This document shows, piece after piece, positions 1-64,000 of a stretch of DNA of 64,000 nucleotides. Origin of the DNA: a virus. The stretch covers positions 248,001-312,000 of IMG/VR virus record IMGVR_UViG_3300032675_000001. The stretch is one strand, 5' to 3'. The position numbers were made by a program, and so were the translations under genes. Below the pieces are notes generated by a model that saw nothing but the letters and a program-made list of their open reading frames with translations, was not told where the DNA came from and did not search any database. Numbering within the stretch: position 1 is the first letter of the stretch; each line of letters starts with the position of its first letter.

Positions 1-96
1 AAAAGCCGAGACTTTGAGGTAGAGGAAGAAGTTCCCGAGCCAAAGAGTCGGAGCAAGTATCCCGCTATAGTGGAGAGTTTTCCTGTCACGCGGTAA
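1..96 (+). CDS. C-terminal end of an unidentified protein (partial)
   Basis: Frame 1 is open from the window edge to TAA at 94-96 and encodes 31 residues rich in Glu, Pro and Ser (EVEEEVPEPKSRS). It stops 12 bases before the first tRNA, so it closes the transcription unit that leads into the tRNA array. The fragment is too short to identify. Its last third resembles a tRNA-Asp anticodon region at the DNA level, but the stem does not pair. Confidence 0.5.
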   Translation, partial: KSRDFEVEEEVPEPKSRSKYPAIVESFPVTR

Positions 97-108
97 GCCG
101 TGAATAAT

Positions 109-183
109 GCGAGTGTAGCTCAGTGGAAGAGCACCGTGCTGATAACGCGGTGGTCGGTAGTTCGATCCTACCCACTCGCACCA
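109..183 (+). tRNA. tRNA-Ile (GAT)
   Basis: Complete cloverleaf: acceptor GCGAGTG pairs with CACTCGC, the anticodon loop CTGATAA carries GAT, the T arm is GTAGTTCGATCCTAC, and 3' CCA is encoded. It is the first tRNA of the array, 5 bases before the next one. Confidence 0.95.
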
Positions 184-188
184 TACTT

Positions 189-265
189 GGACCCGTAGCT
201 CAATAGGTTAGAGCAGGCGACTTTTAATCGAAAGGTTCCCGGTTCAAGTCCGGGCGGGTCTACCA
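189..265 (+). tRNA. tRNA-Lys (TTT)
   Basis: Acceptor GGACCCG pairs with CGGGTCT. The loop CTTTTAA gives anticodon TTT, the T stem CCCGG/CCGGG is perfect, and CCA is encoded. The outer two pairs of the anticodon stem (GGCGA/TCGAA) are G-A mismatches, which is unusual. Confidence 0.9.
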
Positions 266-287
266 AATACACAGAAAGGAGAAGGCA

Positions 288-662
288 ATGGGCTGGTACG
301 ATGTACACGTAGACGTTAATGATATGATTGGTAAGACCTTCTCTAAAATTACTTCTGATGGCTGGACTGTAGATTTTGAAAATGATGAAGTGCGTTATAC
401 ACTTTACCATAATCAGGATTGTTGTGAAGACGTAAGAGTAGAAGATGTAATTGGTGATTTGGAAGACTTAGTGGGCTGGCCAATATTGATTGCCAGAGAA
501 GATTCTAATGCAGATGATCCTGGGACATGCAATAGCGAAAGTTATACATGGACTTTCTACAACTTCGCTACCTTCAAGGGGTACGTGACTATACGTTTTT
601 TGGGTGAGTCCAACGGTTACTATAGTGAAGAAGTTTCGTGTAAAAAAGAAGTACTGAAATAG
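288..662 (+). CDS. DUF7448-like phage protein
   Basis: 124 residues with an AGAAAGGAG Shine-Dalgarno before ATG 288. The protein has the pattern I know from DUF7448-type phage proteins: MIGKTFSKI near the start, YHNQDCCEDV in the middle, GDLEDLVGWPIL, then SYTWTFYNFAT and a final FLGESNGYYSEEV. The conserved di-cysteine and acidic residues suggest a metal site, but no function is known. The stop codon lies inside a strong terminator hairpin, so this is the last gene of the tRNA-led unit. Confidence 0.7.
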   Translation: MGWYDVHVDVNDMIGKTFSKITSDGWTVDFENDEVRYTLYHNQDCCEDVRVEDVIGDLEDLVGWPILIAREDSNADDPGTCNSESYTWTFYNFATFKGYVTIRFLGESNGYYSEEVSCKKEVLK

Positions 663-673
663 TGCTTCTTTTT
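643..673 (+). terminator. Rho-independent terminator overlapping a stop codon
   Basis: A 13-bp hairpin, AAAAAGAAGTACT / AGTGCTTCTTTTT, with a GAAAT loop and a terminal T run. The stop codon TAG of the upstream gene sits at the loop/3'-arm border. It separates the upstream unit from the late promoter at 675. Confidence 0.85.
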
Positions 674-674
674 G

Positions 675-682
675 CATAAATA
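675..682 (+). promoter_or_regulatory. T4-type late promoter (CATAAATA)
   Basis: Octamer CATAAATA, directly after a terminator and only four bases before ATG 687. No Shine-Dalgarno can fit between them. Confidence 0.6.
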
Positions 683-686
683 CTTA

Positions 687-2039
687 ATGCAAATTAAACA
701 CCTTCTAGAAGCTATTGATCAAACTAGTTTTTTGACTCAGGACACCTATAGCCTGTTGTCCAAAGACATTGATCGCTTCATCAACGCTAATGCAAATCGT
801 ATTTTTGCTTCTGTTGGCGAAGGTAGTTATCTAAAGAAGATGAATGCGATAGACAAACAAAAGCAAGAAGTGCGCGACCAAAATCTTGACTGGAAAGAAG
901 AAGATAAACTTCTATCAAGGCTATCTGATAAAGAACAGACACTGAGTGGCCAAGTTCAAAGCAAACTGCATGACAGTGACCCAGACCCTGAAATAGTAGA
1001 AGACTTCATTGATACTCTTGAGTTGCATCTACAGGATTTGGCTCGTGACTACATGGAAGCCCAGTTTGGTAAAATTGAAAAATATAATCATGACGAGCCG
1101 TGGGAAGAAAACAGAAAGAAAAACCTGTATTGGCTTCAACATATTATTGTACAGATTGACACTAAAGGAAAAAATAAAACAACCGACCAGACAAAAACTG
1201 GAGGAGGATATTTTAGTAGATATCCACAGAAAGATGAATTGCATAGCAGATCATCACAAAAAGTAAATTTACAAAACGAGTTAGGCAATCATATCAATAT
1301 CTATTCTTCTGTTGCAAATATTTGGGAAGTGTTGATCCATAGATTGTTAGAGCGGGATTCGGTGAATCGTTACGGGGACTCAGGATATGACAATCCGATA
1401 CCTGGTTTTGTGAAACCTATAATAAGTGTGTTCGTTCATGAAGTCGTACATATGGAGCAATATGCTCGTGCAAGTATGAGGCAGCAGAAAACAGATAAAG
1501 GTTTCAGACGAGGGGATTACTCAATGATTCCCAATCCTGAACAGCCACGCCCCAAGCTAAACACATATACTAAAACTGATGCACGTGGTCCTAAAAATCA
1601 AAAAGGTAACTACAGAACGTATCGTGGCGGAAAGCGTGGTAACGAAACATATGATGTTGGCAACTATGGATATAATGTGGATCGGTGGGCAGCATATCTC
1701 GGATCGGTAAATGAAATTGAAGCACACGCTGCTCACCTAGCAACTGAACTTTATTCTGATTTTGTGGAAAGTAATCCGTTCCGTTATGCATATTCGGCAA
1801 ATGAAAAGCAACGAATCATTAATGATTTCGTTGATCATTCGGTTGAAAATGTGAAATGGGGTTATATGCCCAACAACTCGTATGAGCAAATAATAGCAAA
1901 AACTGCAAGAGAGGCTGCTAAAAATCCAAACCCAACGTCAAGAGAAAAACAGTTTCTCAAGGTTTGGAAGTTGTATCTCAAAAAGGTCATTAAACACCTG
2001 CAAAGTTACAAGAAGCCGGTTCCAGACGAAGAATACTGA
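687..2039 (+). CDS. HExxH metalloprotease-like late protein
   Basis: 450 residues from ATG 687; a TTG 15 bases upstream is also in frame, but the N-terminus MQIKHLLEAIDQ resembles a T4 capsid-targeting peptide and favours 687. The first 200 residues are helical, charged and coiled-coil-like. HEVVHMEQ at about 251-258 is an HExxH zinc-protease signature, and NEIEAHAAH about 100 residues later could give the third ligand (gluzincin-like). The late promoter and terminator around the start suggest its own late transcript. Inference: a virion-packaged metallopeptidase. The family is not recognised. Confidence 0.65.
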   Translation: MQIKHLLEAIDQTSFLTQDTYSLLSKDIDRFINANANRIFASVGEGSYLKKMNAIDKQKQEVRDQNLDWKEEDKLLSRLSDKEQTLSGQVQSKLHDSDPDPEIVEDFIDTLELHLQDLARDYMEAQFGKIEKYNHDEPWEENRKKNLYWLQHIIVQIDTKGKNKTTDQTKTGGGYFSRYPQKDELHSRSSQKVNLQNELGNHINIYSSVANIWEVLIHRLLERDSVNRYGDSGYDNPIPGFVKPIISVFVHEVVHMEQYARASMRQQKTDKGFRRGDYSMIPNPEQPRPKLNTYTKTDARGPKNQKGNYRTYRGGKRGNETYDVGNYGYNVDRWAAYLGSVNEIEAHAAHLATELYSDFVESNPFRYAYSANEKQRIINDFVDHSVENVKWGYMPNNSYEQIIAKTAREAAKNPNPTSREKQFLKVWKLYLKKVIKHLQSYKKPVPDEEY

Positions 2040-2041
2040 TA

Positions 2042-2695
2042 ATGATCAGATTATTACTCTTGATGCCAGCAGCATTGTTGTTGTCACCTACTCCAATCGC
2101 TGACCATTCATTGCCATCAAAAGTGGTATCTGTTGCTACGGTAGCCAAAGATGCACCGATTCTTTTGCGGATTTTTAAGGAAGAACATCAGATAGAGTTG
2201 TGGAGACAGGACAGCTTGGGTGAATATGTACTGACTAAGACATATACCATTTGTAAGTTCAGTGGTCATCTGGGTCCTAAGTTACGTAGAGGAGATAGAC
2301 AGGCACCAGAAGGATTCTATCAACTAACTCCTCAACAGTTGCGACATCAACACAGAATGGATATTGGGTATCCAAACGTGTTTGATAAAGCAAATGGAAG
2401 AACTGGTGATAACATACAGATTCACGGGCATTGTGGTTCTATAGGTTGTTTTGCGATAACGAATAACCCTGCAATTGAGTTGTATAACAATGTCAGAAAA
2501 GCGTTTCATGCAGGTCAAAAGGTAATACAGATTCAAGCTTATCCGTTTAAAATGACTAATGAAAACCTTGAGAAAAACAAAAATGATGAAAACTACATTT
2601 TTTGGTTGACATTGAAGCAAGGATACGATAAGTTTCAATCCACACGGCGGGAACTGAACGTTTCCGTTGAGAACAAACAATATAAAATCATTTAA
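2042..2695 (+). CDS. YafK-like L,D-transpeptidase-fold protein
   Basis: 217 residues with an N-terminal signal peptide (hydrophobic LLLLMPAALLLS), so probably exported to the periplasm. The motif IHGHCGSIGCFAIT is the L,D-transpeptidase (YkuD/YafK) active-site signature with catalytic Cys. The preceding IFKEEHQIELW and GRTGDNIQ segments also fit YafK. In E. coli, YafK (DpaA) cuts Braun lipoprotein from peptidoglycan. A role in loosening the envelope at lysis or modifying peptidoglycan is inferred. It starts 2 bases after the protease-like gene and ends 2 bases before a tRNA. Confidence 0.8.
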   Translation: MIRLLLLMPAALLLSPTPIADHSLPSKVVSVATVAKDAPILLRIFKEEHQIELWRQDSLGEYVLTKTYTICKFSGHLGPKLRRGDRQAPEGFYQLTPQQLRHQHRMDIGYPNVFDKANGRTGDNIQIHGHCGSIGCFAITNNPAIELYNNVRKAFHAGQKVIQIQAYPFKMTNENLEKNKNDENYIFWLTLKQGYDKFQSTRRELNVSVENKQYKII

Positions 2696-2696
2696 T

Positions 2697-2773
2697 GGAC
2701 GTGTAGCTCAGTAGGTTAGAGCAGGGGACTCTTAATCCCAAGGTCGTGAGTTCGAATCTCACCTCGTCTACCA
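2697..2773 (+). tRNA. tRNA-Lys (CTT)
   Basis: Acceptor GGACGTG pairs with CTCGTCT with one mismatch. Anticodon arm GGGGA-CTCTTAA-TCCCA carries CTT, T arm GTGAGTTCGAATCTCAC is perfect, and CCA is encoded. Confidence 0.9.
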
Positions 2774-2790
2774 ATTTTAGGAGATTTAAC

Positions 2791-2973
2791 ATGCCAGCAA
2801 TGACATTGGCGAGAAATAGTAAGCGTTACACCCATGAAGAGTGGATGGCGATGGATTCGGATGAACGTGATCAGCTTCTTGCGAAGTACGGTCCTGCTTA
2901 TACTGATGAGGCGTGGAAGCTGCATCACGGGAATCAAAACCCAAGGCGGAATCAGAATACGAGACGAAAATGA
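2791..2973 (+). CDS. Small hydrophilic protein of unknown function
   Basis: 60 residues; ATG 2791 follows TTAGGAGATTTAAC, a good Shine-Dalgarno just after a tRNA. It contains HEEWMAMDSDERDQLL and a basic Asn/Arg-rich tail. It overlaps the next gene by ATGA, so the two are probably translationally coupled. Not recognised. Confidence 0.7.
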   Translation: MPAMTLARNSKRYTHEEWMAMDSDERDQLLAKYGPAYTDEAWKLHHGNQNPRRNQNTRRK

Positions 2974-3347
2974 AACATAAGATGTACTGCATCTTTGCCC
3001 GCGAAAGCGTAGAGAAGATGAACGGCATTCGTGGTAAGATGTGTACGCAGGCAGGTCATGCTTATCTACATGCTTATTGGGATTCTTTGAATCCCGAGAA
3101 GTGCTTTATAGATCAAGTACGAGCGTACATGAATAGTGACCGTGCTTACAAGATTACTCTTATCGTAGATACTGTTGACGAGCTTAAGACTATCCAGGAA
3201 AAGTATAAGAACATCTGCGGTACGCATCTTGTAACTGACGCTGGATTCACTGTCTTTAAGGAACCAACCACGACTTGTCTCGGTCTTGGTCCTATCAGCG
3301 AAGACAACATCGGTGACGATTTGAAAGCGTTGAAGACTTTTACGTAA
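2970..3347 (+). CDS. Pth2-like peptidyl-tRNA hydrolase
   Basis: 125 residues from ATG 2970, which overlaps the upstream stop. The pattern GKMCTQAGHAYLHAY, then ITLIVDTVDELKTIQ, then THLVTDAGFTVF and TTTCLGLGPISED follows the archaeal/eukaryotic-type Pth2 fold, whose hallmarks are GK.aaQ..HA, DAG.T and T.LgiGP. Pth2 releases stalled peptidyl-tRNA and recycles tRNA. Its place inside a tRNA array fits that role. This type is rare in bacteria, so a viral origin or transfer is plausible. Activity is inferred from motifs. Confidence 0.75.
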   Translation: MKHKMYCIFARESVEKMNGIRGKMCTQAGHAYLHAYWDSLNPEKCFIDQVRAYMNSDRAYKITLIVDTVDELKTIQEKYKNICGTHLVTDAGFTVFKEPTTTCLGLGPISEDNIGDDLKALKTFT

Positions 3348-3351
3348 CATG

Positions 3352-3428
3352 GCAGTATAGCTCAGTTGGTCAGAGCACTCCCTTCATACGGGATAGGTCG
3401 TAAGTTCGAATCTTACTACTGCTACCAG
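3352..3428 (+). tRNA. tRNA-Met (CAT)
   Basis: Acceptor GGCAGTA/TACTGCT is fully paired, unlike an initiator tRNA. Anticodon arm CTCCC-TTCATAC-GGGAT carries CAT and CCA is encoded. It is an elongator Met tRNA, or Ile2 if the C34 is modified. Confidence 0.9.
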
Positions 3429-3431
3429 ATT

Positions 3432-3558
3432 TAAACAGTATGTTAGGCTAATCGCAACAAAAGGCTATGGGCTAAGCACTAAGTTCCCCGCCCATAGATT
3501 GAGGACCCATTCGGGAGAATTTGATCCTCGTGATTAGAATTGGGGTGTGCTGTTTAAT
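3432..3558 (+). ncRNA. Multi-stem structured RNA, unknown class
   Basis: Nested, well-separated stems: closing helix TTAAACAG/CTGTTTAA (3432-3439 with 3551-3558), inner helix CTAATC/GATTAG (3449-3454 with 3533-3538), hairpin CTATGGGC/GCCCATAG (3466-3473 with 3491-3498) and hairpin GAGGA/TCCTC (3502-3506 with 3526-3530) capped by CCC-ATTC-GGG. It lies between tRNA-Met and a promoter for tRNA-Asp. It does not fold as a tRNA. It could be a phage ncRNA or a riboswitch-like element. Confidence 0.6.
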
Positions 3559-3566
3559 AAAGTGCT

Positions 3567-3595
3567 TGACATGCACTTTGATATAGAGTATAAGA
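3567..3595 (+). promoter_or_regulatory. Sigma-70-type promoter
   Basis: TTGACA (3567-3572), 17-nt spacer, TATAAG (3590-3595). It serves tRNA-Asp and the 187-residue protein downstream. Confidence 0.8.
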
Positions 3596-3615
3596 AGATA
3601 TACAAACAGTTAAAT

Positions 3616-3691
3616 GGCTCGTTAGTCGAGTGGTTAAGACGCTTGCCTGTCACGCAAGAAATCACGGGTTCGATCCCCGTACGAGTCGCCA
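3616..3691 (+). tRNA. tRNA-Asp (GTC)
   Basis: Acceptor GGCTCGT/ACGAGTC, anticodon arm CTTGC-CTGTCAC-GCAAG with GTC, T arm CGGGTTCGATCCCCG, and encoded CCA. Confidence 0.95.
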
Positions 3692-3722
3692 TTTTTAAAC
3701 ACTAGTAAACATAGGAAGAAAA

Positions 3723-4286
3723 ATGCAAATTACACTTCGCAAGGCAAACGCAATCCAGATTGCAATCAATGAGGCCCTTAAGGGGTTGGAATTCGCTGAT
3801 GCGATTACCATCAACGAGTTCCAGGACGCAGAAGATGAAATTGATGCCGCTGTTGGTAAGTTCGGTAAGAATCTTGCACGCCGCAATGATCTTTTGACTG
3901 CGCTGTACGAAATTCGTGCAGCAGTGTCAGCAGCCAACAACACGGCTGGAATTGATGCGCTCTTGGCTTCGGTTGCTAAGCTTGAGAAGGATATCACCTT
4001 CTATTCCGCTTATGCAAAGAGCCAAGTACGCACTGATATGGCAGTCATCAACGGAAAGCTTGGCCGTCTTCGCACCACTGATGAAAGTCGCAGAGGTTGG
4101 AACGGGGATAACGTTGCTACTACGATCTTTGATCAGGTAGCACTTGATAATTTCCGCAATCTGGTAGCCGCCGCTAAGAAGCAGAAGCAGAGTTTGCAGG
4201 ACAAGCTTCTTGAACTCAATGTGAGCACCAAGATTGATCTGTCTGAAAATGCTGTTTCCACTTTGGAAGCAGAAAACATTCTCTAA
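3723..4286 (+). CDS. Conserved helical T4-like phage protein
   Basis: 187 residues, ATG 3723 after AGGAAGAAAA. Almost entirely helical and hydrophilic with no membrane segment; characteristic stretches are TLRKANAIQIAINEALKG, FQDAEDEIDAA, RRNDLLTALYEIRAAV and KKQKQSLQDKLLELN. I recognise this as a protein often found in T4-like phages without known function. It shares the promoter at 3567 with tRNA-Asp, so it is probably expressed early. A 9-bp hairpin follows its stop. Confidence 0.7.
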   Translation: MQITLRKANAIQIAINEALKGLEFADAITINEFQDAEDEIDAAVGKFGKNLARRNDLLTALYEIRAAVSAANNTAGIDALLASVAKLEKDITFYSAYAKSQVRTDMAVINGKLGRLRTTDESRRGWNGDNVATTIFDQVALDNFRNLVAAAKKQKQSLQDKLLELNVSTKIDLSENAVSTLEAENIL

Positions 4287-4590
4287 GGATTGATGGCCCA
4301 TTTGCTCCCCAGCAGGGCCATCAGGGAGGAAGAGAGAAAAGAGAGTAGACAGCGTTCCGACGTTATTCGGAGATATGGCGATAGCTTTGAACAGCTATTA
4401 TACTTGCGTGAACTAGGGATAAATGACCTTTTGCACATTGACCCCTAGAAAAATGTAAGGTACATGCACGTTGTAAGTTGTCTATTGCTTGACAGATGTC
4501 TTCATACGAAGCATCGGTGCAGTTTGCATAGTCTACAACTCGCTCTTTTCCTTCTGTATTTTTTTTTTTGAAAAAAGTTGAAAAAAGTTC
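4287..4590 (+). other. Gene-free stretch with several hairpins
   Basis: No convincing coding sequence. Inverted repeats: TGATGGCCC/GGGCCATCA (4291-4323), TCCGA/TCGGA (4356-4371), ATAGCT/AGCTAT (4381-4396), CTAGGG/CCCTAG (about 4412-4448), and a longer imperfect stem between about 4472 and 4540. It ends in an unbroken T run followed by A tracts just upstream of a very strong promoter. It may be another small RNA and/or terminator region. Confidence 0.4.
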
Positions 4591-4619
4591 TTGACATTGG
4601 TATCAAGAATATATATAAT
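4591..4619 (+). promoter_or_regulatory. Consensus sigma-70 promoter with A/T-tract UP-like element
   Basis: Perfect TTGACA (4591-4596), 17-nt spacer and perfect TATAAT (4614-4619). The 30 bases upstream are phased T and A tracts like the UP element of rRNA promoters. It is the best promoter in the window and reads into a gene-free, highly structured region. Confidence 0.9.
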
Positions 4620-5640
4620 GAATATATCAAGACGAGAGATTGTCTTGAAGCTCTTTGAAATCGTTAGTAAGTTATACTCATTAGATGAGTGCATGGTGTC
4701 GCAGGATTGCCTAATCGGTCTGTAACTCCTTGCAGAAACCTAGTGTGAGAACTAGGGGAGTGCGACTCTCACCCGTGCATTCTTCTAATGAGTATAAAAG
4801 GATTGGGGGCATAGCCTCATTAGGGTAACTCGGAGTAATCTGAGCCAAAGCAAGGTTTCCTATAAACTTGCACCAGCAATGGTCCATCTATGCAAGCCTG
4901 AACTAGCCGAAAGGCCCGTCTGTAGAAGGGCGGTAGGTAGTAAGTCAGGTATATCGTCCCGAAAGGGATAGTCTACAGAGCCAAATCGGTGAGTAAATAA
5001 GAGGGTTGGCGCTCTCACGATGTACAGCCAAACTGATGAATACTGAATGTTAACAGGTAGTTACTAAGTCTGACCTCGCAGGGAAAGGCAAAGTAGCAAT
5101 ACAAGCGAAGAAGGTATTGTACCGGAATCGTGAAGTATGGTTGAGTAGCCCGCAAGGCAAAAGACATGAGGTGTGTTGTATTCTGTACCTAACAAGGTAT
5201 GGAGCAACTGGAGCAGCACATCTTGGTAGGTTCGCAAATTGCATAAAGGTAATGCAACTGTCTCTTAAACAGTCGATTCTAGGTTCGATTCCTAGTTTGT
5301 AACAACAAAAGCGAAAGACTGCTCCGGTATATGTTTAAAGGTGCTTAATACCACACTCGCAAGAGAATGTGGTTCAGGGATGCTCGCAAGGCGGAACTGA
5401 TTGATCGGAAAGATAGCGTGAGTTCTTAGCGGAACTGAACTGCTCGCAAGGCAGACGAAGGATAGATGGTCGAGTAGACATATGCGACGAGTCAAACGCC
5501 AGACTCTAAAAAAGGCAGCATTGAGTGATACTAGATGACCGTAAAAGGCTCTAGTGGATAACGGTAGAACGCTCCTCGCAAGGGACGCGGCAATGACCAA
5601 AGGCACTCGCAATCAGGAGTAATCTCATCCTGAGCAAAGT
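4620..5640 (+). ncRNA. About 1-kb ornate structured RNA, GOLLD/ROOL-like candidate
   Basis: No gene fits this kilobase. It follows a consensus promoter and a leader with a hairpin (TCAAGAC/GTCTTGA, 4627-4648) and a boxA-like GCTCTTTGAAA (4650-4660). A perfect 14-bp helix (4672-4685 with 4784-4797) closes the 5' domain. Many hairpins are capped by GNRA loops: CTCGGA-GTAA-TCTGAG, GCC-GAAA-GGC, CCC-GAAA-GGG, CTC-GCAA-GAG and several TCGCAAG caps. Helix GGAGCAG/CTGCTCC (5210-5216 with 5319-5325) encloses a tRNA-like cloverleaf. Size, phage and tRNA context and the embedded tRNA recall GOLLD RNAs. The class is unproven and the 3' end is approximate. Confidence 0.7.
5232..5303 (+). tRNA. tRNA-Lys-like (CTT) embedded in the large RNA
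   Basis: D arm GCAT-AAAGGTA-ATGC, anticodon arm ACTGT-CTCTTAA-ACAGT (CTT) and T arm CTAGG-TTCGATT-CCTAG are all perfect. The acceptor TCGCAAA/TTTGTAA has a mismatch and a wobble, and no CCA is encoded. The whole cloverleaf lies inside a 7-bp helix of the surrounding RNA. It may be a functional tRNA or a structural mimic. Confidence 0.6.
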
Positions 5641-6278
5641 TAAAGTTTCCAACCATCAACCCAATCGGGAAATGATGAACGATCTTCTTCTTTGATAAGT
5701 TTTCTAGAAACTCGGTTATTAATCCATATCTTTCCGGCTTGATTTCCTTTGAGTTTTCCGTCACTCCATTCTTTATATAAGTGACGGTCATTGGCAGAAA
5801 TAGCTTTCGTTTCAATCCCGTTATTGATGTAGATTCGTTTGGACATGTATTTTCCATTACTTCTCCCTCTAACGAATCCGGGATACTGACCAACTTTGTC
5901 TGCTGATACTCGCTTGTTCGTTTTGCCATCAGTAATCCATACTGAATCTTTAGTGTATGATCCGTTAAGATCATAGAATGGTCCTATTGCGAGAGATTTA
6001 TTATAGAATAGCGGACTAGAAATAGCATTGTATTCTTTTTGATATTCAGCTTCAATAGTTTGGAGTTCGTTAATTGAAGTAAATTCTCTTTCCAATAAAA
6101 TGATTTTTTTGAAAGAATCTTGACCAAGTTTCTTTACATCTGATTGTAAGGTTTCTGAACTACTGTAGTATTTGGAAAACTGTTGGGTGCGTTTAGTGGA
6201 CCCAATATAAAGATATGGCAATGCACCATTCTTCAAGTTATGAAGATTTATGATAAGATATACAATTCCGTTAATCAT
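5640..6278 (-). CDS. GIY-YIG homing endonuclease (free-standing)
   Basis: 212 residues. The N-terminal GIY-YIG nuclease domain shows GIVYLIINL and the second motif YLYIGSTKRT, then a helical part with LEREFTSINELQTIEAEYQ holding the catalytic Gl. The C-terminal half has repeated DNA-binding-like units (VWITDGKTNKRV, IYINNGIETKAI, IWINNRVSRKLI), each followed by PGFVRGR, YKEWSDG or FPDWVDG. It is inserted between the large RNA and a tRNA cluster on the opposite strand to both. Its leader holds a late promoter inside the loop of a GAGATTA/TAATCTC stem. Confidence 0.8.
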   Translation of the reverse strand: MINGIVYLIINLHNLKNGALPYLYIGSTKRTQQFSKYYSSSETLQSDVKKLGQDSFKKIILLEREFTSINELQTIEAEYQKEYNAISSPLFYNKSLAIGPFYDLNGSYTKDSVWITDGKTNKRVSADKVGQYPGFVRGRSNGKYMSKRIYINNGIETKAISANDRHLYKEWSDGKLKGNQAGKIWINNRVSRKLIKEEDRSSFPDWVDGWKL

Positions 6279-6307
6279 TCTGATTACCTTTGCTTGAGAT
6301 TATAAAG

Positions 6308-6315
6308 TATTTATC
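6308..6315 (-). promoter_or_regulatory. Late promoter GATAAATA inside a hairpin loop
   Basis: The minus-strand GATAAATA lies in the loop of the inverted repeat GAGATTA/TAATCTC that precedes the GIY-YIG gene. A start here would remove one arm of the hairpin. Confidence 0.65.
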
Positions 6316-6378
6316 TTTTTCTAATAATCTCAGGATTTAAAATATTTTACAATATGATATAGGACTAAATAATATTAG

Positions 6379-6488
6379 ACTATTTTGATGAACACATTAA
6401 GGAGTCGTAAGTTTGCGACATTAAATAAGTTACTGATATGCTTTCCTTGTTGAAAGACTGAAACTTTAGTGTGTTCTTCAAAATAGTT
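6379..6488 (+). ncRNA. Long imperfect hairpin upstream of tRNA-Cys
   Basis: ACTATTTTGATGAACACA and its near complement TGTGTTCTTCAAAATAGT form a stem of more than 20 pairs (about 6379-6402 with 6463-6488). Its loop contains the smaller hairpin GTCG/CGAC (about 6407-6422). It abuts tRNA-Cys and could be a processing structure or the detached 3' part of the large RNA. Confidence 0.4.
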
Positions 6489-6492
6489 TAAT

Positions 6493-6567
6493 GCGTCGGT
6501 GGCAGAGTATTCATGCACTTGCCTGCAAAGTAAGGGGACGTTGGTGAGAATCCAACCTGACGCTCCA
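6493..6567 (+). tRNA. tRNA-Cys (GCA)
   Basis: Acceptor GCGTCGG/CTGACGC, anticodon arm CTTGC-CTGCAAA-GTAAG with GCA, T arm TTGGTGAGAATCCAA, and encoded CCA. Confidence 0.9.
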
Positions 6568-6578
6568 AAGTTTAATAT

Positions 6579-6657
6579 CGTGGGGTAGAGGAGTCTGGTC
6601 GTCCTCGCTGGTCTCATAAGCCGGAAATCGTCGGTTCAAATCCGACCCCCGCAACCA
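6579..6657 (+). tRNA. Initiator-type tRNA-fMet (CAT)
   Basis: Acceptor CGTGGGG/CCCCGCA leaves a C1-A72 mismatch, the hallmark of bacterial initiator tRNAs; the rest closely follows the usual fMet sequence, with GTCGGTTCAAATCCGAC and 3' ACCA. The loop CTCATAA carries CAT. The three G-C pairs typical of initiators are only partly kept in the anticodon stem (CTGGT/GCCGG). Confidence 0.85.
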
Positions 6658-6664
6658 GTTTAAT

Positions 6665-6738
6665 GCGGGTATGGTATAGGGGTTGTGCCTCAGCCTTCCA
6701 AGCTGAAGAGACCGGTTCGAACCCGGTTACCCGCTCCA
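6665..6738 (+). tRNA. tRNA-Gly (TCC)
   Basis: Acceptor GCGGGTA/TACCCGC, anticodon arm TCAGC-CTTCCAA-GCTGA with TCC, T arm CCGGTTCGAACCCGG, and encoded CCA. Confidence 0.95.
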
Positions 6739-6837
6739 AAATTTAGACAAACTCATATACTCAGAAATGAGCGAAATATACAGACGAAAAAATGTGGGCG
6801 TTATGTGAGTTATACATGTTGAACTGCTGTCAAAGAC

Positions 6838-6845
6838 GATAAATA
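6838..6845 (+). promoter_or_regulatory. Late promoter GATAAATA
   Basis: Octamer 50 bases before the outer-membrane protein gene. The leader then has the palindrome GACACATGTGTC and a TAAGGA Shine-Dalgarno. Confidence 0.65.
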
Positions 6846-6894
6846 CTGGACCCAAGTTATTGCAGGACACATGTGTCTAATACTATAAGGAACA

Positions 6895-7551
6895 ATGATG
6901 AAAAAGCTACTTATTCTTGTCGCGGCACTTTTTACAGCAACTCCTGCAATGGCAGATACTGTGCAAGGTGCAGTAGGTGGTACTATTCTCAATTCTGAAA
7001 ACACGGTAGTTACTGGCTCGTTTGACTATGCAAGCAAGACTCCGAATAGTAACTGGCAGCGTTATCTGAACTTGGATTATGCCTACAACGATACGCACGG
7101 CATGGTCCTAAAGAATGAGTTTGATTCCTTTGCTAAGTTGGATTACAATCTTGACAGTCGCAACTATCTTCAAACTGAGGCTCGTTACGAATATAATGAA
7201 CTTGGTGTATTCAAGAACAAGGTAGTTATTGGTGTAGGCAACGGTTACCGACTGATTCACACCAAGAAAGCTAAACTGAGTTTTGAAACTTCTGCAGGTA
7301 TTACAGAAGCAAAAGGGCTTAGTGAGTTTGTTGTTCGTGAAAGTGTATGGGCAAGCTACCAGTTTTCTTCAAATACACATGTTGAAGAAAAGTTCTTGAT
7401 TGAACACGGTAAGAGCCACGATTACGTTCGCAACAAGGCATCACTGGTGTTTGACATTTCACATCATGCTTTTGTTAGTGTGACAAATATCTATACGGAC
7501 GATTACACTATCAGCAAGCTTACATCATTTAATTTCGGATACAAATTTTAA
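6895..7551 (+). CDS. DUF481-like outer-membrane beta-barrel protein
   Basis: 218 residues with a clear signal peptide (MMKKLLILVAALF, cleavage after AMA). The rest alternates aromatic and polar residues as in a beta barrel, for example RNYLQTEARYEYNE, VVIGVGNGYRLI and WASYQFSSNTHVEEKF. It ends in FNFGYKF, a C-terminal aromatic typical of BAM substrates. This fits the DUF481 (YdiY-like) barrel family. A late promoter precedes it and another follows its stop. A surface or superinfection role is inferred. The second ATG (6898) has better Shine-Dalgarno spacing. Confidence 0.7.
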   Translation: MMKKLLILVAALFTATPAMADTVQGAVGGTILNSENTVVTGSFDYASKTPNSNWQRYLNLDYAYNDTHGMVLKNEFDSFAKLDYNLDSRNYLQTEARYEYNELGVFKNKVVIGVGNGYRLIHTKKAKLSFETSAGITEAKGLSEFVVRESVWASYQFSSNTHVEEKFLIEHGKSHDYVRNKASLVFDISHHAFVSVTNIYTDDYTISKLTSFNFGYKF

Positions 7552-7559
7552 GATAAATA
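7552..7559 (+). promoter_or_regulatory. Late promoter GATAAATA before tRNA-Gly
   Basis: Overlaps the end of the barrel-protein stop codon and lies 9 bases before tRNA-Gly (GCC). It would start a short transcript ending at the terminator at 7651. Confidence 0.5.
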
Positions 7560-7567
7560 ATTTTAAC

Positions 7568-7641
7568 GCGGATATAGTTTAGGGGTAAAACGCGACCTTG
7601 CCAAGGTCATGTCACGAGTTCGATTCTCGTTATCCGCTCCA
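7568..7641 (+). tRNA. tRNA-Gly (GCC)
   Basis: Acceptor GCGGATA/TATCCGC, loop TTGCCAA with GCC, T arm ACGAGTTCGATTCTCGT, and encoded CCA. Last tRNA of the array. Confidence 0.95.
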
Positions 7642-7650
7642 AGTTCAACA

Positions 7651-7682
7651 AGCCGCTGCCAGTCTCTGGTGGCGGCTTTTTT
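7651..7682 (+). terminator. Strong Rho-independent terminator
   Basis: A 12-bp stem AGCCGCTGCCAG/CTGGTGGCGGCT with a TCT loop followed by TTTTTT. It closes the tRNA region. Confidence 0.9.
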
Positions 7683-7699
7683 GTGTCTAAAATATTTGA

Positions 7700-7728
7700 T
7701 TGACTTTATGCAAGATATATAGTATAAG
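7700..7728 (+). promoter_or_regulatory. Sigma-70-type promoter, probably leaderless transcript
   Basis: TTGACT, 17-nt spacer, TATAAG at 7723-7728. ATG 7734 lies where transcription should begin and there is no Shine-Dalgarno, so the mRNA is probably leaderless. Confidence 0.75.
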
Positions 7729-7733
7729 CAAGA

Positions 7734-8231
7734 ATGGCTAACGAAACTGAATTTGACAAGATCGCTGAAACTTGGGAAGAGCGGAAGCGAAGAGAACTTA
7801 CCCCAGAAGTTATCACGGGTGATACTATAATCAAACATAGCGTTGAACTCTGTGATAAATGTAAGGGACTGGGCTTCATAGAAAAAGAAGAACTCGTTGA
7901 TTATCATAAACGAGATTATGTGACTATGAGATACACATGCAAAGCATGTGAAGGTGATGGGCGAATGATTTTCATTCAAGAATATCTTACCTTCAATCAC
8001 AACCCAGAGCGATACTCTAGAAAAGTTCCGTATTCTTATTGGAAAGATCATATTGATCCGCATCTTTATGCATCACGGTGGTTTAGAATGCGACCAGACA
8101 GGCGCGATCTTCAGTTAGAAGCAAAATATCCTGATTTAGCTGCCATGTCATATGACAAGTATGACGATCTTGCAGAAAAATATCGTCTCATAGAGATTTT
8201 AAAAAAAGAGGAAGTTAATGAATCCCGATAA
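7734..8231 (+). CDS. DnaJ-type zinc-finger protein
   Basis: 165 residues. Two CxxCxGxG-type repeats, CDKCKGLG (about 40) and CKACEGDG (about 66), form half of a DnaJ-like zinc finger, which in DnaJ binds unfolded substrates. No J domain is present. The C-terminus is charged and helical. It starts at the position predicted for the promoter's +1 and overlaps the next gene by 14 bases. A role as a chaperone adaptor is only inferred. Confidence 0.7.
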   Translation: MANETEFDKIAETWEERKRRELTPEVITGDTIIKHSVELCDKCKGLGFIEKEELVDYHKRDYVTMRYTCKACEGDGRMIFIQEYLTFNHNPERYSRKVPYSYWKDHIDPHLYASRWFRMRPDRRDLQLEAKYPDLAAMSYDKYDDLAEKYRLIEILKKEEVNESR

Positions 8232-8406
8232 AGTTAGACATCACCTTAACGAGTTGAAAAACAAACATCATCGTGTCCAGCAAGAAATCAACACGTTGAT
8301 TCATACAAGACAACCAGACGAACAAATCTCTGAGTTGAAGAAAGAAAAGTTGAGACTAAAAGATGAAATTGCCATTTTTGAAACAAAACTTCAATCTAAC
8401 GATTGA
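8218..8406 (+). CDS. YdcH/DUF465-like coiled-coil protein
   Basis: 62 residues, nearly all coiled coil: LNELKNKHHRVQQEINTL then LKKEKLRLKDEIAIFE. The LKKEKLRLKDEI segment is the DUF465 (YdcH) signature. Unknown function in bacteria. It overlaps both neighbours, so the set is probably translated as a coupled unit. Confidence 0.7.
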   Translation: MNPDKVRHHLNELKNKHHRVQQEINTLIHTRQPDEQISELKKEKLRLKDEIAIFETKLQSND

Positions 8407-8653
8407 TACTACTAAGTTTGATTCTTTTATCTTTTCATTAAAAGAAGTAAGCGATAGATGGGTAACGACGATGTTGATTCTTATCAAGGCCATTGGATCA
8501 TTGTTTGCTCTTCTGTCTCTTATGGCCACTATTGTTGTTATAACTTCTTGGTTTATTGATGTATACGGACCATTGACTTTTGTTCTATCCGTGCTGTTAA
8601 CATCATTCGTTGTTGCCGTTCTCGGAAACGTATCCATTAATAAAGTAAATTGA
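8363..8653 (+). CDS. Small inner-membrane protein
   Basis: 96 residues with two membrane segments (about 40-62 and 69-90; LFALLSLMATIVVITSW and LTFVLSVLLTSFVVAV). It overlaps the YdcH-like gene by 44 bases; ATG 8471 is a possible shorter start that keeps both helices. Its stop overlaps the next start as TGATG. Not recognised. Confidence 0.55.
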   Translation: MKLPFLKQNFNLTIDTTKFDSFIFSLKEVSDRWVTTMLILIKAIGSLFALLSLMATIVVITSWFIDVYGPLTFVLSVLLTSFVVAVLGNVSINKVN

Positions 8654-9816
8654 TGTTTTTCTACATCGGCACAGAATGTCCTGTTGGTGGTTTAGAATGC
8701 CACAATCCAAATTTATACTTAGATAAAGGATGGCAACAGCTATCTTTTCCTAACTGCTTGGTATGGTATAAAGGTTACAGTACAGAATGTAATATATCCG
8801 ATAGGATGTATGATATTGTCGTGAACAATTATAACCCAGCCGGAAAGTGGTGTGCGATAACACTCAAGGTCGGCGCGAACTACAATATCATACATCCACA
8901 CTTCCGTGGTTTCCCATTATATAAACAAGATGACATCCTTACCAATATTAAGTTGGATGGGTTTGAAACGGTACTCTATCCAGAGTTGCCCATAACTGAT
9001 AACAGTCCGCTGACCTTGAGTGAGGCATCAAGTATTGTTGGTGACATACTTGTTGAGAATACCATAAACTTTCTTGAATATAATAAAATTTCACAGATGA
9101 ATGTGTTATGTTCTGCTGGTTTAGACACTATCACATCATGGGCAGTATTTGATAGTGTTACAAAAGATTACACCTTACATGCATATATTCCTAAAGATGC
9201 AGACACTGATCTTCATTCATATGTCGGTCGCATTCGTGAATACCAATCGGAATTACTTGATAAAGTTTCTAATGATTTTTGGGGATACGATGTAAGTAGT
9301 GCATACAATGATCTTAATTGGTATCTAACTGGGTATTATGCTGAGACGATTCAATTCAGAGATGGTGAAGCTATAAACATACTTGCTAACCATCAAGGCA
9401 AAAAAATCCATGAGCTTCCAGATGAAAATCATTACCTGTATTGGTTTTTGCAACGCCCTAATATCATAGAAAAATACAAAGATTCCATGTTATCTTTTAA
9501 TAGTGAACAGGAACTTAAAGATAGTCTGTGGCACACGATCTTCTATGATCATCAAATGTGGCATATAGACAACAATATGACGTTTAGTCCATTCGCAGAT
9601 ATTCGTATTCCGCAAACTATCTATAGGATGTCAGTGGAAGATATAACGATCAATAGTACAACAGGAATTATACAGCGCAACATCATAAACCGATTCAGAC
9701 CTGACTTTTTGTCTCTTGTTTCGGACTACAAAAACTCTAAGGATATCTGGAAAAACTTCCGGGAAAACTTTTCAAGCATTGTCCTTGATCCATCTGTAAA
9801 AATAAACTTACGATAA
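8653..9816 (+). CDS. PP-loop (N-type ATP pyrophosphatase) protein, divergent
   Basis: 387 residues from ATG 8653 (TGATG overlap). The centre has NVLCSAGLDTITSW, a variant of the SGGxDS PP-loop that binds ATP in asparagine-synthetase and QueC-like enzymes; Gly2 is Ala and Ser is Thr. The N-terminal part is Cys/Trp-rich and beta-like, the C-terminal part helical. A canonical relative (SGGLDS) is at 52255-53196. It may adenylate a carboxyl or nucleobase substrate, unknown which. Confidence 0.6.
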   Translation: MFFYIGTECPVGGLECHNPNLYLDKGWQQLSFPNCLVWYKGYSTECNISDRMYDIVVNNYNPAGKWCAITLKVGANYNIIHPHFRGFPLYKQDDILTNIKLDGFETVLYPELPITDNSPLTLSEASSIVGDILVENTINFLEYNKISQMNVLCSAGLDTITSWAVFDSVTKDYTLHAYIPKDADTDLHSYVGRIREYQSELLDKVSNDFWGYDVSSAYNDLNWYLTGYYAETIQFRDGEAINILANHQGKKIHELPDENHYLYWFLQRPNIIEKYKDSMLSFNSEQELKDSLWHTIFYDHQMWHIDNNMTFSPFADIRIPQTIYRMSVEDITINSTTGIIQRNIINRFRPDFLSLVSDYKNSKDIWKNFRENFSSIVLDPSVKINLR

Positions 9817-9819
9817 ATC

Positions 9820-9848
9820 TTGACACTCTACCGCCTTTGATGTAGAGC
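9820..9848 (+). promoter_or_regulatory. Sigma-70-type promoter of the split phosphoesterase gene
   Basis: TTGACA, 17-nt spacer, TAGAGC (weak -10). A TGTAGA/TCTACA hairpin (9841-9858) and GAAAGGAAAT Shine-Dalgarno lead to ATG 9875. Confidence 0.55.
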
Positions 9849-9874
9849 GTCTTCTACATTGAAAGGAAATAGAA

Positions 9875-9919
9875 ATGGGAAATCGTTTTGTAATTAGTGA
9901 CACTCACTTTGGTCATTGA
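9875..9919 (+). pseudogene. 5' stub of metallophosphoesterase gene cut by homing endonuclease
   Basis: Encodes MGNRFVISDTHFGH then TGA. This is the first calcineurin-type motif (D-x-H) of the phosphoesterase that resumes at 10789. It keeps the original promoter and Shine-Dalgarno, but its sequence is repeated, with silent changes, after the homing endonuclease, so it is a leftover 5' end. Confidence 0.75.
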
Positions 9920-9930
9920 TTTAAATCAAT

Positions 9931-9938
9931 GATAAATA
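9931..9938 (+). promoter_or_regulatory. Late promoter GATAAATA overlapping an RBS-hiding hairpin
   Basis: The octamer overlaps the first bases of a perfect 9-bp stem TAAGTGTGT/ACACACTTA (9937-9960) whose loop ATGGAG holds the Shine-Dalgarno of the HNH gene. Late transcripts starting near 9944 would lose the 5' arm and free the RBS. This is the control known for T4 I-TevI. Confidence 0.75.
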
Positions 9939-9959
9939 AGTGTGTATGGAGACACACTT

Positions 9960-10796
9960 ATGCCACGTAATAAAACTGACAAAATATCAAAAGACTGTCC
10001 TGTTTGTGGGGTAAAATTTGAAGTTTACCCCTCGAAAATATCACAAAACACTTGTTCAAGAAACTGTAGTAGAATATTTTACAGCGGAGAAAATAATCCA
10101 AATTTTGGTAAAAAATGGAGTCAAGAAAAAAAAGAAACACAATCGTTAATCGTCAAATCTACTGTAGATCAACGTTATCGGGAATTAGCAGGTTCTGCTA
10201 ATAGAGGAAAAAAATTCTCATCAAAGCAAATAGCAGCGATGCATGAGAACAGGTCCAAAGAATCATATTCTCATCCTCACAATGATGTTTCAAAGACTCT
10301 TATAGGAAAAAAATCCTCTGAAAAATGGACACAAGAATATAAAGAAAAGAATCGCCAAACTCGTGAGGAGTTGGGGCATTGGGTAAAAGATTCGGACAAA
10401 TCTGATTGGGAAATATATGAAAAGCAATCAAACTGGATTAAGCCCATGTGGAATTTGGTAAATGATGCAGAATCTAAGATGAAACTTAAAGAGCATGGGG
10501 TCTTCAACCCGATAAAGAAAAAACATGGGGTTGTTCGTGATCACCAGTTTTCAAGAAAACATGGATTTATGCAAGGGGTATTTCCGGAAATATTGAGACA
10601 TCCTTGTAATTGTCAGTTTTTAACAGTTGGTGAAAATTCGTCTAAACGCGAAAAAAGTTCATTGACACTGGATCAGTTATTCTCTATGATAGAACAGTAT
10701 AACGAAATATGGGAAGAGCAAGAGTTAATTTTGAATCTCATAGCCGAATATAGAAAGGGAAATATATGGAAAAGAAAGGAGGTCGTCAGTGAGTAA
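9960..10796 (+). CDS. HNH-type homing endonuclease with NUMOD3-like motifs
   Basis: 278 residues from ATG 9960. An N-terminal Cys4 zinc finger (CPVCGVKF and CSRNCSRIF) is followed by a NUMOD3-like motif (GENNPNFGKKWS), repeated DNA-binding units, and a C-terminal part with VVRDHQFSRKHGF and HPCNCQFLTVGENSSK, the usual end of group-I-intron-type HNH enzymes. It sits inside a phosphoesterase gene. Its last 8 bases overlap a GTG that reopens that gene. Expression looks late-specific through the leader hairpin. Confidence 0.8.
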   Translation: MPRNKTDKISKDCPVCGVKFEVYPSKISQNTCSRNCSRIFYSGENNPNFGKKWSQEKKETQSLIVKSTVDQRYRELAGSANRGKKFSSKQIAAMHENRSKESYSHPHNDVSKTLIGKKSSEKWTQEYKEKNRQTREELGHWVKDSDKSDWEIYEKQSNWIKPMWNLVNDAESKMKLKEHGVFNPIKKKHGVVRDHQFSRKHGFMQGVFPEILRHPCNCQFLTVGENSSKREKSSLTLDQLFSMIEQYNEIWEEQELILNLIAEYRKGNIWKRKEVVSE

Positions 10797-11407
10797 TCGT
10801 TTTGTTATTTCTGACACGCACTTTTGGGCATACTAACAGTTGGGAAAAGTTTAAGCTGCCAAACGGAGAGCCTCTTCGCCCGTTCACTTCCACTGAGGAA
10901 ATGGACGAAACGATGGTAGAGCGTTGGAACGCTAAGGTTGGCCCTAATGACACCGTTTATCATCTGGGCGATGTGGTGATCAATCGCAAGTCTTTGCATC
11001 ATGTCAAGCGTCTGAACGGTAAGAAGCGTCTTATTCTTGGCAATCACGATATCTTTAGGAATCAAGATTACCGTGATGTTGGTTTTGATTCTCTGTATGG
11101 TGTTCGTGTATTTGTGGACCAATTCATTCTGAGTCATATTCCTCTACATCCTGATTCTGTTACAGAACGTTTCCGTGTAAACGTTCATGGGCATCTTCAT
11201 GCGAATGAGGTGCAGTGGCGTCCACTAAATGCCATGAATACGCTGGCGCGTGAACCTGATCCTCGCTATCTGTGTGTCTCTGTTGAACACACCAACTATG
11301 AGCCTCTGTCTTTTGAAGAAGTGGAAGCACGTATTCAGAAGCGTTGGGCTGATACTGGTTATGCACCTGTTGCTAGGGCTTGGGGCAATGGAAGTGGACC
11401 CAACTGA
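10789..11407 (+). CDS. Calcineurin-like metallophosphoesterase, needs +1 frameshift
   Basis: GTG 10789 follows a strong AAAGGAGG and repeats the start SNRFVISDTHF, but the frame runs into TAA at 10834. A +1 slip on TTTT (10822-10825) restores GHTNSWEKFKLPNG and the full enzyme. Motifs: DTHFGH, YHLGDVVIN, LGNHD, LSHIPLH and VHGHLHAN, all five metal-binding blocks. It is probably a phosphodiesterase or phosphatase. The extra T could be a programmed slip, a true lesion or an assembly error. The original gene was split by the HNH element at 9960-10796. Confidence 0.75.
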
Positions 11408-11415
11408 AAAAGTTG

Positions 11416-11444
11416 TTGACATCAGTTTGTGACTCTGCTATTGT
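11416..11444 (+). promoter_or_regulatory. Sigma-70-type promoter
   Basis: TTGACA (11416-11421), 17-nt spacer, TATTGT (11439-11444), ahead of the HD-hydrolase operon. Confidence 0.7.
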
Positions 11445-11471
11445 AATCGCATGAAACAGAAGGAACAGAAT

Positions 11472-11918
11472 ATGAAAAAGGGCACGATGCTTGCTAACAT
11501 GCTGCATATCGCTACTACTGCTCATCACGGTCAGTTCGATAAGGGCGGCGCGCCCTATATTCTGCATCCGTTGAAGGTGATGCATTATACCAAGAGCAAT
11601 GATGAAGAGATTCAGTGCATTGCTCTTGGTCATGATGTAGTTGAAGACACCAACATTACGTATCAGGACCTGCGTGAACAGGGAATGTCTGAACGTGTCA
11701 TTGAGGGCATTCGGGCGCTCACTAAGATTCCCGGTCAGACCTACGATGAATACAAGAAGGTCGTGTTCGCTAATCGTGATGCTATGATTGTCAAGATGGC
11801 TGATCTTCGTCACAATACTGATATTCGTCGCCTCAAAGGTGTCACTGAAAAGGACCTCGCCCGTATGGCGAAGTATCAGATGTTCTATCTTGAACTGAAA
11901 GAACGGTTGGAGGCATGA
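11472..11918 (+). CDS. HD-domain (p)ppGpp hydrolase-like protein (Mesh1/SpoT type)
   Basis: 148 residues from ATG 11472 (GAAGGA at good spacing; an upstream ATG 11451 is less likely). It is a stand-alone HD domain: AHHGQFDKGGAPYILHP, LGHDVVEDTNIT with the HD pair, and VKMADLRHNTD, which are the SpoT/Mesh1 hydrolase motifs. Mesh1-like enzymes remove the 3' pyrophosphate of ppGpp. A phage could use this to suppress the host stringent response. It heads a run of short genes up to 13555. Confidence 0.8.
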   Translation: MKKGTMLANMLHIATTAHHGQFDKGGAPYILHPLKVMHYTKSNDEEIQCIALGHDVVEDTNITYQDLREQGMSERVIEGIRALTKIPGQTYDEYKKVVFANRDAMIVKMADLRHNTDIRRLKGVTEKDLARMAKYQMFYLELKERLEA

Positions 11919-12368
11919 ATGGATGATGATTATTGGAATATTGGTGAACTTCATCAAACATATAAAAAGATAGTAAGTCTAATCCGCACAAATAATTGGA
12001 TTGATTTTGATCAAACCAAATGGCTTGATTATGAAGAAAAGGAAAAAGATATGGGTTGGTACAGGCTTCCTTCTCATGAAGATTATCATAAGGCAGTAAA
12101 AGTTGCCGAAGTTACACTCAATGCCCTTGAGAAGGGCATCACCATTGAGCAACTGATCAAGCGGAACCCTTCCGTTCGGGTCTTCTACACTGACATGAAG
12201 ACTCGCGAGGAGAAGGCTGCCAAGGCTGCTGCACTTGAAGCTGTCCGCAAGCAAAAAGCGGCAGAAGCAAAGGCTGCTAAGGAAGCAGCAAAAGCTGAAA
12301 TCATGTCCAGACTGACTCCGGAAGAACTGGAAGCATTTGGACTGAACAAGGTTGCTAAGAGAAAATAA
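11919..12368 (+). CDS. Unknown protein with Ala/Lys-rich helix
   Basis: 149 residues; starts right after the upstream stop. The first 80 residues are Trp/Tyr-rich and acidic. The second half is a long charged helix (EEKAAKAAALEAVRKQKAAE) and ends in LTPEELEAFGLNKVAKRK. It overlaps the next small gene by one base (TAATG). Not recognised. Confidence 0.65.
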   Translation: MDDDYWNIGELHQTYKKIVSLIRTNNWIDFDQTKWLDYEEKEKDMGWYRLPSHEDYHKAVKVAEVTLNALEKGITIEQLIKRNPSVRVFYTDMKTREEKAAKAAALEAVRKQKAAEAKAAKEAAKAEIMSRLTPEELEAFGLNKVAKRK

Positions 12369-12520
12369 TGATGACTAGGGAAGATGCAGAGTGGATTGTT
12401 CGGCAGATTATTTCTGTAGTAGAGCATTCTCGTGATCGTGAAGACGGTATTGAGTTTGCTACGAACATTTTTCTTGGTGCGCTTATTAGCGAAGTTGAAC
12501 GGAGTAAAGTAAATGCGTGA
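12368..12520 (+). CDS. Small acidic helical protein
   Basis: 50 residues (MMTREDAEWIVRQIIS onward, ending EVERSKVNA). It starts at the end of the previous gene and overlaps the next gene by 8 bases, and codon use resembles its neighbours, which supports it as real. Not recognised. Confidence 0.6.
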   Translation: MMTREDAEWIVRQIISVVEHSRDREDGIEFATNIFLGALISEVERSKVNA

Positions 12521-12848
12521 CGAAGATGGTGAAACCATTATCTCTCAGGAAGTCTATGACGAAATCCTGAAGGGTACCGATAAGAGCGGAACACGCTATG
12601 TCAAGAGCGAACGTCTAGCCAAAAAGGCTATGGTTGAACTTGTCAAATCTGGTTATGCAACATTCTTCTTCCTTCGCGACGAAGAAGCCCGTGACTGGTG
12701 GGGTGGCTTGGTTAGGACTGCTACAGCTAAGGTCGAAGAACGCAGGCAGAAGATGGCAGAATATGAACTCAAGATGCGTGTTTGGAATCGCCTGAGTGCA
12801 TCTGAACGCCGTACTCTTGGTATTCGTAAGCCGGGTAAGCCACGATGA
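12513..12848 (+). CDS. Unknown small basic protein
   Basis: 111 residues; predicted helical with a charged middle (TAKVEERRQKMAEYELKMRV) and the end SASERRTLGIRKPGKPR, which resembles the LTPEELEAFGL ending of the gene at 11919. Overlaps both neighbours (ATGA at its end). Not recognised. Confidence 0.65.
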   Translation: MRDEDGETIISQEVYDEILKGTDKSGTRYVKSERLAKKAMVELVKSGYATFFFLRDEEARDWWGGLVRTATAKVEERRQKMAEYELKMRVWNRLSASERRTLGIRKPGKPR

Positions 12849-13087
12849 CCAAAGTGAAAAAGGAACAGGTGATTCCCGAGCATCGTGATATACTTGGGAA
12901 CTTGCTGGCAACAGGTGACTATGTTGCCTATCCCGAAACGAACGCTCTTAGGGTTGGGAAAGTTGAAAAACTCAACCCCAAGATGCTTCGGGTCAAGGGT
13001 TTGTCCAGATGGTCTGTGCAAAAATACCCACATGATGTTGTGAAGTTGGATGGTCCAACTCTAACTGCATATCTACTTAAACAATAG
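12845..13087 (+). CDS. Small SH3/KOW-like protein
   Basis: 80 residues. The core GDYVAYPETNALRVGKVEKL followed by PKMLRVKGL looks like a small beta barrel that binds nucleic acid or protein. ATGA overlap with the upstream gene. Function unknown; the fold is only a suggestion. Confidence 0.55.
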   Translation: MTKVKKEQVIPEHRDILGNLLATGDYVAYPETNALRVGKVEKLNPKMLRVKGLSRWSVQKYPHDVVKLDGPTLTAYLLKQ

Positions 13088-13096
13088 GAATATACT

Positions 13097-13555
13097 ATGA
13101 CCACGCACACTGTTATCTTGGAACAGGATTCAGAAACTGGAGATGTCATTCTTCCTCTGAACAATGAAATCCTTGCCTCCATTGGAGTAAAAGAAGGTGA
13201 TACGGTAAATTTCACTGACAATGAAGATGGCACGTTTAGCATCACCAAGGCTGCTGATGACATCACTCGTCCCATGGAAGACTGGGATAGCGTTCAGTGG
13301 GAATGCTTCAAAAACTGGATCGTCAACGCACTGTACAACACCAAAGTTGCCATCACCTTTACCAAGAAGGACGGAACTGAACGTGTAATGCAATGTACTT
13401 TGAAGCCAAATTTGCTTCCTAAGAAAGAAATCAAGGAAGACAAGGCTCCACGTAAGCAGTCTGAGAATACTATTGCCGTCTATGATTTGGAAGCAAACGC
13501 ATGGAGAAGCTTCACTATTAAGTCGGTGAAGTGTGTATCATTTGCGGTGAAGTGA
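13097..13555 (+). CDS. AbrB-like plus DUF2693-like SH3 protein
   Basis: 152 residues. The N-terminal 50 residues (VILPLNNEILASIGVKEGD then DGTFSITKA) match the SpoVT/AbrB swapped-hairpin DNA-binding fold. The C-terminal part (ITFTKKDGTERVMQCTL, then AVYDLEANAWRSFTI) matches the DUF2693 SH3-like phage family. The fusion suggests a nucleic-acid-binding regulator. It is the last gene before a hairpin-rich non-coding stretch with a terminator. Confidence 0.7.
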   Translation: MTTHTVILEQDSETGDVILPLNNEILASIGVKEGDTVNFTDNEDGTFSITKAADDITRPMEDWDSVQWECFKNWIVNALYNTKVAITFTKKDGTERVMQCTLKPNLLPKKEIKEDKAPRKQSENTIAVYDLEANAWRSFTIKSVKCVSFAVK

Positions 13556-13569
13556 GTCAGAACTTCTAT

Positions 13570-13701
13570 ATATAAGTATTTTTAAACGGGGGTACCTGCT
13601 TAAATACTATTGTCATCGGTGATGACATAATTTGAAAGCGTTGCTTTCAGTTAACTGGAAATATTTCAGTTAGTTGCTGCGCGATAACCAAGCAAAGAAG
13701 C
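13570..13701 (+). ncRNA. Tandem-hairpin RNA candidate
   Basis: Four successive hairpins: GTATTT/AAATAC (13576-13607), GTCATC-GGT-GATGAC (13612-13626), TGAAAGC-GTT-GCTTTCA (13633-13649) and AACTG/CAGTT (13653-13671). A terminator follows. It may be a small RNA or a structured 3' end of the upstream mRNA. Confidence 0.45.
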
Positions 13702-13735
13702 AAAAGAGCCGTAGGCATCTGCGGCTCTTTCTTTT
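13702..13735 (+). terminator. Rho-independent terminator
   Basis: Stem AAGAGCCG/CGGCTCTT with loop TAGGCATCTG and a T-rich tail. Confidence 0.85.
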
Positions 13736-13842
13736 CTTGCTATCGGCGGAAGTGCTACTTTAGCAGATTACCAAGTGTTGGATGATCTATTATTCAACAA
13801 TATACTTGGAGAATCGTGGAGCGGCCCAATTAAGGAAATACA

Positions 13843-14496
13843 ATGTACAGTTCACAACAACGTTTGATGAACGAGTCTTGGAAAGTTTTATTTGCCGTTC
13901 TTTCCATAGTTTTTATTTGGCAATATTTACAGTTGCAGCCGAAGATTGAGTCTTACATAAATGGACCATCGGTAGTAACATCAAAGACGCAACAGCCAAC
14001 TCAGCCGGTAGTGCCAAACCCAGCCCCGGCAATAACAAAAGAACAACAACTATATAATGCATATCAACATGCAAAGTTTTTGGCTGTAGTAGAAACTTCA
14101 GAAAAGGTCCATCACAATAAAGCTGATCTTTTCTGTCTTGCAAAGAATATCTTCCACGAGGCAGGCAATCAGTCTGAAAAAGGTAAGATGGCAGTCGCTG
14201 AGGTGACTGTTAATCGCATGAAAGACCCAAAGTTTTCTGGGCATGTATGTGATGTTGTCTTTGCTGCAAATCAGTTCTCATGGGCAAACAATAGGCACCT
14301 AAGATGGAGCCACCCATCAGGAGAACAGTGGGATCAAAGTATGAAAATCGCACAAGAAGTCCTTGATCAGGGAAAAAGAATCAAGGGTATGGAACACGTT
14401 TTGTACTATCATGCTGACTATGTTCATCCACGATGGCACCATGTTCAAAAGCTTGCACAAATTGGTGCTCATATTTTTTATGTGAGAAGTGCATAA
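13843..14496 (+). CDS. SleB-type cell-wall hydrolase with signal anchor
   Basis: 217 residues, ATG 13843 after TAAGGAAAT. A membrane anchor at about 15-33 (VLFAVLSIVFIWQYL) is followed by a Pro/Gln-rich linker and, from about residue 95, the SleB/Hydrolase_2 domain: LAKNIFHEAGNQSEKGKMAV with catalytic Glu, then VTVNRMKDPKF and FAANQFSW. It is a peptidoglycan lytic enzyme exported by the anchor, most likely the endolysin or a tail lysin (inference). No holin was recognised next to it. Confidence 0.8.
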   Translation: MYSSQQRLMNESWKVLFAVLSIVFIWQYLQLQPKIESYINGPSVVTSKTQQPTQPVVPNPAPAITKEQQLYNAYQHAKFLAVVETSEKVHHNKADLFCLAKNIFHEAGNQSEKGKMAVAEVTVNRMKDPKFSGHVCDVVFAANQFSWANNRHLRWSHPSGEQWDQSMKIAQEVLDQGKRIKGMEHVLYYHADYVHPRWHHVQKLAQIGAHIFYVRSA

Positions 14497-14512
14497 TTTT
14501 TAAAAATAGCTA

Positions 14513-14541
14513 TTGACATCCCTTCGTGTCCGTTTTATATG
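14513..14541 (+). promoter_or_regulatory. Sigma-70-type promoter
   Basis: TTGACA (14513-14518), 17-nt spacer, TATATG (14536-14541). Confidence 0.75.
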
Positions 14542-14576
14542 AGGTTCATCAAGACGGAAACGAAGGGATTTACATC

Positions 14577-14963
14577 ATGGCTTACGTGTCTCAGGAAATG
14601 AAGAAGGAACTTGCTCCCGCCATCAGGGCCATTCTGAAGAAGTATGGCATCAAGGGTTCGCTTGCAGTTCAACATCACTCCACGCTTGTTCTCAACATTA
14701 AGTCGGGCAAGATCGACTTCATCAAGAACTATAACGAAACTCAGGGCACTCATGTCGCTAAGGACAAGATTGATGTGAACCCCTATTGGTTTCATGAACA
14801 TTTCAGCGGTAAGGCAAAGTCGTTTCTGACTGAGGTTATCGCTGCAATGAAGGGTCCGAAGTATTTTGATCATTCGGACGCTCAAAGCGACTACTTCCAC
14901 TGCTCGCATTACATTGATGTGAATATCGGTCAGTGGAATAAGCCGTATGTGTTTGGTGCATAA
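14577..14963 (+). CDS. Conserved phage protein, unknown function
   Basis: 128 residues from ATG 14577, which lies 30 bases after the promoter; a longer frame from 14526 would begin inside the promoter. Begins MAYVSQEMKKELAPAIRAIL, then HSTLVLNIKSGKIDF and SDYFHCSHYIDVNIGQW. I have seen similar proteins in large myophages without a function. One of three short genes before a terminator. Confidence 0.7.
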   Translation: MAYVSQEMKKELAPAIRAILKKYGIKGSLAVQHHSTLVLNIKSGKIDFIKNYNETQGTHVAKDKIDVNPYWFHEHFSGKAKSFLTEVIAAMKGPKYFDHSDAQSDYFHCSHYIDVNIGQWNKPYVFGA

Positions 14964-14986
14964 CTTTAAACTTAAGGAGAAATAAT

Positions 14987-15133
14987 ATGCGTACTTGGTG
15001 GGTTCTGATTCGCAATGACGGTGGCGCTGGCATCCGGGTTACCGTACAGGGCGACAATGCATATAATGCATTTCAGATTGCAAAGCGGCTCTATGGATCG
15101 TCTTTGATTTCTCAACACGCAAATCTCTGCTGA
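14987..15133 (+). CDS. Small protein, unknown
   Basis: 48 residues (MRTWWVLIRNDGG onward, ending SQHANLC). Perfect AAGGAGA Shine-Dalgarno six bases before ATG. Closely spaced after the previous gene and directly before a terminator. Not recognised. Confidence 0.65.
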   Translation: MRTWWVLIRNDGGAGIRVTVQGDNAYNAFQIAKRLYGSSLISQHANLC

Positions 15134-15140
15134 ATGTGAA

Positions 15141-15168
15141 AAAGGGCTTGACAAACAAGCCCTTTTTT
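15141..15168 (+). terminator. Terminator whose stem contains the next promoter's -35
   Basis: Stem AAAGGGCTTG/CAAGCCCTTT, loop ACAAA, then T run. TTGACA of the next promoter is formed by the 3' end of the left arm and the loop. Confidence 0.85.
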
Positions 15169-15176
15169 GCTATATT
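15148..15176 (+). promoter_or_regulatory. Sigma-70-type promoter overlapping a terminator
   Basis: TTGACA (15148-15153), 17-nt spacer formed by the terminator, TATATT (15171-15176). Termination and re-initiation are packed into 36 bases. Confidence 0.8.
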
Positions 15177-15223
15177 AAGAATGTGCAATACCGCACGTAA
15201 CTAACCACTAACTAGAGAATTTA

Positions 15224-15565
15224 ATGACTAATCAAACTTTTAGTGTTGTAGGTATTACCGATTACAAAGATGGATTCAAGGTTCGCTTCACGAATGATAT
15301 GTGCAGGCGAATCAAACGTTGTTCTAAAAATGGCGCAAACCGCTTAGACTTCGTTGATCTTCCTCATGCCATGACCAAGGTTGAAGCATTGAAGTATATG
15401 CTCACCCTTCCACAGTTTCAATCTCCTGAGGATCAGGTCACGATTGAAGATGCTCTCGCAAGCCGAGATAAGGACGCTCGCATTTCTAAGGAAAAACCGC
15501 GCCGAGGTCGTCCACCATTCCCCAAAACCACTTTAAAAGATATTATGGAGGCCATCAATGGCTAA
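15224..15565 (+). CDS. Small protein with AT-hook-like motif
   Basis: 113 residues. A folded N-terminal part (TFSVVGITDYKDGFKVRF) and a C-terminal KPRRGRPPFPK, which matches the minor-groove-binding AT-hook core (RGRP). Overlaps the next gene by 8 bases. DNA binding is inferred from the hook only. Confidence 0.65.
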   Translation: MTNQTFSVVGITDYKDGFKVRFTNDMCRRIKRCSKNGANRLDFVDLPHAMTKVEALKYMLTLPQFQSPEDQVTIEDALASRDKDARISKEKPRRGRPPFPKTTLKDIMEAING

Positions 15566-15764
15566 GAAACCAATCCTCAAAATTTCCGATAAACTCACTA
15601 AGGTCAACGATAACCTTACCGTCTACTTTTATGACAATGCGTATTTAGTAGAAATCGGTGGCCGGGACGCCACTGATGAATGGGGTACGGTTAAGCTGGT
15701 GTGTAAAACCCTAGAAGATGTTTTGGTTCTGCTTAAAGAAGTAGACGAACTTCCTCGTGATTGA
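15558..15764 (+). CDS. Small protein, unknown
   Basis: 68 residues (MAKKPILKISDKLTKV onward). Predicted mixed alpha/beta with YFYDNAYLVEIGG. Coupled to the AT-hook gene. Its stop touches the terminator shared with the convergent protease gene. Confidence 0.65.
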   Translation: MAKKPILKISDKLTKVNDNLTVYFYDNAYLVEIGGRDATDEWGTVKLVCKTLEDVLVLLKEVDELPRD

Positions 15765-15790
15765 GTAAAGGCCCCATATGGGGCCTTTAC
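15765..15790. terminator. Bidirectional terminator between convergent genes
   Basis: Perfect 11-bp stem GTAAAGGCCCC/GGGGCCTTTAC with ATAT loop, A/T-rich on both flanks, between the plus-strand unit ending at 15764 and the minus-strand late unit ending at 15787. Confidence 0.85.
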
Positions 15791-16635
15791 GTTGGGTCAT
15801 TCACAGATTTAATTGCCCAAAAATCGCTGGACATTGAGGTGTTCTGAATTACTTCATAGGGCATATAAAAGTATCCATCAGCGCCCCAATTAGCACCCCA
15901 AGAGTTTCTAGCAATAAATCTCTGGGTGGAATTATTGTATCCCACTAAAAGGACGCAATGCCCACCCAGCAGTTGTTCGGTTTTGACATTCGGATATGGC
16001 ATCATTCCGGTTTGTGCGACCACTTCGCTTTCAAAACTGCTATAAACATCAAAGCCGATGATGACAGGATATCCTAAAGCGATTGCACCTATGCAAGTAT
16101 CAAAGTCTGGCACTGATTCGTATAGTGTAACTTTTCTACGTATAGCATCTGCTACAGCAACTGAGGGCGGAGCAACTGTAAATTTAGAAATATTGTATGG
16201 CCAAAGCGTTTCTAGTGGTGCACCATTTGTGTACGTAACTTTGATACCGTCACGAATATATGCGCCACTGTCTTGTCTAACTGTACCCTCAAAAACTCTC
16301 TCATAATAGTAAATAAAGAGTCTGCTGACTTGGGTTGCTTTGCTGTTGTAGCGTCTATCCATATATTCGATGCATCCTGCGATTGCGTTGCCGGTGCAAG
16401 AACCTAGATTACCCTGATCATCAATGGGGGAACACCACTGCCTCAAGTCAACTGAGTTAGGAGTAGAGGAAGGAGCCGGTGCAGAAAAAATCAAATCTCT
16501 GGAATCTACTGGTTCTCTAGCCCAATGATATTTTGGAAGAGATGGCCTGCGTGGTTGCGGTGAAGCTATCTCTGGTGACACGTGCTGCAATCCTGGATCT
16601 TGGGTTGTATCTATCAAGGGTGGTTTAATAATCAT
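15787..16635 (-). CDS. Papain-like (C1A) cysteine peptidase
   Basis: 282 residues. The catalytic triad is visible: QGNLGSCTGNA (Cys80), GGHCVLLVGY (His226) and RNSWGANWG (Asn244), with the C1A oxyanion Gln at 74. There is no signal peptide; the first 60 residues are Pro-rich and may be a propeptide. It is the last gene of the fibre operon, 3 bases after a tail-fibre-like gene. Inference: a virion protease that matures fibres or acts on the cell surface during adsorption. Its stop lies inside the shared terminator. Confidence 0.85.
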   Translation of the reverse strand: MIIKPPLIDTTQDPGLQHVSPEIASPQPRRPSLPKYHWAREPVDSRDLIFSAPAPSSTPNSVDLRQWCSPIDDQGNLGSCTGNAIAGCIEYMDRRYNSKATQVSRLFIYYYERVFEGTVRQDSGAYIRDGIKVTYTNGAPLETLWPYNISKFTVAPPSVAVADAIRRKVTLYESVPDFDTCIGAIALGYPVIIGFDVYSSFESEVVAQTGMMPYPNVKTEQLLGGHCVLLVGYNNSTQRFIARNSWGANWGADGYFYMPYEVIQNTSMSSDFWAIKSVNDPT

Positions 16636-16638
16636 CGG

Positions 16639-17928
16639 TTAACCTATGCGCCAGTTTGATCCATCGCTGTATACTGGAACAATGTTTGATCCACCTGCGC
16701 CAACTGTTGCTCCGAAATTTCCAGCAGCAACTAAGTTAGCATTATTAACAAATGCTCTCTGTCCCGCAGTAGTGGCAGATGGTAAATTTGCAACTGCGAC
16801 CGGTATAGTGATTGATATTGATGAAGATATTACCTTTGCACCAATTATATTACCGCCAGTTAGAGTGACATTGCCACCTGAACCGTTTGTGCTAAAGTTG
16901 TTAGCTTTTACTAGATTGCCGCCATCAACGTTGCCAGCAACCAAATTACCAGTAACATTTGCGGTGTCAGCAGTGATATTGTTTGTCACTGAGATGTTAT
17001 TAGCGTTGGAAATGTTACCTTGAACAACAAGATCATTAGCAAAGTTTGCATAATTAGCAGTTACTAAGTTACCAAGATTTGCAGTACCTACAGACGGGAA
17101 TGTTGTGTTACCAGTACTGTCAAGATTCCATTCATACTCACTACCTTCATAATCAGTATAGAAGTAGATGTTGTTTGTATCAATGTCAATATAACTATTG
17201 CCAGAAGCGTCCGTTAGATTTAGACTACCGGTTACTGGTTTAATATAACTACTTCCAGGTACTGTTAAATTACCATTATCTTCGAATATCCAGTTATATG
17301 CACCTTCTTGACTGTACAACAAAACATTACTATTAGTGCCATTGTCATTTAATTGGATACCTGAATAGACACCAGAATTGGTATAGATGTTAATTGCTGT
17401 GTTTGGTTGGCCAGTTATGCCAGAACCATTTGGCAATGTTAATTGACCGTTATTATCAAACGTCCATTGTTGATCTGACCCATTATTTGCATTGATGTAT
17501 ACGTTGCCATCAGTAGTGGGAATGCTTACATTTGAATTACCATCATAGATGATATTCTGTGAAGCGGTTGAAACCCAGCTTAGGTTACCTGAACCATCTG
17601 TTTGAAGAAAATATCCGTTATAACCACCTGGAATGTTCAATGTGCTTACATCTACAATACGAAGACCAGTTAGATTACCTACTGAAGTTATATTGGGCTG
17701 TGCAGCATTAGCCACAGAAAGAGAAATCAGAGCCACGTTAGCTGGACTAAAATTAGCACCACCTGCACCACTAAGAATCAAATTACCTACAATTTGTAGG
17801 TTTGCTTTATCTGTAATCGGGTTGGCAATATTGGTGGTATCCACGATAGGAATCAATGACGTGGGTGATATATTTGCACCAATGTCATTTAACTGTGTAA
17901 TTTTTATTCCCGTCAAATTTCCGCTCAT
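16639..17928 (-). CDS. Tail-fibre-like structural protein
   Basis: 429 residues of Gly/Asn/Thr-rich beta repeats, for example ITSVGNLTGLRIV, QQWTFDNNGQLTLPNGSG and NLTVPGSS (repeated W-F-DNNG-LT-P units every 50-60 residues). It ends in TAGQRAFVNNANL and VPVYSDGSNWRIG, a C-terminal module common to phage fibre and collar proteins. RBS AGGAATAACAC. It lies between another fibre protein and a protease in a late operon. Receptor binding is inferred. Confidence 0.85.
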   Translation of the reverse strand: MSGNLTGIKITQLNDIGANISPTSLIPIVDTTNIANPITDKANLQIVGNLILSGAGGANFSPANVALISLSVANAAQPNITSVGNLTGLRIVDVSTLNIPGGYNGYFLQTDGSGNLSWVSTASQNIIYDGNSNVSIPTTDGNVYINANNGSDQQWTFDNNGQLTLPNGSGITGQPNTAINIYTNSGVYSGIQLNDNGTNSNVLLYSQEGAYNWIFEDNGNLTVPGSSYIKPVTGSLNLTDASGNSYIDIDTNNIYFYTDYEGSEYEWNLDSTGNTTFPSVGTANLGNLVTANYANFANDLVVQGNISNANNISVTNNITADTANVTGNLVAGNVDGGNLVKANNFSTNGSGGNVTLTGGNIIGAKVISSSISITIPVAVANLPSATTAGQRAFVNNANLVAAGNFGATVGAGGSNIVPVYSDGSNWRIG

Positions 17929-17944
17929 GTGTTATTCCTATGTT

Positions 17945-19054
17945 TTATGAGAATGTTGCGCCATTATTACCAATACAATACCAGCTACTGTTTATGAATT
18001 GTAGTTGACATCCATAACCATTGCCGTTGAATGAGATGTTTCCATTGCTTCCACCTTTCCATCCTGCATTTGCTACCGATATGACCATTGCGTTGCCCGT
18101 GGTTGATGTCATGATGAAGTTTTTAAGTTGACCTGTTGATCCCGCAGCCAGCGTGGCAGTAGCTGCTGTTGTGGTGCTAAAATAGCTTGCTGCAACAGAT
18201 AGGTTTGCTGCTGCACCATTTGCAAGATTTTCAACACCAGCCAAATACATGAGATTAGCGGTAAGGCTTCCAGAAAACGTTGCGTTAGCTGGCAAATTGA
18301 TACCTATTGATCCTGCAGAAACAACAGGGGTATTAGTTATTACTAACTGAGAACTTGTTACGCCAACAGAGGTAACTGTTCCACCAGATGATGGTGCAGA
18401 AATGGTGACATTTCCATTGCTTCCGGATAACTGAATTCCAGCACCAGCAGTAAGTTGAGTAACACCAGTGTTTGTTACAGTAATATTACCAGAAGTGGTG
18501 ATTGGACCACCATTGATTTGAATTCCAGCACCGGGATTTAATCCAACGCTGGTGACTGTTCCCAATGACGTTCCGTTAGAAGCAGAAGTGACTCTACCAT
18601 ATTGGTCAACCGTCAAGCTTGGGTTCGTATAAGTTCCGGCAGTAACGCCACTTGATGCCAAGTCAATGTTAATATTACCTGATGATACGATTGGGGAACC
18701 GGTTACGGACAATCTTGATGTTGGAATCAATCCAACACTAGTGACTGTTCCGCCGCCACCATTTCCTCCACCGGTTGCGGAAATGGTAACAACTCCGGTG
18801 GATTCGCTAATGACAATATTGGTACCAGCAATAATCTCAGTAACACCAGTATTATTAATGGTAACCACCCCGGTTGTTGAGTTTGTAGTAACTGCGATAC
18901 CATTACCAGAGTTAAATGTGTTGAATGGACTTGAGCAAGCAAAAAGTTGCGTAAAGTTTTGTTGAGTCTTTGTGAACGCTGTATATAACGAGTCACTTCC
19001 TGTAGACTCATTAGGCAAGCCAATGTTGATGTTTTGTTGTCCGGTGATACTCAT
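17945..19054 (-). CDS. Tail-fibre-like structural protein with GTVTSVG repeats
   Basis: 369 residues. Four GTVTSVG(L/V) repeats alternate with TGVT..I.AG..I blocks, followed by a smooth beta C-terminus ending in CIGNNGATFS. Gly/Ser/Thr/Asn-rich low-complexity composition is typical of trimeric fibres. First gene of the operon, with GATAAATA at 19073-19080 and AAGGATTCACA RBS. Confidence 0.85.
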   Translation of the reverse strand: MSITGQQNINIGLPNESTGSDSLYTAFTKTQQNFTQLFACSSPFNTFNSGNGIAVTTNSTTGVVTINNTGVTEIIAGTNIVISESTGVVTISATGGGNGGGGTVTSVGLIPTSRLSVTGSPIVSSGNINIDLASSGVTAGTYTNPSLTVDQYGRVTSASNGTSLGTVTSVGLNPGAGIQINGGPITTSGNITVTNTGVTQLTAGAGIQLSGSNGNVTISAPSSGGTVTSVGVTSSQLVITNTPVVSAGSIGINLPANATFSGSLTANLMYLAGVENLANGAAANLSVAASYFSTTTAATATLAAGSTGQLKNFIMTSTTGNAMVISVANAGWKGGSNGNISFNGNGYGCQLQFINSSWYCIGNNGATFS

Positions 19055-19072
19055 TGTGAATCCTTATGATGT

Positions 19073-19080
19073 ATTTATCA
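19073..19080 (-). promoter_or_regulatory. Late promoter GATAAATA of the fibre operon
   Basis: Lies 18 bases upstream of the fibre start codon (19054), leaving room for a normal leader and RBS. Confidence 0.75.
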
Positions 19081-19087
19081 ATAAGGA

Positions 19088-20374
19088 TTAGGATTTATTG
19101 AGTGCTTCCCACTTTTTAGCCATGGCATCAACAAACTCAGAAATACTAGTCAACTTGTTTTGCTTCATATAGTTGATGATTTTGGCTGCATTTTTTCTAT
19201 CAGGACCAGAATCTGGTTTTCTAGCGTTGCTTAGCTCGTTGGCTAATCCTTTCGCTGTTTCTTTTTGATAGTAGTTGTTATCGAGATTGCGAATAATGCC
19301 TTTTGCATTTGAACTTAGTTGGGAACTATCTGTTGCCTGCAACACCTCAAGCCAAGGAATAAGCCAACCACGGTGCCTTCTGAACGATCTACCAACTTTT
19401 CTTTGGCCAGCCAAAGTATTGATTTGAGATGTCTTGGTGGTATCAAGATTTCTCCAAGCAGACTCATCTGTGTAGTAGTAAACAGGTATGTCACGTTTCT
19501 TAGCTTCTAAAAGTACTATTCTTGCAAGTCCCTTAACATTTGGGTCTGCGTCTTCTCTGACAAACACATGAACAGCAGTAACGCCATTAATAGGAATAGA
19601 TGGTTCTTTACTGAATAATCTGTCCTCTGCCTCATGAGTTCTGTGATGAGATTTTGCTGGATCGCGGTTCTGCCAGTAATCTACAGGTTTTGACGGATAT
19701 TTGCTATTATAATAGTTACCATCCAGTACGAACATAATAGCAGATTGTCCAATGGTGGCATGATAACCTCCTCTTGGAGTCCTTGTCGTGCTTAGAAAGT
19801 AGTGGTATCCTTTTGGTGCATATTGATGTTCAATACTACCCAATGAACTGCTGAGTTCAAACTTTCCGGTTGCAAGAATCTTAGAAGCTGCCCATGCTGT
19901 AGTATAATGGTATACGATTCTACTCAATGATTCATCAAGTTGTTGATCTTCATTGGTCGGTTCCCACTTCATATTCTTGGAACTGCCGATATGCTGGAAT
20001 CCATGCCTTTTGTAGAACTTGATTAGTTTAGCTTGTGATACTGCACCTTTATCCCATGGGAACAAAGTAAGTGTGATACCATCCTGTTGTGCTAAATCCT
20101 GCAATATCTTCATTGCCTTTGAGCCAGCACCACTACGCAATGGAGTTGCTTGAATCCATTTTAGTTCTACTTTATTTCCCTGTTTAGGTGTAAGTTCAAA
20201 CTGAACAATCTGCATGTCATCACCTTTACCAAAAGTCATTAGACGATTGCTACGGCTCAATGGGCTTTCTGGGAATTTTGCATTGACCTTAGCAACCCAT
20301 TCTTTAGTCTTCTCAGATGGTCCGAAGCCACTAAGTTTGATTGGTTCTTCGGTTATAAACTCTGCTGCTCTCAT
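19088..20374 (-). CDS. GNAT acetyltransferase-like plus ART-like fusion protein
   Basis: 428 residues. Start MRAAEFITEEP looks like a capsid-targeting peptide. Residues about 50-135 resemble a GNAT domain: TPLRSGAGSKAMKIL gives the acetyl-CoA loop (R80-x-G-x-G) and LIKFYKRHGF the usual C-terminal motif. Residues about 152-290 resemble an ADP-ribosyltransferase-like fold: YHYTTAWAAS, FLSTTR and HEAEDRLF (ExE at 248-250). The rest is helical. It ends an operon with SOD and a deaminase-kinase fusion (ATGA overlap). An injected modifier of host proteins, like T4 Alt, is inferred. Confidence 0.65.
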   Translation of the reverse strand: MRAAEFITEEPIKLSGFGPSEKTKEWVAKVNAKFPESPLSRSNRLMTFGKGDDMQIVQFELTPKQGNKVELKWIQATPLRSGAGSKAMKILQDLAQQDGITLTLFPWDKGAVSQAKLIKFYKRHGFQHIGSSKNMKWEPTNEDQQLDESLSRIVYHYTTAWAASKILATGKFELSSSLGSIEHQYAPKGYHYFLSTTRTPRGGYHATIGQSAIMFVLDGNYYNSKYPSKPVDYWQNRDPAKSHHRTHEAEDRLFSKEPSIPINGVTAVHVFVREDADPNVKGLARIVLLEAKKRDIPVYYYTDESAWRNLDTTKTSQINTLAGQRKVGRSFRRHRGWLIPWLEVLQATDSSQLSSNAKGIIRNLDNNYYQKETAKGLANELSNARKPDSGPDRKNAAKIINYMKQNKLTSISEFVDAMAKKWEALNKS

Positions 20375-21543
20375 CCCCAGCCTCTCTTTACTTTTTGTTG
20401 ATATAGTGGCATTACTTCTTCAGTAAACCCTACATCAAGAATGACTGGTCTACCTTCATATTCGCCCCAATTGGCTGCTTGATTTAAATCTCCAATAAGG
20501 ATGGATGAGCTATTTATAAGATCACCCGCTTCATGAACATAATCCATAAAAATATCAAGGTCTTGTTCTGTTTTGCCTGCTTCTTTGAGGTCTTGTAAAA
20601 TCTCTCCCAGTTCACGAGAGCGCCAGCGATCTCGTCTATTCAAGAGGGCTTGAACTGCTTCAGTAAAGTCCCAAACATGTGTGCAGTGTAGCAAAGTTGC
20701 TAGTTTTGCAGAACTTACTTTCTTTGCAAGTTCAGTTTGAAGCCATGTTGGTTGCGGATTCTTTCTGTCATAATCAATAAGCGGGATGACGATTGGCAGT
20801 CTACCAAGATATCCATCATCAAGGATTTGGACTTCTGCCTCATTCTGCGCCATACCCTTTGCATTTTTGGCAACTTTAAGAGCAGTAGGACGCCCCTCAT
20901 ATTCAATGATCATTGCTACTCTTGCCGATCCTCCACCCAGTCTTTTAGCACGTTGTAAAGCATATGCGAGACGGCTTTTGAACGACTTGGTTGAACTGAG
21001 TTCATTTTCATCCCAACCAGTTGGTAGAGGCATCTCATCAAGTTCTTGTGTTTCTTTGATGAAGTCATCCTTCTTTTCAAGGAAGATGTTAGAAATCTTT
21101 TTGCAGAGTTCTCTTACGCTTTTATTGCCGGATTCCAATTGAGTAAACTTGCGTTGATCATTGGTTTGTGTTGGATCAATATACCCACAGTATACCTTTT
21201 TGACAGGGCTGTTATTGATTAAATCGGTGCAACTCTTACTGTATCTGTTACCCATTACATCATTGCATGGGCTTAGTGTAGTAACAATGATACTTCCTTT
21301 AGGAACTTCGCCATACTTGGATTCATACTTACCTAATGCTTCTCGTTCAGCATGAATCCATTTGTCTCCTGACTTGGTGCTTATGCCAGTTACAATGTTG
21401 TTCTTGGGATCAAGGACGGCTGCACCAACAAGCCCGTCTAGCTTGGGGTTGCCGTGGTGCTCGTCAATAACCATCTCACATAACTTGAGAAGGATTTTGT
21501 CCAGTTTTTTATAATTGTGGATTTCAAAGTCGGATGCTCTCAC
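20371..21543 (-). CDS. Deaminase-like plus protein-kinase-like fusion protein
   Basis: 390 residues. Residues 1-125 follow the zinc cytidine/dCMP deaminase pattern: HAE at 64-66 and SPC (92-93) with a second Cys at 105. Residues about 200-380 follow a protein-kinase fold: GGGSARVAMII (P-loop), ALKVAK (K223), NEAE, GDLNQAANWG (D352 and N357 at HRDxxxxN spacing) and LDVGF (D370-V-G, DFG-like). It overlaps SOD upstream and the GNAT/ART gene downstream. Such a fusion is unusual. Modification of host targets is inferred; neither activity is proven. Confidence 0.7.
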   Translation of the reverse strand: MRASDFEIHNYKKLDKILLKLCEMVIDEHHGNPKLDGLVGAAVLDPKNNIVTGISTKSGDKWIHAEREALGKYESKYGEVPKGSIIVTTLSPCNDVMGNRYSKSCTDLINNSPVKKVYCGYIDPTQTNDQRKFTQLESGNKSVRELCKKISNIFLEKKDDFIKETQELDEMPLPTGWDENELSSTKSFKSRLAYALQRAKRLGGGSARVAMIIEYEGRPTALKVAKNAKGMAQNEAEVQILDDGYLGRLPIVIPLIDYDRKNPQPTWLQTELAKKVSSAKLATLLHCTHVWDFTEAVQALLNRRDRWRSRELGEILQDLKEAGKTEQDLDIFMDYVHEAGDLINSSSILIGDLNQAANWGEYEGRPVILDVGFTEEVMPLYQQKVKRGWG

Positions 21544-22094
21544 AGTGATTTACCCCAACGAGTATTGATCACATTCCAGTTGATAATCTTCCAAAGATTA
21601 CGAAGATACGATTTTTTATCAGCACCATAATCTAGCAAAAACGCATGTTCCCACCAGTCAACAAGAAGCAGTATGTCATCTCTGACTTCATGGTTTTTGA
21701 TTGTTTTGATGCTGCCGTCATAGGCAAGATAAATCCAGCCCGATCCTTCAATCTTCAACGCTTCCTCAAGAAAAGCACCTTTGAACTTATCATAATCACC
21801 AAAGTGTTTGTTGATGAATGGAAGCATCGGGCCGTTAGGTTTATTGTTCGTTCTTACTTCCCTAAACTGAGGGAACCACATGTTATGTAAGAACGCACCA
21901 GCATAGTTGAAGTCAGAGTCACCTTCATTATCGTTGTAGCGTTGAGCATATCCCTTAGCCAACTTGTTATAATGAAGGTCAAGGGTGTCCTTCCCCATAA
22001 CTGGAGAAACTTCACGCTCCGTGAAGTTTAACGGTATGATTTCTATGTCTTGAGGCTTAGATTTGGCTTCAAGTAAGGTAATATATTCACGCAT
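21540..22094 (-). CDS. Fe/Mn superoxide dismutase family protein
   Basis: 184 residues from ATG 22094, with start MREYITLLEAKSK, which fits a capsid-targeting peptide with an LxE/A cut site. Then the SOD fold: DLHYNKLAKGYAQ (His), FLHNMWFPQF (His), FKGAFLEEALKIEGSGWIYL, and LLVDWWEHAFLLDYG (Asp and His), so all four metal ligands are present. Fe/Mn SODs convert superoxide to peroxide and oxygen. It is first in a three-gene late operon. Virion packaging is inferred from the N-terminus. Confidence 0.85.
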   Translation of the reverse strand: MREYITLLEAKSKPQDIEIIPLNFTEREVSPVMGKDTLDLHYNKLAKGYAQRYNDNEGDSDFNYAGAFLHNMWFPQFREVRTNNKPNGPMLPFINKHFGDYDKFKGAFLEEALKIEGSGWIYLAYDGSIKTIKNHEVRDDILLLVDWWEHAFLLDYGADKKSYLRNLWKIINWNVINTRWGKSL

Positions 22095-22098
22095 CTTG

Positions 22099-22106
22099 TA
22101 TTTATT
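22099..22106 (-). promoter_or_regulatory. Late promoter AATAAATA abutting the SOD start
   Basis: Only CAAG separates ATAAATA from the ATG at 22094. No Shine-Dalgarno. It drives SOD, the deaminase-kinase and GNAT/ART genes. Confidence 0.65.
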
Positions 22107-22130
22107 CAAGCGCGAAGAAATGTATTGGGA

Positions 22131-22346
22131 TTATTTACGCCTTACGATTCTACCTCTGGTCACATCATATGGGCTGATATCTACATCAACCATATCTCCC
22201 ATGAGGATACGTATTTCATATTGTCGCATCTTGCCAGCAACATAAGCGAGTATTACTACGCCATTTTCCAGTTTTACTCTGAAGTTTGCATTGGGTAATA
22301 CATCCACGATTTCCCCTTCTAGACGCATTGTACTTTCTTTAGCCAT
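22131..22346 (-). CDS. infA: Translation initiation factor IF-1
   Basis: 71 residues, one less than E. coli IF-1, and collinear over the full length: [20 protein letters not shown], then HVSGKMR-like [17 protein letters not shown] and [14 protein letters not shown]. This is a complete OB fold that occupies the ribosomal A site during initiation. It sits in a late structural gene block after a fibre-associated gene. With the phage initiator-type tRNA at 6579 it suggests control of translation start. The Shine-Dalgarno is weak, so coupling is likely. Confidence 0.92.
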
Positions 22347-22354
22347 AAATCATA

Positions 22355-22891
22355 TTACTTCTTTAAAATATCCCACATTGACTCCTTCTCTAGGATTTCT
22401 TTTTCAAGCTGACGATATTGATCGCCAAGAGCCTTAAGTTCTTCCCACTTGCCTTCTAAATCATTGTTTGGGCGTAGGATACCCAAACGCTGTTCAATCT
22501 GATCCAGCCTATCAGATAGGTTCACACCTTTAACTGTAAGATTACCCTCAATTATTGTATCACCGTTAACCTGTAATGTGTGTCCAGATGTAATAGTATT
22601 TGGATACATGTATCCATTAGTTGAGATGTACGGAGATGCAGTAGTGGTGATGGTATTGTTATAACCCCAGTTGGATGATCCTAAAGAACCCATTGTTGGA
22701 AAATACTGACCAGTTAATCCGCCGCCACCGCCGAGTGATGAAGACAGGCTTCCAGTAATATTTGAACTTGTACTATAATTAAACGATCCACTTGATCCTA
22801 AAGTATAGGTATAACCTCCACCGGAGTCAACTTCCGTCACCATTTGGTCATCAGTTAGATCATAAACTTCATTAGTAGTATCGTCGGTCAT
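22355..22891 (-). CDS. Gly/Ser-rich structural protein with coiled-coil end
   Basis: 178 residues. The N-terminal 120 residues are Gly, Ser, Thr and Tyr-rich, ending in TSGHTLQVNGDTIIEGNLTV, a beta-helix-like fibre unit. The C-terminal 60 residues are helical: LDQIEQRLGILRPNNDLE and WEELKALGDQYRQLEKEI. I recognise this tail from T4-like and marine myophage virion proteins. It overlaps the AbrB-like gene by ATGA. Precise location in the virion unknown. Confidence 0.75.
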   Translation of the reverse strand: MTDDTTNEVYDLTDDQMVTEVDSGGGYTYTLGSSGSFNYSTSSNITGSLSSSLGGGGGLTGQYFPTMGSLGSSNWGYNNTITTTASPYISTNGYMYPNTITSGHTLQVNGDTIIEGNLTVKGVNLSDRLDQIEQRLGILRPNNDLEGKWEELKALGDQYRQLEKEILEKESMWDILKK

Positions 22892-23073
22892 TTATTAGCC
22901 TTTTTTAAGAATAGTTCACCGCGCTCATCAACGCCAATCTCAACGTCATCGCCTTCTTTCCATCCCAAATATTTTAGGAGTGGAATAGGAACAGGTATGA
23001 TCATATCACCATCAGGAGATTCCTGAGTGATAACCTCATACCTCGTCTTACTTCTTTTGGATTTTGCAGCCAT
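22888..23073 (-). CDS. AbrB/MazE-like DNA-binding protein
   Basis: 61 residues. Basic N-terminus, then PDGDMIIPVPIPLLKYLGWK and EGDDVEIGVDERGELFLKK, the swapped-hairpin SpoVT/AbrB pattern seen in MazE antitoxins and AbrB regulators. No toxin gene was found next to it, so a transcription regulator role is more likely than an antitoxin. Confidence 0.75.
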   Translation of the reverse strand: MAAKSKRSKTRYEVITQESPDGDMIIPVPIPLLKYLGWKEGDDVEIGVDERGELFLKKANK

Positions 23074-23089
23074 TTAATTTGTTGTCATA

Positions 23090-23266
23090 TTATGAAATAC
23101 GACCCAAACGATGCAAAAGGTTTGCAGCTTTGGAAATATCCGGGTGTTCTGAATCTATAGCTTTAACATATGCGTGTAAAGCTGCCTTAATGAGAGGGAT
23201 ATCAGCAGGGGAAAATGTTCCGCCTTTAGCTTCTCGTGGACTAGATGATGTAGTTTTTTCGCTCAT
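23090..23266 (-). CDS. Small late protein, unknown
   Basis: 58 residues (MSEKTTSSSPREAKGG onward, then LIKAALHAYVKAIDSEH and ISKAANLLHRLGRIS). Helical, hydrophilic. ATAAATA lies exactly five bases before the ATG, so the late transcript should start at the A of AUG. Not recognised. Confidence 0.65.
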   Translation of the reverse strand: MSEKTTSSSPREAKGGTFSPADIPLIKAALHAYVKAIDSEHPDISKAANLLHRLGRIS

Positions 23267-23271
23267 GATAA

Positions 23272-23279
23272 TATTTATT
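23272..23279 (-). promoter_or_regulatory. Late promoter AATAAATA, leaderless geometry
   Basis: Five bases (TTATC) separate ATAAATA from ATG 23266, which puts the expected start site at the initiation codon. Confidence 0.65.
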
Positions 23280-23303
23280 CTCTAAAATGCAACCGTTGAG
23301 TTT

Positions 23304-24497
23304 TTACCAAGCTCTGCATGACCAGTAACGTGCCTTCCATTTAGGTCCTGGATTTTCACAGTGGTGTCTGGCTCTAAATGATTTGCGATGGGCGGGGCTG
23401 TTCTTCTTGATACGCATGTTCTTGTCACCAAAGTTTACCTTCACGACTTTACCGTTTGGCTTTTTCACATAAACTTTGGACTTCTTGACATCGCCCTGCA
23501 TTGGTTTATTAAGAGCAACTTTATGACCTTGGTATTCAGCTTCATCCATTTCAACACTTTCGTATTGAGGATCAACTGGTTTCCCATATTGATCGCGGAT
23601 TTCGTCACCAGTGACATTTAAATGATCTAGTGTCTGCTGGATTCTAGAATCAAGTTCCTGAACCTTAGCATCGTCACCCTTTTGTTGTGCTACTTCACGG
23701 AAGTGAGCCAGCTTAGCAAGCTGCGGATCACTCTTCATCAACTGTGCAGCTTCATATTTATTGATACCAGCAATAGCAGCGATCAATGCAGCACCACCGA
23801 ATGCCCAAGTCTTCCAGCCTTCTTCAAGTTCTTCTTCCTCAACAGGATTACCTGAAAGTCTCTTGATTTCGTTTAGTTCTTCGTCATCGTCGGTCATGTG
23901 ATCGTAATGACCTTCTTCAAGAGCACGGATAACTTCATTCACCCAAATACTAACATCAGAACTTCCGATTTCATCCAAATCATGAAGGTGAGAAGCAACA
24001 TCTTCAATGGCTGACATAATCTTAACTGGACCGTATTTACTTACGAGTTCAGGTTTTGTGCGAAGGATTCTCCAACGAATGGCGCTTTCTGCTGCGTTGC
24101 TACTACCATCCTCGCTTTCACCCATTACACGAGTTCCGCCTTCGGCAGCATCACTACCGCCACCCATTTTCATGTATTCATCAATCTTTTCAAACTTTTT
24201 CTTTTGCATAGATGGATTGATTTTACCTGAAATCTTCTTTGCGCGATTGGATAGCTTTTCGTTTACCTTAATTTCGTCTTCTGATTCATTGAGAATGCCA
24301 TGGAAACCAAGAAACTCAAGAGCATCTTCATCAAGGTGAACAATAACTCCACCATCTTCTGTAAAGCCAACAACACCGGTTTCGATAACAAAGTTCTCAT
24401 TCAACTCAATATCAAAACTATCATGTAGTCTGATTTCATCACTCTCATGGTTTTCTTCCATGCCGCGAATAAGTTTGTACAAGTCTCTGGTATCCAT
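23304..24497 (-). CDS. Virion/scaffold-type protein with conserved C-terminal module
   Basis: 397 residues, very acidic (EEELEEGW, DDDEELNE), with one short hydrophobic stretch (AFGGAALIAAIAG, about 232-244). The C-terminal 75 residues (YQGHKVALNKPMQGDV, VNFGDKNMRIKKNSP and NPGPKWKARYWSCRAW) are a module I recognise from head or scaffold-related proteins of T4-like and marine myophages. Several LxE/ILxE sites could be cut by a prohead protease. RBS GGAGATTATA and a late promoter at 24522. Confidence 0.75.
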   Translation of the reverse strand: MDTRDLYKLIRGMEENHESDEIRLHDSFDIELNENFVIETGVVGFTEDGGVIVHLDEDALEFLGFHGILNESEDEIKVNEKLSNRAKKISGKINPSMQKKKFEKIDEYMKMGGGSDAAEGGTRVMGESEDGSSNAAESAIRWRILRTKPELVSKYGPVKIMSAIEDVASHLHDLDEIGSSDVSIWVNEVIRALEEGHYDHMTDDDEELNEIKRLSGNPVEEEELEEGWKTWAFGGAALIAAIAGINKYEAAQLMKSDPQLAKLAHFREVAQQKGDDAKVQELDSRIQQTLDHLNVTGDEIRDQYGKPVDPQYESVEMDEAEYQGHKVALNKPMQGDVKKSKVYVKKPNGKVVKVNFGDKNMRIKKNSPAHRKSFRARHHCENPGPKWKARYWSCRAW

Positions 24498-24520
24498 TAT
24501 AATCTCCGAAAGTATATCTA

Positions 24521-25066
24521 TTATTTATCTTTACCAAAGACATTTTGTAGTGCTACCACCACCTTATCCAGCGTATCTTCATCAGCTTGGTATTTGCAGG
24601 CTACTCCGCCATGTTCATCCCATGCGCGAGTATTAACTCCATAATCATCAATAAGGACATTAGGAGTTCCGTCTGGTTGAACAGCATACTTATACTTTTC
24701 ACGCTCAAAGATCACATCATCTGGTTTAACGGTGATGTATTTTTTCAGCCATTCACGCTTTCCCTTGATACAACCTTCTTGGTCATATCGCATAGGACTA
24801 CTAAGAATAGTATATCCACCGGCATATTTCTTGACAATATCAAGAAGCTGATTTGCAGTTGAGAATGGTCTAATGTCGCGAAATAGATGATATGCATCCG
24901 AGTCCTTGAAGAACTTTTCCCACTGTTCATCTGTCATGTCATTGTAATGTTCCACATCGTGAAACTCTGCTGCATCAGCATATAGATTAGCAAGAACGCC
25001 ATCCATGTCCACATATACGATAGGCTTTTTTGGTTTGGCTTCTTCAAAGAGGTCAAGTATTTTCAT
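24521..25066 (-). CDS. HAD-family phosphatase (5'-nucleotidase-like)
   Basis: 181 residues from ATG 25066; upstream codons in frame are ignored because MKILDLFEEAKPK looks like a capsid-targeting peptide (FEE/A). HAD motifs: YVDMDGVLANLY (nucleophile Asp and acid/base Asp), TILSSP, EKYKYAV and VLIDDYGVN. Close to 5'(3')-deoxyribonucleotidases. It would dephosphorylate nucleotides, perhaps after injection. It lies beside the acidic virion protein. Confidence 0.8.
   Translation of the reverse strand: MKILDLFEEAKPKKPIVYVDMDGVLANLYADAAEFHDVEHYNDMTDEQWEKFFKDSDAYHLFRDIRPFSTANQLLDIVKKYAGGYTILSSPMRYDQEGCIKGKREWLKKYITVKPDDVIFEREKYKYAVQPDGTPNVLIDDYGVNTRAWDEHGGVACKYQADEDTLDKVVVALQNVFGKDK
24522..24529 (-). 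promoter_or_regulatory. Late promoter GATAAATA
   Basis: Overlaps the stop of the HAD gene and precedes the acidic virion protein gene by 24 bases with a normal RBS. Confidence 0.7.
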
Positions 25067-25112
25067 ATGTTCTATATTTAACACATTCTGAGCGAAAAAG
25101 CAAGCAAAAAAC

Positions 25113-25120
25113 AATAAATA
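25113..25120 (+). promoter_or_regulatory. Late promoter AATAAATA
   Basis: Divergent from the HAD gene, 30 bases before ATG 25151, which has an AAGGA RBS. Confidence 0.6.
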
Positions 25121-25150
25121 GTGACTGATGACAACAATAAGGAAAACAAT

Positions 25151-25669
25151 ATGTCAGAAGCACCAAAACCATTATCACGTTCAGAAAAAGAAGCAAAGAT
25201 CAAGGATAAAGCTGGATTAGTTATCAACTTCTTCGCATTATTGTTAGCCGTCAACACCTTCATTGGTGGGTCACTGAGTTCAACTATAATGAACAACACT
25301 ATTAAAGCTAATGATGTTTGGAACTTCTATCAGGCAAAAAGCATCAAGCAAGAAGAATATGAGTTGGCATCAGAACAGACTAAAAATCCTGTATTGGCTA
25401 AGCAATGGAAAGAAAAAGCCGATAGTTACGAGGAAGGACCTGAAGGCAAGAAGGCACTATATGCAACTGCAAAGAAACTGGAAGCAGATAGAGATGCTGC
25501 AAAGAAAAGCAGCCCGTGGATCAGTTATGCCAGCACTGCATTTCAGTTGAGCATTGTCGTGCTATCAGCAAGCATCCTTGCAGTAAGCATGTATCTGTTC
25601 TGGGGAAGCTTTGTTGTAGCCGCAATCGGTCTTGTATTGATGAGTCAAGGTCTTTGGATGTGGTTCTAA
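25151..25669 (+). CDS. DUF4337-like membrane protein
   Basis: 172 residues from ATG 25151 (AAGGA at 7 bases); an in-frame GTG at 25121 is not needed. Three membrane segments: about 27-45, 117-140 and 145-165. The text ANDVWNFYQAKSIKQ between the first and second is the DUF4337 signature. Unknown function. Convergent with the small early gene at 25670. Confidence 0.75.
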   Translation: MSEAPKPLSRSEKEAKIKDKAGLVINFFALLLAVNTFIGGSLSSTIMNNTIKANDVWNFYQAKSIKQEEYELASEQTKNPVLAKQWKEKADSYEEGPEGKKALYATAKKLEADRDAAKKSSPWISYASTAFQLSIVVLSASILAVSMYLFWGSFVVAAIGLVLMSQGLWMWF

Positions 25670-25915
25670 TCACTTCCGCTTAGGAATATAATCCCTGTTC
25701 ATAACTGGAGAGCGATCAGGAACGATGTGGCTAAAGTCAACCATATCTTCCCCGTATTTCAACGTGAACAGGGATTGCTCCACTTCATTTTTATGGTCAA
25801 ATCCTATAATAAGGTGGTTCAGAAACCGAATCTTATAACGAATCTTATGTGTTTTGACATCATGCAGAATGTCATCAAAGTTGTTAGATTCTCTGTTGAA
25901 TATCAAAAACTTCAT
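25670..25915 (-). CDS. Small protein, unknown
   Basis: 81 residues from ATG 25915 (TAATGA overlap with the upstream gene). MKFLIFNRESNNFDDIL onward; basic with a Tyr/Phe-rich middle. First of the small early genes in this direction to end. Not recognised. Confidence 0.6.
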   Translation of the reverse strand: MKFLIFNRESNNFDDILHDVKTHKIRYKIRFLNHLIIGFDHKNEVEQSLFTLKYGEDMVDFSHIVPDRSPVMNRDYIPKRK

Positions 25916-26115
25916 TACTTTTTCCAAATCAAAAACGCTACGTAATCTCTTTCAGATTCAAAGAAGAACTCAAATCCATTATACTGGTCATTAACGTTCT
26001 CCATGAACCGCCATTCACTCGTACAGTTTCGTTCACACCACTCTACTATGGGTTGTAGCTGACCATATTGTACAGTGACGTTTGCTCTATGTGCGTTCGG
26101 TATACTGATGGACAT
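25915..26115 (-). CDS. C-terminal-signature small protein
   Basis: 66 residues from ATG 26115. Ends in FFESERDYVAFLIWKK, a member of the family of tiny proteins with a C-terminal (F/V)xxExD(A/Y)xxFxL(K/R)W motif. It overlaps the dCMP deaminase gene by 29 bases in another frame. Confidence 0.6.
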   Translation of the reverse strand: MSISIPNAHRANVTVQYGQLQPIVEWCERNCTSEWRFMENVNDQYNGFEFFFESERDYVAFLIWKK

Positions 26116-26605
26116 TAACACCTGACCTTCGCAAAAACTCCAAACCATCGGTTGATCTATAGTCTTCCTTATAATAAACTGTAGTGATGCCTGCCTGGTA
26201 GATTGCCTTAGCGCAATCAATGCAAGGAGCATGAGTACAAAAAAGCGTGGCATTCTTTGTGGATTCGGTAGACTGTGCAACCTTCATCAGCGCATTCATT
26301 TCTGAATGCAGAACCTCAGGCCGAGTCTTTAACCCATACCTAACATTGCGGCCCGCCTGCTCGTTCCACATTTCATATGGATATTGGGATTCAAACTCTT
26401 CAACAGAAAGCCATCCTCCTGCTCCGTTGTCCCAAACTTTAAACTCACAATCGTTATCCCAGCCACTTGGCATTCCATTGTAGCCGGTGCCAATGATCTG
26501 GTCATTCTTTACAATGACTGAACCAACTTGCAAACGCTTTGCATAACTAAGTGTGCTGGTAAGCTCAGCAAACTTCATGAAGTAATCAACGAACTTAGGC
26601 TTCAT
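26087..26605 (-). CDS. dCMP deaminase
   Basis: 172 residues from ATG 26605, coupled to the upstream gene. Zinc and catalytic motifs: VLHSEMNALMK (HxE) and HAPCIDCAKAIYQAG (PCxxC), with GTGYNGMPSGWDND early. Converts dCMP to dUMP to feed dTMP synthesis, as in T4 gene cd. Overlaps the next gene slightly. Confidence 0.9.
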   Translation of the reverse strand: MKPKFVDYFMKFAELTSTLSYAKRLQVGSVIVKNDQIIGTGYNGMPSGWDNDCEFKVWDNGAGGWLSVEEFESQYPYEMWNEQAGRNVRYGLKTRPEVLHSEMNALMKVAQSTESTKNATLFCTHAPCIDCAKAIYQAGITTVYYKEDYRSTDGLEFLRRSGVNVHQYTERT

Positions 26606-26837
26606 CTTCTTCCTTTGGGAGCATATCGTAAGTCCGCTCAAAGATCGGTCCATCACAGATATAGAGTTCACCATCAATGCCGCGCATCAAATAGTCTCCA
26701 GCCTTCCCCTGCTTGTAATCCCCTTCAAGGGTATTTACGCGAAACTCTTCTTCTATCTTTTTTGCATGGACAACAATAGGACGCTTAACACAAGCACCCA
26801 TTCCTTCCACTTCTTCAAATGTGTCAAAAATCTTCAT
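26595..26837 (-). CDS. PGDYL-like small phage protein
   Basis: 80 residues from ATG 26837 (GGGATTGAAA RBS). KRPIVVHAKKIEEEFRVNTL then GDYKQGKAGDYLMRGIDGEL and ICDGPIFERTYDML, a pattern frequent in phages (kPGDYI-type) with no known role. Confidence 0.7.
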   Translation of the reverse strand: MKIFDTFEEVEGMGACVKRPIVVHAKKIEEEFRVNTLEGDYKQGKAGDYLMRGIDGELYICDGPIFERTYDMLPKEEDEA

Positions 26838-26839
26838 TT

Positions 26840-27376
26840 TCAATCCCATAATGCACGATAATGTTTGCCGAATAGTTCAAGACCTTCTTGAATCCGCTCT
26901 TCATGCAACTGGTGTCCTACATGATCATACCAGTGTTTGCCCGGATTCTTGTCTACGAGTTCATATGTTTCTTCTGCTTGCCCAGTGAGAGGATTATGAT
27001 AAATGATATCACTTTTCTGAAAACCGTAGTCTGGTGTACCGTGATGGTATTTGTGATCAGATTCATCATCAACAATCTGTTGAAAAGACCAAATCATTTT
27101 GTCAAATACTTCATTCCACTTCTCGCACTTTTCATCAAAGACTCTATTTTCGTCTTCTTTGATAAAGTCAAAGCAATAGTTTCTGTCCATATCGGTTCCA
27201 ACTCCACCGCAGAAATCGCTTGGAACACCATGCTTGGTATGCTTGAGTTGAATAAGTGCAGGAAGAATGATCATAGCAAGAGTATGATCAAGTCCCCATG
27301 TATCATAATGGTCAATCTCAATATCAATGGTCCTTTCAGCAGGACCCTTGTGGTACTTACCTATTTTAACTTTCAT
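26840..27376 (-). CDS. Conserved T4-like phage protein
   Basis: 178 residues. IDHYDTWGLDHTLAMIILP, LIQLKHTKHGVP, WNEVFDKMIWSFQQIV and a Tyr/His-rich C-terminus. I recognise the DHTLA..ILP.L.QLK pattern from T4-like phages; function unknown. Soluble. Coupled to the small membrane protein gene upstream by ATGA. Confidence 0.75.
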   Translation of the reverse strand: MKVKIGKYHKGPAERTIDIEIDHYDTWGLDHTLAMIILPALIQLKHTKHGVPSDFCGGVGTDMDRNYCFDFIKEDENRVFDEKCEKWNEVFDKMIWSFQQIVDDESDHKYHHGTPDYGFQKSDIIYHNPLTGQAEETYELVDKNPGKHWYDHVGHQLHEERIQEGLELFGKHYRALWD

Positions 27377-27744
27377 TTCAACTCACTTGTAACAGTAGTA
27401 ATACCATTAAGATCAGCAGGACGTGCTTCGCCCCCAGCAAACCAAAACATTTTGTGTTCGCCGTCATCAGGACCAATCACAAAAGCAAGGTTAATGTTTT
27501 TGTAGTCTCGCAGATTCTTGGCGAGACCTTCAATCGTTGGAGATTGGCACAAAAACTTGTGCGACTTTTCCGAATAAAGATAATAGTTACCCTCCATGTA
27601 TTCAACAACACACAGAGGAAGAACATCATTGCGGGCATTCTTCTGTTGCAGCTTATTTACGGCCTTAAACACAATGTTTGTGCCAATGATAAACCCAATA
27701 ACAAAGAAACCCAAGTCAGAAATAAACGAAGCGATGATATTCAT
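27373..27744 (-). CDS. Small membrane-anchored protein
   Basis: 123 residues with an N-terminal membrane helix (FFVIGFIIGTNIVF, about 11-27) and a cytoplasmic part of mixed structure. RBS TGGAGATCACAA. A weak promoter TTGCTT-16-TAATAT lies about 30 bases upstream. Not recognised. Confidence 0.6.
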   Translation of the reverse strand: MNIIASFISDLGFFVIGFIIGTNIVFKAVNKLQQKNARNDVLPLCVVEYMEGNYYLYSEKSHKFLCQSPTIEGLAKNLRDYKNINLAFVIGPDDGEHKMFWFAGGEARPADLNGITTVTSELK

Positions 27745-27797
27745 TTGTGATCTCCATACTTTTTTTATATTACATTATTTACAATAAAAAGCAAGAA

Positions 27798-28637
27798 CTA
27801 AATGTCCAAAAACTGCAACTGAAATACATTAGCAGCAGGATCGTGTCCCTTGTATCCACGCGGGTTGCACACGATGCGAGTCTCACCCATCATGTAGTCA
27901 ACTGGATCGTGCATGTGCCCGTGTGTCCAAAGAACAATCTGAGGACGATCTAGAATGAACTCAGAAAGGTCACTGTGATATCCACCATTCATAACGTAAT
28001 CATTCTTATATTTCGGATGAATACTCAAGGCAGATGGTGCCATATGCCCAACCACAACATACTTTTTGTCAGGGTCAGCATCAATCGTCTTCTTAAGATA
28101 AGCCACAGTATCGCGATGGCGCAATGCAGCATCAAGGGGACTAAACCTAGCATAGTTGCGCTGACTGTTGCGAATGATTCGGAAATCATTCATCATGTTT
28201 TCAATGAGGTGCATCGTAGTTGGATCACCCTTATTCATGTCAGTCCAAAGAGTTCCGCCCAAGAATGTAAATCCGTTGAGGTCAACGCTGGACTGTTCCA
28301 AGAAATGGATGTTAGGATACTTGCTGTATTCCTCTACAAGCCAATCGTATGCGTCAGGGTAGCGACCATGATAAAACTCATGGTTTCCGCTGACATATAT
28401 GGTGTGATCGAACTCGTTGTTTACTCTGTTAAAGAACTCACGGTACTTAACAGCAGCCTGCTGATTGCGTCCCGGCTTTATCGCGTCAGAAGGAACAGGC
28501 TTGTTAATAGGATGATCATGTAAACTATGAGCCACGCAAATATCACCTGACAAGATCAATACCTTGGCGTTCTCGGTGTTATGTAACTCAATATCAGAAA
28601 ACTCAAGGTGCAAATCACTTGCCACGCAGACCTTCAT
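27798..28637 (-). CDS. Calcineurin-like metallophosphoesterase
   Basis: 279 residues. All metal-binding blocks are present: ASDLHLEF, ILSGDICV, VSGNHEFYHG, VVVGHMAPSALS and WTHGHMHDPV. Probably a soluble phosphodiesterase or phosphatase acting on nucleotides or nucleic acid. Own sigma-70 promoter at 28660. A divergent GIY-YIG element is inserted directly upstream. Confidence 0.85.
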   Translation of the reverse strand: MKVCVASDLHLEFSDIELHNTENAKVLILSGDICVAHSLHDHPINKPVPSDAIKPGRNQQAAVKYREFFNRVNNEFDHTIYVSGNHEFYHGRYPDAYDWLVEEYSKYPNIHFLEQSSVDLNGFTFLGGTLWTDMNKGDPTTMHLIENMMNDFRIIRNSQRNYARFSPLDAALRHRDTVAYLKKTIDADPDKKYVVVGHMAPSALSIHPKYKNDYVMNGGYHSDLSEFILDRPQIVLWTHGHMHDPVDYMMGETRIVCNPRGYKGHDPAANVFQLQFLDI

Positions 28638-28659
28638 GTATAACTCCTCTTCAAATACA

Positions 28660-28688
28660 TGTATAGCACCTTAGGTGGAAGATGTCAA
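28660..28688 (-). promoter_or_regulatory. Sigma-70-type promoter (minus)
   Basis: TTGACA (28683-28688), 17-nt spacer, TATACA (28660-28665) ahead of the phosphoesterase gene. Confidence 0.75.
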
Positions 28689-28695
28689 TATAAAA

Positions 28696-28703
28696 GATAA
28701 ATA
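28696..28703 (+). promoter_or_regulatory. Late promoter GATAAATA of GIY-YIG cassette
   Basis: Start of a 70-base leader (late promoter, hairpin GAGG/CCTC with inner GGCA/TGCC, TCTAAC, AGGAG, CAGCTATG) shared with the endonuclease genes at 36238 and 62377. Confidence 0.7.
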
Positions 28704-28765
28704 AGAGTGAGGATCGCGGCACTCGCAATGCCCATCCCCTCTAACGCTTATAGGAGCAATCAGCT

Positions 28766-29467
28766 ATGACTATTTATTACGTATACGCATATCTACGCAA
28801 ATCCGACAATACTCCCTACTACATTGGTAAAGGTAAAGACCGAAGAGCATATGACCCCAATCATACTGTTAAAGTCCCCAAAGACAAATCCAAAATAATA
28901 TTTCTAGAAAAAAATCTCACTGAAATTGGAGCATTTGCACTAGAAAGAAGATACATCAGATGGTATGGTAGGAAAGATTTGGGCACTGGCATTCTTAGGA
29001 ACATGACAGACGGAGGAGAAGGAGGTTCTGGAATCATCAGATCAGTCTACTCTATTCAGAAAGCAACTGAAAAGTTACGCGGACAAAAACGAACTTCCGA
29101 ACAAAAACTCAATAATAGTAAATCCCAAAAAGCCAGTCCTAACGTTAGGTCCAAACACCAATCTGGCAAGGACAACCATATGTATGGTAGAGTAGGAAAC
29201 CTGCACCCACGTTACGGGATAGAACATTCGGAAAAAACAAAGAAGCTAATAGCAGAAAATCACCATGATGTGTCCGGAGCAAACAATCCTAGAGCCAAAG
29301 TCATCAATCTACTGACTCCGACAGGGGAAACTATGTCTTGCTACGGTAATCTCAAGTCTACCTGCAAGGAATTAGGTATATCGTATGCTACAGTTGTTAA
29401 AACGTTGACAACTGGTATACCAGTTGTTAGGGGCAGGACAAAAGGTTACCTCGCAACCTACCCCTAA
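28766..29467 (+). CDS. GIY-YIG homing endonuclease
   Basis: 233 residues. N-terminal GIY-YIG domain: [22 protein letters not shown] and [20 protein letters not shown]. Then NUMOD3-like motifs ([27 protein letters not shown]) and a C-terminal NUMOD1-like helix-turn-helix ([17 protein letters not shown]). The nuclease domain is nearly the same as in 62377-62976. It sits between two minus-strand genes and ends one base before the next. Confidence 0.9.
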
Positions 29468-29704
29468 TTACCATTCTGTTCCGCTTGTCAAATTTGTCTT
29501 TTCGTATACCTGAAACCAATCTACGCCATACGCCGGGCAGATATGAATCCGCTCAGGAAGATTGTTCTTATCCTTATTGCCACCTTCACCGCAGATAAAA
29601 TATATGTTACCTAACTTTTCTGCCAAATCGAGGTGCCTGATAACTTCATATGCTTGTCGAAGTTTTCGCAATTCGCCTTCATATGCCTCAACTTCCAGAT
29701 TCAT
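29468..29704 (-). CDS. Small protein, unknown
   Basis: 78 residues (MNLEVEAYEGELRKL onward; GNIYFICGEGG and ERIHICPAYGVDW). Overlaps the upstream gene by 17 bases. Not recognised. Confidence 0.6.
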   Translation of the reverse strand: MNLEVEAYEGELRKLRQAYEVIRHLDLAEKLGNIYFICGEGGNKDKNNLPERIHICPAYGVDWFQVYEKTNLTSGTEW

Positions 29705-30179
29705 CTAAATATCCTTGTTCTTCTGCATGACGGTCACACAGTGTGCGAATCCAGCGTTTATTTTTTGTGCTACGACTATTTCCAGGACAACCGCATTCTT
29801 CGCAAGTTACAGCAGACATTGACTCTGCCATCGCCTCTAGCCCTTTAATATATTCATCACCACCATAGTAGTAGAAACGAAGACCACCAAACTTTTCCTT
29901 AATCTGTGACGCCACAACCTGCTCAACGGATTCGGGCACAAGACGTTCTTCACGCTTGACAAATGATCTATCAGCCCAATCGTAATTAGGATCGTTTACC
30001 TCTTCATTCCATTGGATTGTATACTTACGCCGATTCTCAATGTTGTCAATGTGATTTTGAATGTTGGCACAGAGCTTGTCAATGATATCATACCATCCGT
30101 CACCCACACTCATTTCACATGCGTTCTGAAAGATAAGTGGATACTTCTCTCTAATGTGCTGGTCAAGTTCAGGACTCAT
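29688..30179 (-). CDS. Conserved phage protein with Cys cluster
   Basis: 163 residues from ATG 30179. ELDQHIREKYPLIFQ, SVGDGWYDIIDKLC, KEKFGGLRFYYYGGDEYIKG and CEECGCPGNSR with a late Cys (TLCDRHA), probably a zinc site. This combination is frequent in phages of many hosts; function unknown. Overlaps both neighbours. Confidence 0.75.
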   Translation of the reverse strand: MSPELDQHIREKYPLIFQNACEMSVGDGWYDIIDKLCANIQNHIDNIENRRKYTIQWNEEVNDPNYDWADRSFVKREERLVPESVEQVVASQIKEKFGGLRFYYYGGDEYIKGLEAMAESMSAVTCEECGCPGNSRSTKNKRWIRTLCDRHAEEQGYLDESGS

Positions 30180-30363
30180 AATCATCAATACCCAACAAAA
30201 CATTACGTGCATCTTCTACTGCCATAGCAGGAACACGATTAATAAAGGTTCTACGAATCTGTGCCTCAATGGACATTCCGCCAGCGCCGGACTCAAATTG
30301 TGGGCAACTGTCAAGAACTGAAATCAGTTTTTCCAGTGCAACTTTGTATTTGTTTTCAGTCAT
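30169..30363 (-). CDS. Small acidic protein, unknown
   Basis: 64 residues (MTENKYKVALEKLISVL onward; IEAQIRRTFINRV). Helical. Overlaps neighbours on both sides. Not recognised. Confidence 0.55.
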   Translation of the reverse strand: MTENKYKVALEKLISVLDSCPQFESGAGGMSIEAQIRRTFINRVPAMAVEDARNVLLGIDDYES

Positions 30364-30514
30364 CTTGATCTCCGAATAGCTGATTACGATACCATTCCAT
30401 ATGCTCTTGCTGGCGCTCGTATAGACGCATCCACATATAAAAAAGTGCGCGCCACATTACATCAAACAATACAGCACCGCAGGCAAACCCTGCTACAAAA
30501 CTCCAAGACATCAT
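30356..30514 (-). CDS. Tiny membrane protein
   Basis: 52 residues with one membrane helix (WSFVAGFACGAVLFDVMW), then a charged amphipathic tail. Stop and start overlap both neighbours (TGATG), so it is coupled. Below the usual ORF size cut-off. Confidence 0.6.
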   Translation of the reverse strand: MMSWSFVAGFACGAVLFDVMWRALFYMWMRLYERQQEHMEWYRNQLFGDQDD

Positions 30515-30699
30515 CAATCCTCGTGTAAATCAAGTTTAATGACACCGTTATCGTGCAGTTCACGCAGGATAAGGGCAGCATTACGCATAAGACGGGCAGC
30601 ATTAAGCCACCCATCTTTCTCAACATTTTGAGCCTGTTTTTCAAGACGGTTAGGAAGGTCCATGTACGCCTTCCCGTTTAAGTCATATGGTTCATTCAT
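30514..30699 (-). CDS. Small helical protein, unknown
   Basis: 61 residues (AYMDLPNRLEKQAQNV and AARLMRNAALILRELHDNG). A helical hairpin is likely. Not recognised. Confidence 0.6.
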   Translation of the reverse strand: MNEPYDLNGKAYMDLPNRLEKQAQNVEKDGWLNAARLMRNAALILRELHDNGVIKLDLHED

Positions 30700-30706
30700 T
30701 TTTCAT

Positions 30707-30970
30707 TTACGCCTTCAACATCTTGATAAGTTGCTCGGGCTTGATAACTTCATGAACACCCTTGATACTATTTTCAGTGAGTTCATATTCAATGATGTCC
30801 CAGACTGCAACTCGTCCACGAGTATGCTCGTATTTCAGAATGGAGGTAAGAAAACTCCGAAGCTTACCCAGTGTCTGGAAGATACGCCCATCATTATCAT
30901 AGCTATGATATGAGGGAGTTCCCTTCAAAAACTTCCCAGTTTCTTTGTGACGAATCTTATAGATAATCAT
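30707..30970 (-). CDS. Conserved small phage protein
   Basis: 87 residues (YKIRHKETGKFLKGTPSY, GRIFQTLGKLRSFLTSIL, VWDIIEYEL). I recognise this YKIR..TG.F.KG..G..W...G..k pattern as common in T4-like phages; unknown function. ATGA overlap with upstream. Confidence 0.7.
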   Translation of the reverse strand: MIIYKIRHKETGKFLKGTPSYHSYDNDGRIFQTLGKLRSFLTSILKYEHTRGRVAVWDIIEYELTENSIKGVHEVIKPEQLIKMLKA

Positions 30971-31209
30971 GCCAGATATCCCATAATAAATGCAGTGGCT
31001 TCGTAGCCCTTGTCAAATATAAAATCGTAGTCCCAGTCCCATACCATTCTAGGACGGTATTGTGACCAATGCTGTCTGATGTGATAACTCATCTTACGGT
31101 CATGACAGAATCGGAAACATTCAGTAGTGTTCACTACTCCCTTGACACGAACACACCATTTCTCGCCACGCCGAACAAGTTTATATTTTAAAATCACTGG
31201 TTTTGTCAT
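30967..31209 (-). CDS. Small basic protein, weak signature member
   Basis: 80 residues, Arg/Trp-rich. The end DKGYEATAFIMGYLA weakly resembles the C-terminal signature family. ATGA coupling. Not otherwise recognised. Confidence 0.55.
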   Translation of the reverse strand: MTKPVILKYKLVRRGEKWCVRVKGVVNTTECFRFCHDRKMSYHIRQHWSQYRPRMVWDWDYDFIFDKGYEATAFIMGYLA

Positions 31210-31394
31210 AGATATCTCAATGAAAACATGACATAATCTTCCTCATTATCAAATGTCACCAACATCTTGCCGTCCGAAGAAACACCAGCAGTAAAGCAAA
31301 TGAGACACTTGTTTTGATATTCAAATTCCGAAATCATTTCAAATGCATATGCCTGCTTTAAGATTGGTCTAGGTACCCACATTTCCAGAATCAT
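31206..31394 (-). CDS. C-terminal-signature small protein
   Basis: 62 residues from ATG 31394 (overlaps upstream stop as CTATGA). Ends FDNEEDYVMFSLRYL. Confidence 0.65.
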   Translation of the reverse strand: MILEMWVPRPILKQAYAFEMISEFEYQNKCLICFTAGVSSDGKMLVTFDNEEDYVMFSLRYL

Positions 31395-31591
31395 AGATAC
31401 TTCAAAGTCCACATGATTGCATCTTGTTCAGTTTCAAACACAAGATAGTGATCAGTTCCGTCAGTGTTCAAACATTTGAATACATCAGTTTCACATTCGT
31501 AAAACTTGTCAAAGTTAACACATGGATCATCTGGAACACGATAATACATTTCATGCCATTGCTCAGACGTAAGCCGAACGTGGTGTTTCAT
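31391..31591 (-). CDS. C-terminal-signature small protein
   Basis: 66 residues, ends FETEQDAIMWTLKYL. Acidic, Cys-containing middle. Directly coupled to the previous member. Confidence 0.65.
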   Translation of the reverse strand: MKHHVRLTSEQWHEMYYRVPDDPCVNFDKFYECETDVFKCLNTDGTDHYLVFETEQDAIMWTLKYL

Positions 31592-31971
31592 ACCATCATT
31601 CCGGCATAACGAAGGGCGGCAATCGCTGCTCCGATCTTATCAGGAGAACAAGGAATCTTGACCGGAATTCCCTGTTCGGCAGCTTCATATGCTTGCTTTG
31701 CTTCCATCAGCCCAAGTCCAGACACACCACGAATCTCTTTGATTGCAGTGATCTTAGCTGCATTATATCCCACCCCTTTGAGGGTGATATAATCTAGATA
31801 CTCACCGCGCAACATTGCGAAAAAGATTTCGCCTTTGACTGCAGGATCAAGAGTATTGGCAATCGCGTCCCAAAGTTTCATACCTTCGTCACTGCCATAG
31901 GCATCGGTAATGGAACGAAGGAACGAAATACCACTCGTAATAATACTTGCCTTATGCTCTTCGGGAATCAT
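31588..31971 (-). CDS. Ribosomal protein bL12 C-domain-like protein
   Basis: 127 residues. Residues 71-126 match the bL12 C-terminal domain: AAKITAIKEIRGVSGLGLME followed by AK, then PDKIGAAIAALRYAG. In the ribosome this domain recruits and stimulates translation GTPases. The N-terminal 60 residues are helical and unlike the bL12 dimerisation region. It has its own sigma-70 promoter at 32000. A decoy or adaptor for host or phage translation factors is inferred. Confidence 0.75.
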   Translation of the reverse strand: MIPEEHKASIITSGISFLRSITDAYGSDEGMKLWDAIANTLDPAVKGEIFFAMLRGEYLDYITLKGVGYNAAKITAIKEIRGVSGLGLMEAKQAYEAAEQGIPVKIPCSPDKIGAAIAALRYAGMMV

Positions 31972-31999
31972 ACATCACCTATTTTAGATCAATAGCGAG

Positions 32000-32028
32000 A
32001 CTATAGAAGTAAATTGATAGATTGTCAA
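32000..32028 (-). promoter_or_regulatory. Sigma-70-type promoter (minus)
   Basis: TTGACA (32023-32028), 17-nt spacer, TATAGT (32000-32005), within the end of the upstream gene and ahead of the bL12-like gene. Confidence 0.8.
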
Positions 32029-32237
32029 GCACTATTGACAACATTCTGCTGAATTTTGCCACAGCAATCGCAACCACGATATTGCACAAGGCAATCGTAC
32101 AACCCTCGCCGTTCTTTGCGAAGTTCACCGTACTTGGTCCAACGATGCCAACCAAATTTGCACAGCCACCTAGTAGCAAGCAATGGCTGCTCATTCAGTT
32201 TGCGAAAGGTATTTTCTTTTTCTGCTGCGTTTGCCAT
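32025..32237 (-). CDS. Small Cys/Trp-rich protein
   Basis: 70 residues; CKFGWHRWTKYG and CDCCGKIQ suggest a zinc site. Coupled to the gene upstream. Not recognised. Confidence 0.55.
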   Translation of the reverse strand: MANAAEKENTFRKLNEQPLLATRWLCKFGWHRWTKYGELRKERRGLYDCLVQYRGCDCCGKIQQNVVNSA

Positions 32238-32644
32238 TACCGACGCATCCTTGCAATATCTTCTGCTTGTTCTTGGTTCATAACCGGAACCAAGTTTGAT
32301 TTGTGAGTGACTGCAATACCCTTGATCAAGGTACCCGTATATTTCTTTTCGCCCTTACTAGGAATGTGACCAATCTGATCTCCAGAAGAAGGCACAACAG
32401 GACTAGGACGAATATGCCCAGAAGCTTTCATAGGCTCCTTGATAATCTTGGGTTCGGATTTAATCTTACCTTGACGATAAGCAATATATTCATCAAGAGT
32501 TTTGGTCTTGAGACCAAGACGCTTCATTTGCTTGTTATAAGCATTGAAATCTTGTGTAAACTTGGCGTTGATGTTTACGTCTTTTTTCTTCCGCTTCTGA
32601 GTAGAAACGGTGGAATAGGCGTGACTCATAAGATGCATTGTCAT
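32237..32644 (-). CDS. Conserved phage protein, unknown
   Basis: 135 residues from ATG 32644 (an earlier start would overlap the upstream gene). FTQDFNAYNKQMKRLGLKT, LDEYIAYRQGKIKS, then a Pro-rich stretch and PVMNQEQAEDIARMRR. Basic and partly disordered. Conserved in several myophages in my memory; no known function. Confidence 0.65.
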   Translation of the reverse strand: MTMHLMSHAYSTVSTQKRKKKDVNINAKFTQDFNAYNKQMKRLGLKTKTLDEYIAYRQGKIKSEPKIIKEPMKASGHIRPSPVVPSSGDQIGHIPSKGEKKYTGTLIKGIAVTHKSNLVPVMNQEQAEDIARMRR

Positions 32645-32645
32645 T

Positions 32646-32873
32646 TTACAGTTTCCCAGCGATACCGCAGTAACCATGTTCACTCGGTGTCACGACTGTC
32701 TTATCATTAGCAATGAATCTTGTCAACTCGTCTTGAACCCAACGCCATGCCATACAATCTGATCCTATACATCTGGCAACGGTAGGAATCCTGTGTGAGC
32801 TATCTGCGTTCCACCCACCAGATTGTGAGCGAACATGTGGGCACCATTTACTTTTGGCTTCCTCTTCTGTCAT
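32646..32873 (-). CDS. KWCP-CIGSDCMAW family small protein
   Basis: 75 residues. SKWCPHVRSQSGG and ARCIGSDCMAWRWV form a conserved Cys pattern, frequent in phages, that probably binds zinc. Function unknown. Confidence 0.75.
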   Translation of the reverse strand: MTEEEAKSKWCPHVRSQSGGWNADSSHRIPTVARCIGSDCMAWRWVQDELTRFIANDKTVVTPSEHGYCGIAGKL

Positions 32874-32876
32874 GAT

Positions 32877-33134
32877 TTACCACCGAAGTGTATCTACGAT
32901 TTTCTTCTGTTCTTTCATGAACTCTTTGTGAAGATCAACGTAGAAGACAATGGTAAATCCAATGACCAGTAGAACGAAAATCCAGACCGGAAGAATTAAT
33001 AATCCGATATGGATCGCTGACCAAATGATTGCTAAGACAGTGCCAACAAATACTCCTAATAACAAAAATATAACGCCAATCAATGCGGTTGCCGACGCCA
33101 ATGCCTTGATCAGCAAATGATACTTAATCTTCAT
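32877..33134 (-). CDS. Small membrane protein
   Basis: 85 residues with two or three membrane helices (ALASATALIGVIFLLLGVF, then IWSAIHIGLLILPVW and FVLLVIGFTIVFYV). Charged C-terminus. Overlaps upstream by 11 bases. Not recognised. Confidence 0.65.
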   Translation of the reverse strand: MKIKYHLLIKALASATALIGVIFLLLGVFVGTVLAIIWSAIHIGLLILPVWIFVLLVIGFTIVFYVDLHKEFMKEQKKIVDTLRW

Positions 33135-33378
33135 AGTTTCTCGCTTCCTTAAAAGTCATTTCATCAACAAGTTGGAGTTCTGCATCAGTTTCAACCCATG
33201 CACGGGCACCACAACTCAACTGAGTGCCATTATATACTAAACGTGATGGACCATCAATGATAACTTCACGAGCATAGCGGGGTTTTCCGCCATCCTTTAT
33301 AGTATACACAGGGCGGTTTTTGCCATCCTTGGCATTCATAGCAATGTGTTGCCGATTAACATGAATGATCTTAGTCAT
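33124..33378 (-). CDS. Conserved small phage protein
   Basis: 84 residues: IIHVNRQHIAMNAKDG, AREVIIDGPSRLVYNG, QLSCGARAWVETDAEL. A pattern common in phages; unknown function. Confidence 0.7.
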   Translation of the reverse strand: MTKIIHVNRQHIAMNAKDGKNRPVYTIKDGGKPRYAREVIIDGPSRLVYNGTQLSCGARAWVETDAELQLVDEMTFKEARNYED

Positions 33379-33389
33379 ATAAACCTCGC

Positions 33390-33716
33390 TCAGAAGGGAA
33401 CGTCATCCCATTCTTCATCTTCTTCCTGTACAGGTTCAACATATTGCTCAGGCGGCGTCATTACATAGTCAGGATCGTCAATCTGATCTTGAATCCAATG
33501 AATAGCGTGGTTGTAATCTCCGGGAGCATTACCGACCCATACAAGCATACCGGGATAGGTTGCTTTAGTGTACTCTACATATACTTGTCCGTTGTGGTAC
33601 CTACCATCCCAAGCGCCGTTTATAACATAGAAGTCAATGGAACCATCTTCGTTGATGCTAGTAACATTACACCAAAGACTTACTTTACCATCTGGGGTTG
33701 CGATTGCGATTTCCAT
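33390..33716 (-). CDS. Protein with SSB-type acidic C-terminal tip
   Basis: 108 residues from ATG 33716. Beta-rich body (TPDGKVSLWCNVTSINEDG) followed by an acidic tail that ends EEDEEWDDVPF, like the DDDIPF tip of single-strand-binding protein that recruits RecQ, RecO, Exo I and others. No OB-fold SSB motif is evident. It may dock onto or compete for SSB partners. Confidence 0.65.
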   Translation of the reverse strand: MEIAIATPDGKVSLWCNVTSINEDGSIDFYVINGAWDGRYHNGQVYVEYTKATYPGMLVWVGNAPGDYNHAIHWIQDQIDDPDYVMTPPEQYVEPVQEEDEEWDDVPF

Positions 33717-33717
33717 G

Positions 33718-34182
33718 TTACTTACCAAAGTCTACTTTTACTACTTCTGGTTCATCTGGTGTCTTTGTAGGAACAGGCTTCGTGCTTCGCTTCCACCATT
33801 TCGTTTCGTTGTCCCATTCGTGATGGAAATTCTCAAACATATATTCCTTGAGATAATCTGATGCTTGGTTGTGTGTGTCACTTTGAATCAATGTATACAA
33901 TTGACCTTCACCAGCAGCCCAAGGTTTAATATGGGCACTGACATACGGATGAATTTGCTCACACGTGCGGCCAATATCATTGTCAATGTGATATGAACGA
34001 ATCTTTTCATTGCGCTTGTCGCAGAATAAAAAGACCAAGTTCTTATCAGTAATATTTCCGTTTTTGTCAGTCCACTTGCAGCAAGTGTACCCTAGGTAAT
34101 GCCACTTAGACAAGTCATGTCCATGTAGTATTACCTTTTTTGATTCTACAACTGATGTAGACTTTTTAAACCATCCAAACAT
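33718..34182 (-). CDS. Unknown Trp/His-rich protein
   Basis: 154 residues from ATG 34182. MFGWFKKST, then KWHYLGYTCCKWTDKNG, HIDNDIGRTCEQIHPYV and WAAGEGQLYTLIQS. Soluble; not recognised. Overlaps the upstream gene by one base. Confidence 0.6.
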   Translation of the reverse strand: MFGWFKKSTSVVESKKVILHGHDLSKWHYLGYTCCKWTDKNGNITDKNLVFLFCDKRNEKIRSYHIDNDIGRTCEQIHPYVSAHIKPWAAGEGQLYTLIQSDTHNQASDYLKEYMFENFHHEWDNETKWWKRSTKPVPTKTPDEPEVVKVDFGK

Positions 34183-34493
34183 TATGCAATAATCCAATAC
34201 TGATTTTCTGCGAGAACTAAAGTCTCAGAGCCGTCATATTCATCGATACGAAACTCTGCACCAATAGGAACCCATTCAACCGTTAGTTGTTCTGCACCGC
34301 CACAGTAGATACCTTGATCAGGATACGCACGAGCAACATAGGATTCAATCTCGTCCCTACGATCATTTCTAACCAGTTCAACTACAACTGGATCAAACAA
34401 TAATGCCTCGTTATCATTCCAAGTGTACCATCCAGCACCGTATCCCGGCGAAACCAAAACAGCAACTTTTCCATTTTCAACAACGCGATCCAT
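34182..34493 (-). CDS. Conserved phage protein, unknown
   Basis: 103 residues: VAVLVSPGYGAGWYTWN, LLFDPVVVELVRND, IPIGAEFRIDEYDG-like end. The start resembles common phage proteins of unknown role. Promoter at 34524. Confidence 0.65.
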   Translation of the reverse strand: MDRVVENGKVAVLVSPGYGAGWYTWNDNEALLFDPVVVELVRNDRRDEIESYVARAYPDQGIYCGGAEQLTVEWVPIGAEFRIDEYDGSETLVLAENQYWIIA

Positions 34494-34523
34494 TTCGTTC
34501 TCCTATAAGATAACTGATGATTC

Positions 34524-34552
34524 ACTATGCCGTAAAATATCAAAAAAGTCAA
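34524..34552 (-). promoter_or_regulatory. Sigma-70-type promoter (minus)
   Basis: TTGACT (34547-34552), 17-nt spacer, CATAGT (34524-34529). Confidence 0.6.
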
Positions 34553-34719
34553 TCTTTTTCTTCTGCTTCCATATCTACAATGTGCAGCCGATAATACGTT
34601 TCATTCGGTGTAGACGGACGATAAATGATTGCCTTGAGGGATTCTTGTTCATCAGAAGTAGCAATCACGGTATAATCCGTATGAAGAGAATCAGTCCATT
34701 GTCGTAGTTCATAACGCAT
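34549..34719 (-). CDS. Small protein, unknown
   Basis: 56 residues (MRYELRQWTDSLHTDY onward, ending DMEAEEKD). ATG overlaps the stop of the glycosyltransferase gene. Its end overlaps a promoter. Not recognised. Confidence 0.6.
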   Translation of the reverse strand: MRYELRQWTDSLHTDYTVIATSDEQESLKAIIYRPSTPNETYYRLHIVDMEAEEKD

Positions 34720-35513
34720 CAGTGTGCTCCGTGGCTTTGTGTCTCTACTCTTTCAACAGAAGGAAGATTGGCGATATCATGCAACTTCATATTGCCGCCC
34801 ATTTCAGTGTTGATATAATAAATCAGTTTGTTGGTTGCAGTTAACACCGTAGTAAATGACGGAGGATAATCATCTGACATCGGATTTTCTGGTTCACCTT
34901 CTAGGTAGTTACCAACTGACGCCTGAAAAGTTTCGTCGTTATTATTTCCAGTAAGATCATATCGGTCATGAAGAACTGTGACCGGAATATCAACTATCCA
35001 AAGATGTTTGCGCGGCCAATCAATGTTACTTACAACATTATAAATGAAACGATCAATATGGCCATATGAACTGAAAGTTCCAACAACTTCAAACCACTCA
35101 CGCTTCACGATTGGAAACAATGCAAATGGGTGGCTCATATACATAACTGGCATACGAAGAAGTGGCATGGGATGACTCTCATACTGATCTATCGTAGTGT
35201 CCCACCCGGCATTCTGAATGATGGCATCATCATTCCACAGCATCAGCCAACGTCCAGTGGCAAGTGCAGCAAGAGCATTTGCATAAATGTTTAGTTTAGT
35301 ATATCCATATGAAGGGAACATATGAAGCTTAACAGTAGGGTATTGTGGTAGAATAACCGTCTTTACATATTCAACGGTATCCTCATCATCGTAGTCCATC
35401 CCTAAAAGCACTTCAACTTGATCAGGCTTATCTGCTTGATCAAGTAAACTTTGGATAGACTTTAGAAGCGGTTCTTTACGACCGCGTGTTGGTAAAATAG
35501 CACTGATTCTCAT
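34719..35513 (-). CDS. Family-2-like glycosyltransferase
   Basis: 264 residues, GT-A fold: SAILPTRGRKEPLLKSIQSL at the start, LLGMDYDDEDT, and GRWLMLWNDDAIIQ with a DxD-type metal site, then PFALFPIVKREWF. Could glucosylate phage DNA, virion or host surface; substrate unknown. Behind a large hairpin (35531-35579) that may attenuate it. Confidence 0.8.
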   Translation of the reverse strand: MRISAILPTRGRKEPLLKSIQSLLDQADKPDQVEVLLGMDYDDEDTVEYVKTVILPQYPTVKLHMFPSYGYTKLNIYANALAALATGRWLMLWNDDAIIQNAGWDTTIDQYESHPMPLLRMPVMYMSHPFALFPIVKREWFEVVGTFSSYGHIDRFIYNVVSNIDWPRKHLWIVDIPVTVLHDRYDLTGNNNDETFQASVGNYLEGEPENPMSDDYPPSFTTVLTATNKLIYYINTEMGGNMKLHDIANLPSVERVETQSHGAH

Positions 35514-35530
35514 ATAATCCTCATTAAAAG

Positions 35531-35579
35531 TGGGGTGTGCTTCAGCACTTCAACTGTTTTCCAACTGAAGACACACCCC
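35531..35579 (-). terminator. Long hairpin, possible attenuator/terminator
   Basis: GGGGTGTG-TCTTCAG pairs with CTGAAG-CACACCCC (one bulge) around a GTTGGAAAACAGTTG loop. On the minus strand it is followed by a short T run and leads into the glycosyltransferase gene. Confidence 0.6.
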
Positions 35580-35590
35580 GGTACTCGTAT

Positions 35591-36097
35591 TTACATCGCC
35601 AACGGGAAGGGCGAAACAATAACATGCGGTTCAACGTAAAGAGGCTTTACATCATCCTTGCCGGGAACCTTGCAAAGCACCCAAGTGCCTTCTGCGTTAG
35701 AAGGACTGTACAAGCCGTTAGGATCAGCCTGCGGCAGCGTGATATTTCCGTGTTCGGGAGTTTCACTGGAGTGAGCAACTCGCTGAGGATTCGTATACTG
35801 CGTGGAATACGGAAGACCGTAGCCGATTGAATCACAAACCTTATGAGTATGACCATTGAGGTCAATGATGTACGCATAGGTCACAAGATTCGGCTTATCA
35901 CGAAGTTCAAGAATGTCCTTCATCAGACGCTTTTCTTGAAAGTTATGAATAGCCGGAAGACCTACAGATTCAACGCCCTGCTTACTCAGTTCTTCCTGCT
36001 TCTTATTTTGAATCTGATCGGAATTCGGAACAGGATCATCACAGCCAGCAAGAGCAAAAGTAGCAGCAAGAGCGGCGACAATAGCAAGCTTTTTCAT
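35591..36097 (-). CDS. Lipoprotein
   Basis: 168 residues from ATG 36097. N-terminal signal with lipobox (AATFALAGC). The body includes EELSKQGVESVGLPAIHNFQ, VTYAYIIDLNGHTHKV and SIGYGLPYSTQYTNP, a phage lipoprotein type I recognise. Anchored in the envelope; superinfection exclusion is a common role for such proteins but unproven here. Confidence 0.75.
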   Translation of the reverse strand: MKKLAIVAALAATFALAGCDDPVPNSDQIQNKKQEELSKQGVESVGLPAIHNFQEKRLMKDILELRDKPNLVTYAYIIDLNGHTHKVCDSIGYGLPYSTQYTNPQRVAHSSETPEHGNITLPQADPNGLYSPSNAEGTWVLCKVPGKDDVKPLYVEPHVIVSPFPLAM

Positions 36098-36133
36098 TTT
36101 AAATATTCCTTGTATGTGAGTCATAATGATTAT

Positions 36134-36162
36134 ACTATACACCAAATTTGTGTAGTGTTCAA
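36134..36162 (-). promoter_or_regulatory. Sigma-70-type promoter (minus)
   Basis: TTGAAC (36157-36162), 17-nt spacer, TATAGT (36134-36139), for the lipoprotein. The endonuclease leader starts just beyond it. Confidence 0.65.
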
Positions 36163-36169
36163 GAGAAAA

Positions 36170-36177
36170 GATAAATA
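36170..36177 (+). promoter_or_regulatory. Late promoter GATAAATA of HNH cassette
   Basis: First part of the shared endonuclease leader: octamer, hairpin GTGAGT/ACTCAC with inner GATG/CATC, TCTAAC, GGGAG and CAGCTATG. Confidence 0.7.
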
Positions 36178-36237
36178 AATGTGAGTCACGATGTATCCCC
36201 CATCTACTCACTCTAACACTAAACGGGAGCATCAGCT

Positions 36238-36849
36238 ATGTGTATTTATTGTGGCACACGATATTATCGTAAAATATATGTTAAACATTATGGTCCCATC
36301 CCGAAGGATGAGAACGGAAGAAATTATGATGTCCATCACATAGATGGCAATCGTAAAAATAATGATCCTAATAATCTAATTGCGTTGTCCATTCAAGAAC
36401 ATTACGATATTCATTATAGCCGAGGAGACTGGGGAGCGTGTTCGAAAACTGCCGCCAGAATGGGACTGTCTAAGGAAATAATATCAGAATTATCGATACG
36501 AACACAGAAAAAAAGATTTAATGAAGGTACCCACAATTTTCAAGAAAAAGATTTCTATAAAAATAGAGAAATAAAAAAGAAAGAAATGGGAATAAAATCA
36601 AATCTTACGTCAGAATTTTGTCGAGAGTTAGCAGAGTCTAGATCAAAAAACGGAACACACAATTTCCAAGGCGATAGCAACCCGTCTAAGAAAAAGGTAA
36701 AATTGGGGACACATCATTTCCAAGAAGAAAAAACATGTCCCCATTGTATGCTAGTGGGGAAAGGTCCAATGATGACTCGCTGGCACTTTGACAATTGTAA
36801 GACTATTCGCCCTTCAACTGATAATAAAAATCACGCTGATCAGGATTAA
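36238..36849 (+). CDS. HNH homing endonuclease
   Basis: 203 residues. HNH core near the N-terminus: YDVHHIDGNRKNNDPNNLIA followed by HYDIHYSRGDWG. The middle has repeated GTHNFQ units (THNFQEKD, THNFQGDSN, THHFQEEK), and the end a C2HC-type finger (CPHCMLVGKGPM). Insertion between two minus-strand genes; its 3' end overlaps one by 47 bases. Carries the leader shared with two GIY-YIG genes. Confidence 0.85.
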   Translation: MCIYCGTRYYRKIYVKHYGPIPKDENGRNYDVHHIDGNRKNNDPNNLIALSIQEHYDIHYSRGDWGACSKTAARMGLSKEIISELSIRTQKKRFNEGTHNFQEKDFYKNREIKKKEMGIKSNLTSEFCRELAESRSKNGTHNFQGDSNPSKKKVKLGTHHFQEEKTCPHCMLVGKGPMMTRWHFDNCKTIRPSTDNKNHADQD

Positions 36850-37126
36850 ACTTACTAACGTCATACTTGGCAAAACGATGCAGAATGATTGGTTTAAGTG
36901 CAGCCTTACCATCAGTATCGGCAGTCTTGTACTGAAGCATCAAACTATCGAAATCGTTCTGCATACCTTCATTGTACTGTTCCGATTCATGGAACACCTT
37001 GCTGTCAACAGCACGGTATCGCGGAGCAAAGAATCCATACTCAGCATAGCCGAGATAGTCCAGCCCAAAGCCTACTGCCAAAAGAGCAACAAATCCGAGA
37101 ACGCTTAGTGTAATTACCTTAAACAT
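36803..37126 (-). CDS. Small membrane-anchored protein
   Basis: 107 residues with an N-terminal membrane helix (LSVLGFVALLAVGFGLDYL). A helical soluble part follows. Its 3' end overlaps the inserted HNH gene, so the insertion may have changed its last residues (FNPDQRDFYYQLKGE). Confidence 0.65.
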   Translation of the reverse strand: MFKVITLSVLGFVALLAVGFGLDYLGYAEYGFFAPRYRAVDSKVFHESEQYNEGMQNDFDSLMLQYKTADTDGKAALKPIILHRFAKYDVSKFNPDQRDFYYQLKGE

Positions 37127-37128
37127 TA

Positions 37129-37347
37129 TTAGTTACCCTTGTTAGCGTTGGATGACTTGAACAAGATACCACACAGAATGTTGATGCCCCAAGCCTGCAA
37201 CCATCCAATTTGATGCAGACCCGAAACTGCGTCCACGAGACAGCCGTTCCACAGCCACATGACGGGCAGTGCAAACAGAAGTCCAAGAACAAAAATGGCG
37301 ATGATCGCAAGAACTGCTACGCCAACAATATTAGAAATAGTATTCAT
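37129..37347 (-). CDS. Small membrane protein
   Basis: 72 residues with two hydrophobic helices (VGVAVLAIIAIFVLGLLFAL and LPVMWLWNG). WLQAWGINILCGILFKSS at the end is a pattern I know from T4-like phages. Promoter at 37387. Confidence 0.7.
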   Translation of the reverse strand: MNTISNIVGVAVLAIIAIFVLGLLFALPVMWLWNGCLVDAVSGLHQIGWLQAWGINILCGILFKSSNANKGN

Positions 37348-37386
37348 TTCACTTTCCTTTCATGTCACCACATGGCGACATATCAT

Positions 37387-37415
37387 CTTATACTCGATTA
37401 TTAAACACAATGCAA
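37387..37415 (-). promoter_or_regulatory. Sigma-70-type promoter (minus)
   Basis: TTGCAT (37410-37415), 17-nt spacer, TATAAG (37387-37392). Confidence 0.6.
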
Positions 37416-37429
37416 CAATAAAATTTAAA

Positions 37430-37684
37430 TCATTGCGATGCAACCATATCGGCAATCTCGGCCTCCCACTCACACTGAATTGAATCGCGTTCGCTTTTAA
37501 GCAGACCGATCCAATCATCGATAATATCAAGCTTGAGCAGGTTGTCGGTCGTTTCGAAATCAATCGACAACGTAACATCACCGTCTTCCCCAGTTGAACT
37601 GTACCAGAGAGTTCCATAACGCTTGCCCTTATGGCGAGTGCCAGTATAATTAGAACGTGCATGTTTATCAGTAGTAGTTGACAT
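37430..37684 (-). CDS. Small protein, unknown
   Basis: 84 residues (MSTTTDKHARSNYTG onward; DNLLKLDIIDDWIGLLK). GAAGG RBS. Not recognised. Confidence 0.6.
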   Translation of the reverse strand: MSTTTDKHARSNYTGTRHKGKRYGTLWYSSTGEDGDVTLSIDFETTDNLLKLDIIDDWIGLLKSERDSIQCEWEAEIADMVASQ

Positions 37685-37768
37685 GTAATTTTTCCTTCAT
37701 GGGTTGATAGTTAATTTATTTTTAAGTTTCATTAATCCCGCTGTATATTTCACCAGCGAGGGATACGA

Positions 37769-37888
37769 TCATGCAGACATTGAGGACCCTTCGTTGAGAT
37801 ACTGTTCCATAAGAACATGTGCGGGACTTCCTTCGTTGAGCTTCCAGCCCTTAAGCGTCCCCCACTTCAAATCAAGTTCTTCTGTCAT
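37769..37888 (-). CDS. Tiny protein, unknown
   Basis: 39 residues (MTEELDLKWGTLKGWKL, then AHVLMEQYLNEGS). It starts two bases after the upstream stop. A GCTG/CAGC hairpin follows. Short, so moderate confidence. Confidence 0.5.
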   Translation of the reverse strand: MTEELDLKWGTLKGWKLNEGSPAHVLMEQYLNEGSSMSA

Positions 37889-37889
37889 G

Positions 37890-38105
37890 TTAGTTTCCAA
37901 TCCATTTGCCGATTGCGAGAGCGAACGGTCCCAAGTACGCATACGTAAATGCTACATTTCCGCTATCACTGATGTTCTTGCGAACCCCGAAATATGGCAT
38001 AATCTCACCCTTGTGCATCCAAGGCGTAAGTGTGTGCCAGTCTTTTGAAAGACCCAATACGATCATCCGCTTTTTGTTGACAGTTTCAAAAAGAATGCCA
38101 GCCAT
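37890..38105 (-). CDS. Small membrane-associated protein
   Basis: 71 residues; C-terminal hydrophobic stretch (AYLGPFALAIGKWIG). Not recognised. Confidence 0.55.
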   Translation of the reverse strand: MAGILFETVNKKRMIVLGLSKDWHTLTPWMHKGEIMPYFGVRKNISDSGNVAFTYAYLGPFALAIGKWIGN

Positions 38106-38111
38106 TTCATA

Positions 38112-38324
38112 TCATCCTTGTTTTTCGTATTCAAGGCAGTCCAAAATCTTTGCACCAGCCATAAAAACCGAACCAGTTGCAGCCAAAAACAAAAGTTTAC
38201 CTGCGAATCCGGGATACTGTTGAAGGTAAAGCGCACCTCTTTGAACTGCGCCTGCTGCAAGTGCGTAGATAACTACGAACGCTTCCAACTTGGTTTTAAT
38301 CACAAAGAGGCGCGCAACCTTCAT
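38112..38324 (-). CDS. Conserved small membrane protein
   Basis: 70 residues from ATG 38324. MKVARLFVIKTKLEAFVVIY, then QQYPGFAGKLLFLAATGSV and AGAKILDCLEY, two membrane helices. I recognise it from T4-like phages; no function. Confidence 0.7.
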   Translation of the reverse strand: MKVARLFVIKTKLEAFVVIYALAAGAVQRGALYLQQYPGFAGKLLFLAATGSVFMAGAKILDCLEYEKQG

Positions 38325-38325
38325 A

Positions 38326-38586
38326 TTACGCACTCCAGTACGATTCGCTCGAAGGCGAGCAGTAGTAGGGAGTGTTGACGCTTTCCATGAAAGTCTTGCC
38401 AGTCATCAGGTTAGTACGTTCAACCTTCTTTTCAATCTGGCTGTGGTAAACATCGCTATGAGCGACAGCGAACTTAACTTCTCCAGCCTTATTGTTCAGG
38501 CGAGTGCGAATCCGCTTTGCAGCGGTTTCATTGTTGTAGGTATCTTCAATGCGAGTCGTTGCAATGTTGTAAACGATGTAAGTCAT
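38326..38586 (-). CDS. Conserved phage protein
   Basis: 86 residues from ATG 38586: TYIVYNIATTRIED, TAAKRIRTRLNNKAG, then ERTNLMTGKTFMESVNTPYY and ending SSESYWSA. A widespread phage pattern (tNlmSGk..vES.NTP) without known role. Promoter at 38619. Confidence 0.75.
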   Translation of the reverse strand: MTYIVYNIATTRIEDTYNNETAAKRIRTRLNNKAGEVKFAVAHSDVYHSQIEKKVERTNLMTGKTFMESVNTPYYCSPSSESYWSA

Positions 38587-38618
38587 TTGAAGTCTCCTGT
38601 GTCTCAGTTGATGCGCTA

Positions 38619-38647
38619 TCAATACGCTCAACTGAGACCAGTGTCAA
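38619..38647 (-). promoter_or_regulatory. Sigma-70-type promoter (minus)
   Basis: TTGACA (38642-38647), 17-nt spacer, TATTGA (38619-38624). Confidence 0.65.
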
Positions 38648-38673
38648 CCAAAAATACACCAATCGGATTTTTT

Positions 38674-39123
38674 TTACCAGGATGATCGGTAATACAAATC
38701 CCAGCAATCAGGAAGAGCAAGTGCATTGTCAATGATCTTGATCGTGTCAGCAATATCAGCATAATACCACTGATCATAATCTTTGCCACCAAAGAAGAAA
38801 CCCTCAGCAGTGGGAAGCAGGGTCGATGCCTTTGTGTTATCGTCCAACACTTCCTGACACACCTTATGCAGCTTATTCAGATAATCGCGTGTGACATAAT
38901 GCTCTTCGCATTCATCTTTGCCCTCTTGAATATAGTCAACAAACCACTTGTGAATGTGGTTTGCTTTACGCCAGTAGCCAGCTTCAAGACGAACATTTTT
39001 GACAGGCATTGCAATGTTATCAATGTCGATCAACTGTGCGATGTCAGAAGCCAATGCCTTGTCTTCCGAGTTGCCGTAGCCCCAAAAATTGCGGTCGGCA
39101 TAAAGATACATATCAAGACCCAT
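38674..39123 (-). CDS. MGLDMYLYA-type conserved protein
   Basis: 149 residues starting MGLDMYLYADRNF, then EAGYWRKANHIHKWFVD and EGFFFGGKDYDQWYY. The start and the YWRK.N.IH.WF motif mark a family found in phages and bacteria with unknown function. Soluble. Confidence 0.8.
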   Translation of the reverse strand: MGLDMYLYADRNFWGYGNSEDKALASDIAQLIDIDNIAMPVKNVRLEAGYWRKANHIHKWFVDYIQEGKDECEEHYVTRDYLNKLHKVCQEVLDDNTKASTLLPTAEGFFFGGKDYDQWYYADIADTIKIIDNALALPDCWDLYYRSSW

Positions 39124-39125
39124 GA

Positions 39126-39392
39126 TTATTTCTCCTCTTCTACCTTGTGGACATACTCAAATGCCTTTTCTGGACCCCATTGTTCCAGATAAGGATGATC
39201 CTCAAAAAACAACTTCGGAATCTCATCATCAGAAACTTCGCGGCATCCGATGATGTTTTCGTCAATGTGCTTCTGTCCGAACTCTTCTGCTTCGTTCATG
39301 ACCACAGTATCCTGAGCATACTCGGGATTTTCAGTGTCAACTACATACCGAAGGCGAAAGATGCTCACTGTTTCAACTAGATATTTTGGCAT
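39126..39392 (-). CDS. Conserved small phage protein
   Basis: 88 residues: PKYLVETVSIFRLRYVVDTE, DTVVMNEAEEFGQKHID, HPYLEQW. Common phage pattern, unknown role. Next to the MGLDMYLYA gene. Confidence 0.75.
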   Translation of the reverse strand: MPKYLVETVSIFRLRYVVDTENPEYAQDTVVMNEAEEFGQKHIDENIIGCREVSDDEIPKLFFEDHPYLEQWGPEKAFEYVHKVEEEK

Positions 39393-39403
39393 AACATTTC
39401 TTT

Positions 39404-39778
39404 CTATATATTATAGTTCTTTGAGCTTGGGCCGGGACTAGGATCACGGGTGTTCTTCTTGGCCCAACTCAGATATGCATCGGCATCTTCGAGGGTATGA
39501 AAAATGTAATGATCATTATAATGTGCCCCGATGTTGAAATCTGTAAGATGCAAATAAGTCTCCAGAATATCACCACCATATGTTGATTGATAATCATAAT
39601 GAATAACACGGGAACCATTGGCAATCGTATGTAGATTGCGAACATTCTGCATTTCGTGCATGGAACTTTGTTTGCCGAGACCATGAACCGCATACAAAGT
39701 TTGTCCCATCAAACCAAAGAGCAGCGGCTTTTCGCTCTCAATGGCACCATATGGATACTGGTGTGGCATATTAATCAT
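39404..39778 (-). CDS. Unknown protein
   Basis: 124 residues from ATG 39778 (or 39769). HQYPYGAIESEKPLLFGL, then IHYDYQSTYGGDILETYLHL and FHTLEDADAYLSWAKK. The final motif resembles a short C-terminal helix as in the signature family, followed by a Pro/Ser tail. Not recognised. Confidence 0.6.
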   Translation of the reverse strand: MINMPHQYPYGAIESEKPLLFGLMGQTLYAVHGLGKQSSMHEMQNVRNLHTIANGSRVIHYDYQSTYGGDILETYLHLTDFNIGAHYNDHYIFHTLEDADAYLSWAKKNTRDPSPGPSSKNYNI

Positions 39779-40067
39779 CGCACTCAGTTTTGGTTTGATA
39801 AACAACCATATCCTTGAAATCATAGTTCCAAGGATACGACTTGTCAAGATTGTTAAAACTTGCGTCAGTGTCAGGATATTTCAGCATAGACTTACAATCC
39901 GCATCGGATGCATGGCTAATGTTGTTCTTGCCCACGCGATCTACCTCATCACGAAGATAAGTGGTAAAACTGGATTCTTGATGTATCCGAGCCATAAACC
40001 AAGTGTTTTCAGCAACCATAAGAATGAAACAGGTTGCCAAAATGCAAAGAAAGGATTTAGTAGTCAT
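39771..40067 (-). CDS. Small secreted or membrane-anchored protein
   Basis: 98 residues from ATG 40067. N-terminal hydrophobic helix (LCILATCFILMVAENTWF), then a polar part with two Cys. Overlaps both neighbours. Confidence 0.6.
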   Translation of the reverse strand: MTTKSFLCILATCFILMVAENTWFMARIHQESSFTTYLRDEVDRVGKNNISHASDADCKSMLKYPDTDASFNNLDKSYPWNYDFKDMVVYQTKTECDD

Positions 40068-40227
40068 GGCGATCCCTGATAGACAACGTGATGAATGAGG
40101 CCCCAAATGCAATCATCGGGGCGGCGATATCTGCACGGTCAAATACTCCCTTAAAATAGTCAGGAATGTAAAAGCCGATTCCACAGAGCAGTGCAATACC
40201 AAGTGCAAACAGGATACGAGACAACAT
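40057..40227 (-). CDS. Tiny membrane protein
   Basis: 56 residues, two membrane helices (ILFALGIALLCGIGFYI and APMIAFGASFITLSI). TAAGGAGAG RBS. Overlaps the next gene by 11 bases. Confidence 0.6.
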   Translation of the reverse strand: MLSRILFALGIALLCGIGFYIPDYFKGVFDRADIAAPMIAFGASFITLSIRDRHDY

Positions 40228-40238
40228 TTTAACTCTCC

Positions 40239-40457
40239 TTAAATTCCGAATTCAGCGGCATAATCGTCATCAATTTCAATTCCGGCATAACCATTTGCTG
40301 GTCCCCGTTCACGCAAAAGTTGACGAACCTGATCAGCAGTGCAAGTAAATTCGTCAAGATGCCAATGATTCCCCCACTTTGTTCCACGACTAGTGATTCG
40401 GGTGCCATTGATGAATACTGCACGTTTGCTAGACACAAACACATTGAGAAGTTCCAT
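40239..40457 (-). CDS. Small protein, unknown
   Basis: 72 residues (MELLNVFVSSKRAVFING onward, WHLDEFTCTADQVRQLL, ending AAEFGI). Mixed alpha/beta. Not recognised. Confidence 0.6.
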   Translation of the reverse strand: MELLNVFVSSKRAVFINGTRITSRGTKWGNHWHLDEFTCTADQVRQLLRERGPANGYAGIEIDDDYAAEFGI

Positions 40458-40468
40458 ATTACTTTCCT

Positions 40469-40636
40469 TTAAAGTTGTACGCAGTTAATCAATGTAGCAA
40501 CTGCGGTAAGTACGGCAGCAAACCCATTGGTAACGAGTACGAGTGGAAACTTGCGACAGTAATATACCATAGCCGCAATATTCGCTACGCAAAGCGACCC
40601 GCAGAAAATGGCAAAAAATAGATGAAGATAATGCAT
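40469..40636 (-). CDS. Tiny membrane protein
   Basis: 55 residues with two membrane helices (LFFAIFCGSLCVANIAAMV, then FAAVLTAVATLINCV). TGATATG overlap with the upstream micro-gene. Confidence 0.6.
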   Translation of the reverse strand: MHYLHLFFAIFCGSLCVANIAAMVYYCRKFPLVLVTNGFAAVLTAVATLINCVQL

Positions 40637-40637
40637 A

Positions 40638-40709
40638 TCACTTCAACATATTAAGAATAGTACCGAGTGCGAAGCAGGCACTCCCTGCAAGATAAAGCCA
40701 GTTGCTCAT
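40638..40709 (-). CDS. Micro-protein, one membrane helix
   Basis: 23 residues: MSNWLYLAGSACFALGTIL then NMLK. Stop and start overlap its neighbours, which supports translation. Confidence 0.5.
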   Translation of the reverse strand: MSNWLYLAGSACFALGTILNMLK

Positions 40710-40710
40710 A

Positions 40711-40914
40711 TTATTCCCAATCTTTGAAATCATCGTTTTCATCATAACCAGCCTTGTATGCTGCGATTTCCTCAGGAGTCATCCGATCCTTTTCCACAAG
40801 TTCGCTGCTATAGGTAGCACCGATATAATAGTGGGGATTAAACTGGCGACGATAATAACTATCAGCCGCCCCGCGATCATAAGGACCACCGTGACGCTTA
40901 TCATACTTGGGCAT
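40711..40914 (-). CDS. Conserved small phage protein (KYD..HGGPYDRG)
   Basis: 67 residues from ATG 40914 with AAGGAG RBS. KYDKRHGGPYDRGAADSYY, then PHYYIGATYSSELVEK and TPEEIAAYKAGYDEND, a very common phage pattern. An upstream in-frame extension to 41157 crosses this gene's promoter (40946) and is a remnant. Confidence 0.75.
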   Translation of the reverse strand: MPKYDKRHGGPYDRGAADSYYRRQFNPHYYIGATYSSELVEKDRMTPEEIAAYKAGYDENDDFKDWE

Positions 40915-41157
40915 TTGAAAACTCCTTCGTTTGATTTGATGTCTTGTCTTAGCAAGGTAGGTATACGATGTCAACACAAAAATCAATGAGTCAGCAAATA
41001 ATATGTCAGCATCAGGACGATACTGTTGATAACCTACTATCTGTCCACTCAGATTATAAAGAAAAAAGGTCGCCACTCGCTCAACTTCATCTATCATGGG
41101 ACGATGAAGATTGAGGTCATCATGACGACCTTTAAGATGTTCAGCTATCGTGTACAT
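40915..41157 (-). pseudogene. 5' remnant of another phage gene, in frame with the next gene
   Basis: 81 codons from ATG 41157 are open and fused in frame to 40914. The start (TIAEHLKGRHDDLNLHRPMI, FFLYNLSGQIVGYQQYRPDA) matches the beginning of a larger conserved phage protein (fLYN.sG.ivGYQ.Y.P). The sequence then breaks off into promoter DNA. Promoter at 41164 is intact. Confidence 0.6.
40946..40974 (-). promoter_or_regulatory. Sigma-70-type promoter inside an open frame
   Basis: TTGACA (40969-40974), 17-nt spacer, TAAGAC (40946-40951). Confidence 0.65.
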
Positions 41158-41163
41158 GAGCCA

Positions 41164-41192
41164 ACATTACTACATTGAAGTAGCAATGTCAA
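41164..41192 (-). promoter_or_regulatory. Sigma-70-type promoter (minus)
   Basis: TTGACA (41187-41192), 17-nt spacer, TAATGT (41164-41169). Confidence 0.7.
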
Positions 41193-41195
41193 CTA

Positions 41196-41816
41196 TCAAG
41201 GCCGCTTTGCTACGATTTTATCTGCAAGACCGTATTCTACGGCTTCGGAAGCAGACAGGAACGTATCAAACTTCATAGTTTCAAACAGTTCCTCATAGGT
41301 CTTGCCAGCAGTGTTATGCTCAACATACAACTGAGTCAGGCGCTCATTGATCTTCTTGGATTCTTCCAAGTGCCGCCGAGCATCTTCAAATTCAAGTTCC
41401 TGAACATGAACAGAGCCGCTTGTACCACGAGTACCAGAACTGACACGATGAATCATGGTGCGAGATTGTGGAAGAACAATGCGCTTGCCGGGTGATCCTG
41501 CCATAGCAAGAAACGAACCCATAGAACATGCCTGACCCATAACGATTGTGGAAACGTCAGGCTTAATGAAGTTCATTGTATCATAGATTGCAAGTCCAGC
41601 AGTTACCGAACCGCCCGGCGAGTTGATATAAAGCGAAATATCAGCATCAGGGTCTTCTGACTCAAGGAAGAGCAACTGCGCAACGATAAGATTTGCCATC
41701 TGGTCATGAACTTGACCTTCAAGAAGAATCACACGATCCCTGAGCAAGCGAGAGTAGATGTCATACGACCGCTCACCGCGAGAGGTCTGTTCAATAACGA
41801 TAGGTACGAGACTCAT
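41196..41816 (-). CDS. clpP: ATP-dependent Clp protease proteolytic subunit
   Basis: 206 residues and closely bacterial: [48 protein letters not shown] (Ser98), TMIHRVSSG (His123) and [18 protein letters not shown] (Asp184), so the triad is complete. The segment between His and Asp is about 12 residues longer than in E. coli, in the handle helix that controls ring stacking. Forms the protease chamber fed by ClpX. A GATTTCACCC/GGGATGAAAT inverted repeat lies in its leader. Confidence 0.93.
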
Positions 41817-41840
41817 TTAAAATCCTTTTGTTGAGTGAGG

Positions 41841-41869
41841 ATTTCACCCTACATCATATAGGGATGAAA
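41841..41869 (-). promoter_or_regulatory. Inverted repeat in the clpP leader
   Basis: ATTTCACCCT pairs with AGGGATGAAAT around ATGATGT. It may be a hairpin or an operator; a poor promoter (TTGCAT-17-TAGGGT) overlaps it. Confidence 0.4.
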
Positions 41870-41921
41870 TGCAAGAGATTTTGTGACCGATTATAGATTT
41901 ATTGTTTGCGTAATATGGAGC

Positions 41922-41929
41922 CATAAATA
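41922..41929 (+). promoter_or_regulatory. Late promoter CATAAATA
   Basis: Thirty-four bases before ATG 41964, with a TAGGAGAC RBS between. Reads the two plus-strand genes of the Clp region. Confidence 0.65.
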
Positions 41930-41963
41930 GTTATGGGAAATCCAAACCCTATAGGAGACTCAT

Positions 41964-42311
41964 ATGGAAATCGTAATCATTGCGGCATTAGCCATTTTGG
42001 GATATGTCGTTTACAGAAGCCTTGATAATAAAGAAAGCCCAATCAAGGTTGTAGAAGCAAAGGTAGAAGTTGCTGCTACAGAAGTTGAAAAGGTAGCAGA
42101 AACTGTTGTTGAAGTTGCTACTGAAACTACTGAGGTTGCTGCAAAGGCTGCTACTAAGACAACCAAGTCAGTTGCCAAGAAAGCAGAAAATGCAGCTAAG
42201 TCTACTGCTAAGAAGGCAGAAAAAGTAGTTGAAGACGTAGCCAAGGACGTTGAAGCACCTGTTAAAAAGCCACGTGCACCGCGCAAGCCAAAGTTGAACG
42301 TAGCAAAATAA
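41964..42311 (+). CDS. Membrane-anchored Ala/Lys-rich (histone H1-like) protein
   Basis: 115 residues. One N-terminal membrane helix (IVIIAALAILGYVVY), then repeats of the type VAxEVEKVAETV and basic SVAKKAENAAKSTAKKAEKV, ending in a Pro/Arg/Lys tail. The C-terminal 50 residues resemble H1-like DNA-binding tails. It could tether DNA or acidic partners to the membrane. Late. Confidence 0.7.
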   Translation: MEIVIIAALAILGYVVYRSLDNKESPIKVVEAKVEVAATEVEKVAETVVEVATETTEVAAKAATKTTKSVAKKAENAAKSTAKKAEKVVEDVAKDVEAPVKKPRAPRKPKLNVAK

Positions 42312-42315
42312 TCTA

Positions 42316-43017
42316 ATGCAAACTGAAGTGGGTTTTGATTTAATCAGTGATCTTTTTCTCTCACCGGAAGACAGTTTCAACTGGGAGAATAAGGCTACAA
42401 GTCTGTATTGTATCGTAGCAGGGAATATCAGTTCTGATCTAAGAACGGTCATTCACACCTTAGCACATCTTGGTAGGCAATATCAAGAAGTGTTCTATAT
42501 TCCGGGATACTTAGAATATGAAACAGCAGACAGTGTAGTTGTGAGAACTGAACAACTCAAAACCATTTCAGCAAGCATAAAAAATGTATGCATGTTATAT
42601 CAAAATGTTGCAACCATTGACGGAGTTGCCGTTGTAGGTGTGAATGGGTGGAGCAATGTTGGTGATACTTTTACTGTAGAAAATGTATTTGAAACTGCAG
42701 CCAGACATGAAGACTTTGAATATCTATATAAGGCATTAGGAAGACTTCAGAGACACTTGGACATCAGAAAGATCGTTGTAGTATCAAGTGCAGTCCCACA
42801 TTATTCATTATATTTTGGGGAAAAACCAATCATAACGGACGATCAAGTGCCATTATGTGCAACCTTAGCTAATGATACTGAGCATAAGGTTGCACATTGG
42901 GCATTTGGAACTTATGAAAAGAATGTTGATACAATCGTAGAAGATATCAACTACATTAATAATCCATATCTACATCAAACGCCATATTGGCCAAAACGAA
43001 TCACTGTATCAGTTTGA
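42316..43017 (+). CDS. Degenerate calcineurin-like phosphoesterase
   Basis: 233 residues, collinear with the active enzyme at 27798, but every metal-binding block is altered: ISDLFLS (for SDLHL), VAGNIS (for SGD), IPGYLEYE (for SGNHEFY), VVSSAVPHYS (for VVGHMAPS) and FGTY (for THGHMH). The fold is probably kept while catalysis is lost, so it may be a binding or regulatory pseudo-enzyme. Four bases after the H1-like gene in the same late unit. Confidence 0.7.
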   Translation: MQTEVGFDLISDLFLSPEDSFNWENKATSLYCIVAGNISSDLRTVIHTLAHLGRQYQEVFYIPGYLEYETADSVVVRTEQLKTISASIKNVCMLYQNVATIDGVAVVGVNGWSNVGDTFTVENVFETAARHEDFEYLYKALGRLQRHLDIRKIVVVSSAVPHYSLYFGEKPIITDDQVPLCATLANDTEHKVAHWAFGTYEKNVDTIVEDINYINNPYLHQTPYWPKRITVSV

Positions 43018-43317
43018 TTCGGCTTCTACCTTGACCTGCAATGGGTAGTTGTGTGCTCGTGCATCAAGTGTAACTTCAATGCCTTTTTGTTCAGCCACCT
43101 CATAAGGAAGAACAGCAACCACGGCGCTTCCCTTTTCATGAACATCAACCGTGATCTGCGTAGCAGTATCAGGATTGTAGTTAAAATACTCAATCAGTGA
43201 GTTAACCACGAATTCCATGGAAGTATGATCATCATTCATATAGATGACCTTGAACAAAGGTGGTTCCTTCAATGCGAGATTTGGCTTAATCTTACTGGTT
43301 GGTTCTGCATTCGGCAT
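43009..43317 (-). CDS. clpS: ClpS adaptor
   Basis: 102 residues from ATG 43317. PPLFKVIYMNDDHTSMEFVV, then SLIEYFNYNPDTATQITVDV-HEKGSAVV and LPYEVAEQKGI, the ClpS fold with NDD..T..EFV and VH.KG, which bind N-degron substrates. ClpS normally serves ClpA or ClpC; only ClpX is encoded here. Late promoter TATAAATA and a 9-bp hairpin precede it. Confidence 0.9.
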   Translation of the reverse strand: MPNAEPTSKIKPNLALKEPPLFKVIYMNDDHTSMEFVVNSLIEYFNYNPDTATQITVDVHEKGSAVVAVLPYEVAEQKGIEVTLDARAHNYPLQVKVEAESN

Positions 43318-43338
43318 TGTATTAATCCTTGTTATGAT

Positions 43339-43364
43339 GCTTGCGGGCACCATTACCCGCAAGC
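43339..43364 (-). promoter_or_regulatory. 9-bp hairpin in the clpS leader
   Basis: GCTTGCGGG/CCCGCAAGC around TAATGGTG, between the late promoter and RBS. No T run, so a leader structure rather than a terminator. Confidence 0.5.
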
Positions 43365-43371
43365 ACAATAT

Positions 43372-43379
43372 TATTTATA
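43372..43379 (-). promoter_or_regulatory. Perfect T4 late promoter TATAAATA
   Basis: Exact T4 consensus, right after the hsp20 stop, 55 bases before clpS. Confidence 0.8.
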
Positions 43380-43832
43380 TCACTTCTTGTATGTGATTGC
43401 AATGGTTTTTGGCTTCTGTTCCTCAGGAACTTTTCTTTCAAGTTCAATTCTGAGAATGCCGTTTTTCGCGTGTGCCTTTGTCACTTCTACGTGATCAGCA
43501 AGCGTGAAGGTGCGAGTAAAGCTACGAGCCGAAATACCACGGTGCAAATACTCAATCTCCTTATCAAGTTCGTCCAGAGATTGGGTTTGTTCACCCTTGA
43601 TTGTGAGAAGACTCTTCTCCAATGTGATGTGAACATCACCTTCGTTAAACCCAGCAACAGCAAGTTCGATGGTGAAGTTATCATCATCGCGCTTTATGAT
43701 ATTGTAGGGAGGGTAGTTTGTTGCTTGTTGTGCAGTGTTTCGCATGATATCGTCAAATACTGAGTCAAATCCTACTGCGAACTTATGAATAGACGGAATG
43801 TCTAGGGCACGAAGGGTTAGTTGATTAGTCAT
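43380..43832 (-). CDS. Small heat-shock protein (Hsp20/IbpA type)
   Basis: 150 residues with an alpha-crystallin domain: YPPYNIIKRDDDNFTIELAV, LEKSLLTIKGEQ, RGISARSFTRTFTLADHVEV and AKNGILRIELERKVPEEQKP. This is the IbpA/B pattern. Binds unfolded proteins for refolding or proteolysis. Own late promoter (43890) with a TTGTAGA/TCTACAA leader hairpin and AAAGGAGA RBS. Confidence 0.92.
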   Translation of the reverse strand: MTNQLTLRALDIPSIHKFAVGFDSVFDDIMRNTAQQATNYPPYNIIKRDDDNFTIELAVAGFNEGDVHITLEKSLLTIKGEQTQSLDELDKEIEYLHRGISARSFTRTFTLADHVEVTKAHAKNGILRIELERKVPEEQKPKTIAITYKK

Positions 43833-43889
43833 GTTTTTATCTCCTTTTAAGCAAGACTATATTGTAGACCCATTAGGCATCTACAACAT

Positions 43890-43897
43890 TATTTATC
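43890..43897 (-). promoter_or_regulatory. Late promoter GATAAATA of hsp20
   Basis: Between clpX and hsp20, 57 bases before the start, followed by the hairpin TTGTAGA/TCTACAA (43861-43885). Confidence 0.7.
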
Positions 43898-43931
43898 ATA
43901 CACTATTTCGCAAAAAAGTAAAGTTTTTTGG

Positions 43932-45128
43932 TCAAATAAGTGCTTTTGGTGATTCAATCAAATCGGTATCAATGACCAGTTCCACAATGTCGTTTTCCTT
44001 ATACTTACGAATATGGAACATGTGAGGCATAAGAACACGTTCAATCTCAGTATGAAGTCCACGTGCGCCAGTTTTAAGGTCAATGCAGTTTTGTGCAATT
44101 TTGTGAATGGCCTCATCAGTGAATGTTAATGTAATGCCATCAAGTTCAAAAAGATACTTATATTGATCAATAAAACTGTTCTTAATGTTGAGCAAGACAT
44201 CTACCAACTGTTCAAGAGTTAGTTCTTCAAGGGTGATGGTGGTAGTAAAACGTCCAATAAACTCTGGAATCATGCCAAAGCGAGTAAGGTCATCTGGTGT
44301 AACCAACTTCAAGTTGGCTGGTTCATTCTTGGAACGAATGTCTGATCCAAATCCAATAGAACTACTATTCGTTCGGTTCTTGATAATACTATCAAGACCG
44401 ACAAATGCACCACCAGCGATGAACAAAATGTTCTTGGTGTCAACCTCAATGTTTTCTCCCTGTGGATGCTTGCGCTTTCCAACTGGACTTACACGGATTT
44501 TAGCACCTTCTACGATCTTGAGTAGTGCTTGTTGAACACCTTCGCCGGATACGTCACGAGTAATGCTTGCGCTCTCGCTCTTGCGAGAAATCTTATCAAT
44601 CTCGTCAATGAATACGATTCCACGTTCAGTCAAAGAAACATCATTGTCTGCATTGGCAAGTAGCATCGCAATCATGGATTCAACGTCTTCGCCAACATAT
44701 CCTGCTTCTGTAAGATTAGTAGCATCTGCAATCACAAACGGGACATTGAGATATTTTGCAACAGTTTTAGCGAGTAGCGTTTTACCGGAACCGGTTGGTC
44801 CAACAAAAAGAACATTGCCCTTCTGAATCTCCAAATCTTTTGGCGGATTGTTAATACGTTTGTAGTGATTTGAGATAGCAACAGCAAGAACTTCCTTAGC
44901 GGAGTCCTGTCCAATAACATGTTGATCAAGATATTCTTTGATGGAATATGCATCAAAGTTGATATCGTCTATCTTTTTAGATTCTGGATTATGTTCTTTA
45001 TCAATAAGTTCATTGCACAGGTCAATACAAATACTGCAAATCGCAACATCTTCGCCTACGATCAGTTTAGTGACTTGATCCTTATGTTTACCGCAAAAAG
45101 AACAGTGGTGTAGTTTTTTATCAGACAT
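43932..45128 (-). CDS. clpX: ATP-dependent Clp protease ATPase subunit
   Basis: 398 residues, complete ClpX: zinc-binding domain (Cys 9, 12, 31, 34), Walker A GPTGSGKT (110-117), pore loop GYVG (143-146), Walker B IVFIDEID, RKH loop (219-221), ClpP-docking IGF loop (258-260), sensor and GARGLH. So it can unfold substrates and dock ClpP. It starts 5 bases after the upstream membrane-protein gene, so it may be coupled to it. Partner ClpP at 41196. Confidence 0.95.
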   Translation of the reverse strand: MSDKKLHHCSFCGKHKDQVTKLIVGEDVAICSICIDLCNELIDKEHNPESKKIDDINFDAYSIKEYLDQHVIGQDSAKEVLAVAISNHYKRINNPPKDLEIQKGNVLFVGPTGSGKTLLAKTVAKYLNVPFVIADATNLTEAGYVGEDVESMIAMLLANADNDVSLTERGIVFIDEIDKISRKSESASITRDVSGEGVQQALLKIVEGAKIRVSPVGKRKHPQGENIEVDTKNILFIAGGAFVGLDSIIKNRTNSSSIGFGSDIRSKNEPANLKLVTPDDLTRFGMIPEFIGRFTTTITLEELTLEQLVDVLLNIKNSFIDQYKYLFELDGITLTFTDEAIHKIAQNCIDLKTGARGLHTEIERVLMPHMFHIRKYKENDIVELVIDTDLIESPKALI

Positions 45129-45133
45129 ATATA

Positions 45134-46675
45134 TTAGTTATCCGTGTTAGTAGTGCGGCGGAGATATTCTTCTATTTGTAGGCGTTCATTTTCGGACAAA
45201 AGCTCAACATCATACTCTCCTGATTCTATCTTAGCTACCAAGTGTCTAAGATACTCTTCATCATAAAGATAGGAATCAGATAGTTCTTTGTTTATCTCAA
45301 TCCAACGAATGCCATCAAACTTATAGACCCTATTTGGTAAAATGTCAACCCTTACAAAGACATCACCTTTGGCAGCAAACTGTGGAAAAGTTGAACCAAA
45401 TCCGGGGCCATTTTTATCATCATCGGGAGTAGCAAGTAAGCGATGTCTCATTCCCAAGAATGCAGACTTATGCATTTGCTTCCCATCAACTTCAACATAT
45501 CCATGTTCCAATTCATGGACAGTTACGCCCTCGGTTTGAATTTCTACTGGTTCAGGCTCTGGGACAGGTTCTGCTTCATGCTGTTCCAGTTCTTCCACAG
45601 ATTCACCTGTGTTGGTAATATGTGCTTCTGGTAGTTCTTCTCCCACCATATCATCTGATTTAGCATCAACTGTTGGTATAGTTTCAGCATCTACTATAAC
45701 CTCCTCAGTATTATTTACTTCTTCTGCTGCTTTTGCGGCTCGTTGCGCGGCAATATCTCCTGCTACATGAAGATCAATTGGACCATCGCCCCATAGGTCA
45801 ATTGTTGGATCAACTTTTCCTTTGGTTTCAAAGAACTTTTCCTTGAAATCATCATCTTCTGGTAGAACACTAAGTTCTTCTTTTTCTTTGCGTAGGTCTT
45901 CTTCAAGCCATTCGTAACTGCTCTGTGCAGCTAGTACGAGTGTCAACGCTAGAGGATCAAAGACAAACACGATAACAATGATTACCCAACGAACAGCACG
46001 TTCAAGGAGGTTGTTGTCTGGATTGTCACCATAGATTAGTGCGGCGATATATTTAATAGGACCTACTTCTGCTTCAACCTTACGCACTTGGGCACGAATA
46101 GGAGCAGCTTGATCGTTTAACGTAGAAATAGTAGCCTGATTGTCTTCTATTTCCTTGTTAAGTCTAGCACGTTCTTTTGTTTGTGATTTACGAATGTTAG
46201 TGGATTGTTGTGCACCCTTAACATCAGTAGAACGCCCCATAACCTGATCAACGGCAGCATCCATTTGTTGCAATGCCTTACGATCAGCATCAATGTTATC
46301 TTTTGCAGTTTGAATCTTCTGATCATAAACTGCGATCTTGGCTTGAACATCCCCGCTTACAAGTGATTGATCACTGTGTGCTTTACTGAGGAATCCAAAA
46401 ATACCCATACTTGTCAAGAACGCAAGCATGATTACAGCGGGAACAAGATACAGTTTCAGTTTCCATCCGGCACGGTTCCAGTAACGGTGCAGCCAGACAG
46501 TTGTTACCACCTTTGCAAATTCAAGTGAGCCGCCCATAATCATAATTGGAACAACTGCAGCAGCAAAAATTGCTGTCAATCCCAATACAGAATACCAAGC
46601 AGCAATACTACTAAGAGTAAGTGCAACAAGAAGCGTTAATGTAGCAAAACTAAATACTTTTCTTAAAAAAATCAT
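45134..46675 (-). CDS. Large membrane protein, coiled coil and acidic linker
   Basis: 513 residues. Three N-terminal membrane helices (about 8-28, 33-55, 76-98), a long coiled coil (about 105-215), a fourth helix (IVIVFVFDPLALTLVLA, about 235-255), an acidic linker and a C-terminal module (KSAFLGMRHRLLATPDDD, FAAKGDVFVRVDILPNRVY). Conserved in T4-like and marine myophages as far as I recall; unknown role. First gene of the clpX unit. CTAAATA lies four bases before its ATG. Confidence 0.75.
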   Translation of the reverse strand: MIFLRKVFSFATLTLLVALTLSSIAAWYSVLGLTAIFAAAVVPIMIMGGSLEFAKVVTTVWLHRYWNRAGWKLKLYLVPAVIMLAFLTSMGIFGFLSKAHSDQSLVSGDVQAKIAVYDQKIQTAKDNIDADRKALQQMDAAVDQVMGRSTDVKGAQQSTNIRKSQTKERARLNKEIEDNQATISTLNDQAAPIRAQVRKVEAEVGPIKYIAALIYGDNPDNNLLERAVRWVIIVIVFVFDPLALTLVLAAQSSYEWLEEDLRKEKEELSVLPEDDDFKEKFFETKGKVDPTIDLWGDGPIDLHVAGDIAAQRAAKAAEEVNNTEEVIVDAETIPTVDAKSDDMVGEELPEAHITNTGESVEELEQHEAEPVPEPEPVEIQTEGVTVHELEHGYVEVDGKQMHKSAFLGMRHRLLATPDDDKNGPGFGSTFPQFAAKGDVFVRVDILPNRVYKFDGIRWIEINKELSDSYLYDEEYLRHLVAKIESGEYDVELLSENERLQIEEYLRRTTNTDN

Positions 46676-46679
46676 CTAC

Positions 46680-46687
46680 TATTTAGC
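46680..46687 (-). promoter_or_regulatory. Possible late promoter CTAAATA abutting a start
   Basis: GCTAAATA, then GTAG, then ATG 46675: the same four-base spacing as at 687, 22094, 53196 and 56484. Confidence 0.5.
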
Positions 46688-46922
46688 CAATTTGATCACG
46701 ATCAAACAAGTGACCATAAGAAGTGCTGAACTCTTCTAATGTGAGTAAGAGTTTACGAGGAATTCCGGGACCTTGAGTGATATGAAAAGTTACCCAAGGA
46801 CCAGTTTCTCGCCTCTTAATTTGAATGACTTCAATCTTGTCGCCATCTTCAAACACACGAGACTTACCGACTAACCACATGTAGTCTTGCATTTTTAGAC
46901 CGTCATCATCGTCTTCGGTCAC
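46683..46922 (-). CDS. Small protein, unknown
   Basis: 79 residues, acidic start (MTEDDDDGLKMQDYM), then FEDGDKIEVIQIKRRETGPW. Small beta fold likely. Coupled to the upstream gene by overlap. Not recognised. Confidence 0.6.
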   Translation of the reverse strand: MTEDDDDGLKMQDYMWLVGKSRVFEDGDKIEVIQIKRRETGPWVTFHITQGPGIPRKLLLTLEEFSTSYGHLFDRDQIG

Positions 46923-47125
46923 TGATCAGAATTCCCGATAACAATGCATTCCATCATACGAGTTACCGTAACGAACTCATCTCTTTCTGCACATTCTACG
47001 CAAACTTCTTCGTGGTTAATACCGACTGGAAGAGTAGTTGTGATTAATCCACAGGTATAGCAACGATTGTAATCAGTATCATCACCGGTTAGCCGTGCAT
47101 CACCACCAAACATAGCATTCATCAT
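46919..47125 (-). CDS. Small zinc-ribbon protein
   Basis: 68 residues; CYTCGLITTTLPVG and VCVECAERDEF give a CxxC-CxxC ribbon. May bind nucleic acid or protein. Coupled. Confidence 0.6.
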   Translation of the reverse strand: MMNAMFGGDARLTGDDTDYNRCYTCGLITTTLPVGINHEEVCVECAERDEFVTVTRMMECIVIGNSDQ

Positions 47126-47361
47126 TAGTTTTCATCCCGTATTTTACGAACCGCGTTGCGAAAATAGGCAACATATTGAACGTATCTATAAATTCTGTTT
47201 CTATCAGATGCACATCTGCATCCACCGTTAGTATGCATACCTTTTGGTTTGTGAATCACGCAGTTTCCGTCAGAGCATCCACCTAGTGCTTCTGCATTTT
47301 TTTCAAGCCACTTGAACATTTCCAAGATTTGTTCTTCTTTGGAAGGTATACTGTTATCCAT
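47125..47361 (-). CDS. Small Cys-rich protein
   Basis: 78 residues from ATG 47361; upstream in-frame codons belong to the zinc-finger gene that overlaps. LEMFKWLEKNAEALGGCSDG, then CVIHKPKGMHTNGGCRC, a Cys cluster seen in several phages. Unknown role. Confidence 0.65.
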   Translation of the reverse strand: MDNSIPSKEEQILEMFKWLEKNAEALGGCSDGNCVIHKPKGMHTNGGCRCASDRNRIYRYVQYVAYFRNAVRKIRDEN

Positions 47362-47623
47362 TGTGGTCGCCCCATTCTTCGCGCATTTGTCTACGAAAGT
47401 CTTCTTCTCGTCGCCGTTCATCCTCGGACCACTTACGCTCACAATATGCATCATATACTTCGTTAGAACCGTCGCCCCAATAGTCACATTCCATCTTACA
47501 ATCAGGGCAGTATTCACGACTCACGGTTTCCGCGAAGTTCTTACTGCCGCAGTTTGGACATGGTTCGTTATTCAACTTCTTACCGTTGTCTACCCAACCG
47601 TTTCGTTCATTATGATAAGCCAT
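47354..47623 (-). CDS. Small zinc-ribbon protein
   Basis: 89 residues from ATG 47623 (TGATG with ligase stop). CPNCGSKNFAETVSREYCPD followed by CKMEC, then a charged helix (DERRREEDFRRQMREEW). Metal binding likely. Confidence 0.65.
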   Translation of the reverse strand: MAYHNERNGWVDNGKKLNNEPCPNCGSKNFAETVSREYCPDCKMECDYWGDGSNEVYDAYCERKWSEDERRREEDFRRQMREEWGDHNG

Positions 47624-48951
47624 CACTTATCATCCCTAAAACGAACGAAACGGGGAAAACGAAGACTGTAAGTACCATCTTGATTCTGAGTGATAGCATC
47701 AGCCATAATTTCAACGGTGCTACCGATTACCAGTTCTCGGTCAGCCCAAAGATTATCACGATCCGAATCACTAAACCCACTACCAACATTGACAGTAATC
47801 TCTTTATCATCATCAATCCCATTGCAGATGAGAGCACCAAGACGCCCCATGTTGCGGCCTGTGCCTTCCTCAATTCCTACTACTTGTAAATCAACAGTGA
47901 TAGTCGGTTTCCATTTCAACCAAAACTTGTTACGTTTGCACTCATAAGGAGCACCAAGGCTCTTGATCATGATGCCTTCAAATCCTGCGGCAACCATATC
48001 GTTTGCATATTCCTGAAACTTAACAACACCAAGAGCATCATCAAGGTCAACTTCAATGCTAGGAAGAAGTTTTACGTTTTGCAAATCATCAAAAACCTCA
48101 CTCAAACCTTGCAAATATTTAATACGTTTCCCTAGATGAGCATTCCAATACCCACGCTTAAAATCTACAAGCGGAAGAACATCAAAGATATGAAACACGC
48201 TATCATCATTTTGCACATCAGTCTTACGACGAGCCTGACGCATCAGTTCCTGAAACGAATTACCTACCACTTCGCCGTCAAACACGATACCAGAGGAAAA
48301 CTCAGGCCCAAGAATCCTTAAAATATCATCATCAATGGTATTGAGTTGTTCTTCAATGTGAGTGAAGTTTTCAAAGACCTTACCATTACGGCTATAAGAG
48401 ACGACCTTTCCCATACCATATGGTTCCACGATCATAAGAACGCGAACGCCATCCAACTTAGGTTCAAGACGCTTGATACCACGCATTTCAGGTCGACCTT
48501 CACAGTTGGTAGCAAGCTGACATCCAAAAGTAGGAACCTCATATTCAGTATCCTTAACAATCTTATTGATTGTTTTTTCGCTGATACCAGAACGCATATC
48601 ACGACGAAGAATAGGAGCAATGAAATTGTTCCATTCTTCGCTATTAAAACGCCACATCATATCCTGAATGGCATCCCGTGCTGCATGACCAGTCAACGAA
48701 CGGTCAATCAATCTGGAAAGCAAGTCGGAAAGTTCTTCCCATGGATTTTCAGCATTGATAATACCAGCAGATTCCGGAATCTGCTTGATGCCGAAAGTAA
48801 GAAATGGATTATAGCAAGTGCGGATTCCATAAAGAAAACGCTGGGAAATTTCATTTCCAAGAATAGCGGCTTCATGCGCCTGCCTGATCACATCTTCCTT
48901 GTGAAGGCGCGAATCGCTTTCATTCAGTTTCTTGAGCCAAGATGCAGACAC
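47623..48951 (-). CDS. ATP-dependent DNA ligase (T4 gp30-like)
   Basis: 442 residues. Nucleotidyltransferase motifs: RLEPKLDGVRVL (K165 is the adenylated Lys), GIVFDGEVVG (III), GFEGIMIKSL (IV), KFWLKWKP (V), then an OB domain. N-terminal helical region as in T4 ligase. Seals nicks in replication and repair. Promoter at 48975. Confidence 0.92.
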   Translation of the reverse strand: MSASWLKKLNESDSRLHKEDVIRQAHEAAILGNEISQRFLYGIRTCYNPFLTFGIKQIPESAGIINAENPWEELSDLLSRLIDRSLTGHAARDAIQDMMWRFNSEEWNNFIAPILRRDMRSGISEKTINKIVKDTEYEVPTFGCQLATNCEGRPEMRGIKRLEPKLDGVRVLMIVEPYGMGKVVSYSRNGKVFENFTHIEEQLNTIDDDILRILGPEFSSGIVFDGEVVGNSFQELMRQARRKTDVQNDDSVFHIFDVLPLVDFKRGYWNAHLGKRIKYLQGLSEVFDDLQNVKLLPSIEVDLDDALGVVKFQEYANDMVAAGFEGIMIKSLGAPYECKRNKFWLKWKPTITVDLQVVGIEEGTGRNMGRLGALICNGIDDDKEITVNVGSGFSDSDRDNLWADRELVIGSTVEIMADAITQNQDGTYSLRFPRFVRFRDDK

Positions 48952-48974
48952 GTAAAATCTCCTTAATATGCTTC

Positions 48975-49003
48975 ACTATATATCAAAAAGATGTGCTTGT
49001 CAA
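48975..49003 (-). promoter_or_regulatory. Sigma-70-type promoter (minus)
   Basis: TTGACA (48998-49003), 17-nt spacer, TATAGT (48975-48980) for the ligase unit. Confidence 0.8.
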
Positions 49004-49209
49004 TCTTGTTTGAGCAGCATCCATGTATATTCCTGTTCGGATATCCAAAAATCATCCGGCCAAGTTACGTCAGGGTAATCTCTTAAGCGATATCCCCATT
49101 TAAACCACAGGGACTTTCCACTGCGTCCACACTTTCTTGGGAATAGAGAGAAATGCCGATCCCATTGCTGTTTGGGTTTATAAATATCATCACCAGAATA
49201 GAATGCCAT
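49000..49209 (-). CDS. C-terminal-signature small protein
   Basis: 69 residues from ATG 49209, last of the tandem cluster. Ends FWISEQEYTWMLLKQD. Trp/Arg-rich body. Confidence 0.6.
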   Translation of the reverse strand: MAFYSGDDIYKPKQQWDRHFSLFPRKCGRSGKSLWFKWGYRLRDYPDVTWPDDFWISEQEYTWMLLKQD

Positions 49210-49445
49210 TACGACCACCTCAATAAAAATATCACAGCATCTTGTTCGGTGAAGAAACTGATTTCTTGCCAATCACAAATGCCATGGGAACCTCTTTTTG
49301 ACAAATAAGACCTTGGATACTCTTGCTGCCACCGCGCCATAATGTCCTGAACAGTACTCATTGTCTTAAACTTATTGATTAAGTTAAGCATTGCGTTCTG
49401 CGCTGCGCCTGCCTTCGCCATATTTACGTTAAGTGTGTAACTCAT
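49209..49445 (-). CDS. C-terminal-signature small protein
   Basis: 78 residues from ATG 49445. Ends FFTEQDAVIFLLRWS, the clearest form of the signature. Stop TAA overlaps the next ATG. Confidence 0.7.
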   Translation of the reverse strand: MSYTLNVNMAKAGAAQNAMLNLINKFKTMSTVQDIMARWQQEYPRSYLSKRGSHGICDWQEISFFTEQDAVIFLLRWS

Positions 49446-49651
49446 GACCAACTCAGGGTGACAAAGGTAGCAAGAGGATTCTCGGTGTCATAGATTTCAA
49501 CATATCCACCGAAATGCCCATTATTTACAGATTCAGAACGTGTTGTACAGCCGTTCTGCCACGTATTAGGACCCGAAGGACCAAGTGATCTAGTCATAAG
49601 GTCGCTAATCTCTTTATACATCATTTTCGTATCTTTAAAATACAGTCTCAT
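49442..49651 (-). CDS. C-terminal-signature small protein (variant)
   Basis: 69 residues from ATG 49651. Ends YDTENPLATFVTLSWS, a looser form. ATGA coupling to the next gene. Confidence 0.6.
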   Translation of the reverse strand: MRLYFKDTKMMYKEISDLMTRSLGPSGPNTWQNGCTTRSESVNNGHFGGYVEIYDTENPLATFVTLSWS

Positions 49652-49666
49652 GACCACCTCAAAAAA

Positions 49667-49873
49667 CTATGAATGTAGCAGTGTTAAATATACCCAAGCT
49701 TTATCTGCTTCCTTAAAGGTACTATATGTTTTTGTAAAAAGCAAGGGAGAAGATATGATGTATGAAGTTGCAGCAGCATTCCATTGGAACTTGGCCCCGC
49801 GTCCTCTACGCCGTTTAACCCTCTTCATCATAGTAAGTTTAGGATTGGACCTAATTACAGTTATCTTTTCCAT
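49667..49873 (-). CDS. Small basic protein (variant signature)
   Basis: 68 residues from ATG 49873. Very basic (KRVKRRRGRGAKFQW), ends FKEADKAWVYLTLLHS. The basic patch may bind nucleic acid. Confidence 0.55.
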   Translation of the reverse strand: MEKITVIRSNPKLTMMKRVKRRRGRGAKFQWNAAATSYIISSPLLFTKTYSTFKEADKAWVYLTLLHS

Positions 49874-50082
49874 TACGACCACCTCAACGCAAACCAAACA
49901 GCGTCCTCATCATCCACAAATTGCACAAACTTACCCTTCCAGCTTGGTCCGGGATAAAATCTATCCTTACAGTTTGGCCAACACCAGTCTATTACTTCTT
50001 TCCTATCATGATGATTAAAATGCACATCGTGAAGTATTGGAACCTGAAGACCAAACTGTCCAATTGTTTTACAGGTAATCAT
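49873..50082 (-). CDS. C-terminal-signature small protein
   Basis: 69 residues from ATG 50082. Ends FVDDEDAVWFALRWS. Trp/Cys/His-rich middle (VIDWCWPNCKDRF). Confidence 0.7.
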   Translation of the reverse strand: MITCKTIGQFGLQVPILHDVHFNHHDRKEVIDWCWPNCKDRFYPGPSWKGKFVQFVDDEDAVWFALRWS

Positions 50083-50288
50083 GTCCACCTCAACAGAAAC
50101 CAAGCCAAATCACGATAGTTAATGAAACGAATGGAGAACAACCCATCGTCCCAAATGAACATATTGTTCTGTCTACACCACTTCTTAGCAGCATTTAGTG
50201 TATCTTGAACTTCTGACCAACGTTCCTCACCGAGATTATATTTCAGTTCTAGCCTATAAGGCTTACTATGTTCATGAACCCATTTCAT
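50079..50288 (-). CDS. C-terminal-signature small protein
   Basis: 69 residues from ATG 50288. Ends FINYRDLAWFLLRWT. Confidence 0.7.
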   Translation of the reverse strand: MKWVHEHSKPYRLELKYNLGEERWSEVQDTLNAAKKWCRQNNMFIWDDGLFSIRFINYRDLAWFLLRWT

Positions 50289-50515
50289 GACCACCTCAAA
50301 ACAAATAAAGTCATCTTGGATTCATCAGTAATATCAAGAAACCATCTGCGGGCTTTGCTGTCCCAATAAAGACGCCAACCAGTTCCACAACTGTCACACC
50401 AAAGTTCACCTGCATCAGCCGAAATGAGTGGTCCAACATTGTCATTTAACCATTCGTCAATGACACGAGACGGCATATCGGTGATTACTGGGTAACTTGA
50501 AACATCTAAGATCAT
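50285..50515 (-). CDS. C-terminal-signature small protein
   Basis: 76 residues from ATG 50515. Ends ITDESKMTLFVLRWS; CDSCGTGWRLYW in the middle. Confidence 0.7.
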   Translation of the reverse strand: MILDVSSYPVITDMPSRVIDEWLNDNVGPLISADAGELWCDSCGTGWRLYWDSKARRWFLDITDESKMTLFVLRWS

Positions 50516-50748
50516 GACCACATCATCCTAAAAAGCAATGCAACATTTTCGTCAGGTACTTCCACCCAACCATAAGTTTTTGAAGGAACCTCACAGTTAT
50601 ATCGCTCAGCCCATTCAAGAATCTCTTCTTTATTAGCAGCATAAAACTTTTCGTCAACCCAAAAAAAGGTTTTAACTGAAGGTTGGTAGGTGAAGCGAAC
50701 ACCCTGTTCCTTCAGTGTCCAGAGGCTCAGTGTCCAGAGGCAAGTCAT
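50512..50748 (-). CDS. C-terminal-signature small protein with tandem repeat
   Basis: 78 residues. Ends VPDENVALLFRMMWS. The start has a 15-base direct repeat (LWTLS then LWTLK), an in-frame five-codon duplication. Confidence 0.65.
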   Translation of the reverse strand: MTCLWTLSLWTLKEQGVRFTYQPSVKTFFWVDEKFYAANKEEILEWAERYNCEVPSKTYGWVEVPDENVALLFRMMWS

Positions 50749-50951
50749 AGATACTTCAACGAAAAGGCTACATACCTTTTCTCATCAATGATTTCAAACT
50801 GACGGTTTGCCCAGTCTACAAGACACAGACCAGCAGCAGGAACAATAACTTTGTTGATATACATATTACTGATACCAATACTTTTCCATTCATACCCGTT
50901 GTCAAACAACCATTTCATCAGATTGTTAAATGCCCACTCTGACATGTACAT
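50745..50951 (-). CDS. C-terminal-signature small protein
   Basis: 68 residues. Ends IIDEKRYVAFSLKYL; first gene of the tandem cluster. ATG 50945 is an alternative. Confidence 0.65.
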   Translation of the reverse strand: MYMSEWAFNNLMKWLFDNGYEWKSIGISNMYINKVIVPAAGLCLVDWANRQFEIIDEKRYVAFSLKYL

Positions 50952-50954
50952 GAG

Positions 50955-51146
50955 TCACCGCTGACGAAGCTTTTCGGTATCACGGATGAACGAATGTGCC
51001 CAAAAGAAAAACAGTAAGAGATTCAACGCAATAGACCAGAAATGTGGGTGATTGTAATTATATGCGAGACTACTACTTGTAATCAACAGGAACACGGCGT
51101 CCCAGATTACACACAGCCATGCGAAAAACTTTTGCCTATTAGTCAT
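50955..51146 (-). CDS. Small membrane protein
   Basis: 63 residues, two membrane helices (FFAWLCVIWDAVFLLITSS and FWSIALNLLLFFFWAHSF). Not recognised. Confidence 0.6.
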   Translation of the reverse strand: MTNRQKFFAWLCVIWDAVFLLITSSSLAYNYNHPHFWSIALNLLLFFFWAHSFIRDTEKLRQR

Positions 51147-51149
51147 TTT

Positions 51150-51377
51150 CTAATCTTTCAGTATAGTAAAGAGATCACCATACTCGTATTCTAACACAAC
51201 GCTATCCCTAAGTCTATAGTAGATTCGTCTGCGGTAGATTTTTTTGAGCCAAGTATATTTGTTCTCAACTTTAACGGGGAACCAAGCAAAATGATTTGCC
51301 CATTCGCCGCACGTCCTTTCACCAAATCCCCCATTACAAAAGTCTTTGATGATTGCTTCCCGTGCCCCGAAGATCAC
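51150..51377 (-). CDS. Small basic protein, GTG start
   Basis: 75 residues from GTG 51377, just before the upstream stop is complete. EAIIKDFCNGGFGERTCGEW, then basic KKIYRRRIYYRLRD. Not recognised. Confidence 0.5.
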   Translation of the reverse strand: MIFGAREAIIKDFCNGGFGERTCGEWANHFAWFPVKVENKYTWLKKIYRRRIYYRLRDSVVLEYEYGDLFTILKD

Positions 51378-51380
51378 CGA

Positions 51381-51539
51381 TTAGTCTCCGCAAATCTGCT
51401 TAATCTCAGTCGCACTGCGATTGGATTGGGCATACGATTGCAGACAATCACTCTTGACATGTTCGGTATATCCGAGCGAACCAAACATTACCAAGAAGAT
51501 GACCGCAATCGCAATCGCATACCATTTGAAATCGTCCAT
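51381..51539 (-). CDS. Tiny membrane protein
   Basis: 52 residues: membrane helix (YAIAIAVIFLVMFGSLGY), then SYAQSNRSATEIKQICG, a pattern known from T4-like phages. Confidence 0.65.
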   Translation of the reverse strand: MDDFKWYAIAIAVIFLVMFGSLGYTEHVKSDCLQSYAQSNRSATEIKQICGD

Positions 51540-51540
51540 T

Positions 51541-52188
51541 TTAAATCACCCTTACATAGTAAAGTTGAGTGGAATCTTCGCGGTGAGCCTTGACCTTACC
51601 CTCAATGTTCATGGTAGTGCCAGTGGCGACAAGACGCTTGAATCTGAAAAACACCGACTCGTTATCGGGAGTGATTCCAGTGATGAAAAACGTGTCCCAT
51701 GGTTGAGAATGGTTACAGCGAAGTACTTCAATCTCCAGTTGCACCTTGTCGCCAACTTGACCAATGTGACCATTAGCATCACGCAGCCGACGATTGATTG
51801 CAGCCTTTTTTTCATTGCGAAGATAGCAAGAAGGAAGCGAAGAAATAAACCCGACTTCAAACAGACCAACATCTTCGCTGTTGGCATATGCCATAGCTTT
51901 AGATTCAAACTCAGAGAGAACGCCGCCCTGCAAAATCTTGAAAGTAAGAGCCTGAAAATGACGAATGACATGCTCAGCCATTTCACAATCTTCATCACGG
52001 ATGTCAAACTTTCCGTCGATAAAGTCGCGAGTCAGATACTTATTGGCAATACGCTTCTGATCACCATGTTCGTCATATTCACCCTGCTTGAGATATTCAC
52101 CATTCACGCGGTGAGCAGCACATGCTGCATCAAACACTTTACGAGTGTTGAAGCGAATGGAAGCACCCGAAACACGAGAATAAGCCAT
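51541..52188 (-). CDS. Conserved T4-like phage protein
   Basis: 215 residues. RVSGASIRFNTRKVFDAACA, EMAEHVIRHFQALTFKIL and GFISSLPSCYLRNEKKAAIN, with a beta-rich end. I recognise it as conserved in myophages; unknown, possibly nucleic-acid binding. Promoter at 52220. Confidence 0.7.
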   Translation of the reverse strand: MAYSRVSGASIRFNTRKVFDAACAAHRVNGEYLKQGEYDEHGDQKRIANKYLTRDFIDGKFDIRDEDCEMAEHVIRHFQALTFKILQGGVLSEFESKAMAYANSEDVGLFEVGFISSLPSCYLRNEKKAAINRRLRDANGHIGQVGDKVQLEIEVLRCNHSQPWDTFFITGITPDNESVFFRFKRLVATGTTMNIEGKVKAHREDSTQLYYVRVI

Positions 52189-52219
52189 TTTGAAATCCTT
52201 TGTTAGAATCTATGGGTGG

Positions 52220-52248
52220 TATATAGACTAACACAAAACCTATGTCAA
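52220..52248 (-). promoter_or_regulatory. Sigma-70-type promoter (minus)
   Basis: TTGACA (52243-52248), 17-nt spacer, TATATA (52220-52225). Confidence 0.75.
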
Positions 52249-52254
52249 CAGCTT

Positions 52255-53196
52255 TTATTCGGAGCCGTAACAATTATTTACTCCGGGTTCTCCGCCAATC
52301 AAGTCACCCAATGTCTGATTCCACTTTATGATACTGTCAGTATCATGAAACCTAGACCTCAACTCTTTTCTAACTTTTCTAAAATCAAACCAGTCTTCTC
52401 TGCCAGTAATAGTAGTTTCCCAGCCAAAACTTTTGTGACGAAGTTCAAGGTTTCCGAATCCCATGTTTTCTAACATTCTTTTTTTGAGATATCGTATTTT
52501 TAAATTATCCCCATCAATATTATCTGGGTCCTCTTCATGAACTTTTATATGCTCTTTAATGAAGAAGATGTTGGATTCAAGGCTATGGCTTAGCATATTG
52601 CCTATGCCAGAAATGCCATTTTCTTGCATGAAAATGTCATAGAAGCAATATTCATGCCGAAGGGGGCTGTAAACTTTCCTACCTATATTAAGCTGTGGCC
52701 AAGTATAATCTCCGCCAATAACTGGACATGAAACACATTGTCCCAACAACCACATATGGGCAGCAACATGCGGCATGGTCAATTTATAGGGTTCCATGTA
52801 TTTTATGTGATCGCCGTTTCCAAAGAAGCTTTCTACATCTAAATCTATCAAAACATGCTTGATTTGGTTTTCTCTGCAAAACTTTTCTGCATAGTATAGA
52901 TCATGCGTATTAAAGGGACTTTGTTTATATATAAGCCTCAGTGTCATTGCAACTACTGGGATTTTATTTTGTAAACATGATATCAGTGAACATTCACTAT
53001 CCAATCCTCCGCTGTATAAGATTTCTGCTGGAACATTTTTTCCATAAAAATGTTCAGCCATTGCGGATTGAACGGAATCAAAATTTGAAATTTCGGTATC
53101 TGAAATTTCAGTAGTAAAGATGTTACGTTCAGGGCCGAACTCCATCGTATGTTTACGGTAGTTGTTCAGCCCTGAATGCCAAGTTTTTGCAGTCAT
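52255..53196 (-). CDS. PP-loop (N-type ATP pyrophosphatase) protein
   Basis: 313 residues from ATG 53196. Canonical ATP loop ILYSGGLDSECSLISCL, then VVAMTLRLI and a Cys/His-containing middle. Similar to asparagine-synthetase-like and QueC-like phage proteins; substrate unknown. TTAAATA lies four bases before its ATG (late-type). Confidence 0.75.
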   Translation of the reverse strand: MTAKTWHSGLNNYRKHTMEFGPERNIFTTEISDTEISNFDSVQSAMAEHFYGKNVPAEILYSGGLDSECSLISCLQNKIPVVAMTLRLIYKQSPFNTHDLYYAEKFCRENQIKHVLIDLDVESFFGNGDHIKYMEPYKLTMPHVAAHMWLLGQCVSCPVIGGDYTWPQLNIGRKVYSPLRHEYCFYDIFMQENGISGIGNMLSHSLESNIFFIKEHIKVHEEDPDNIDGDNLKIRYLKKRMLENMGFGNLELRHKSFGWETTITGREDWFDFRKVRKELRSRFHDTDSIIKWNQTLGDLIGGEPGVNNCYGSE

Positions 53197-53200
53197 CAAG

Positions 53201-53208
53201 TATTTAAC
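53201..53208 (-). promoter_or_regulatory. Possible late promoter GTTAAATA abutting a start
   Basis: TTAAATA-CTTG-ATG, one of five such four-base spacings. Confidence 0.45.
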
Positions 53209-53503
53209 TGTTTTTGACGAGGTTCTTTACAATATCGTATTCTTCTGCTGCCTTTTTGAGAGCAGGATATTCTTCTTCAAGAGTTTTGCGATCAGTTTTC
53301 TTGTGTACTCGCTGGATTTCGCCATCTACAACTTCAAGCGAATAATCATAACCATTGAGACGATTAAGACAACGTTGGTAGCTGTTGGCTTGCGCTTTGT
53401 ACATAGCAGCAAGAATTGGACTCTTTTCCTTTTCCTCGACTTTAGCCATTTCTCGCAGAAGTTCGATTTCTGCCTTCATTGCATCTTCAATAGTGTAAGG
53501 CAT
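53204..53503 (-). CDS. Coiled-coil protein, unknown
   Basis: 99 residues: helical (AMKAEIELLREMAKVEEKEK, KTLEEEYPALKKAAEEYD). Not recognised. Confidence 0.65.
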   Translation of the reverse strand: MPYTIEDAMKAEIELLREMAKVEEKEKSPILAAMYKAQANSYQRCLNRLNGYDYSLEVVDGEIQRVHKKTDRKTLEEEYPALKKAAEEYDIVKNLVKNS

Positions 53504-53505
53504 GA

Positions 53506-53880
53506 TTACCTCATCTTCTTCAAACGACTAAACACGCCTTCACTGACTTCAAATTTGTCTTCGGTGTGGACACGAATATAATGTTCTTTCCATTGGGGAT
53601 CAATACCTGAGCCGTCAACACGATAGTAGTTTGCTGGGCTGCAATTCATTTGTTTAGCCAACACCATCAACCAGTCATCACGATCAACACGACCGACAAT
53701 GCGATATTTGTTGCTGATGCAGATATACCCCTTTTCATGAAGCTGTGTAGCTTCACCCTTCTCTAGAAACTCTACAAGTTCAGGTGCAGGGTGCATCGCT
53801 GGACAATCTTTATCGCCATACTTGCAGGAGCCTTCGTAGTCACCCATGTTACAGTGAGCCATATGAACAGCGTAGGTCAT
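53506..53880 (-). CDS. Unknown protein with Cys cluster
   Basis: 124 residues. N-terminal CNMGDYEGSCKYGDKDCPA gives a likely zinc site, then ICISNKYRIVGRVDRDDWLM. Not recognised. Confidence 0.6.
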   Translation of the reverse strand: MTYAVHMAHCNMGDYEGSCKYGDKDCPAMHPAPELVEFLEKGEATQLHEKGYICISNKYRIVGRVDRDDWLMVLAKQMNCSPANYYRVDGSGIDPQWKEHYIRVHTEDKFEVSEGVFSRLKKMR

Positions 53881-54284
53881 TATTGTCCTCTCAACTTAGA
53901 GTTCAAGTAGTTTTTATACCAATCCTGCGTAGTTTGATACAGCAGTTGACGGCAATCATCATCCATTGTGTTTCTGTCGCCGGGACTCGCATCTTTTCCC
54001 AACTGAACATTAAGTCCATAGTCACCGTTTCCGACCCAAATGCTTACATCATCGCCGTGATTCATGTGGTAGTTATCAGTGCTCCAAGAAGTCGGATCAG
54101 TACGAATAGAGTAGACCACAGCACTTACAGCAGGATCATTGCACTTATCAATGTGAGTAGGAGCATCCTTTGCAATAGGATGATGTGCGAATGGATTGGG
54201 AACGTATGCACAGCATAGAGCAACCACGAGCATTCCGCCTGCAAGGGAAAAAAATACTTTTTGGCGAGAAAAAATATTATCCAT
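53880..54284 (-). CDS. Secreted or membrane-anchored protein, unknown
   Basis: 134 residues with an N-terminal helix (FSLAGGMLVVALCCAYV), then a polar domain with two further Cys (KCNDP, DDCRQ). Periplasmic side likely. Confidence 0.6.
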   Translation of the reverse strand: MDNIFSRQKVFFSLAGGMLVVALCCAYVPNPFAHHPIAKDAPTHIDKCNDPAVSAVVYSIRTDPTSWSTDNYHMNHGDDVSIWVGNGDYGLNVQLGKDASPGDRNTMDDDCRQLLYQTTQDWYKNYLNSKLRGQ

Positions 54285-54490
54285 TATTTGCGACTTTCCA
54301 GAATAGTATCACGCACCCATTCACGATCAATACTATCATAAATGGGAAGTTCACCAGAAGCAGAATATTTCCGATCCAGCTTGCGAGTAGCATCAACTAC
54401 TTCGGTATAGGTAGCATCTACATCCCTATAGATGCCAGTCTTACCGTTGTAAAATTCAAGAACATAGTTGATAAAATCTTCGCGGTCCAT
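54284..54490 (-). CDS. Small helical protein
   Basis: 68 residues from ATG 54490: DREDFINYVLEFYNGKTGIY, then TRKLDRKYSASGELPIYDS and ending ILESRK. The upstream in-frame codons lie in the previous gene. Not recognised. Confidence 0.65.
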   Translation of the reverse strand: MDREDFINYVLEFYNGKTGIYRDVDATYTEVVDATRKLDRKYSASGELPIYDSIDREWVRDTILESRK

Positions 54491-54491
54491 A

Positions 54492-54641
54492 TTACCAATC
54501 CTTCTTGGGGTGCTTATCCTTGCGCTTATAGCGCAGTTTGGATTCAACCGTTTTCGGCTTGAAGGGAGTGCCATGGGCATAAAGCTCCAGCGCACGAATC
54601 TTCGGGCGACATGCTTCAACCTTAATAACTTCTTTCTTCAT
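54492..54641 (-). CDS. Conserved small basic phage protein
   Basis: 49 residues from ATG 54641 with AAGGAGAAGTGCC. KKEVIKVEACRPKIRALELY, then HGTPFKPKTVESKLRYKRK, a pattern I know from T4-like phages. Preceded by a strong promoter and terminator. Confidence 0.7.
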   Translation of the reverse strand: MKKEVIKVEACRPKIRALELYAHGTPFKPKTVESKLRYKRKDKHPKKDW

Positions 54642-54665
54642 GGCACTTCTCCTTTCTGTGCATTG

Positions 54666-54694
54666 CTTATACATGTGTTGATATAGACTGTCAA
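54666..54694 (-). promoter_or_regulatory. Sigma-70-type promoter (minus)
   Basis: TTGACA (54689-54694), 17-nt spacer, TATAAG (54666-54671). Confidence 0.85.
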
Positions 54695-54697
54695 CAA

Positions 54698-54727
54698 AAA
54701 AGTGCCAGAAGTTTCCTTCGGACACTT
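54698..54727 (-). terminator. Rho-independent terminator (minus)
   Basis: AAAGTGTCCGAAG-GAAA-CTTCTGGCACTTT with one mismatch, then T run, immediately before the next promoter. Confidence 0.8.
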
Positions 54728-54752
54728 TGCCGTTCTGGACGGTCCTGAGAAC

Positions 54753-55031
54753 TTACTTTTTTGGGGGATTACTGTTTACAAAGTCATACATTTTTTGAGC
54801 AGTTTCAAGGACCTTTTCAAGTCCGGGAAACTCTGGTGCGTTGACAGTAGTAACAAGTTGACCTGTTTTCTCATCGCGCTTTTGAGAAAGCTCCCAGCCC
54901 AAAAACTTTGCTTGATATTCAGCCTGAACTAAATCTTTAGCCATGTTTAGAATATCAGAACGAATCTCATAGCCATTCTTGGATTGGTTGATTTTAAAAT
55001 CTGGAAGTCCCGGAATTTTTTTATCACTCAC
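54753..55031 (-). CDS. Conserved T4-like phage protein, GTG start
   Basis: 92 residues from GTG 55031 with AAGGA RBS. NGYEIRSDILNMAKDLVQAE, then KRDEKTGQLVTTVNAPEFPG. Known to me as conserved in T4-like phages, role unknown. Ends in front of a terminator. Confidence 0.7.
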   Translation of the reverse strand: MSDKKIPGLPDFKINQSKNGYEIRSDILNMAKDLVQAEYQAKFLGWELSQKRDEKTGQLVTTVNAPEFPGLEKVLETAQKMYDFVNSNPPKK

Positions 55032-55036
55032 TCTTG

Positions 55037-55096
55037 TTATCCTTCAATCTTTGGTTTGGAAAGGTATTCCCACTCATCTTGGGTATATGGCCACAT
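55037..55096 (-). CDS. Micro-protein
   Basis: 19 residues (MWPYTQDEWEYLSKPKIEG). Perfect AAGGAG RBS (TCTAAGGAGATAGTC) six bases before ATG. Aromatic and conserved-looking. Confidence 0.5.
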   Translation of the reverse strand: MWPYTQDEWEYLSKPKIEG

Positions 55097-55106
55097 GACT
55101 ATCTCC

Positions 55107-55232
55107 TTAGATTGCAAGGAGACCGTACAGTGCAAATAAGCATAGTCCCAAAATAGTAAAGTTGCCAACTTGTGCTAGTCTACTAATGTTCTTGTTTGAT
55201 AGAAAATTCATAGGGGTTACATATCTGTTCAT
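55107..55232 (-). CDS. Tiny membrane protein
   Basis: 41 residues; one membrane helix near the C-terminus (VGNFTILGLCLFALYGLLAI). AAGGAAAATAAA RBS. Confidence 0.6.
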   Translation of the reverse strand: MNRYVTPMNFLSNKNISRLAQVGNFTILGLCLFALYGLLAI

Positions 55233-55504
55233 TTTATTTTCCTTTTGTGTGTAAGTGCGGAATCCACTGATTCCTTTGTTGACTTAATCGCATCATTTAA
55301 AAACGATTTATTTGACACAATGCCGTATAGGTCATGTGCAGTCTTAAACGAAACGTCAACTGCCTTCTTGGTATATTCGGTTTGTGTTTCTACGAAATGG
55401 TTTAAAGTTTTCGCCAGTTCTTCGTGTTTTACAAAAGTATCAACTGCGATCTTTTTTGATGACTGAAATGCATCAATGGCTGTATCGATAAGCATCTTAA
55501 ACAT
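55229..55504 (-). CDS. Phasin-like helical protein
   Basis: 91 residues from ATG 55504. MFKMLIDTAIDAFQSSK, then HEELAKTLNHFVETQTEYTK and KAVDVSFKTAHDLYGIV, an amphipathic helical pattern like phasins. Function in a phage unknown. Confidence 0.6.
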   Translation of the reverse strand: MFKMLIDTAIDAFQSSKKIAVDTFVKHEELAKTLNHFVETQTEYTKKAVDVSFKTAHDLYGIVSNKSFLNDAIKSTKESVDSALTHKRKIK

Positions 55505-55590
55505 AGTTATTTCCTTTTCTGTGTGTGTTGTGTGTTGTAGACCGAAATCTACGTGGCTATTTAGTCTTTGCTGCAATGCAAAAACTTATA

Positions 55591-55992
55591 TTACTTACGA
55601 GATTCCAGATATTCTGTAAGTGTCCCGTAAAGTGTCATCATCATTGCGATCTTATGATCGTATATTCTGATGTATGGACCTTTGCGATCCTTCTCCCTAT
55701 ATACACCCAAATAGTATGGGCAGTCAAGCTTTTTGGTCACTTCCTTAATAAAGGCATCCCATTCTGCTCTATCAAACTTTCCTATAGGAAACTCATAATG
55801 AGCAATCTTGGCAAGCTGAAATGCCTTCATTCCTTCTTCTGTCAAACGAAGGCCAGAACCACCCCTGCCAGTCACCCACCAGCGAAATAATAGCTTGTCT
55901 ACCGTAAGTTCTTTCCAAACGTTTTCTTCAACATCTGGAACTTCTGAGAGAACCGTTTCTGTTATTTCTTTCTTTGTTTTAGGATAGGTCAT
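55591..55992 (-). CDS. Conserved phage protein (RWWVTGRGG)
   Basis: 133 residues: LLFRWWVTGRGGSGLRLTEE, CPYYLGVYREKDRK and YIRIYDHKIAMMMTLYGTL. A recurrent phage family without known role. Overlaps upstream by 14 bases. Confidence 0.75.
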   Translation of the reverse strand: MTYPKTKKEITETVLSEVPDVEENVWKELTVDKLLFRWWVTGRGGSGLRLTEEGMKAFQLAKIAHYEFPIGKFDRAEWDAFIKEVTKKLDCPYYLGVYREKDRKGPYIRIYDHKIAMMMTLYGTLTEYLESRK

Positions 55993-56278
55993 CAGGGTAA
56001 ACTGTGCGCCCCGAGTTCATAAAGACCACCGTGAACTTGTCAGTTTTGAACTGTGCGTTCAGTTTGCGGCATAAGTTACGAGCATGACCCGGATTAGAAA
56101 AACTGGTTTTCTTGTATTTGGGTGCAGCATCATTGGTTAGATAGTGTGATGACTTCAGATTGATAGGTTGATCATCATAGAAAACTGCCCAAATACCTGC
56201 AGCTTCTACGATTTGATCACACTTATATGTTTTTTTGTCTACATATTCTAATAGTACGTTTGGTTGGGTTCTACTCAT
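55979..56278 (-). CDS. Conserved phage protein (KKTSFSNPGHA)
   Basis: 99 residues: AVFYDDQPINLKSSHYL, then KYKKTSFSNPGHARNLCRKL. Common in T4-like phages; unknown role. Confidence 0.75.
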   Translation of the reverse strand: MSRTQPNVLLEYVDKKTYKCDQIVEAAGIWAVFYDDQPINLKSSHYLTNDAAPKYKKTSFSNPGHARNLCRKLNAQFKTDKFTVVFMNSGRTVYPDDLS

Positions 56279-56484
56279 TTAAAAGAGCCGCCTTTAATCT
56301 CTATTTGTATTACATCATTTGATTTATCATTCGTCTTGGCGCTACTCAACTCATACAAATCTGATAGTAACTTTGAAATCTCATCACGTAATCCACGTGC
56401 TTCTGTGACAGGCAAAACAATGTCTTTTGATTGTTTTGACTCCATCAAAGTCATTTTATCAATGAATCGCTTAATATGAATCAT
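56275..56484 (-). CDS. Small helical late-type protein
   Basis: 69 residues from ATG 56484, four bases after GATAAATA. MIHIKRFIDKMTLMESKQ resembles a short targeting peptide (LME/S); EARGLRDEISKLLSDLYEL follows. Role unknown. Confidence 0.65.
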   Translation of the reverse strand: MIHIKRFIDKMTLMESKQSKDIVLPVTEARGLRDEISKLLSDLYELSSAKTNDKSNDVIQIEIKGGSFK

Positions 56485-56939
56485 CAGGTATTTATCGCAT
56501 TCTGTGCTTCGGTTTCAGTTTTATAGGGACCGGAATATTCATATCGTTGAATGAAGATATACTTAGGACAGAAAACTGCCTGTTTCACTCCATTCTGGTC
56601 CATAGCAAACCATCCAGCCGCATGAAGACATTTGCTTTTCTTTGTAGTTGTGAACAGATGAAGTCCACGCTTAACATCAAAGATGGAGTTATAAATCTTT
56701 GCAGGAGTTGGGTATTGTGGATATGGCATTGCCACTTTAGTGTTATTAGACTTAAGTGGCTCAAAACGAATGTGAGTCTTTTTCTTCAACTCATTTGCAT
56801 TATCAAACTGGAGGAAATTGCCGTTAAGCTGCACACCATAACCGGAATTGTTGGCTTCAATGTTGCCAACCTTCTTCTCGCCATCAGTGACAATCCAGAA
56901 TTGATTCTTGATGATTGGTTTTGCAATAAGTTCGGTCAT
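56484..56939 (-). CDS. Conserved T4-like phage protein
   Basis: 151 residues: KPIIKNQFWIVTDGEKKVGN, QFDNANELKKKTHIRFEPL, then KSKCLHAAGWFAMDQNG and YIFIQRYEYSGPYKTE. Known in marine T4-like phages in my memory; role unknown. Confidence 0.75.
   Translation of the reverse strand: MTELIAKPIIKNQFWIVTDGEKKVGNIEANNSGYGVQLNGNFLQFDNANELKKKTHIRFEPLKSNNTKVAMPYPQYPTPAKIYNSIFDVKRGLHLFTTTKKSKCLHAAGWFAMDQNGVKQAVFCPKYIFIQRYEYSGPYKTETEAQNAINT
56489..56496 (-). promoter_or_regulatory. Late promoter GATAAATA abutting a start
   Basis: GATAAATA-CCTG-ATG (56484), inside the end of the upstream gene. Confidence 0.6.
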
Positions 56940-57076
56940 TATTGTTCCTTATTCTTTTTATTTGACTTGTACTTAGTGTAGAGATATGCCCAAAAGAAAG
57001 TCCCGCAAAGAAAGCCAACTGCAAATGAGCCTAATACCCACTCAACAATGCTGCCGAAAGAAATCATAGTAATCAT
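56939..57076 (-). CDS. Tiny membrane protein
   Basis: 45 residues from ATG 57076 (ATGA overlap). One helix (WVLGSFAVGFLCGTFFWAYL), basic tail. Confidence 0.6.
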   Translation of the reverse strand: MITMISFGSIVEWVLGSFAVGFLCGTFFWAYLYTKYKSNKKNKEQ

Positions 57077-57291
57077 TGCACTAAAGTATCCCATACTAGT
57101 TCTGCATCCCTGACAACTGCCAGAGGAGAAACCCATCCATTGATAATCGCTTTATTCAGAAGTTCTTTATACTCGGAAGGGCATTTATTTGAAATTTCAA
57201 CACCTGCTCTGGTAGCCATTATACCCCCATCCTTAACCAAAAAGTTAGGATCACCGGGACGAATGGTTCTCAATGAAGTTTTGTAGCTCAT
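57073..57291 (-). CDS. Conserved small phage protein
   Basis: 72 residues: GDPNFLVKDGGIMATRAGVE, then ISNKCPSEYKELLNKAIING. Common phage pattern (iS..CPs.Y..li..A...GW), role unknown. Confidence 0.7.
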   Translation of the reverse strand: MSYKTSLRTIRPGDPNFLVKDGGIMATRAGVEISNKCPSEYKELLNKAIINGWVSPLAVVRDAELVWDTLVQ

Positions 57292-57686
57292 TTGTGCATA
57301 ACCTCTGCGCTGAGCATGATGAACAGGAACTCTTTTTCTTCCTCTTCATTGAGGACTCTTATACCAGTGCCAGCGCGATTCTTGGTGTACTCAAATGAGC
57401 CATCAGAATTCTGACGAACAACTGTGGTGGCTTCATATATCACGCTCATACCGGGCTTTTTAGGATATCTGTACCACTGTAGCTGACCCGATTCATTATA
57501 CATTTCTACGTAATGCGGCTGCCAAACATGCTCCCAGTACAGGTGTGTATCAGATTCCATGTCCATCCAAACAGACTTACTTTTCTTCCTGTTCGTAGCT
57601 ATATTGACTTCCATTCCCGGACGAAAACCTCTGTTTACGCTTTGGAAATCTTTCAACCAGTCAGACATTTTAACCCAATTAGTCAT
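57288..57686 (-). CDS. Unknown protein
   Basis: 132 residues from ATG 57686 (overlaps upstream stop). SDWLKDFQSVNRGFRPGMEV, HLYWEHVWQPHYVEMYNES and an acidic end. Not recognised. Confidence 0.6.
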   Translation of the reverse strand: MTNWVKMSDWLKDFQSVNRGFRPGMEVNIATNRKKSKSVWMDMESDTHLYWEHVWQPHYVEMYNESGQLQWYRYPKKPGMSVIYEATTVVRQNSDGSFEYTKNRAGTGIRVLNEEEEKEFLFIMLSAEVMHK

Positions 57687-57885
57687 GGTATTCATTAATC
57701 TCCCCACGATTCCATGCTTCAACTGCCAGATTGGAACCCTCTCTGTACTCTCCGAAAATGAAACCATCTGTGTGCCTATCACAGTACTCACACACTACCA
57801 TAGTATCACTGTCATCTGCATAGTTAGGCTCACACAAAATGGGAGTTTTGCTACAAACACATTTATTGAGTTCATAATCACCCAT
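57679..57885 (-). CDS. Lar-like small zinc protein
   Basis: 68 residues from ATG 57885. CVCSKTPILCEPNYADD, VVCEYCDRHTDGFIFGEY and AVEAWNRGEI fit the Lar-type (restriction alleviation) ribbon with the WN.R/G end. Anti-restriction is the known role of Lar; here inferred. Confidence 0.65.
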   Translation of the reverse strand: MGDYELNKCVCSKTPILCEPNYADDSDTMVVCEYCDRHTDGFIFGEYREGSNLAVEAWNRGEINEYHD

Positions 57886-58879
57886 GAAGCACACCCTTAT
57901 ACGGGGAGTTCAGCCACTTTGCATATGCATCCGCCGATTCCGAAATGCGGTTGAGTTCATACTTACCACAGAACTTCATCAGGTGAATACCAACCTGAGG
58001 AGTTGTGATCAAACGAACATCACTGCGAATAACAGCGTCCACTGCATTCTTGATTTCTTCCGGCTGTGCGTTAAGATCAATCAGAGTGCGATTGCGTTCA
58101 TAATCATCACGAACACGATGCTCTACTCCGTTGTGATCTGTCCACTTTTGCAGCATCAGATTATTCCAATGGAATCCCTGCTTGTTACGATCATTATATG
58201 CTTCTTTGATGCCCACAGAATTCTTGGAACCCTTTTCGCGAACACCGGGATAGGCACTGAACACATTATCGGTAGCATCGCCACGAATGCACTTCTTGAA
58301 CAGAAGGTATTCAGGGTCTTCAAGCAACTTGTGTTCCTTGGTTTTCTTGTCCTTTACCGGGCGATCACGGTCATCATAATACCCGTCCAGCTTGATCAAC
58401 TGACCAGCAACACCGTTATATTGGTGAACATTTTCACTGATCAACTGCACAAAGTCAGTGTCGGAGGAAATGATAAAGTGATTATCATTGGGATGAAGCC
58501 GAATAAACCGTGCGATCAAATCGTCTGCTTCTGCGTTTTCACAACGAAGAACAGAAGCATTGGTCTTTTCACGAAGAAAAGTTACAAACTGATCATAGGT
58601 TTCCCAGAACATTTTGTTTTCTTCAATCTCTTTCTGAGATACCGTTGCTTCATCAATGGCACGGTTGGCCTTGTATGGCTTGTAGAAATCCTTACGCCAT
58701 GAATGCCCCTCAAGGCAGAACACGACATGATCAATGCCAAATTTACGTACCATCTGGTTCACAGATGACAGCGTAAGATGCATTGCCATACCAATCTTTT
58801 CCCATGTGTCTTGACTCTTTGAGGCAACATGACGTGCACGGAAAAAGGTGTTGGCTGTGTCAATCAGTGCGTAGTTCAT
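57878..58879 (-). CDS. 5'-3' FLAP-type exonuclease (T4 RNase H-like)
   Basis: 333 residues. Metal-binding motifs: ALIDTANTFFRARH, ENAEADDLIARFI, ISSDTDFVQLIS and CIRGDATDNV. Removes RNA primers and 5' flaps at the lagging strand. Perfect promoter at 58905. Confidence 0.85.
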   Translation of the reverse strand: MNYALIDTANTFFRARHVASKSQDTWEKIGMAMHLTLSSVNQMVRKFGIDHVVFCLEGHSWRKDFYKPYKANRAIDEATVSQKEIEENKMFWETYDQFVTFLREKTNASVLRCENAEADDLIARFIRLHPNDNHFIISSDTDFVQLISENVHQYNGVAGQLIKLDGYYDDRDRPVKDKKTKEHKLLEDPEYLLFKKCIRGDATDNVFSAYPGVREKGSKNSVGIKEAYNDRNKQGFHWNNLMLQKWTDHNGVEHRVRDDYERNRTLIDLNAQPEEIKNAVDAVIRSDVRLITTPQVGIHLMKFCGKYELNRISESADAYAKWLNSPYKGVLHG

Positions 58880-58904
58880 ATGAATCCTTTGCTAATATCC
58901 GGAC

Positions 58905-58933
58905 ATTATACACATAATATGCGTATATGTCAA
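58905..58933 (-). promoter_or_regulatory. Consensus sigma-70 promoter (minus)
   Basis: TTGACA (58928-58933), 17-nt spacer, TATAAT (58905-58910), both boxes perfect. Confidence 0.9.
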
Positions 58934-58942
58934 GCATCAATA

Positions 58943-59692
58943 TCAACTTTCTTCAAACAAGTCATTATCAAGGACAGAAGGAGGGAAAATCCTTGCCTTT
59001 GCGATATCAAAGTACTTTTCTTCCTTTTCTATTCCGATAAAGCTTCTCCCGAGATTCTTGCAAGCAACACCGGTTGTTCCGGAACCCATCGTGTTGTCCA
59101 AGACAACATCGTTGGGGTTGCTATAAGTGTTGATCAGGTATTCCATCAGTTGAACAGGTTTTTGTGTGGGGTGAAAGCCTTTTTCCTGTTTAAACCTTAG
59201 GACAGTTTTTGGGTAGCGAGTACCATCTGGGTTGTCACGGTGAACTGAGTTGGCACTGCCGTAAACTTCACCAATCTTAGCTTTGTCACTACTAAACCCT
59301 CTGTATGGAGTTCCCTGTGTCATTTGTGGATTGTACACCGTTTTCTGGCGACAAAAAACTACGATATTCTCATGTGACTTTAGGGGCATAGACTTAGCAC
59401 ACATAGGATTTGTTCCTTGAGGCTTTTCCCAAATCCATTCATACTTGAAGTGCTTGAGGTTGGAAGCGATCAATGTAGTGGTAAATGGCTGTGCAGCAGT
59501 AAAGACCATTGCAGCAGATTTCTTACATACACGATAATATTCGTCCCATAGTTGATCAAGGGGTAAAATACTATCCCACTTACAGGCAGTAGTTCCATAT
59601 GGAAGATCAACAAGTAGCAAATCAACCGAATCTTCGTCTAACGTCTTTAATATATCTAGACAATCACCATGTCTTAGATCAAATGTTACCAT
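58943..59692 (-). CDS. DNA adenine/cytosine N-methyltransferase (beta class)
   Basis: 249 residues. Catalytic DLPYGTTACKWDS (29-41) comes first, HPTQKPVQLMEYLI and VVLDNTMGSGTTGVACKNLG (AdoMet FxGxG) last, so beta class. N6-adenine or N4-cytosine; specificity unknown. Overlaps the nuclease-like gene upstream by 7 bases, as in restriction-modification pairs. Confidence 0.88.
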   Translation of the reverse strand: MVTFDLRHGDCLDILKTLDEDSVDLLLVDLPYGTTACKWDSILPLDQLWDEYYRVCKKSAAMVFTAAQPFTTTLIASNLKHFKYEWIWEKPQGTNPMCAKSMPLKSHENIVVFCRQKTVYNPQMTQGTPYRGFSSDKAKIGEVYGSANSVHRDNPDGTRYPKTVLRFKQEKGFHPTQKPVQLMEYLINTYSNPNDVVLDNTMGSGTTGVACKNLGRSFIGIEKEEKYFDIAKARIFPPSVLDNDLFEES

Positions 59693-60237
59693 GTGGAAAT
59701 ATCTCTAGCCAGCCCAGAGTTTAAGAACTGATTGAACTTGTTGACTCCATTGAGCATGTAGTCATCATTACCACCGTCCTTGCCACCCTGCTGAACACTA
59801 AAGTAGTTTTTAATTTCACCGGTTGAATGTGCCTGAACAAAATCTGCCTTATCCATCCACACCACATGTGACTTGCTGATGTCTGGATTAATGCCAGCAA
59901 AAATGATACGATCCCAGTCTTTGGATACTGCAATGTGATTGAAGATAAAGCTGTTCTCGTCGCATTCGCCAGTTTTGCTGTTTGTCAGCGCGGCAGAAAA
60001 CTTAATTTCCGTTTTGTATCCCTGAACAACTCGGTCATGACTTGCGTTAAATGGCTTCTCAACCGTCAAGTTATAGTCGGTAGCCAACATATCAGAAATA
60101 ACATACTCTCCGAAGGAGCCTTTTTGCTTGTTTCCCATAGCCTTGTACCCTTCCATAAGTGTACCTTTCCATGGATCATTTACGGCTTTTGCTAATACTG
60201 CTTGCGCACCGGGCCGTGCTAGTGCATTTTCAATCAT
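59686..60237 (-). CDS. PD-(D/E)XK restriction-endonuclease-like protein
   Basis: 183 residues. KGSFGEYVISDML (E44), HDRVVQGYKTEIKFS with D68 and E77-I-K79, then IFNHIAVSKDWDRIIFAGIN. This spacing fits a PD-(D/E)XK nuclease. Paired with the methyltransferase gene. May cleave host or competitor DNA while phage DNA is methylated. Confidence 0.7.
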   Translation of the reverse strand: MIENALARPGAQAVLAKAVNDPWKGTLMEGYKAMGNKQKGSFGEYVISDMLATDYNLTVEKPFNASHDRVVQGYKTEIKFSAALTNSKTGECDENSFIFNHIAVSKDWDRIIFAGINPDISKSHVVWMDKADFVQAHSTGEIKNYFSVQQGGKDGGNDDYMLNGVNKFNQFLNSGLARDISTW

Positions 60238-60261
60238 TAAATCTGTATTCCTTGTTAGAGT

Positions 60262-60714
60262 TTAACTTACTTCGGTGAATCCATCGCCCAAATCCTTCTG
60301 GCGAATGATGCGAACATCATCACGTTTTTCAGGATCAGCGATTTCTTGTTCATATACCTCAAGCGCAATGTTTCGGCATACAGTCTGAAACCAACGATCA
60401 ACGATCATCTGGTCTGTATCTTTTTTGTTGTATTTGTAGCCTTGCTTGATCAAGTTGATTACAAACTTGTCATTCCAATCAAGTTCAAACGAACCATTGT
60501 TGATGTCAGCCGGATCAAGGTCTACATTTAAAATAGCTACATAAGGCTCACCCCTAGAAGTCGCATATTCTTTGGGTGTTAACTCTGGCTTAGTCTCTTT
60601 AGTTTTCCGAGGTGCCTTCACTTTAGGCATCGGCGGCTGTAGTTCCTTCTCAGGAAGCACAGATGCTGATGCATCGTCTTCCATGGTTAACCATTTCTTA
60701 ATTTTATCAAACAT
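60262..60714 (-). CDS. Conserved T4-like phage protein
   Basis: 150 residues from ATG 60714. FDKIKKWLTMEDDAS, a Lys/Pro linker, then GEPYVAILNVDLDPADINNG, SFELDWNDKF and DRWFQTVCRNIALEVYEQE, a module I know from T4-like phages. Role unknown. Confidence 0.75.
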   Translation of the reverse strand: MFDKIKKWLTMEDDASASVLPEKELQPPMPKVKAPRKTKETKPELTPKEYATSRGEPYVAILNVDLDPADINNGSFELDWNDKFVINLIKQGYKYNKKDTDQMIVDRWFQTVCRNIALEVYEQEIADPEKRDDVRIIRQKDLGDGFTEVS

Positions 60715-60718
60715 ATTT

Positions 60719-61354
60719 TTATCTCCCGATAGTATATATCTGTCTTTTATCACCGTGTTCATAAACACCACAGTCATATTCTCCACAATCATTGCAGTAT
60801 TCCCGATGAATAACTTCACCTTCAATCCACTGAGGGGGAACACGGTTGGTCCACCGAAGCAAATCGGTCTTACCGTGATTGTAGTAGTTACGGTAATTGG
60901 TGATAGGGTCCAGACTGATGATATATTCTTGTGCCATGCAAGATGGCATTTTAGTCAGTCCACTTTGCTTGATATTCTTGGGGGCACCCTTCAGTATGGT
61001 CCCCAGCTTATCAATAGTGAGATGAATACGAGAATAACGATGGGTATACTCACGACCAAGAGCAAGTAGATGAGAATAAAGCCAATCGTAATTTGCGCTA
61101 GACTCACGGACCCATGCTGCGGACGGATGATTAACATGAGTAGCAGAATAGATAATAGTATCAATAGCATCGGGGAGTTTCCAAACTTTCTTTTTGCGAC
61201 CTGAGTCCGTTTTACCGACTTCTTCCACACCATCAAGAACGCGATGTGCAGTAGACAACAGTTGGGCGGTTTCAAGAATCATCTTGACTACATGGCGATC
61301 AACCATGTTACGAGCGGCAACTTCTGGATCATAATCAACATAGAAGATATTCAT
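60719..61354 (-). CDS. Conserved phage protein (HVVKMILETAQLLSTAH)
   Basis: 211 residues: MNIFYVDYDPEVAARNM, DRHVVKMILETAQLLSTAHR, NHPSAAWVRESSANYDWLY and a Cys-rich end (EYCNDCGEYDCGVYE). Widespread in phages; biochemical role unknown. Confidence 0.8.
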   Translation of the reverse strand: MNIFYVDYDPEVAARNMVDRHVVKMILETAQLLSTAHRVLDGVEEVGKTDSGRKKKVWKLPDAIDTIIYSATHVNHPSAAWVRESSANYDWLYSHLLALGREYTHRYSRIHLTIDKLGTILKGAPKNIKQSGLTKMPSCMAQEYIISLDPITNYRNYYNHGKTDLLRWTNRVPPQWIEGEVIHREYCNDCGEYDCGVYEHGDKRQIYTIGR

Positions 61355-61364
61355 GATACTATAC

Positions 61365-61511
61365 TCACTTGTCTTTCTTGGTGGATTTATAGTACTTCCA
61401 CGCCATGATAGACAAAGGAATCAACGATCCCAATGGAAGAATGATGCTAACACCGATCACGGCAGGATGAAGTGCCGATCCAAGTTTGCTACTTTTCTTT
61501 TTCAGTGTCAC
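61365..61511 (-). CDS. Tiny membrane protein, GTG start
   Basis: 48 residues; membrane helix (AVIGVSIILPLGSLIPLSIM) with Lys-rich ends. Overlaps the next upstream gene in another frame by 23 bases. Confidence 0.55.
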   Translation of the reverse strand: MTLKKKSSKLGSALHPAVIGVSIILPLGSLIPLSIMAWKYYKSTKKDK

Positions 61512-61599
61512 TTATAACTTCCTTATATTTACGTGCCAGCAATACGTGCAACACTGCACACACTACGAAAACACAGGCGCATAGTATGATGTCATTCAT
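61489..61599 (-). CDS. Tiny membrane protein
   Basis: 36 residues; helix IILCACVFVVCAVLHVLLA then a charged tail. Confidence 0.5.
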   Translation of the reverse strand: MNDIILCACVFVVCAVLHVLLARKYKEVISDTEKEK

Positions 61600-61609
61600 A
61601 ATATAATCA

Positions 61610-61638
61610 CTCTACACCAATATGACCACCGATGTCAA
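61610..61638 (-). promoter_or_regulatory. Sigma-70-type promoter, weak -10 (minus)
   Basis: TTGACA (61633-61638), 17-nt spacer, GTAGAG (61610-61615). Confidence 0.45.
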
Positions 61639-61661
61639 GACATATCATTCGTTTAGGTTTG

Positions 61662-61826
61662 TTAACCATTCCAATGATGTATTGCGTTTGCGATGATAAA
61701 GAAGTTAGTTACAAAGGCTTGAAGGACCAAGACTGTGCGAACCCAAGCAACCTTGTCGGATTCTTTATCACAGTCACTGGCCTTTTCGCCAAGCGCCTTA
61801 AACCAAATACGCTTAAATGTAGTCAT
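61662..61826 (-). CDS. Small membrane protein
   Basis: 54 residues from ATG 61826: FKALGEKASDCDKESDKVAW, then a membrane helix (VLVLQAFVTNFFIIANAIHH). The CDKESD.va..RT pattern recurs in T4-like phages. Confidence 0.65.
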   Translation of the reverse strand: MTTFKRIWFKALGEKASDCDKESDKVAWVRTVLVLQAFVTNFFIIANAIHHWNG

Positions 61827-62244
61827 ATTCTCTTTTAAATCCCTCTGCGGTATAGATTTGTTCAACATCAAGACCATGTGCTTTATATCCTTCTTCCAGC
61901 ATTTCTTGATAGTACATGTTAGGAGAAGAATAATGTACATATTCTCCAGTCATCTGATATACCATGGCCTCATGTTCTTTACCGTTCACTGTAACAGTGA
62001 CATATTTCTTTCCGTAAAAGGAAGGGTAGCCTTCAAGGATGTCAAGTTCTTCCTCACATTCTGGAGTAATGTCCCACAACACACATTGCGCAACGTCACC
62101 ATAGCTGACTTCAACATCAGCTACTCCACGAAACACAAGACGGTGGTCCACAAGATCATACCTACCAATACTGACTGCATTAGGGCATCTCTGTGACATT
62201 TGATATATGTTGGTATTCATTCCATAAGCAAGCATTAAAGTCAA
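61813..62244 (-). CDS. GGCT/AIG2-like protein
   Basis: 143 residues from TTG 62244 (AGGAG seven bases upstream). MLAYGMNTNIYQMSQRCPNA, then RLVFRGVADVEV and ELDILEGYPSFYGKKYVTV with the catalytic-type Glu. Gamma-glutamylcyclotransferase fold, possibly acting on gamma-glutamyl amines or modified bases. Confidence 0.75.
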   Translation of the reverse strand: MTLMLAYGMNTNIYQMSQRCPNAVSIGRYDLVDHRLVFRGVADVEVSYGDVAQCVLWDITPECEEELDILEGYPSFYGKKYVTVTVNGKEHEAMVYQMTGEYVHYSSPNMYYQEMLEEGYKAHGLDVEQIYTAEGFKREYDYI

Positions 62245-62271
62245 CTATAATCTCCTATTGCTAAAAAGTTA

Positions 62272-62300
62272 ATATATACTAATTTAGAGTTAGCTGTCAA
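62272..62300 (-). promoter_or_regulatory. Sigma-70-type promoter (minus)
   Basis: TTGACA (62295-62300), 17-nt spacer, ATATAT (62272-62277). Confidence 0.55.
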
Positions 62301-62307
62301 GAAAAAA

Positions 62308-62315
62308 GATAAATA
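62308..62315 (+). promoter_or_regulatory. Late promoter GATAAATA of GIY-YIG cassette
   Basis: First part of the shared endonuclease leader: octamer, hairpin GTAGTT/AACTAC with inner GGAA/TTCC, TCTAAT, CGGAG and CAGTAATG. Confidence 0.7.
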
Positions 62316-62376
62316 AAAATGTAGTTCGCGGAATTGGCGTTCCCAACTACTCTAATACTGCAACGGAGTATCAGTA

Positions 62377-62976
62377 ATGACTATTTATTATGTATATTCT
62401 TATCTAAGAAAAGATGGAAGTCCATATTACATCGGCAAAGGCAAAGGCGGAAGAGCATACGACCACAATCATGTAGTTCCTCTACCTAAAGATCGTAATA
62501 GGATAGTTTTCTTAGAAAGAAATCTAACCAATGTCGGTGCGTTAGCACTGGAACGAAGGTACATACGATGGTATGGACGAAAAGATTTAGGAACCGGTAT
62601 ATTACGCAATCGTACTGATGGCGGAGACGGATTCTACTCTCTAGTGAGAACTGATAAGCACAAAAAGAATATATCCACTTCACTCACTGGCATAAAGCGA
62701 GTTCCTTTATCTGAACAACGAAAAGCACACTTAAGTAAAGTACTGACTGGTGTTTCAAAGCCAGCTTCAAGCCGCCCCGGAGAACTCAATCCGTTTTATG
62801 GAGCGAAACATTCTGAAAAGACCTTACTCATTCAGAGAGAAGCAAAAATAGGCGAAAAGAACGGAATGTTTGGAAGAAAACAAAAACGTATAGTGTGTCC
62901 ACACTGCGAAAAAGATACCTCAGTGAATGTTTATGCTGCGTACCACGGAGATAAATGCCGAAAAAAAGCTATTTAA
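62377..62976 (+). CDS. GIY-YIG homing endonuclease
   Basis: 199 residues; N-terminal GIY-YIG domain nearly identical to 28766-29467 ([42 protein letters not shown]), then NUMOD3-like [15 protein letters not shown] and [11 protein letters not shown], and a CPHC...HGDKC zinc end in place of the HTH. Its end overlaps the Smr gene by 8 bases. Confidence 0.9.
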
Positions 62977-63184
62977 ACTTTCTTACTATTATCACCCCAT
63001 ATCTTAGAGAGGTTGTTTCACAGCCGATTCGCTTCAATGCAGCTTCGGCAAGATTAATCATTCTTATGCTATTTCCGCAGATTATTGTTAATGGGAAACT
63101 GTCCTGATTCATAAGAACGAAGTTTTCCACCATCATATCTACGTCTTGATGTTTAACACCGTGAAGGTCAAGTTCATGTGACAT
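62969..63184 (-). CDS. Smr-domain protein
   Basis: 71 residues: [20 protein letters not shown], then [20 protein letters not shown] and IVRKFK. A minimal Smr fold (LDLHG, I.xG.g) as in MutS2 C-terminus; Smr proteins cut RNA or branched DNA. TG.G of the second motif is CGNS, so activity is uncertain. Confidence 0.75.
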
Positions 63185-63472
63185 TCACATTTCCTCTACT
63201 ACTGGCTCATCACCCAGTCCATAAGTCACTCTGTATTCCTTTCCGTTGTGGTTATAGAAATACGTATGAGTTCGTTGATTGTTAGAATCCCCGTAATGTC
63301 CTATTAGCTTAAGAACTGTGAGCATGTGCTTTGCTTCGTCACCTTCAAGTTCTCGCGTTTCATGACCATGAATCTGACGTAGCCATTCACGTAGCTTTTC
63401 CGGAGGCCATTTCATTCTTTCTTCGGTCTGTTTACGAATAACTTCAATGATGCGCCTATTTCTTTCGCTCAT
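63185..63472 (-). CDS. Small protein, unknown
   Basis: 95 residues: RRIIEVIRKQTEERMKWPPE, then HMLTVLKLIGHYGD and YRVTYGLGDEP. Not recognised. Confidence 0.6.
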   Translation of the reverse strand: MSERNRRIIEVIRKQTEERMKWPPEKLREWLRQIHGHETRELEGDEAKHMLTVLKLIGHYGDSNNQRTHTYFYNHNGKEYRVTYGLGDEPVVEEM

Positions 63473-63734
63473 TATTATTCCTTACATAATACATTGCCAT
63501 GACTAACCAGATAGTAGTCATTCCAGCAAGAGTGGCACCTGCAAACAATGAGAACCATTGATGCAGATGCCAGTAGAAATATACGTTCCAGAATCCCCAA
63601 ACAGCCCAAAAGAAGCTTGAAGGCCAAAATGTTCCCTTTACTGTTTTGTGCTTCCGAAGCGTAAAGATATTGATAGTTGCCGCTACCGCACCAAACGCTT
63701 CAAAGCTGCCATTGATTAAATCTGGTATGTTCAT
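63456..63734 (-). CDS. Conserved phage membrane protein
   Basis: 92 residues; DLINGSFEAFGAVAATINIF, then KGTFWPSSFFWAVWGFWNVY and FAGATLAGMTTIWLVMAMYY: three membrane helices. Common in T4-like phages (gLfe..GA....N...l.kDk...G..w), role unknown. Confidence 0.75.
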   Translation of the reverse strand: MNIPDLINGSFEAFGAVAATINIFTLRKHKTVKGTFWPSSFFWAVWGFWNVYFYWHLHQWFSLFAGATLAGMTTIWLVMAMYYVRNNNERKK

Positions 63735-63964
63735 AAGTACTTCAATTTAAACCACAATTCATCTGCTTCTGCACGGAATTTCAAGCGATACTTGAAACAC
63801 ATTGAGACGGGATCGTATGCTTCTTCTAAGCCGTAATTGCCCGGAAAATGCTTCTGCGTTTCATTCAATACATACTGATACCGGTGAACTTCCTCGGCCT
63901 CAGTCAACCAGTTAACAGGACCGAGCTTATTCAGAAGTTCCTCAGGAGTCACGATAAATTCCAC
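63731..63964 (-). CDS. C-terminal-signature small protein, GTG start
   Basis: 77 residues from GTG 63964. Ends FRAEADELWFKLKYL, a member of the tiny-protein family. Nothing clear was seen from 63965 to the window end. Confidence 0.6.
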   Translation of the reverse strand: MEFIVTPEELLNKLGPVNWLTEAEEVHRYQYVLNETQKHFPGNYGLEEAYDPVSMCFKYRLKFRAEADELWFKLKYL

Positions 63965-64000
63965 AATTATTTTTATGTAAATACGCGATTGAACTGATTG

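What the first reader, a model, noticed from the sequence alone, without database searches (positions are those of the whole stretch)
19088..22106. Late three-gene operon: SOD, deaminase-kinase fusion and GNAT-ART fusion
One late promoter (22099) reads three genes joined by 4-base overlaps. They encode a superoxide dismutase with all metal ligands, a protein joining a zinc deaminase-like domain to a protein-kinase-like domain (K223, D352..N357, D370-V-G), and a protein joining GNAT-like and ART-like domains. I know of no described phage system with this set. T4 injects the ART protein Alt; this may be an expanded injected effector module that modifies host proteins and protects against an oxidative burst.
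Basis: partly seen in the sequence, partly recalled or inferred. Interest (0 to 1): 0.85.

Follow-up and report, generated by a model that had tools for sequence, protein, structure and literature searches.

The report
Phage head-packaged enzyme cassettes with cut-sites
A giant T4-like phage has an operon of enzymes (a superoxide dismutase, a deaminase joined to a kinase, and an acetyltransferase joined to an ADP-ribosyltransferase-like domain) that carry the short 'pack me in the head and cut here' tags of T4's injected proteins, and the same cut-site sits between the joined enzymes, so the phage probably loads them into its head, cuts them apart and injects them into the host.

Summary
The three genes, the 4-base overlaps, the SOD ligands and the deaminase, kinase-like, GNAT-like and ART-like domains are all real. 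AlphaFold plus Foldseek support a protein-kinase fold, a DarT-like ART fold and a GNAT fold. The phage (360 kb) has a gp21-type prohead protease and a gp23 capsid protein. SOD and GNAT-ART begin with T4-type capsid-targeting leaders ending in the gp21 motif [LI]xE (MREYITLLE|A, MRAAEFITE|E); about ten other proteins of this phage do too. The new point is the fusion junctions. Stand-alone relatives of the kinase and ART domains start directly after such a leader. Fused copies keep [LIV]xE at exactly that position after unrelated upstream domains (10/10 ART and 19/19 kinase fusions; background 1-2% per position), but not the rest of the leader. Best reading: modular effector polyproteins, packaged, cut apart by the prohead protease and injected with the DNA. 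In 23 of 56 distinct SOD loci the next gene is a variable leader-tagged cargo, usually with a 4-base overlap. Host-protein targets and the oxidative-burst role remain unproven, and the ART resembles DarT rather than Alt. Cleavage and injection are inferred, not measured.

The parts
22099..22106 (-). late-promoter-like AATAAATA, 4 nt before the SOD start codon (mRNA would be nearly leaderless)
   Evidence: sequence; TAAATA ends 3-5 nt before the start in 21 genes of this genome; similar motif in most of 80 SOD relatives
21540..22094 (-). Fe/Mn superoxide dismutase, 184 aa
   Evidence: Pfam Sod_Fe_C 1.9e-23; PDB SODs from 8e-22; ligands H41, H70, D146, H150
22068..22094 (-). capsid-targeting-type leader of the SOD, MREYITLLE|A
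   Evidence: leader present in all 80 relatives; PDB SOD match begins only at query residue 17; PA5oct relative has ...YISIAE|A
20371..21543 (-). deaminase-kinase fusion, 390 aa, GTG start overlapping the SOD stop by 4 nt
21073..21522 (-). zinc deaminase domain (RibD/dCMP-deaminase type)
   Evidence: PF00383 3.2e-11; PDB RibD 3.2e-5; also found as an internal module in L013 and L200
21034..21042 (-). LDE|M: predicted prohead-protease site at the deaminase-kinase junction
   Evidence: same register as the leader site of stand-alone kinases; low-confidence segment 1-7 of the kinase model
20374..21033 (-). kinase-like domain
   Evidence: AlphaFold pLDDT 91.9; Foldseek protein kinases, probability 1.00; K61, E75, D190, D208 and G210 of the segment invariant and N196 over 90% in 42 sequences
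19088..20374 (-). GNAT-ART fusion, 428 aa, ATGA overlap with the previous gene
20348..20374 (-). capsid-targeting-type leader MRAAEFITE|E
   Evidence: MRAx[EDH]F leader on five genes of the genome against 0.006 expected
19952..20347 (-). GNAT acetyltransferase-like domain (RSGAGS loop, residues 80-85)
   Evidence: Foldseek AcrVA5, RimI and other GNATs; weak Pfam GNAT
19931..19939 (-). LDE|S: predicted prohead-protease site at the GNAT-ART junction
   Evidence: [LI]xE in 38 of 38 distinct ART sequences at this register; P1 residue E148 over 90% conserved; model disordered at 141-146
19091..19930 (-). DarT-like ADP-ribosyltransferase fold domain plus helical C-terminal part
   Evidence: Foldseek DarT 2.4e-4, probability 1.00; S195, R198, E248 and E250 over 90% conserved in 38 relatives
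22131..22346 (-). translation initiation factor IF-1 gene directly upstream (context)
   Evidence: PF01176 1e-21
24521..25066 (-). 5'(3')-deoxyribonucleotidase with leader MKILDLFEE|A (probable further cargo)
   Evidence: NT5C 2.9e-9; leader

Best explanation
The operon encodes head cargo. SOD and the two fusion proteins are made late and carried into the prohead by N-terminal capsid-targeting leaders of the T4 internal-protein type. There the phage's gp21-type protease cuts after [LI]xE. This removes the leaders and, because the same motif sits at the deaminase|kinase and GNAT|ART junctions, also cuts the fusions into separate enzymes. The enzymes are injected with the DNA and act before any phage gene is expressed: the SOD keeps superoxide low, and the ART-, kinase- and GNAT-like enzymes modify host targets. 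Leader plus [LI]xE junctions make the domains exchangeable cassettes, and the place behind the SOD is a preferred slot. Shown: domains, folds, leaders, conserved junction motif, protease and capsid genes, domain shuffling. Inferred: packaging, cleavage, injection, activities and targets.
For: Protease S77 1.8e-28 and gp23 2.6e-98 in the genome. The motif behaves like the protease's own: MCP has [LI]xE only at residues 5, 17, 32 and 41, none in the remaining ~355, and the scaffold has 21 in 368 aa against 0.96% per position genome-wide. Leader families in this genome; M[KR]x3-9[LIF]xE 14 seen, 4.7 expected; MRAx[EDH]F 5 seen, 0.006 expected. Stand-alone kinases and ARTs start right after a leader, fused ones keep only [LIV]xE: ARTs 38/38 distinct sequences, 10/10 fusions; kinases 42/43, 19/19 fusions; P2 and P1' vary. 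Same phage, same leader on unrelated proteins; same domain, different leader in other phages (Slicko01: eight consecutive genes, most MKIxxLY..(L/I)xE; XacN1). Domain swaps at the junctions: second GNAT inserted (L114), kinase replaced after LDEM (L006), deaminase in front of ART (L200). Next gene after the SOD is leader-tagged cargo in 23 of 56 distinct loci; MRAxEF starts overlap an upstream ORF by 4 nt in 63 of 110 cases, control 1 of 110. PA5oct SOD relative annotated ESI-MS/MS. T4 precedent: L/I-x-E specificity and 10-aa targeting leader (PMC9026906); Alt is cut at ITE-6 and LTE-619 (PMC5694885).
Against: No direct evidence of packaging or cleavage in this phage. The deaminase N-terminus (MRASDFE) has the targeting-like part but no proper [LI]xE site. 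In PA5oct leaderless enzymes (RNR, thymidylate synthase, FtsH, ClpP) also carry the ESI-MS/MS note, so detection is not specific; the source paper is not held. Family members are related, so counts are not independent; one kinase scan pattern contained the P1 glutamate. Some relatives lack the motif (Vibrio 2.275.O SOD; Lu11, HRDY3 and Dickeya ARTs).
Confidence: 0.68

Rival explanations
1. The proteins are packaged and injected by their leaders, but the junction motifs are only remnants of ancestral leaders left when cargo genes fused; the fusions act as uncut two-domain proteins.
For: Fusions arise next to stand-alone leader-tagged genes; giant-phage head proteins can work with propeptide regions uncut (SPN3US vRNAP beta subunit, PMC5694885).
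Against: In 24 distinct fusion linkers only [LIV]xE persists; no recognisable MRAxEF-type leader remains upstream, and P2 and P1' vary. A neutral remnant would decay as a whole. The GNAT-ART junction is modelled as disordered.
Confidence: 0.2
2. Ordinary late or auxiliary metabolic genes acting in the infected cell and not packaged: SOD against oxidative stress, the other enzymes for late host takeover. The N-terminal similarity reflects translation start context or common descent.
For: Late-type promoter; SOD and metabolic enzymes occur in other large phages; Vibrio phage 2.275.O has a leaderless SOD; Fe-S carrier genes follow the SOD in several relatives.
Against: The leader is shared by unrelated folds, ends in the motif that also marks the capsid propeptide and scaffold, and recurs in internal register at fusion junctions, which start context cannot explain.
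Confidence: 0.12

Closest known systems
T4 internal proteins IPI-III with capsid-targeting sequence, and Alt
   Same: Short basic N-terminal leader ending in L/I-x-E, gp21-type protease in the genome, gp23-type capsid, ART-type cargo; Alt is cut at both ends (PMC9026906, PMC5694885)
   Different: Other cargo (SOD, deaminase, kinase, GNAT, DarT-like ART); several cargo domains per polypeptide with cut-sites between them; ART is not nearest the Alt type by fold match
Polyvalent proteins (Iyer, Burroughs, Aravind 2017, PMC5512222)
   Same: Multidomain phage proteins mixing ART, kinase, GNAT and nucleotidyltransferase domains, predicted to be injected
   Different: That paper suggests self-processing by built-in metallopeptidases and treats T4-type ARTs apart; here leaders and [LI]xE junctions point to the prohead protease; these kinase and ART families have no Pfam model above cut-off
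PBCV-1 Cu/Zn SOD A245R
   Same: Late viral SOD packaged in the virion (PMC7019647)
   Different: Eukaryotic algal virus and unrelated Cu/Zn enzyme; here Fe/Mn family
DarT
   Same: Best fold match of the ART domain
   Different: No DarG partner looked for or seen; sequence too distant to transfer DNA specificity
PA5oct/MIJ3/Callisto/Paride SodB
   Same: About 40% identical SOD; IxE-ending N-terminal leader in PA5oct; annotated ESI-MS/MS in PA5oct
   Different: In the two records read, PA5oct and Callisto, it lies between ClpS and small unknown genes, not before leader-tagged fusion cargo

Membership tests
T4-type capsid-targeted internal protein | N-terminal leader of about 10-20 aa ending in L/I-x-E | tested here: met
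   SOD MREYITLLE, GNAT-ART MRAAEFITE; deaminase-kinase N-terminus MRASDFE only partly
T4-type capsid-targeted internal protein | gp21-type (S77) prohead protease and gp23 capsid in the same phage | tested here: met
T4-type capsid-targeted internal protein | protein present in mature virions, leader removed | not testable with these tools
   only indirect: PA5oct relative annotated ESI-MS/MS
polyvalent protein | several enzymatic domains of conflict-related type in one phage polypeptide | tested here: met
   longer relatives L148, L200, L213
polyvalent protein | kinase domain matches Kinase-PolyVal (PF18762) | tested here: not met
   no PF18762 match among the families listed for 42 members; another gene of the genome, 179673, matches weakly at 0.0015
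Fe/Mn superoxide dismutase | fold family and His-His-Asp-His ligands | tested here: met
protein kinase superfamily | P-loop, Lys, Glu, catalytic Asp, Asn and D-x-G, kinase fold | tested here: met
   substrate (protein or small molecule) unknown
DarT | ART fold nearest DarT | tested here: met
   probability 1.00, TM 0.47 by target length
DarT | ADP-ribosylation of thymidine in DNA, DarG antidote | not tested
   no assay; no DarG search made
T4 Alt | R-S-E ART of the Alt/VIP2 clade | tested here: inconclusive
   conserved S195, R198, E248 and E250 and the YHYT histidine, but the listed structural neighbours are DarT, not Alt-like

The most novel reading that the evidence does not exclude
T4-like giant phages build effector polyproteins: interchangeable enzyme domains strung together with 'cut here' [LI]xE junctions, carried into the head by one leader, separated there by the capsid maturation protease and injected as a multi-enzyme payload, with new cassettes captured in a slot behind a packaged SOD.
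Probability: 0.55. Interest if true: 0.85.

Novelty: new variant of a known kind. Interest (0 to 1): 0.74.

Why it matters
If true, the capsid maturation protease doubles as a polyprotein processor, and the leader plus junction motif gives a simple sequence rule for finding injected phage effectors in metagenomes. It would put an antioxidant enzyme among the first molecules to enter the cell. It also gives testable candidates for anti-defence or takeover enzymes, including a kinase family and a DarT-like ART family with no Pfam model above cut-off.

Tried and rejected
DNA-level search of annotated phages: one weak hit. ART alignments A1 and A5 were too variable for a degenerate scan; A3 worked. 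No kinase relative in GTDB genome contigs. No Rfam family in 15000-26000. PADLOC: only weak, non-specific matches. Simple sigma-70 and terminator scan not clearly above shuffles. PDB sequence search gave nothing useful for kinase or ART; the folds did. First GNAT-ART alignment misplaced two GNAT segments and was remade without them. Considered and rejected: the upstream TTG (22109) as SOD start; the Alt family for the ART; leader similarity as mere start context, because the motif recurs at internal junctions. PA5oct MS notes were considered as proof of packaging and kept only as support, since leaderless enzymes carry them too.

Full report
Setting. The window is G000:C1:248001-312000 of a 360,683-bp virus record. 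The phage has a T4-type prohead protease (Peptidase_S77, 1.8e-28) and a gp23 capsid protein (2.6e-98), so it is a T4-like giant phage. Host unknown.

Observation. The three genes are as described, with GTGA and ATGA overlaps. The SOD start is better placed at 22094. Domains: Fe/Mn SOD (ligands); zinc deaminase, RibD/dCMP type; kinase-like, GNAT-like and ART-like domains below sequence-profile detection but supported by structure. The kinase segment modelled from 42 relatives has pLDDT 91.9 and pTM 0.86 and matches protein kinases with probability 1.00, though TM-scores are low (0.3-0.4), as expected for a compact variant with many differences. The GNAT-ART model (pLDDT 78.5) matches DarT and GNAT acetyltransferases such as AcrVA5 and RimI. 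The nearest ART is therefore DarT, not T4 Alt.

Leaders. SOD starts MREYITLLE|AKSKP. The leader is present in all 80 relatives fetched and lies in front of the part that aligns with cellular SODs, which begins at residue 17. GNAT-ART starts MRAAEFITE|E. T4's gp21 cuts after L/I-x-E, and a 10-aa leader of this kind is enough to carry foreign proteins into T4 heads (PMC9026906). Elsewhere in the genome the same type of leader is on a cell-wall hydrolase (MRAKEFITES), an amidoligase-like protein (MRAKHFLDLYEA), a GNAT (MRAFEFLFED), a Kinase-PolyVal-like protein next to gp23 (MRISELLTES), a nucleotidase (MKILDLFEEA) and several unknown proteins. Against shuffled N-termini, M[KR]x3-9[LIF]xE is seen 14 times with 4.7 expected, and MRAx[EDH]F 5 times with 0.006 expected.

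Is [LI]xE the protease motif here? The capsid protein has it only at residues 5, 17, 32 and 41, none in the remaining ~355 residues; the scaffold has 21 in 368 residues. The genome average is 0.96% per position. That fits propeptide removal and scaffold destruction as in T4.

Junctions. Kinase relatives (59 loci) and ART relatives (64 loci) come in two forms. Stand-alone ones consist of a leader directly followed by the domain: MKISELLSE|APLPDDWD, MKSTEFITE|APLPDDWD, MRATEFLIE|RISSRVFHYT, MKASEFIVE|SLSKTVFHYT. Fused ones carry other domains in front (GNAT, nucleotidyltransferase, deaminase, unknown), often with their own leader at the N-terminus, and keep [LIV]xE at the same register: QELDE|MPLP and QQLDE|SLSR in this window, LQE|RVSS, LNE|GLSP, LGE|APLP elsewhere. 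All 38 distinct ART sequences that could be registered have it (10 of them fusions), and 42 of 43 kinases (19 of 19 fusions). The ART scan patterns were internal to the domain, hence unbiased; one kinase scan pattern included the P1 Glu but not P3, and the MALP and TPLP forms it could not match also have Glu. In 24 distinct fusion linkers no MRAxEF-type leader survives, only the motif. The models are disordered just before or at the sites.

Modularity. In one phage unrelated proteins share a leader; across phages the same domain has another leader. In Alishewanella phage Slicko01 eight consecutive genes, several of them ARTs and one the kinase, carry related leaders, most of the form MKIxxLY..(L/I)xE. 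The window's deaminase is followed by another domain after LDEM in L006, stands in front of an ART in L200 and behind a nucleotidyltransferase-like domain in L013; the GNAT-ART of L114 has a second GNAT inserted before the junction. Behind the SOD, 23 of 56 distinct loci have a leader-tagged gene, most with a 4-nt overlap; others have an IscA/ErpA-type Fe-S carrier. MRAxEF-type starts overlap an upstream ORF by 4 nt in 63 of 110 cases, control frame 1 of 110.

Experimental hint. The SOD relative of Pseudomonas phage PA5oct (about 40% identity, N-terminus MNDSIKKYISIAE|A) is annotated ESI-MS/MS. Most proteins so marked are structural, but RNR, FtsH and ClpP are marked too, so this supports and does not prove packaging. 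PBCV-1, an algal virus, packages its own late SOD (PMC7019647).

Mechanism. Late expression; leader-guided entry into the prohead core; cleavage after [LI]xE removes leaders and separates fused enzymes; injection with DNA. The SOD would act at once on superoxide; the others modify host molecules. The steps from entry to injection are inferred from T4. Targets are unknown; a DarT-like ART may act on DNA.

Comparison. It works like T4 IP/Alt delivery and resembles polyvalent proteins (PMC5512222) in domain content. The head-maturation papers on T4, phiKZ and SPN3US that I searched describe propeptide removal, and Alt cut at both ends (PMC5694885); the word polyprotein does not occur in the two SPN3US papers. 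I found no paper on a phage-encoded SOD of this kind in the held library; that library is incomplete. Verdict: a new variant of a known kind, with a clear and cheap experimental test.

Noticed in passing
G000 genome; window 22099-22106: Late-promoter motif TAAATA ends 3-5 nt before the start codon in 21 genes, a second group sits 17-24 nt away, often with a Shine-Dalgarno-like stretch between; the first group would make leaderless late mRNAs.
   Followed up: partly
window 22131-22346: Phage-encoded translation initiation factor IF-1 directly upstream of the SOD, present in many of the fetched SOD loci; could matter for leaderless mRNAs.
   Followed up: partly
L036, L039, L042 and others, gene after the SOD: IscA/ErpA-type Fe-S carrier (PF01521, 5e-20 in L036) takes the place behind the SOD with a 4-nt overlap, suggesting a superoxide/Fe-S theme.
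   Followed up: partly
L128 (Pseudomonas phage Lu11): ART-like proteins share another leader, MKIQLAVA(G/T), with no LxE, perhaps a protease of different specificity.
   Followed up: no
G000:C1:328817-332499: Leader-tagged pair: cell-wall hydrolase (MRAKEFITES) and amidoligase-like 744-aa protein (MRAKHFLDLYEA) with a late promoter 5 nt before the start of the latter.
   Followed up: partly
G000:C1:179310-180245: Two leader-tagged genes just after gp23, one with a weak Kinase-PolyVal match.
   Followed up: no
L183, L185, L189: Very long relatives (1434, 1814 and 1220 aa) with the kinase domain at one end and other domains attached.
   Followed up: no
L060:8549-9826: Zeta-toxin/AAA-type kinase domain as leader-tagged cargo behind the SOD.
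   Followed up: no
window 15787-16635: Papain-like (C1) peptidase gene next to repetitive, tail-fibre-like genes.
   Followed up: no

Follow-up and report, generated by a model that had tools for sequence, protein, structure and literature searches.

Genes for a Clp protease in a phage genome raise the question of whether the phage lends parts to the protease of its host or runs a protease of its own. We analyzed a window of 64,000 bases, i.e., positions 248001-312000 of the 360,683-base virus record IMGVR_UViG_3300032675_000001 (IMG/VR records are not certified complete). A preliminary description had placed clpP, clpS, hsp20 and clpX on the minus strand of this window, and their coordinates and Pfam matches bore this out, with all four open frames intact and giving clear family matches. 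The same description had missed two plus-strand genes within the interval, at 41964-42311 and 42316-43017, as well as genes for ClpA and DnaJ beyond the window. The features of the locus, in window coordinates, are as follows.

41196-41816, minus strand: clpP, 206 aa, long-handle subtype; Pfam PF00574 CLP_protease (9e-68), alignment to solved ClpP chains, and tree
41265-41273, minus strand: K182-F183-D184 of clpP, i.e., KF replacing the E/D-R oligomerisation sensor, followed directly by the catalytic residue D184
41370-41399, minus strand: codons for the 10 inserted handle residues E140-H149, present in 73/73 long-handle ClpPs and 0 short-handle ClpPs
41964-42311, plus strand: small protein with an N-terminal hydrophobic stretch, then Ala/Lys/Val-rich; on the opposite strand between clpP and clpS
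42316-43017, plus strand: conserved 233-aa protein, convergent with clpS; weak metallophosphoesterase-like match (phrog_1649, 1.8e-4)
43009-43317, minus strand: clpS, 102 aa counted from the ATG, with the frame open as far as 43368; Pfam ClpS (1.5e-25)
43372-43379, minus strand: T4-late-type TATAAATA, about 62 bases 5' of the clpS ATG; position conserved in 36/46 distinct relatives
43380-43832, minus strand: hsp20, small heat-shock protein, 150 aa; Pfam HSP20 (1.1e-19), phrog_432 (2e-43)
43890-43897, minus strand: T4-late-type GATAAATA, about 65 bases 5' of the hsp20 ATG; conserved in 35/47 distinct relatives
43932-45128, minus strand: clpX, 398 aa; Pfam zf-C4_ClpX (2.5e-14) and AAA_2 (1e-32)
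45134-46675, minus strand: membrane/coiled-coil protein, 513 aa, ending 5 bases before the clpX ATG; sub-threshold DUF4407 match

The 513-aa protein is a probable operon partner of clpX and possibly a membrane anchor or adaptor for the Clp protease. The 233-aa protein lacked the usual metal-ligand motifs of metallophosphoesterases in all 20 aligned members, and a search for its relatives among cultured phages, Pfam and the PDB returned none. No family match was found for the small protein encoded at 41964-42311, the gene for which was present in three related loci only. Rfam families gave zero matches in the 38-50 kb portion of the window, and sigma-70-like promoters and terminators occurred at or below chance counts.

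We next consider whether the encoded components retain the features of their families. As the preliminary description had stated, the zinc domain, Walker motifs, pore loops and IGF loop of ClpX were all intact (CSFC/CSIC zinc ligands, GPTGSGKT, FIDEID, GYVG, KRKH and SIGFG); its sequence therefore carries the class features, i.e., a C4 zinc domain, Walker A/B, pore loops, IGF loop and sensor II. The full catalytic triad claimed for ClpP was likewise found, as S98, H123 and D184 in a CLP_protease fold, the hallmark of S14 peptidases. ClpS aligned to the solved E. coli and Caulobacter ClpS structures and kept the NDD, Met and His residues, which we take to form the N-degron pocket, together with EVAE-K; the residues expected for the pocket and for contact with ClpA are present. 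A full ClpA was encoded in the same record outside the window (G000:343802-346069 = L083:1348-3615), about 50 kb from the block. This protein, of 755 aa, aligned over residues 5-723 to the solved E. coli ClpA (4e-177) and also to N domains co-crystallised with ClpS; it has an N domain, two AAA+ modules and an IGF at the position of the IGL/IGF loop. Because the record encodes ClpA, ClpS has a phage-encoded unfoldase partner, and with a full ClpA besides the block, the phage encodes both ClpXP and a ClpAP-ClpS branch. A DnaJ-domain protein is encoded adjacent to ClpA. FtsH, GroEL and Leu/Phe-tRNA-protein transferase were sought in the record, and none was found.

A full Clp set in one phage had been described as unusual. 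It proved to be standard in this phage group, is published for Atu_ph07 (PMC6102473), and has a similar counterpart in PA5oct. Our comparison set comprised 80 IMG/VR loci with a ClpX relative (65-100% identity), on contigs of up to 352 kb. The order clpX-hsp20-clpS followed by the opposite-strand 42316 gene was conserved in 63/64 loci where the contig had room for it, the 513-aa protein lay upstream of clpX in 72/73 loci with room, and clpP was located 2-6 kb downstream in all 38 such loci. Amongst 17 virus records tested, 15 encoded ClpS and 16 encoded ClpA-type proteins. In records of at least about 245 kb, both ClpA-type and ClpX-type proteins were found in 12/12, and ClpS in all but one, whose ClpX sits at the contig end.

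A close cultured parallel is provided by Pseudomonas phage PA5oct (Arenbergviridae; relatives include MIJ3, Paride and Cassandra), which carries clpX, a heat-shock gene, clpS, FtsH, a ligase and clpP within about 11 kb, with ClpA encoded elsewhere and a long-handle ClpP of the KFD type that is marked as detected by mass spectrometry. It differs from the window phage in encoding FtsH and in having no detectable 42316 gene, and its proteins have diverged from those of the window (64% identity for ClpP, 39% for ClpA and 31% for ClpS). The Atu_ph07 set consists of ClpX, ClpA, ClpB, ClpP, ClpS and DnaJ, with ClpA and DnaJ adjacent (gp292, gp293) as in the window phage (PMC6102473), and Phosso has a Clp set comparable to those of Atu_ph07 and PA5oct. 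In Agrobacterium phage Atu_ph07 and Sinorhizobium phages Phosso and AP-J-162, however, the Clp genes are scattered rather than clustered; ClpX of the Atu_ph07 group is about 50% identical to that of the window, and ClpP of Atu_ph07 and Phosso is of the canonical short-handle type, unlike that of the window. Iyer et al. (2021) reported ClpP, ClpS, ClpA and ClpX in group 1, 2.2 and 3 jumbo phages and called their distribution patchy; the parts of that article considered here make no mention of a long-handle subtype or of a conserved cluster (PMC7824862). The window phage shares with bacterial ClpXP/ClpAPS the domain layout and motifs of every component, but differs in that the ClpP ring-ring interface is replaced, clpS is clustered with clpX, and hsp20 and clpS stand behind late-type promoter motifs. 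Huge phages thus commonly bring whole ClpXP and ClpAPS machines, not isolated parts. Complete Clp sets in phages being already known, it is the ClpP subtype that is new.

The preliminary description had noted a ClpP handle region about 12 residues longer than that of E. coli. This difference is real and defines a phage subtype: the H-to-D stretch is extended by the 10-residue insertion E140-H149 and by two further residues that are common to most other phage ClpPs. Amongst the best 60 solved ClpP chains, nearly all spanned the window ClpP with approximately 10 to 12 fewer residues. Three further replacements fall at the very elements by which the two heptamers pair: HRV stands for HQP, TSG for QXT, and KF takes the place of the E/D-R oligomerisation sensor ahead of the catalytic Asp. 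The handle, QXT, HQP and oligomerisation sensor have been assigned to tetradecamer assembly, and we used the motif definitions given there (PMC9035409). The window ClpP accordingly lacks the canonical bacterial tetradecamer interface of HQP, QXT, E/D-R sensor and standard handle. The docking pocket for IGF/IGL loops, for which we assumed a list of hydrophobic residues, had most positions kept or conservatively changed, with Y60 and F112 varying.

These replacements were close to uniform. The length of the 10-residue insertion and the KF were invariant in 73/73 distinct long-handle ClpPs, PA5oct included; the HQP position read HRV in 72 and HRA in one, and T-x-G replaced QXT in 72/73. The catalytic triad did not vary, and most of the docking pocket was conserved. 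The full set of features was found in 0/35 short-handle phage ClpPs, which had the sensor Arg in every case and retained HQP in 31, and in 0/68 cellular ClpPs, all of which had both HQP and the sensor Arg. In a separate selection of viral contigs, made only by a match to the codons of MKFDTF(L), the 80 loci fetched contained 76 ClpPs; the handle could be measured in 73 of these, and the H-to-D length was 62 residues in every one. The possibility that some bacteria carry the subtype was rejected, as a search of 398 Pseudomonadota genomes gave two pattern matches, neither of them in ClpP. Because the long-handle set was gathered by similarity to the window ClpP or by the MKFD motif, further ClpP variants may exist. 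As judged from sequence, the long handle marks a discrete, phage-only ClpP subtype in which the ring-ring contact motifs are replaced and the triad and docking pocket are kept; we found no description of it in the open literature searched. A third handle type (HSV, TVW, x-R-D) was seen in loci L009, L024, L038 and L077; it forms the sister group of the long-handle family and perhaps represents an intermediate.

The origin of the window clpP is composite. The ClpPs of phages, with Atu_ph07 and Phosso among them but not phage G, formed one clade apart from bacteria, within which the long-handle ClpPs were a clade of their own (100/98). ClpX of the window, by comparison, lay deep in a clade (100/100) whose other members have short-handle ClpP. 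When ClpP was divided, residues 1-120 of the window protein fell within the native short-handle clade (95/97), beside locus L051 (98/83), and the remainder, with insertion columns removed, fell within the long-handle clade (99/95). Identity followed the same division: residues 1-40 were 88% identical to short-handle and 65% to long-handle ClpPs, vs 48% and 80%, respectively, for residues 121-206. In a cumulative test the changeover fell near residue 101, after Ser98 and before His123 (p ~1e-4, with columns treated as independent), and identity at the codon level switched at residues ~101-120. On this tree and identity evidence, the window clpP is a mosaic, with residues 1 to ~101 from its own clade and the rest from the long-handle family. 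Since the two halves fall in different clades, a ring-interface module has recombined into clpP, leaving the docking and pore half native. Replacement of the whole gene was rejected on the same division. Also rejected was a long handle general to this phage clade, there being few carriers among the clpX-syntenic loci, i.e., only the window phage (its own copies) and the close relative L002 (ClpX 93%). For PA5oct, the N-terminal half of ClpP grouped with Atu_ph07 and Phosso (99/91), a weaker signal than that for the window, mean identity in this half being 66% with long-handle ClpPs and 67% with Atu_ph07/Phosso. We suggest tentatively, and at somewhat less than even confidence, that huge phages keep a ClpP lineage with a re-engineered ring interface, host-orthogonal and not under control of the canonical oligomerisation sensor, whose C-terminal module spreads from one phage lineage to another by recombination inside clpP while the ClpX-docking half stays native.

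Late promoters had been proposed for clpS and hsp20, and late-promoter-like motifs at conserved positions were indeed found before both. The T4-type late box NATAAATA was present 65-75 bases before hsp20 in 35/47 distinct upstreams and, mostly 59-78 bases out, before clpS in 36/46, with about three expected in each case. A TATAAATA-like box at a nearly fixed distance, as in T4-type late promoters, thus precedes both genes. Across relatives, the regions 5' of clpP, clpX, the 42316 gene and the ligase showed no enrichment of NATAAATA. By itself, TATAAATA was at chance level in the window (3 found vs 3.3 expected). The GATAAATA form occurred 11 times vs 3.2 expected, a count reached in 0/100 shuffles, with sites mostly immediately 5' of open reading frames, and looks like this phage's own late-promoter form; six of the 11 sites are at 6838, 7552, 9931, 19072, 24522 and 43890. 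Because hsp20 and clpS carry such motifs, a late increase is probable for the holdase and for the ClpA-ClpS N-degron branch. The late timing suggested earlier would accordingly apply to ClpS and Hsp20, but not demonstrably to ClpX and ClpP, before whose genes the late motif was not enriched.

We consider it probable, though well short of certain, that these genes provide a self-sufficient Clp protease belonging to the phage, whose ClpP rings join through an interface of their own and are unlikely to form mixed assemblies with host ClpP, and whose adaptor and chaperone are supplied late. Phage ClpX would feed the barrels of phage ClpP, as would phage ClpA together with the N-degron adaptor ClpS, with Hsp20 and DnaJ supporting the protease. 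The whole ring-pairing apparatus (handle length, HQP, QXT, sensor) has been exchanged, while the docking pocket, axial loops and triad are kept. Because the contact points that join the rings are replaced in ClpP, the phage may run its protease apart from that of the host: phage ClpP would pair ring-to-ring with itself and not with host ClpP, giving a separate protease pool, possibly active without gating by the canonical oligomerisation sensor. ClpS and Hsp20 would, judging by their motifs, be raised during virion production. We infer the assembly of the phage protease, its insulation from host ClpP, its timing and its substrates from sequence.

Other readings place the phage proteins in closer contact with the host machine. 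Phage ClpS, ClpX and ClpA might bring substrates to host ClpP, with phage ClpP merely adding dosage. Docking of the phage unfoldases to host ClpP is plausible because their IGF loops are canonical, and jumbo phages with ClpS but without ClpP exist, for which hijacking of host ClpAP has been proposed in the part of the survey considered here (PMC7824862); however, every large record tested carries its own complete set, and ClpP has diverged at the ring interface instead of remaining host-like, so that we regard this arrangement as rather unlikely. Phage ClpP subunits or rings could also mix with host ClpP, thereby poisoning or redirecting the host protease. Its core and docking pocket are host-like, and bacterial ClpP aligns closely with it over residues 1-101, but the residues that pair the rings are exactly those replaced and all partners are phage-supplied, which leaves mixing unlikely. 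Alternatively, tetradecamers could be weaker for lack of the sensor, and a long-handle ClpP might act as a single ring or other oligomer, without double-ring assembly. Every known ring-pairing motif is indeed gone; yet the replacement is uniform and conserved (KF and insertion in 73/73) and for that reason points to a new interface under selection and not to decay, and we hold a single-ring enzyme to be distinctly improbable.

The two remaining readings concern what the genes are. ClpP matched phrog_94, "head maturation protease" (3.6e-46), but the record also encodes a T4-type prohead protease in its own right, Peptidase_S77 (G000:174843-175286), found in 12 other records as well, which makes a part of ClpP in head maturation very improbable. 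ClpP would thus not be the only prohead protease of the phage; moreover, it is full-length, keeps its docking pocket and is encoded alongside ClpX, ClpS and Hsp20. Finally, the genes resemble their bacterial counterparts, and the preliminary description had allowed for misassembled host DNA. The likelihood of contamination is negligible, given that dozens of metagenomic phage contigs share the block in synteny, that base composition is uniform across the window, and that the phylogenies run for ClpX and ClpP set the clades of this phage group apart from bacteria.

How its two rings are coupled is a central issue in the regulation of ClpP, itself a target for antibiotics. The long-handle enzymes, in which all known coupling motifs are replaced together while triad and docking are kept, amount to a natural experiment on ring pairing and activity, and the isolated phages PA5oct and Paride make them testable. 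Paride replicates in and kills deep-dormant Pseudomonas aeruginosa, according to the part of the report considered here, which mentions no test of its Clp-cluster genes (PMC10761892). Self-supplied proteostasis could plausibly matter in the dormant host of Paride, which we offer as a lead only. Ribosomal protein S21, FtsH and a membrane protein that interacts with FtsH are also encoded in the Clp cluster of PA5oct.
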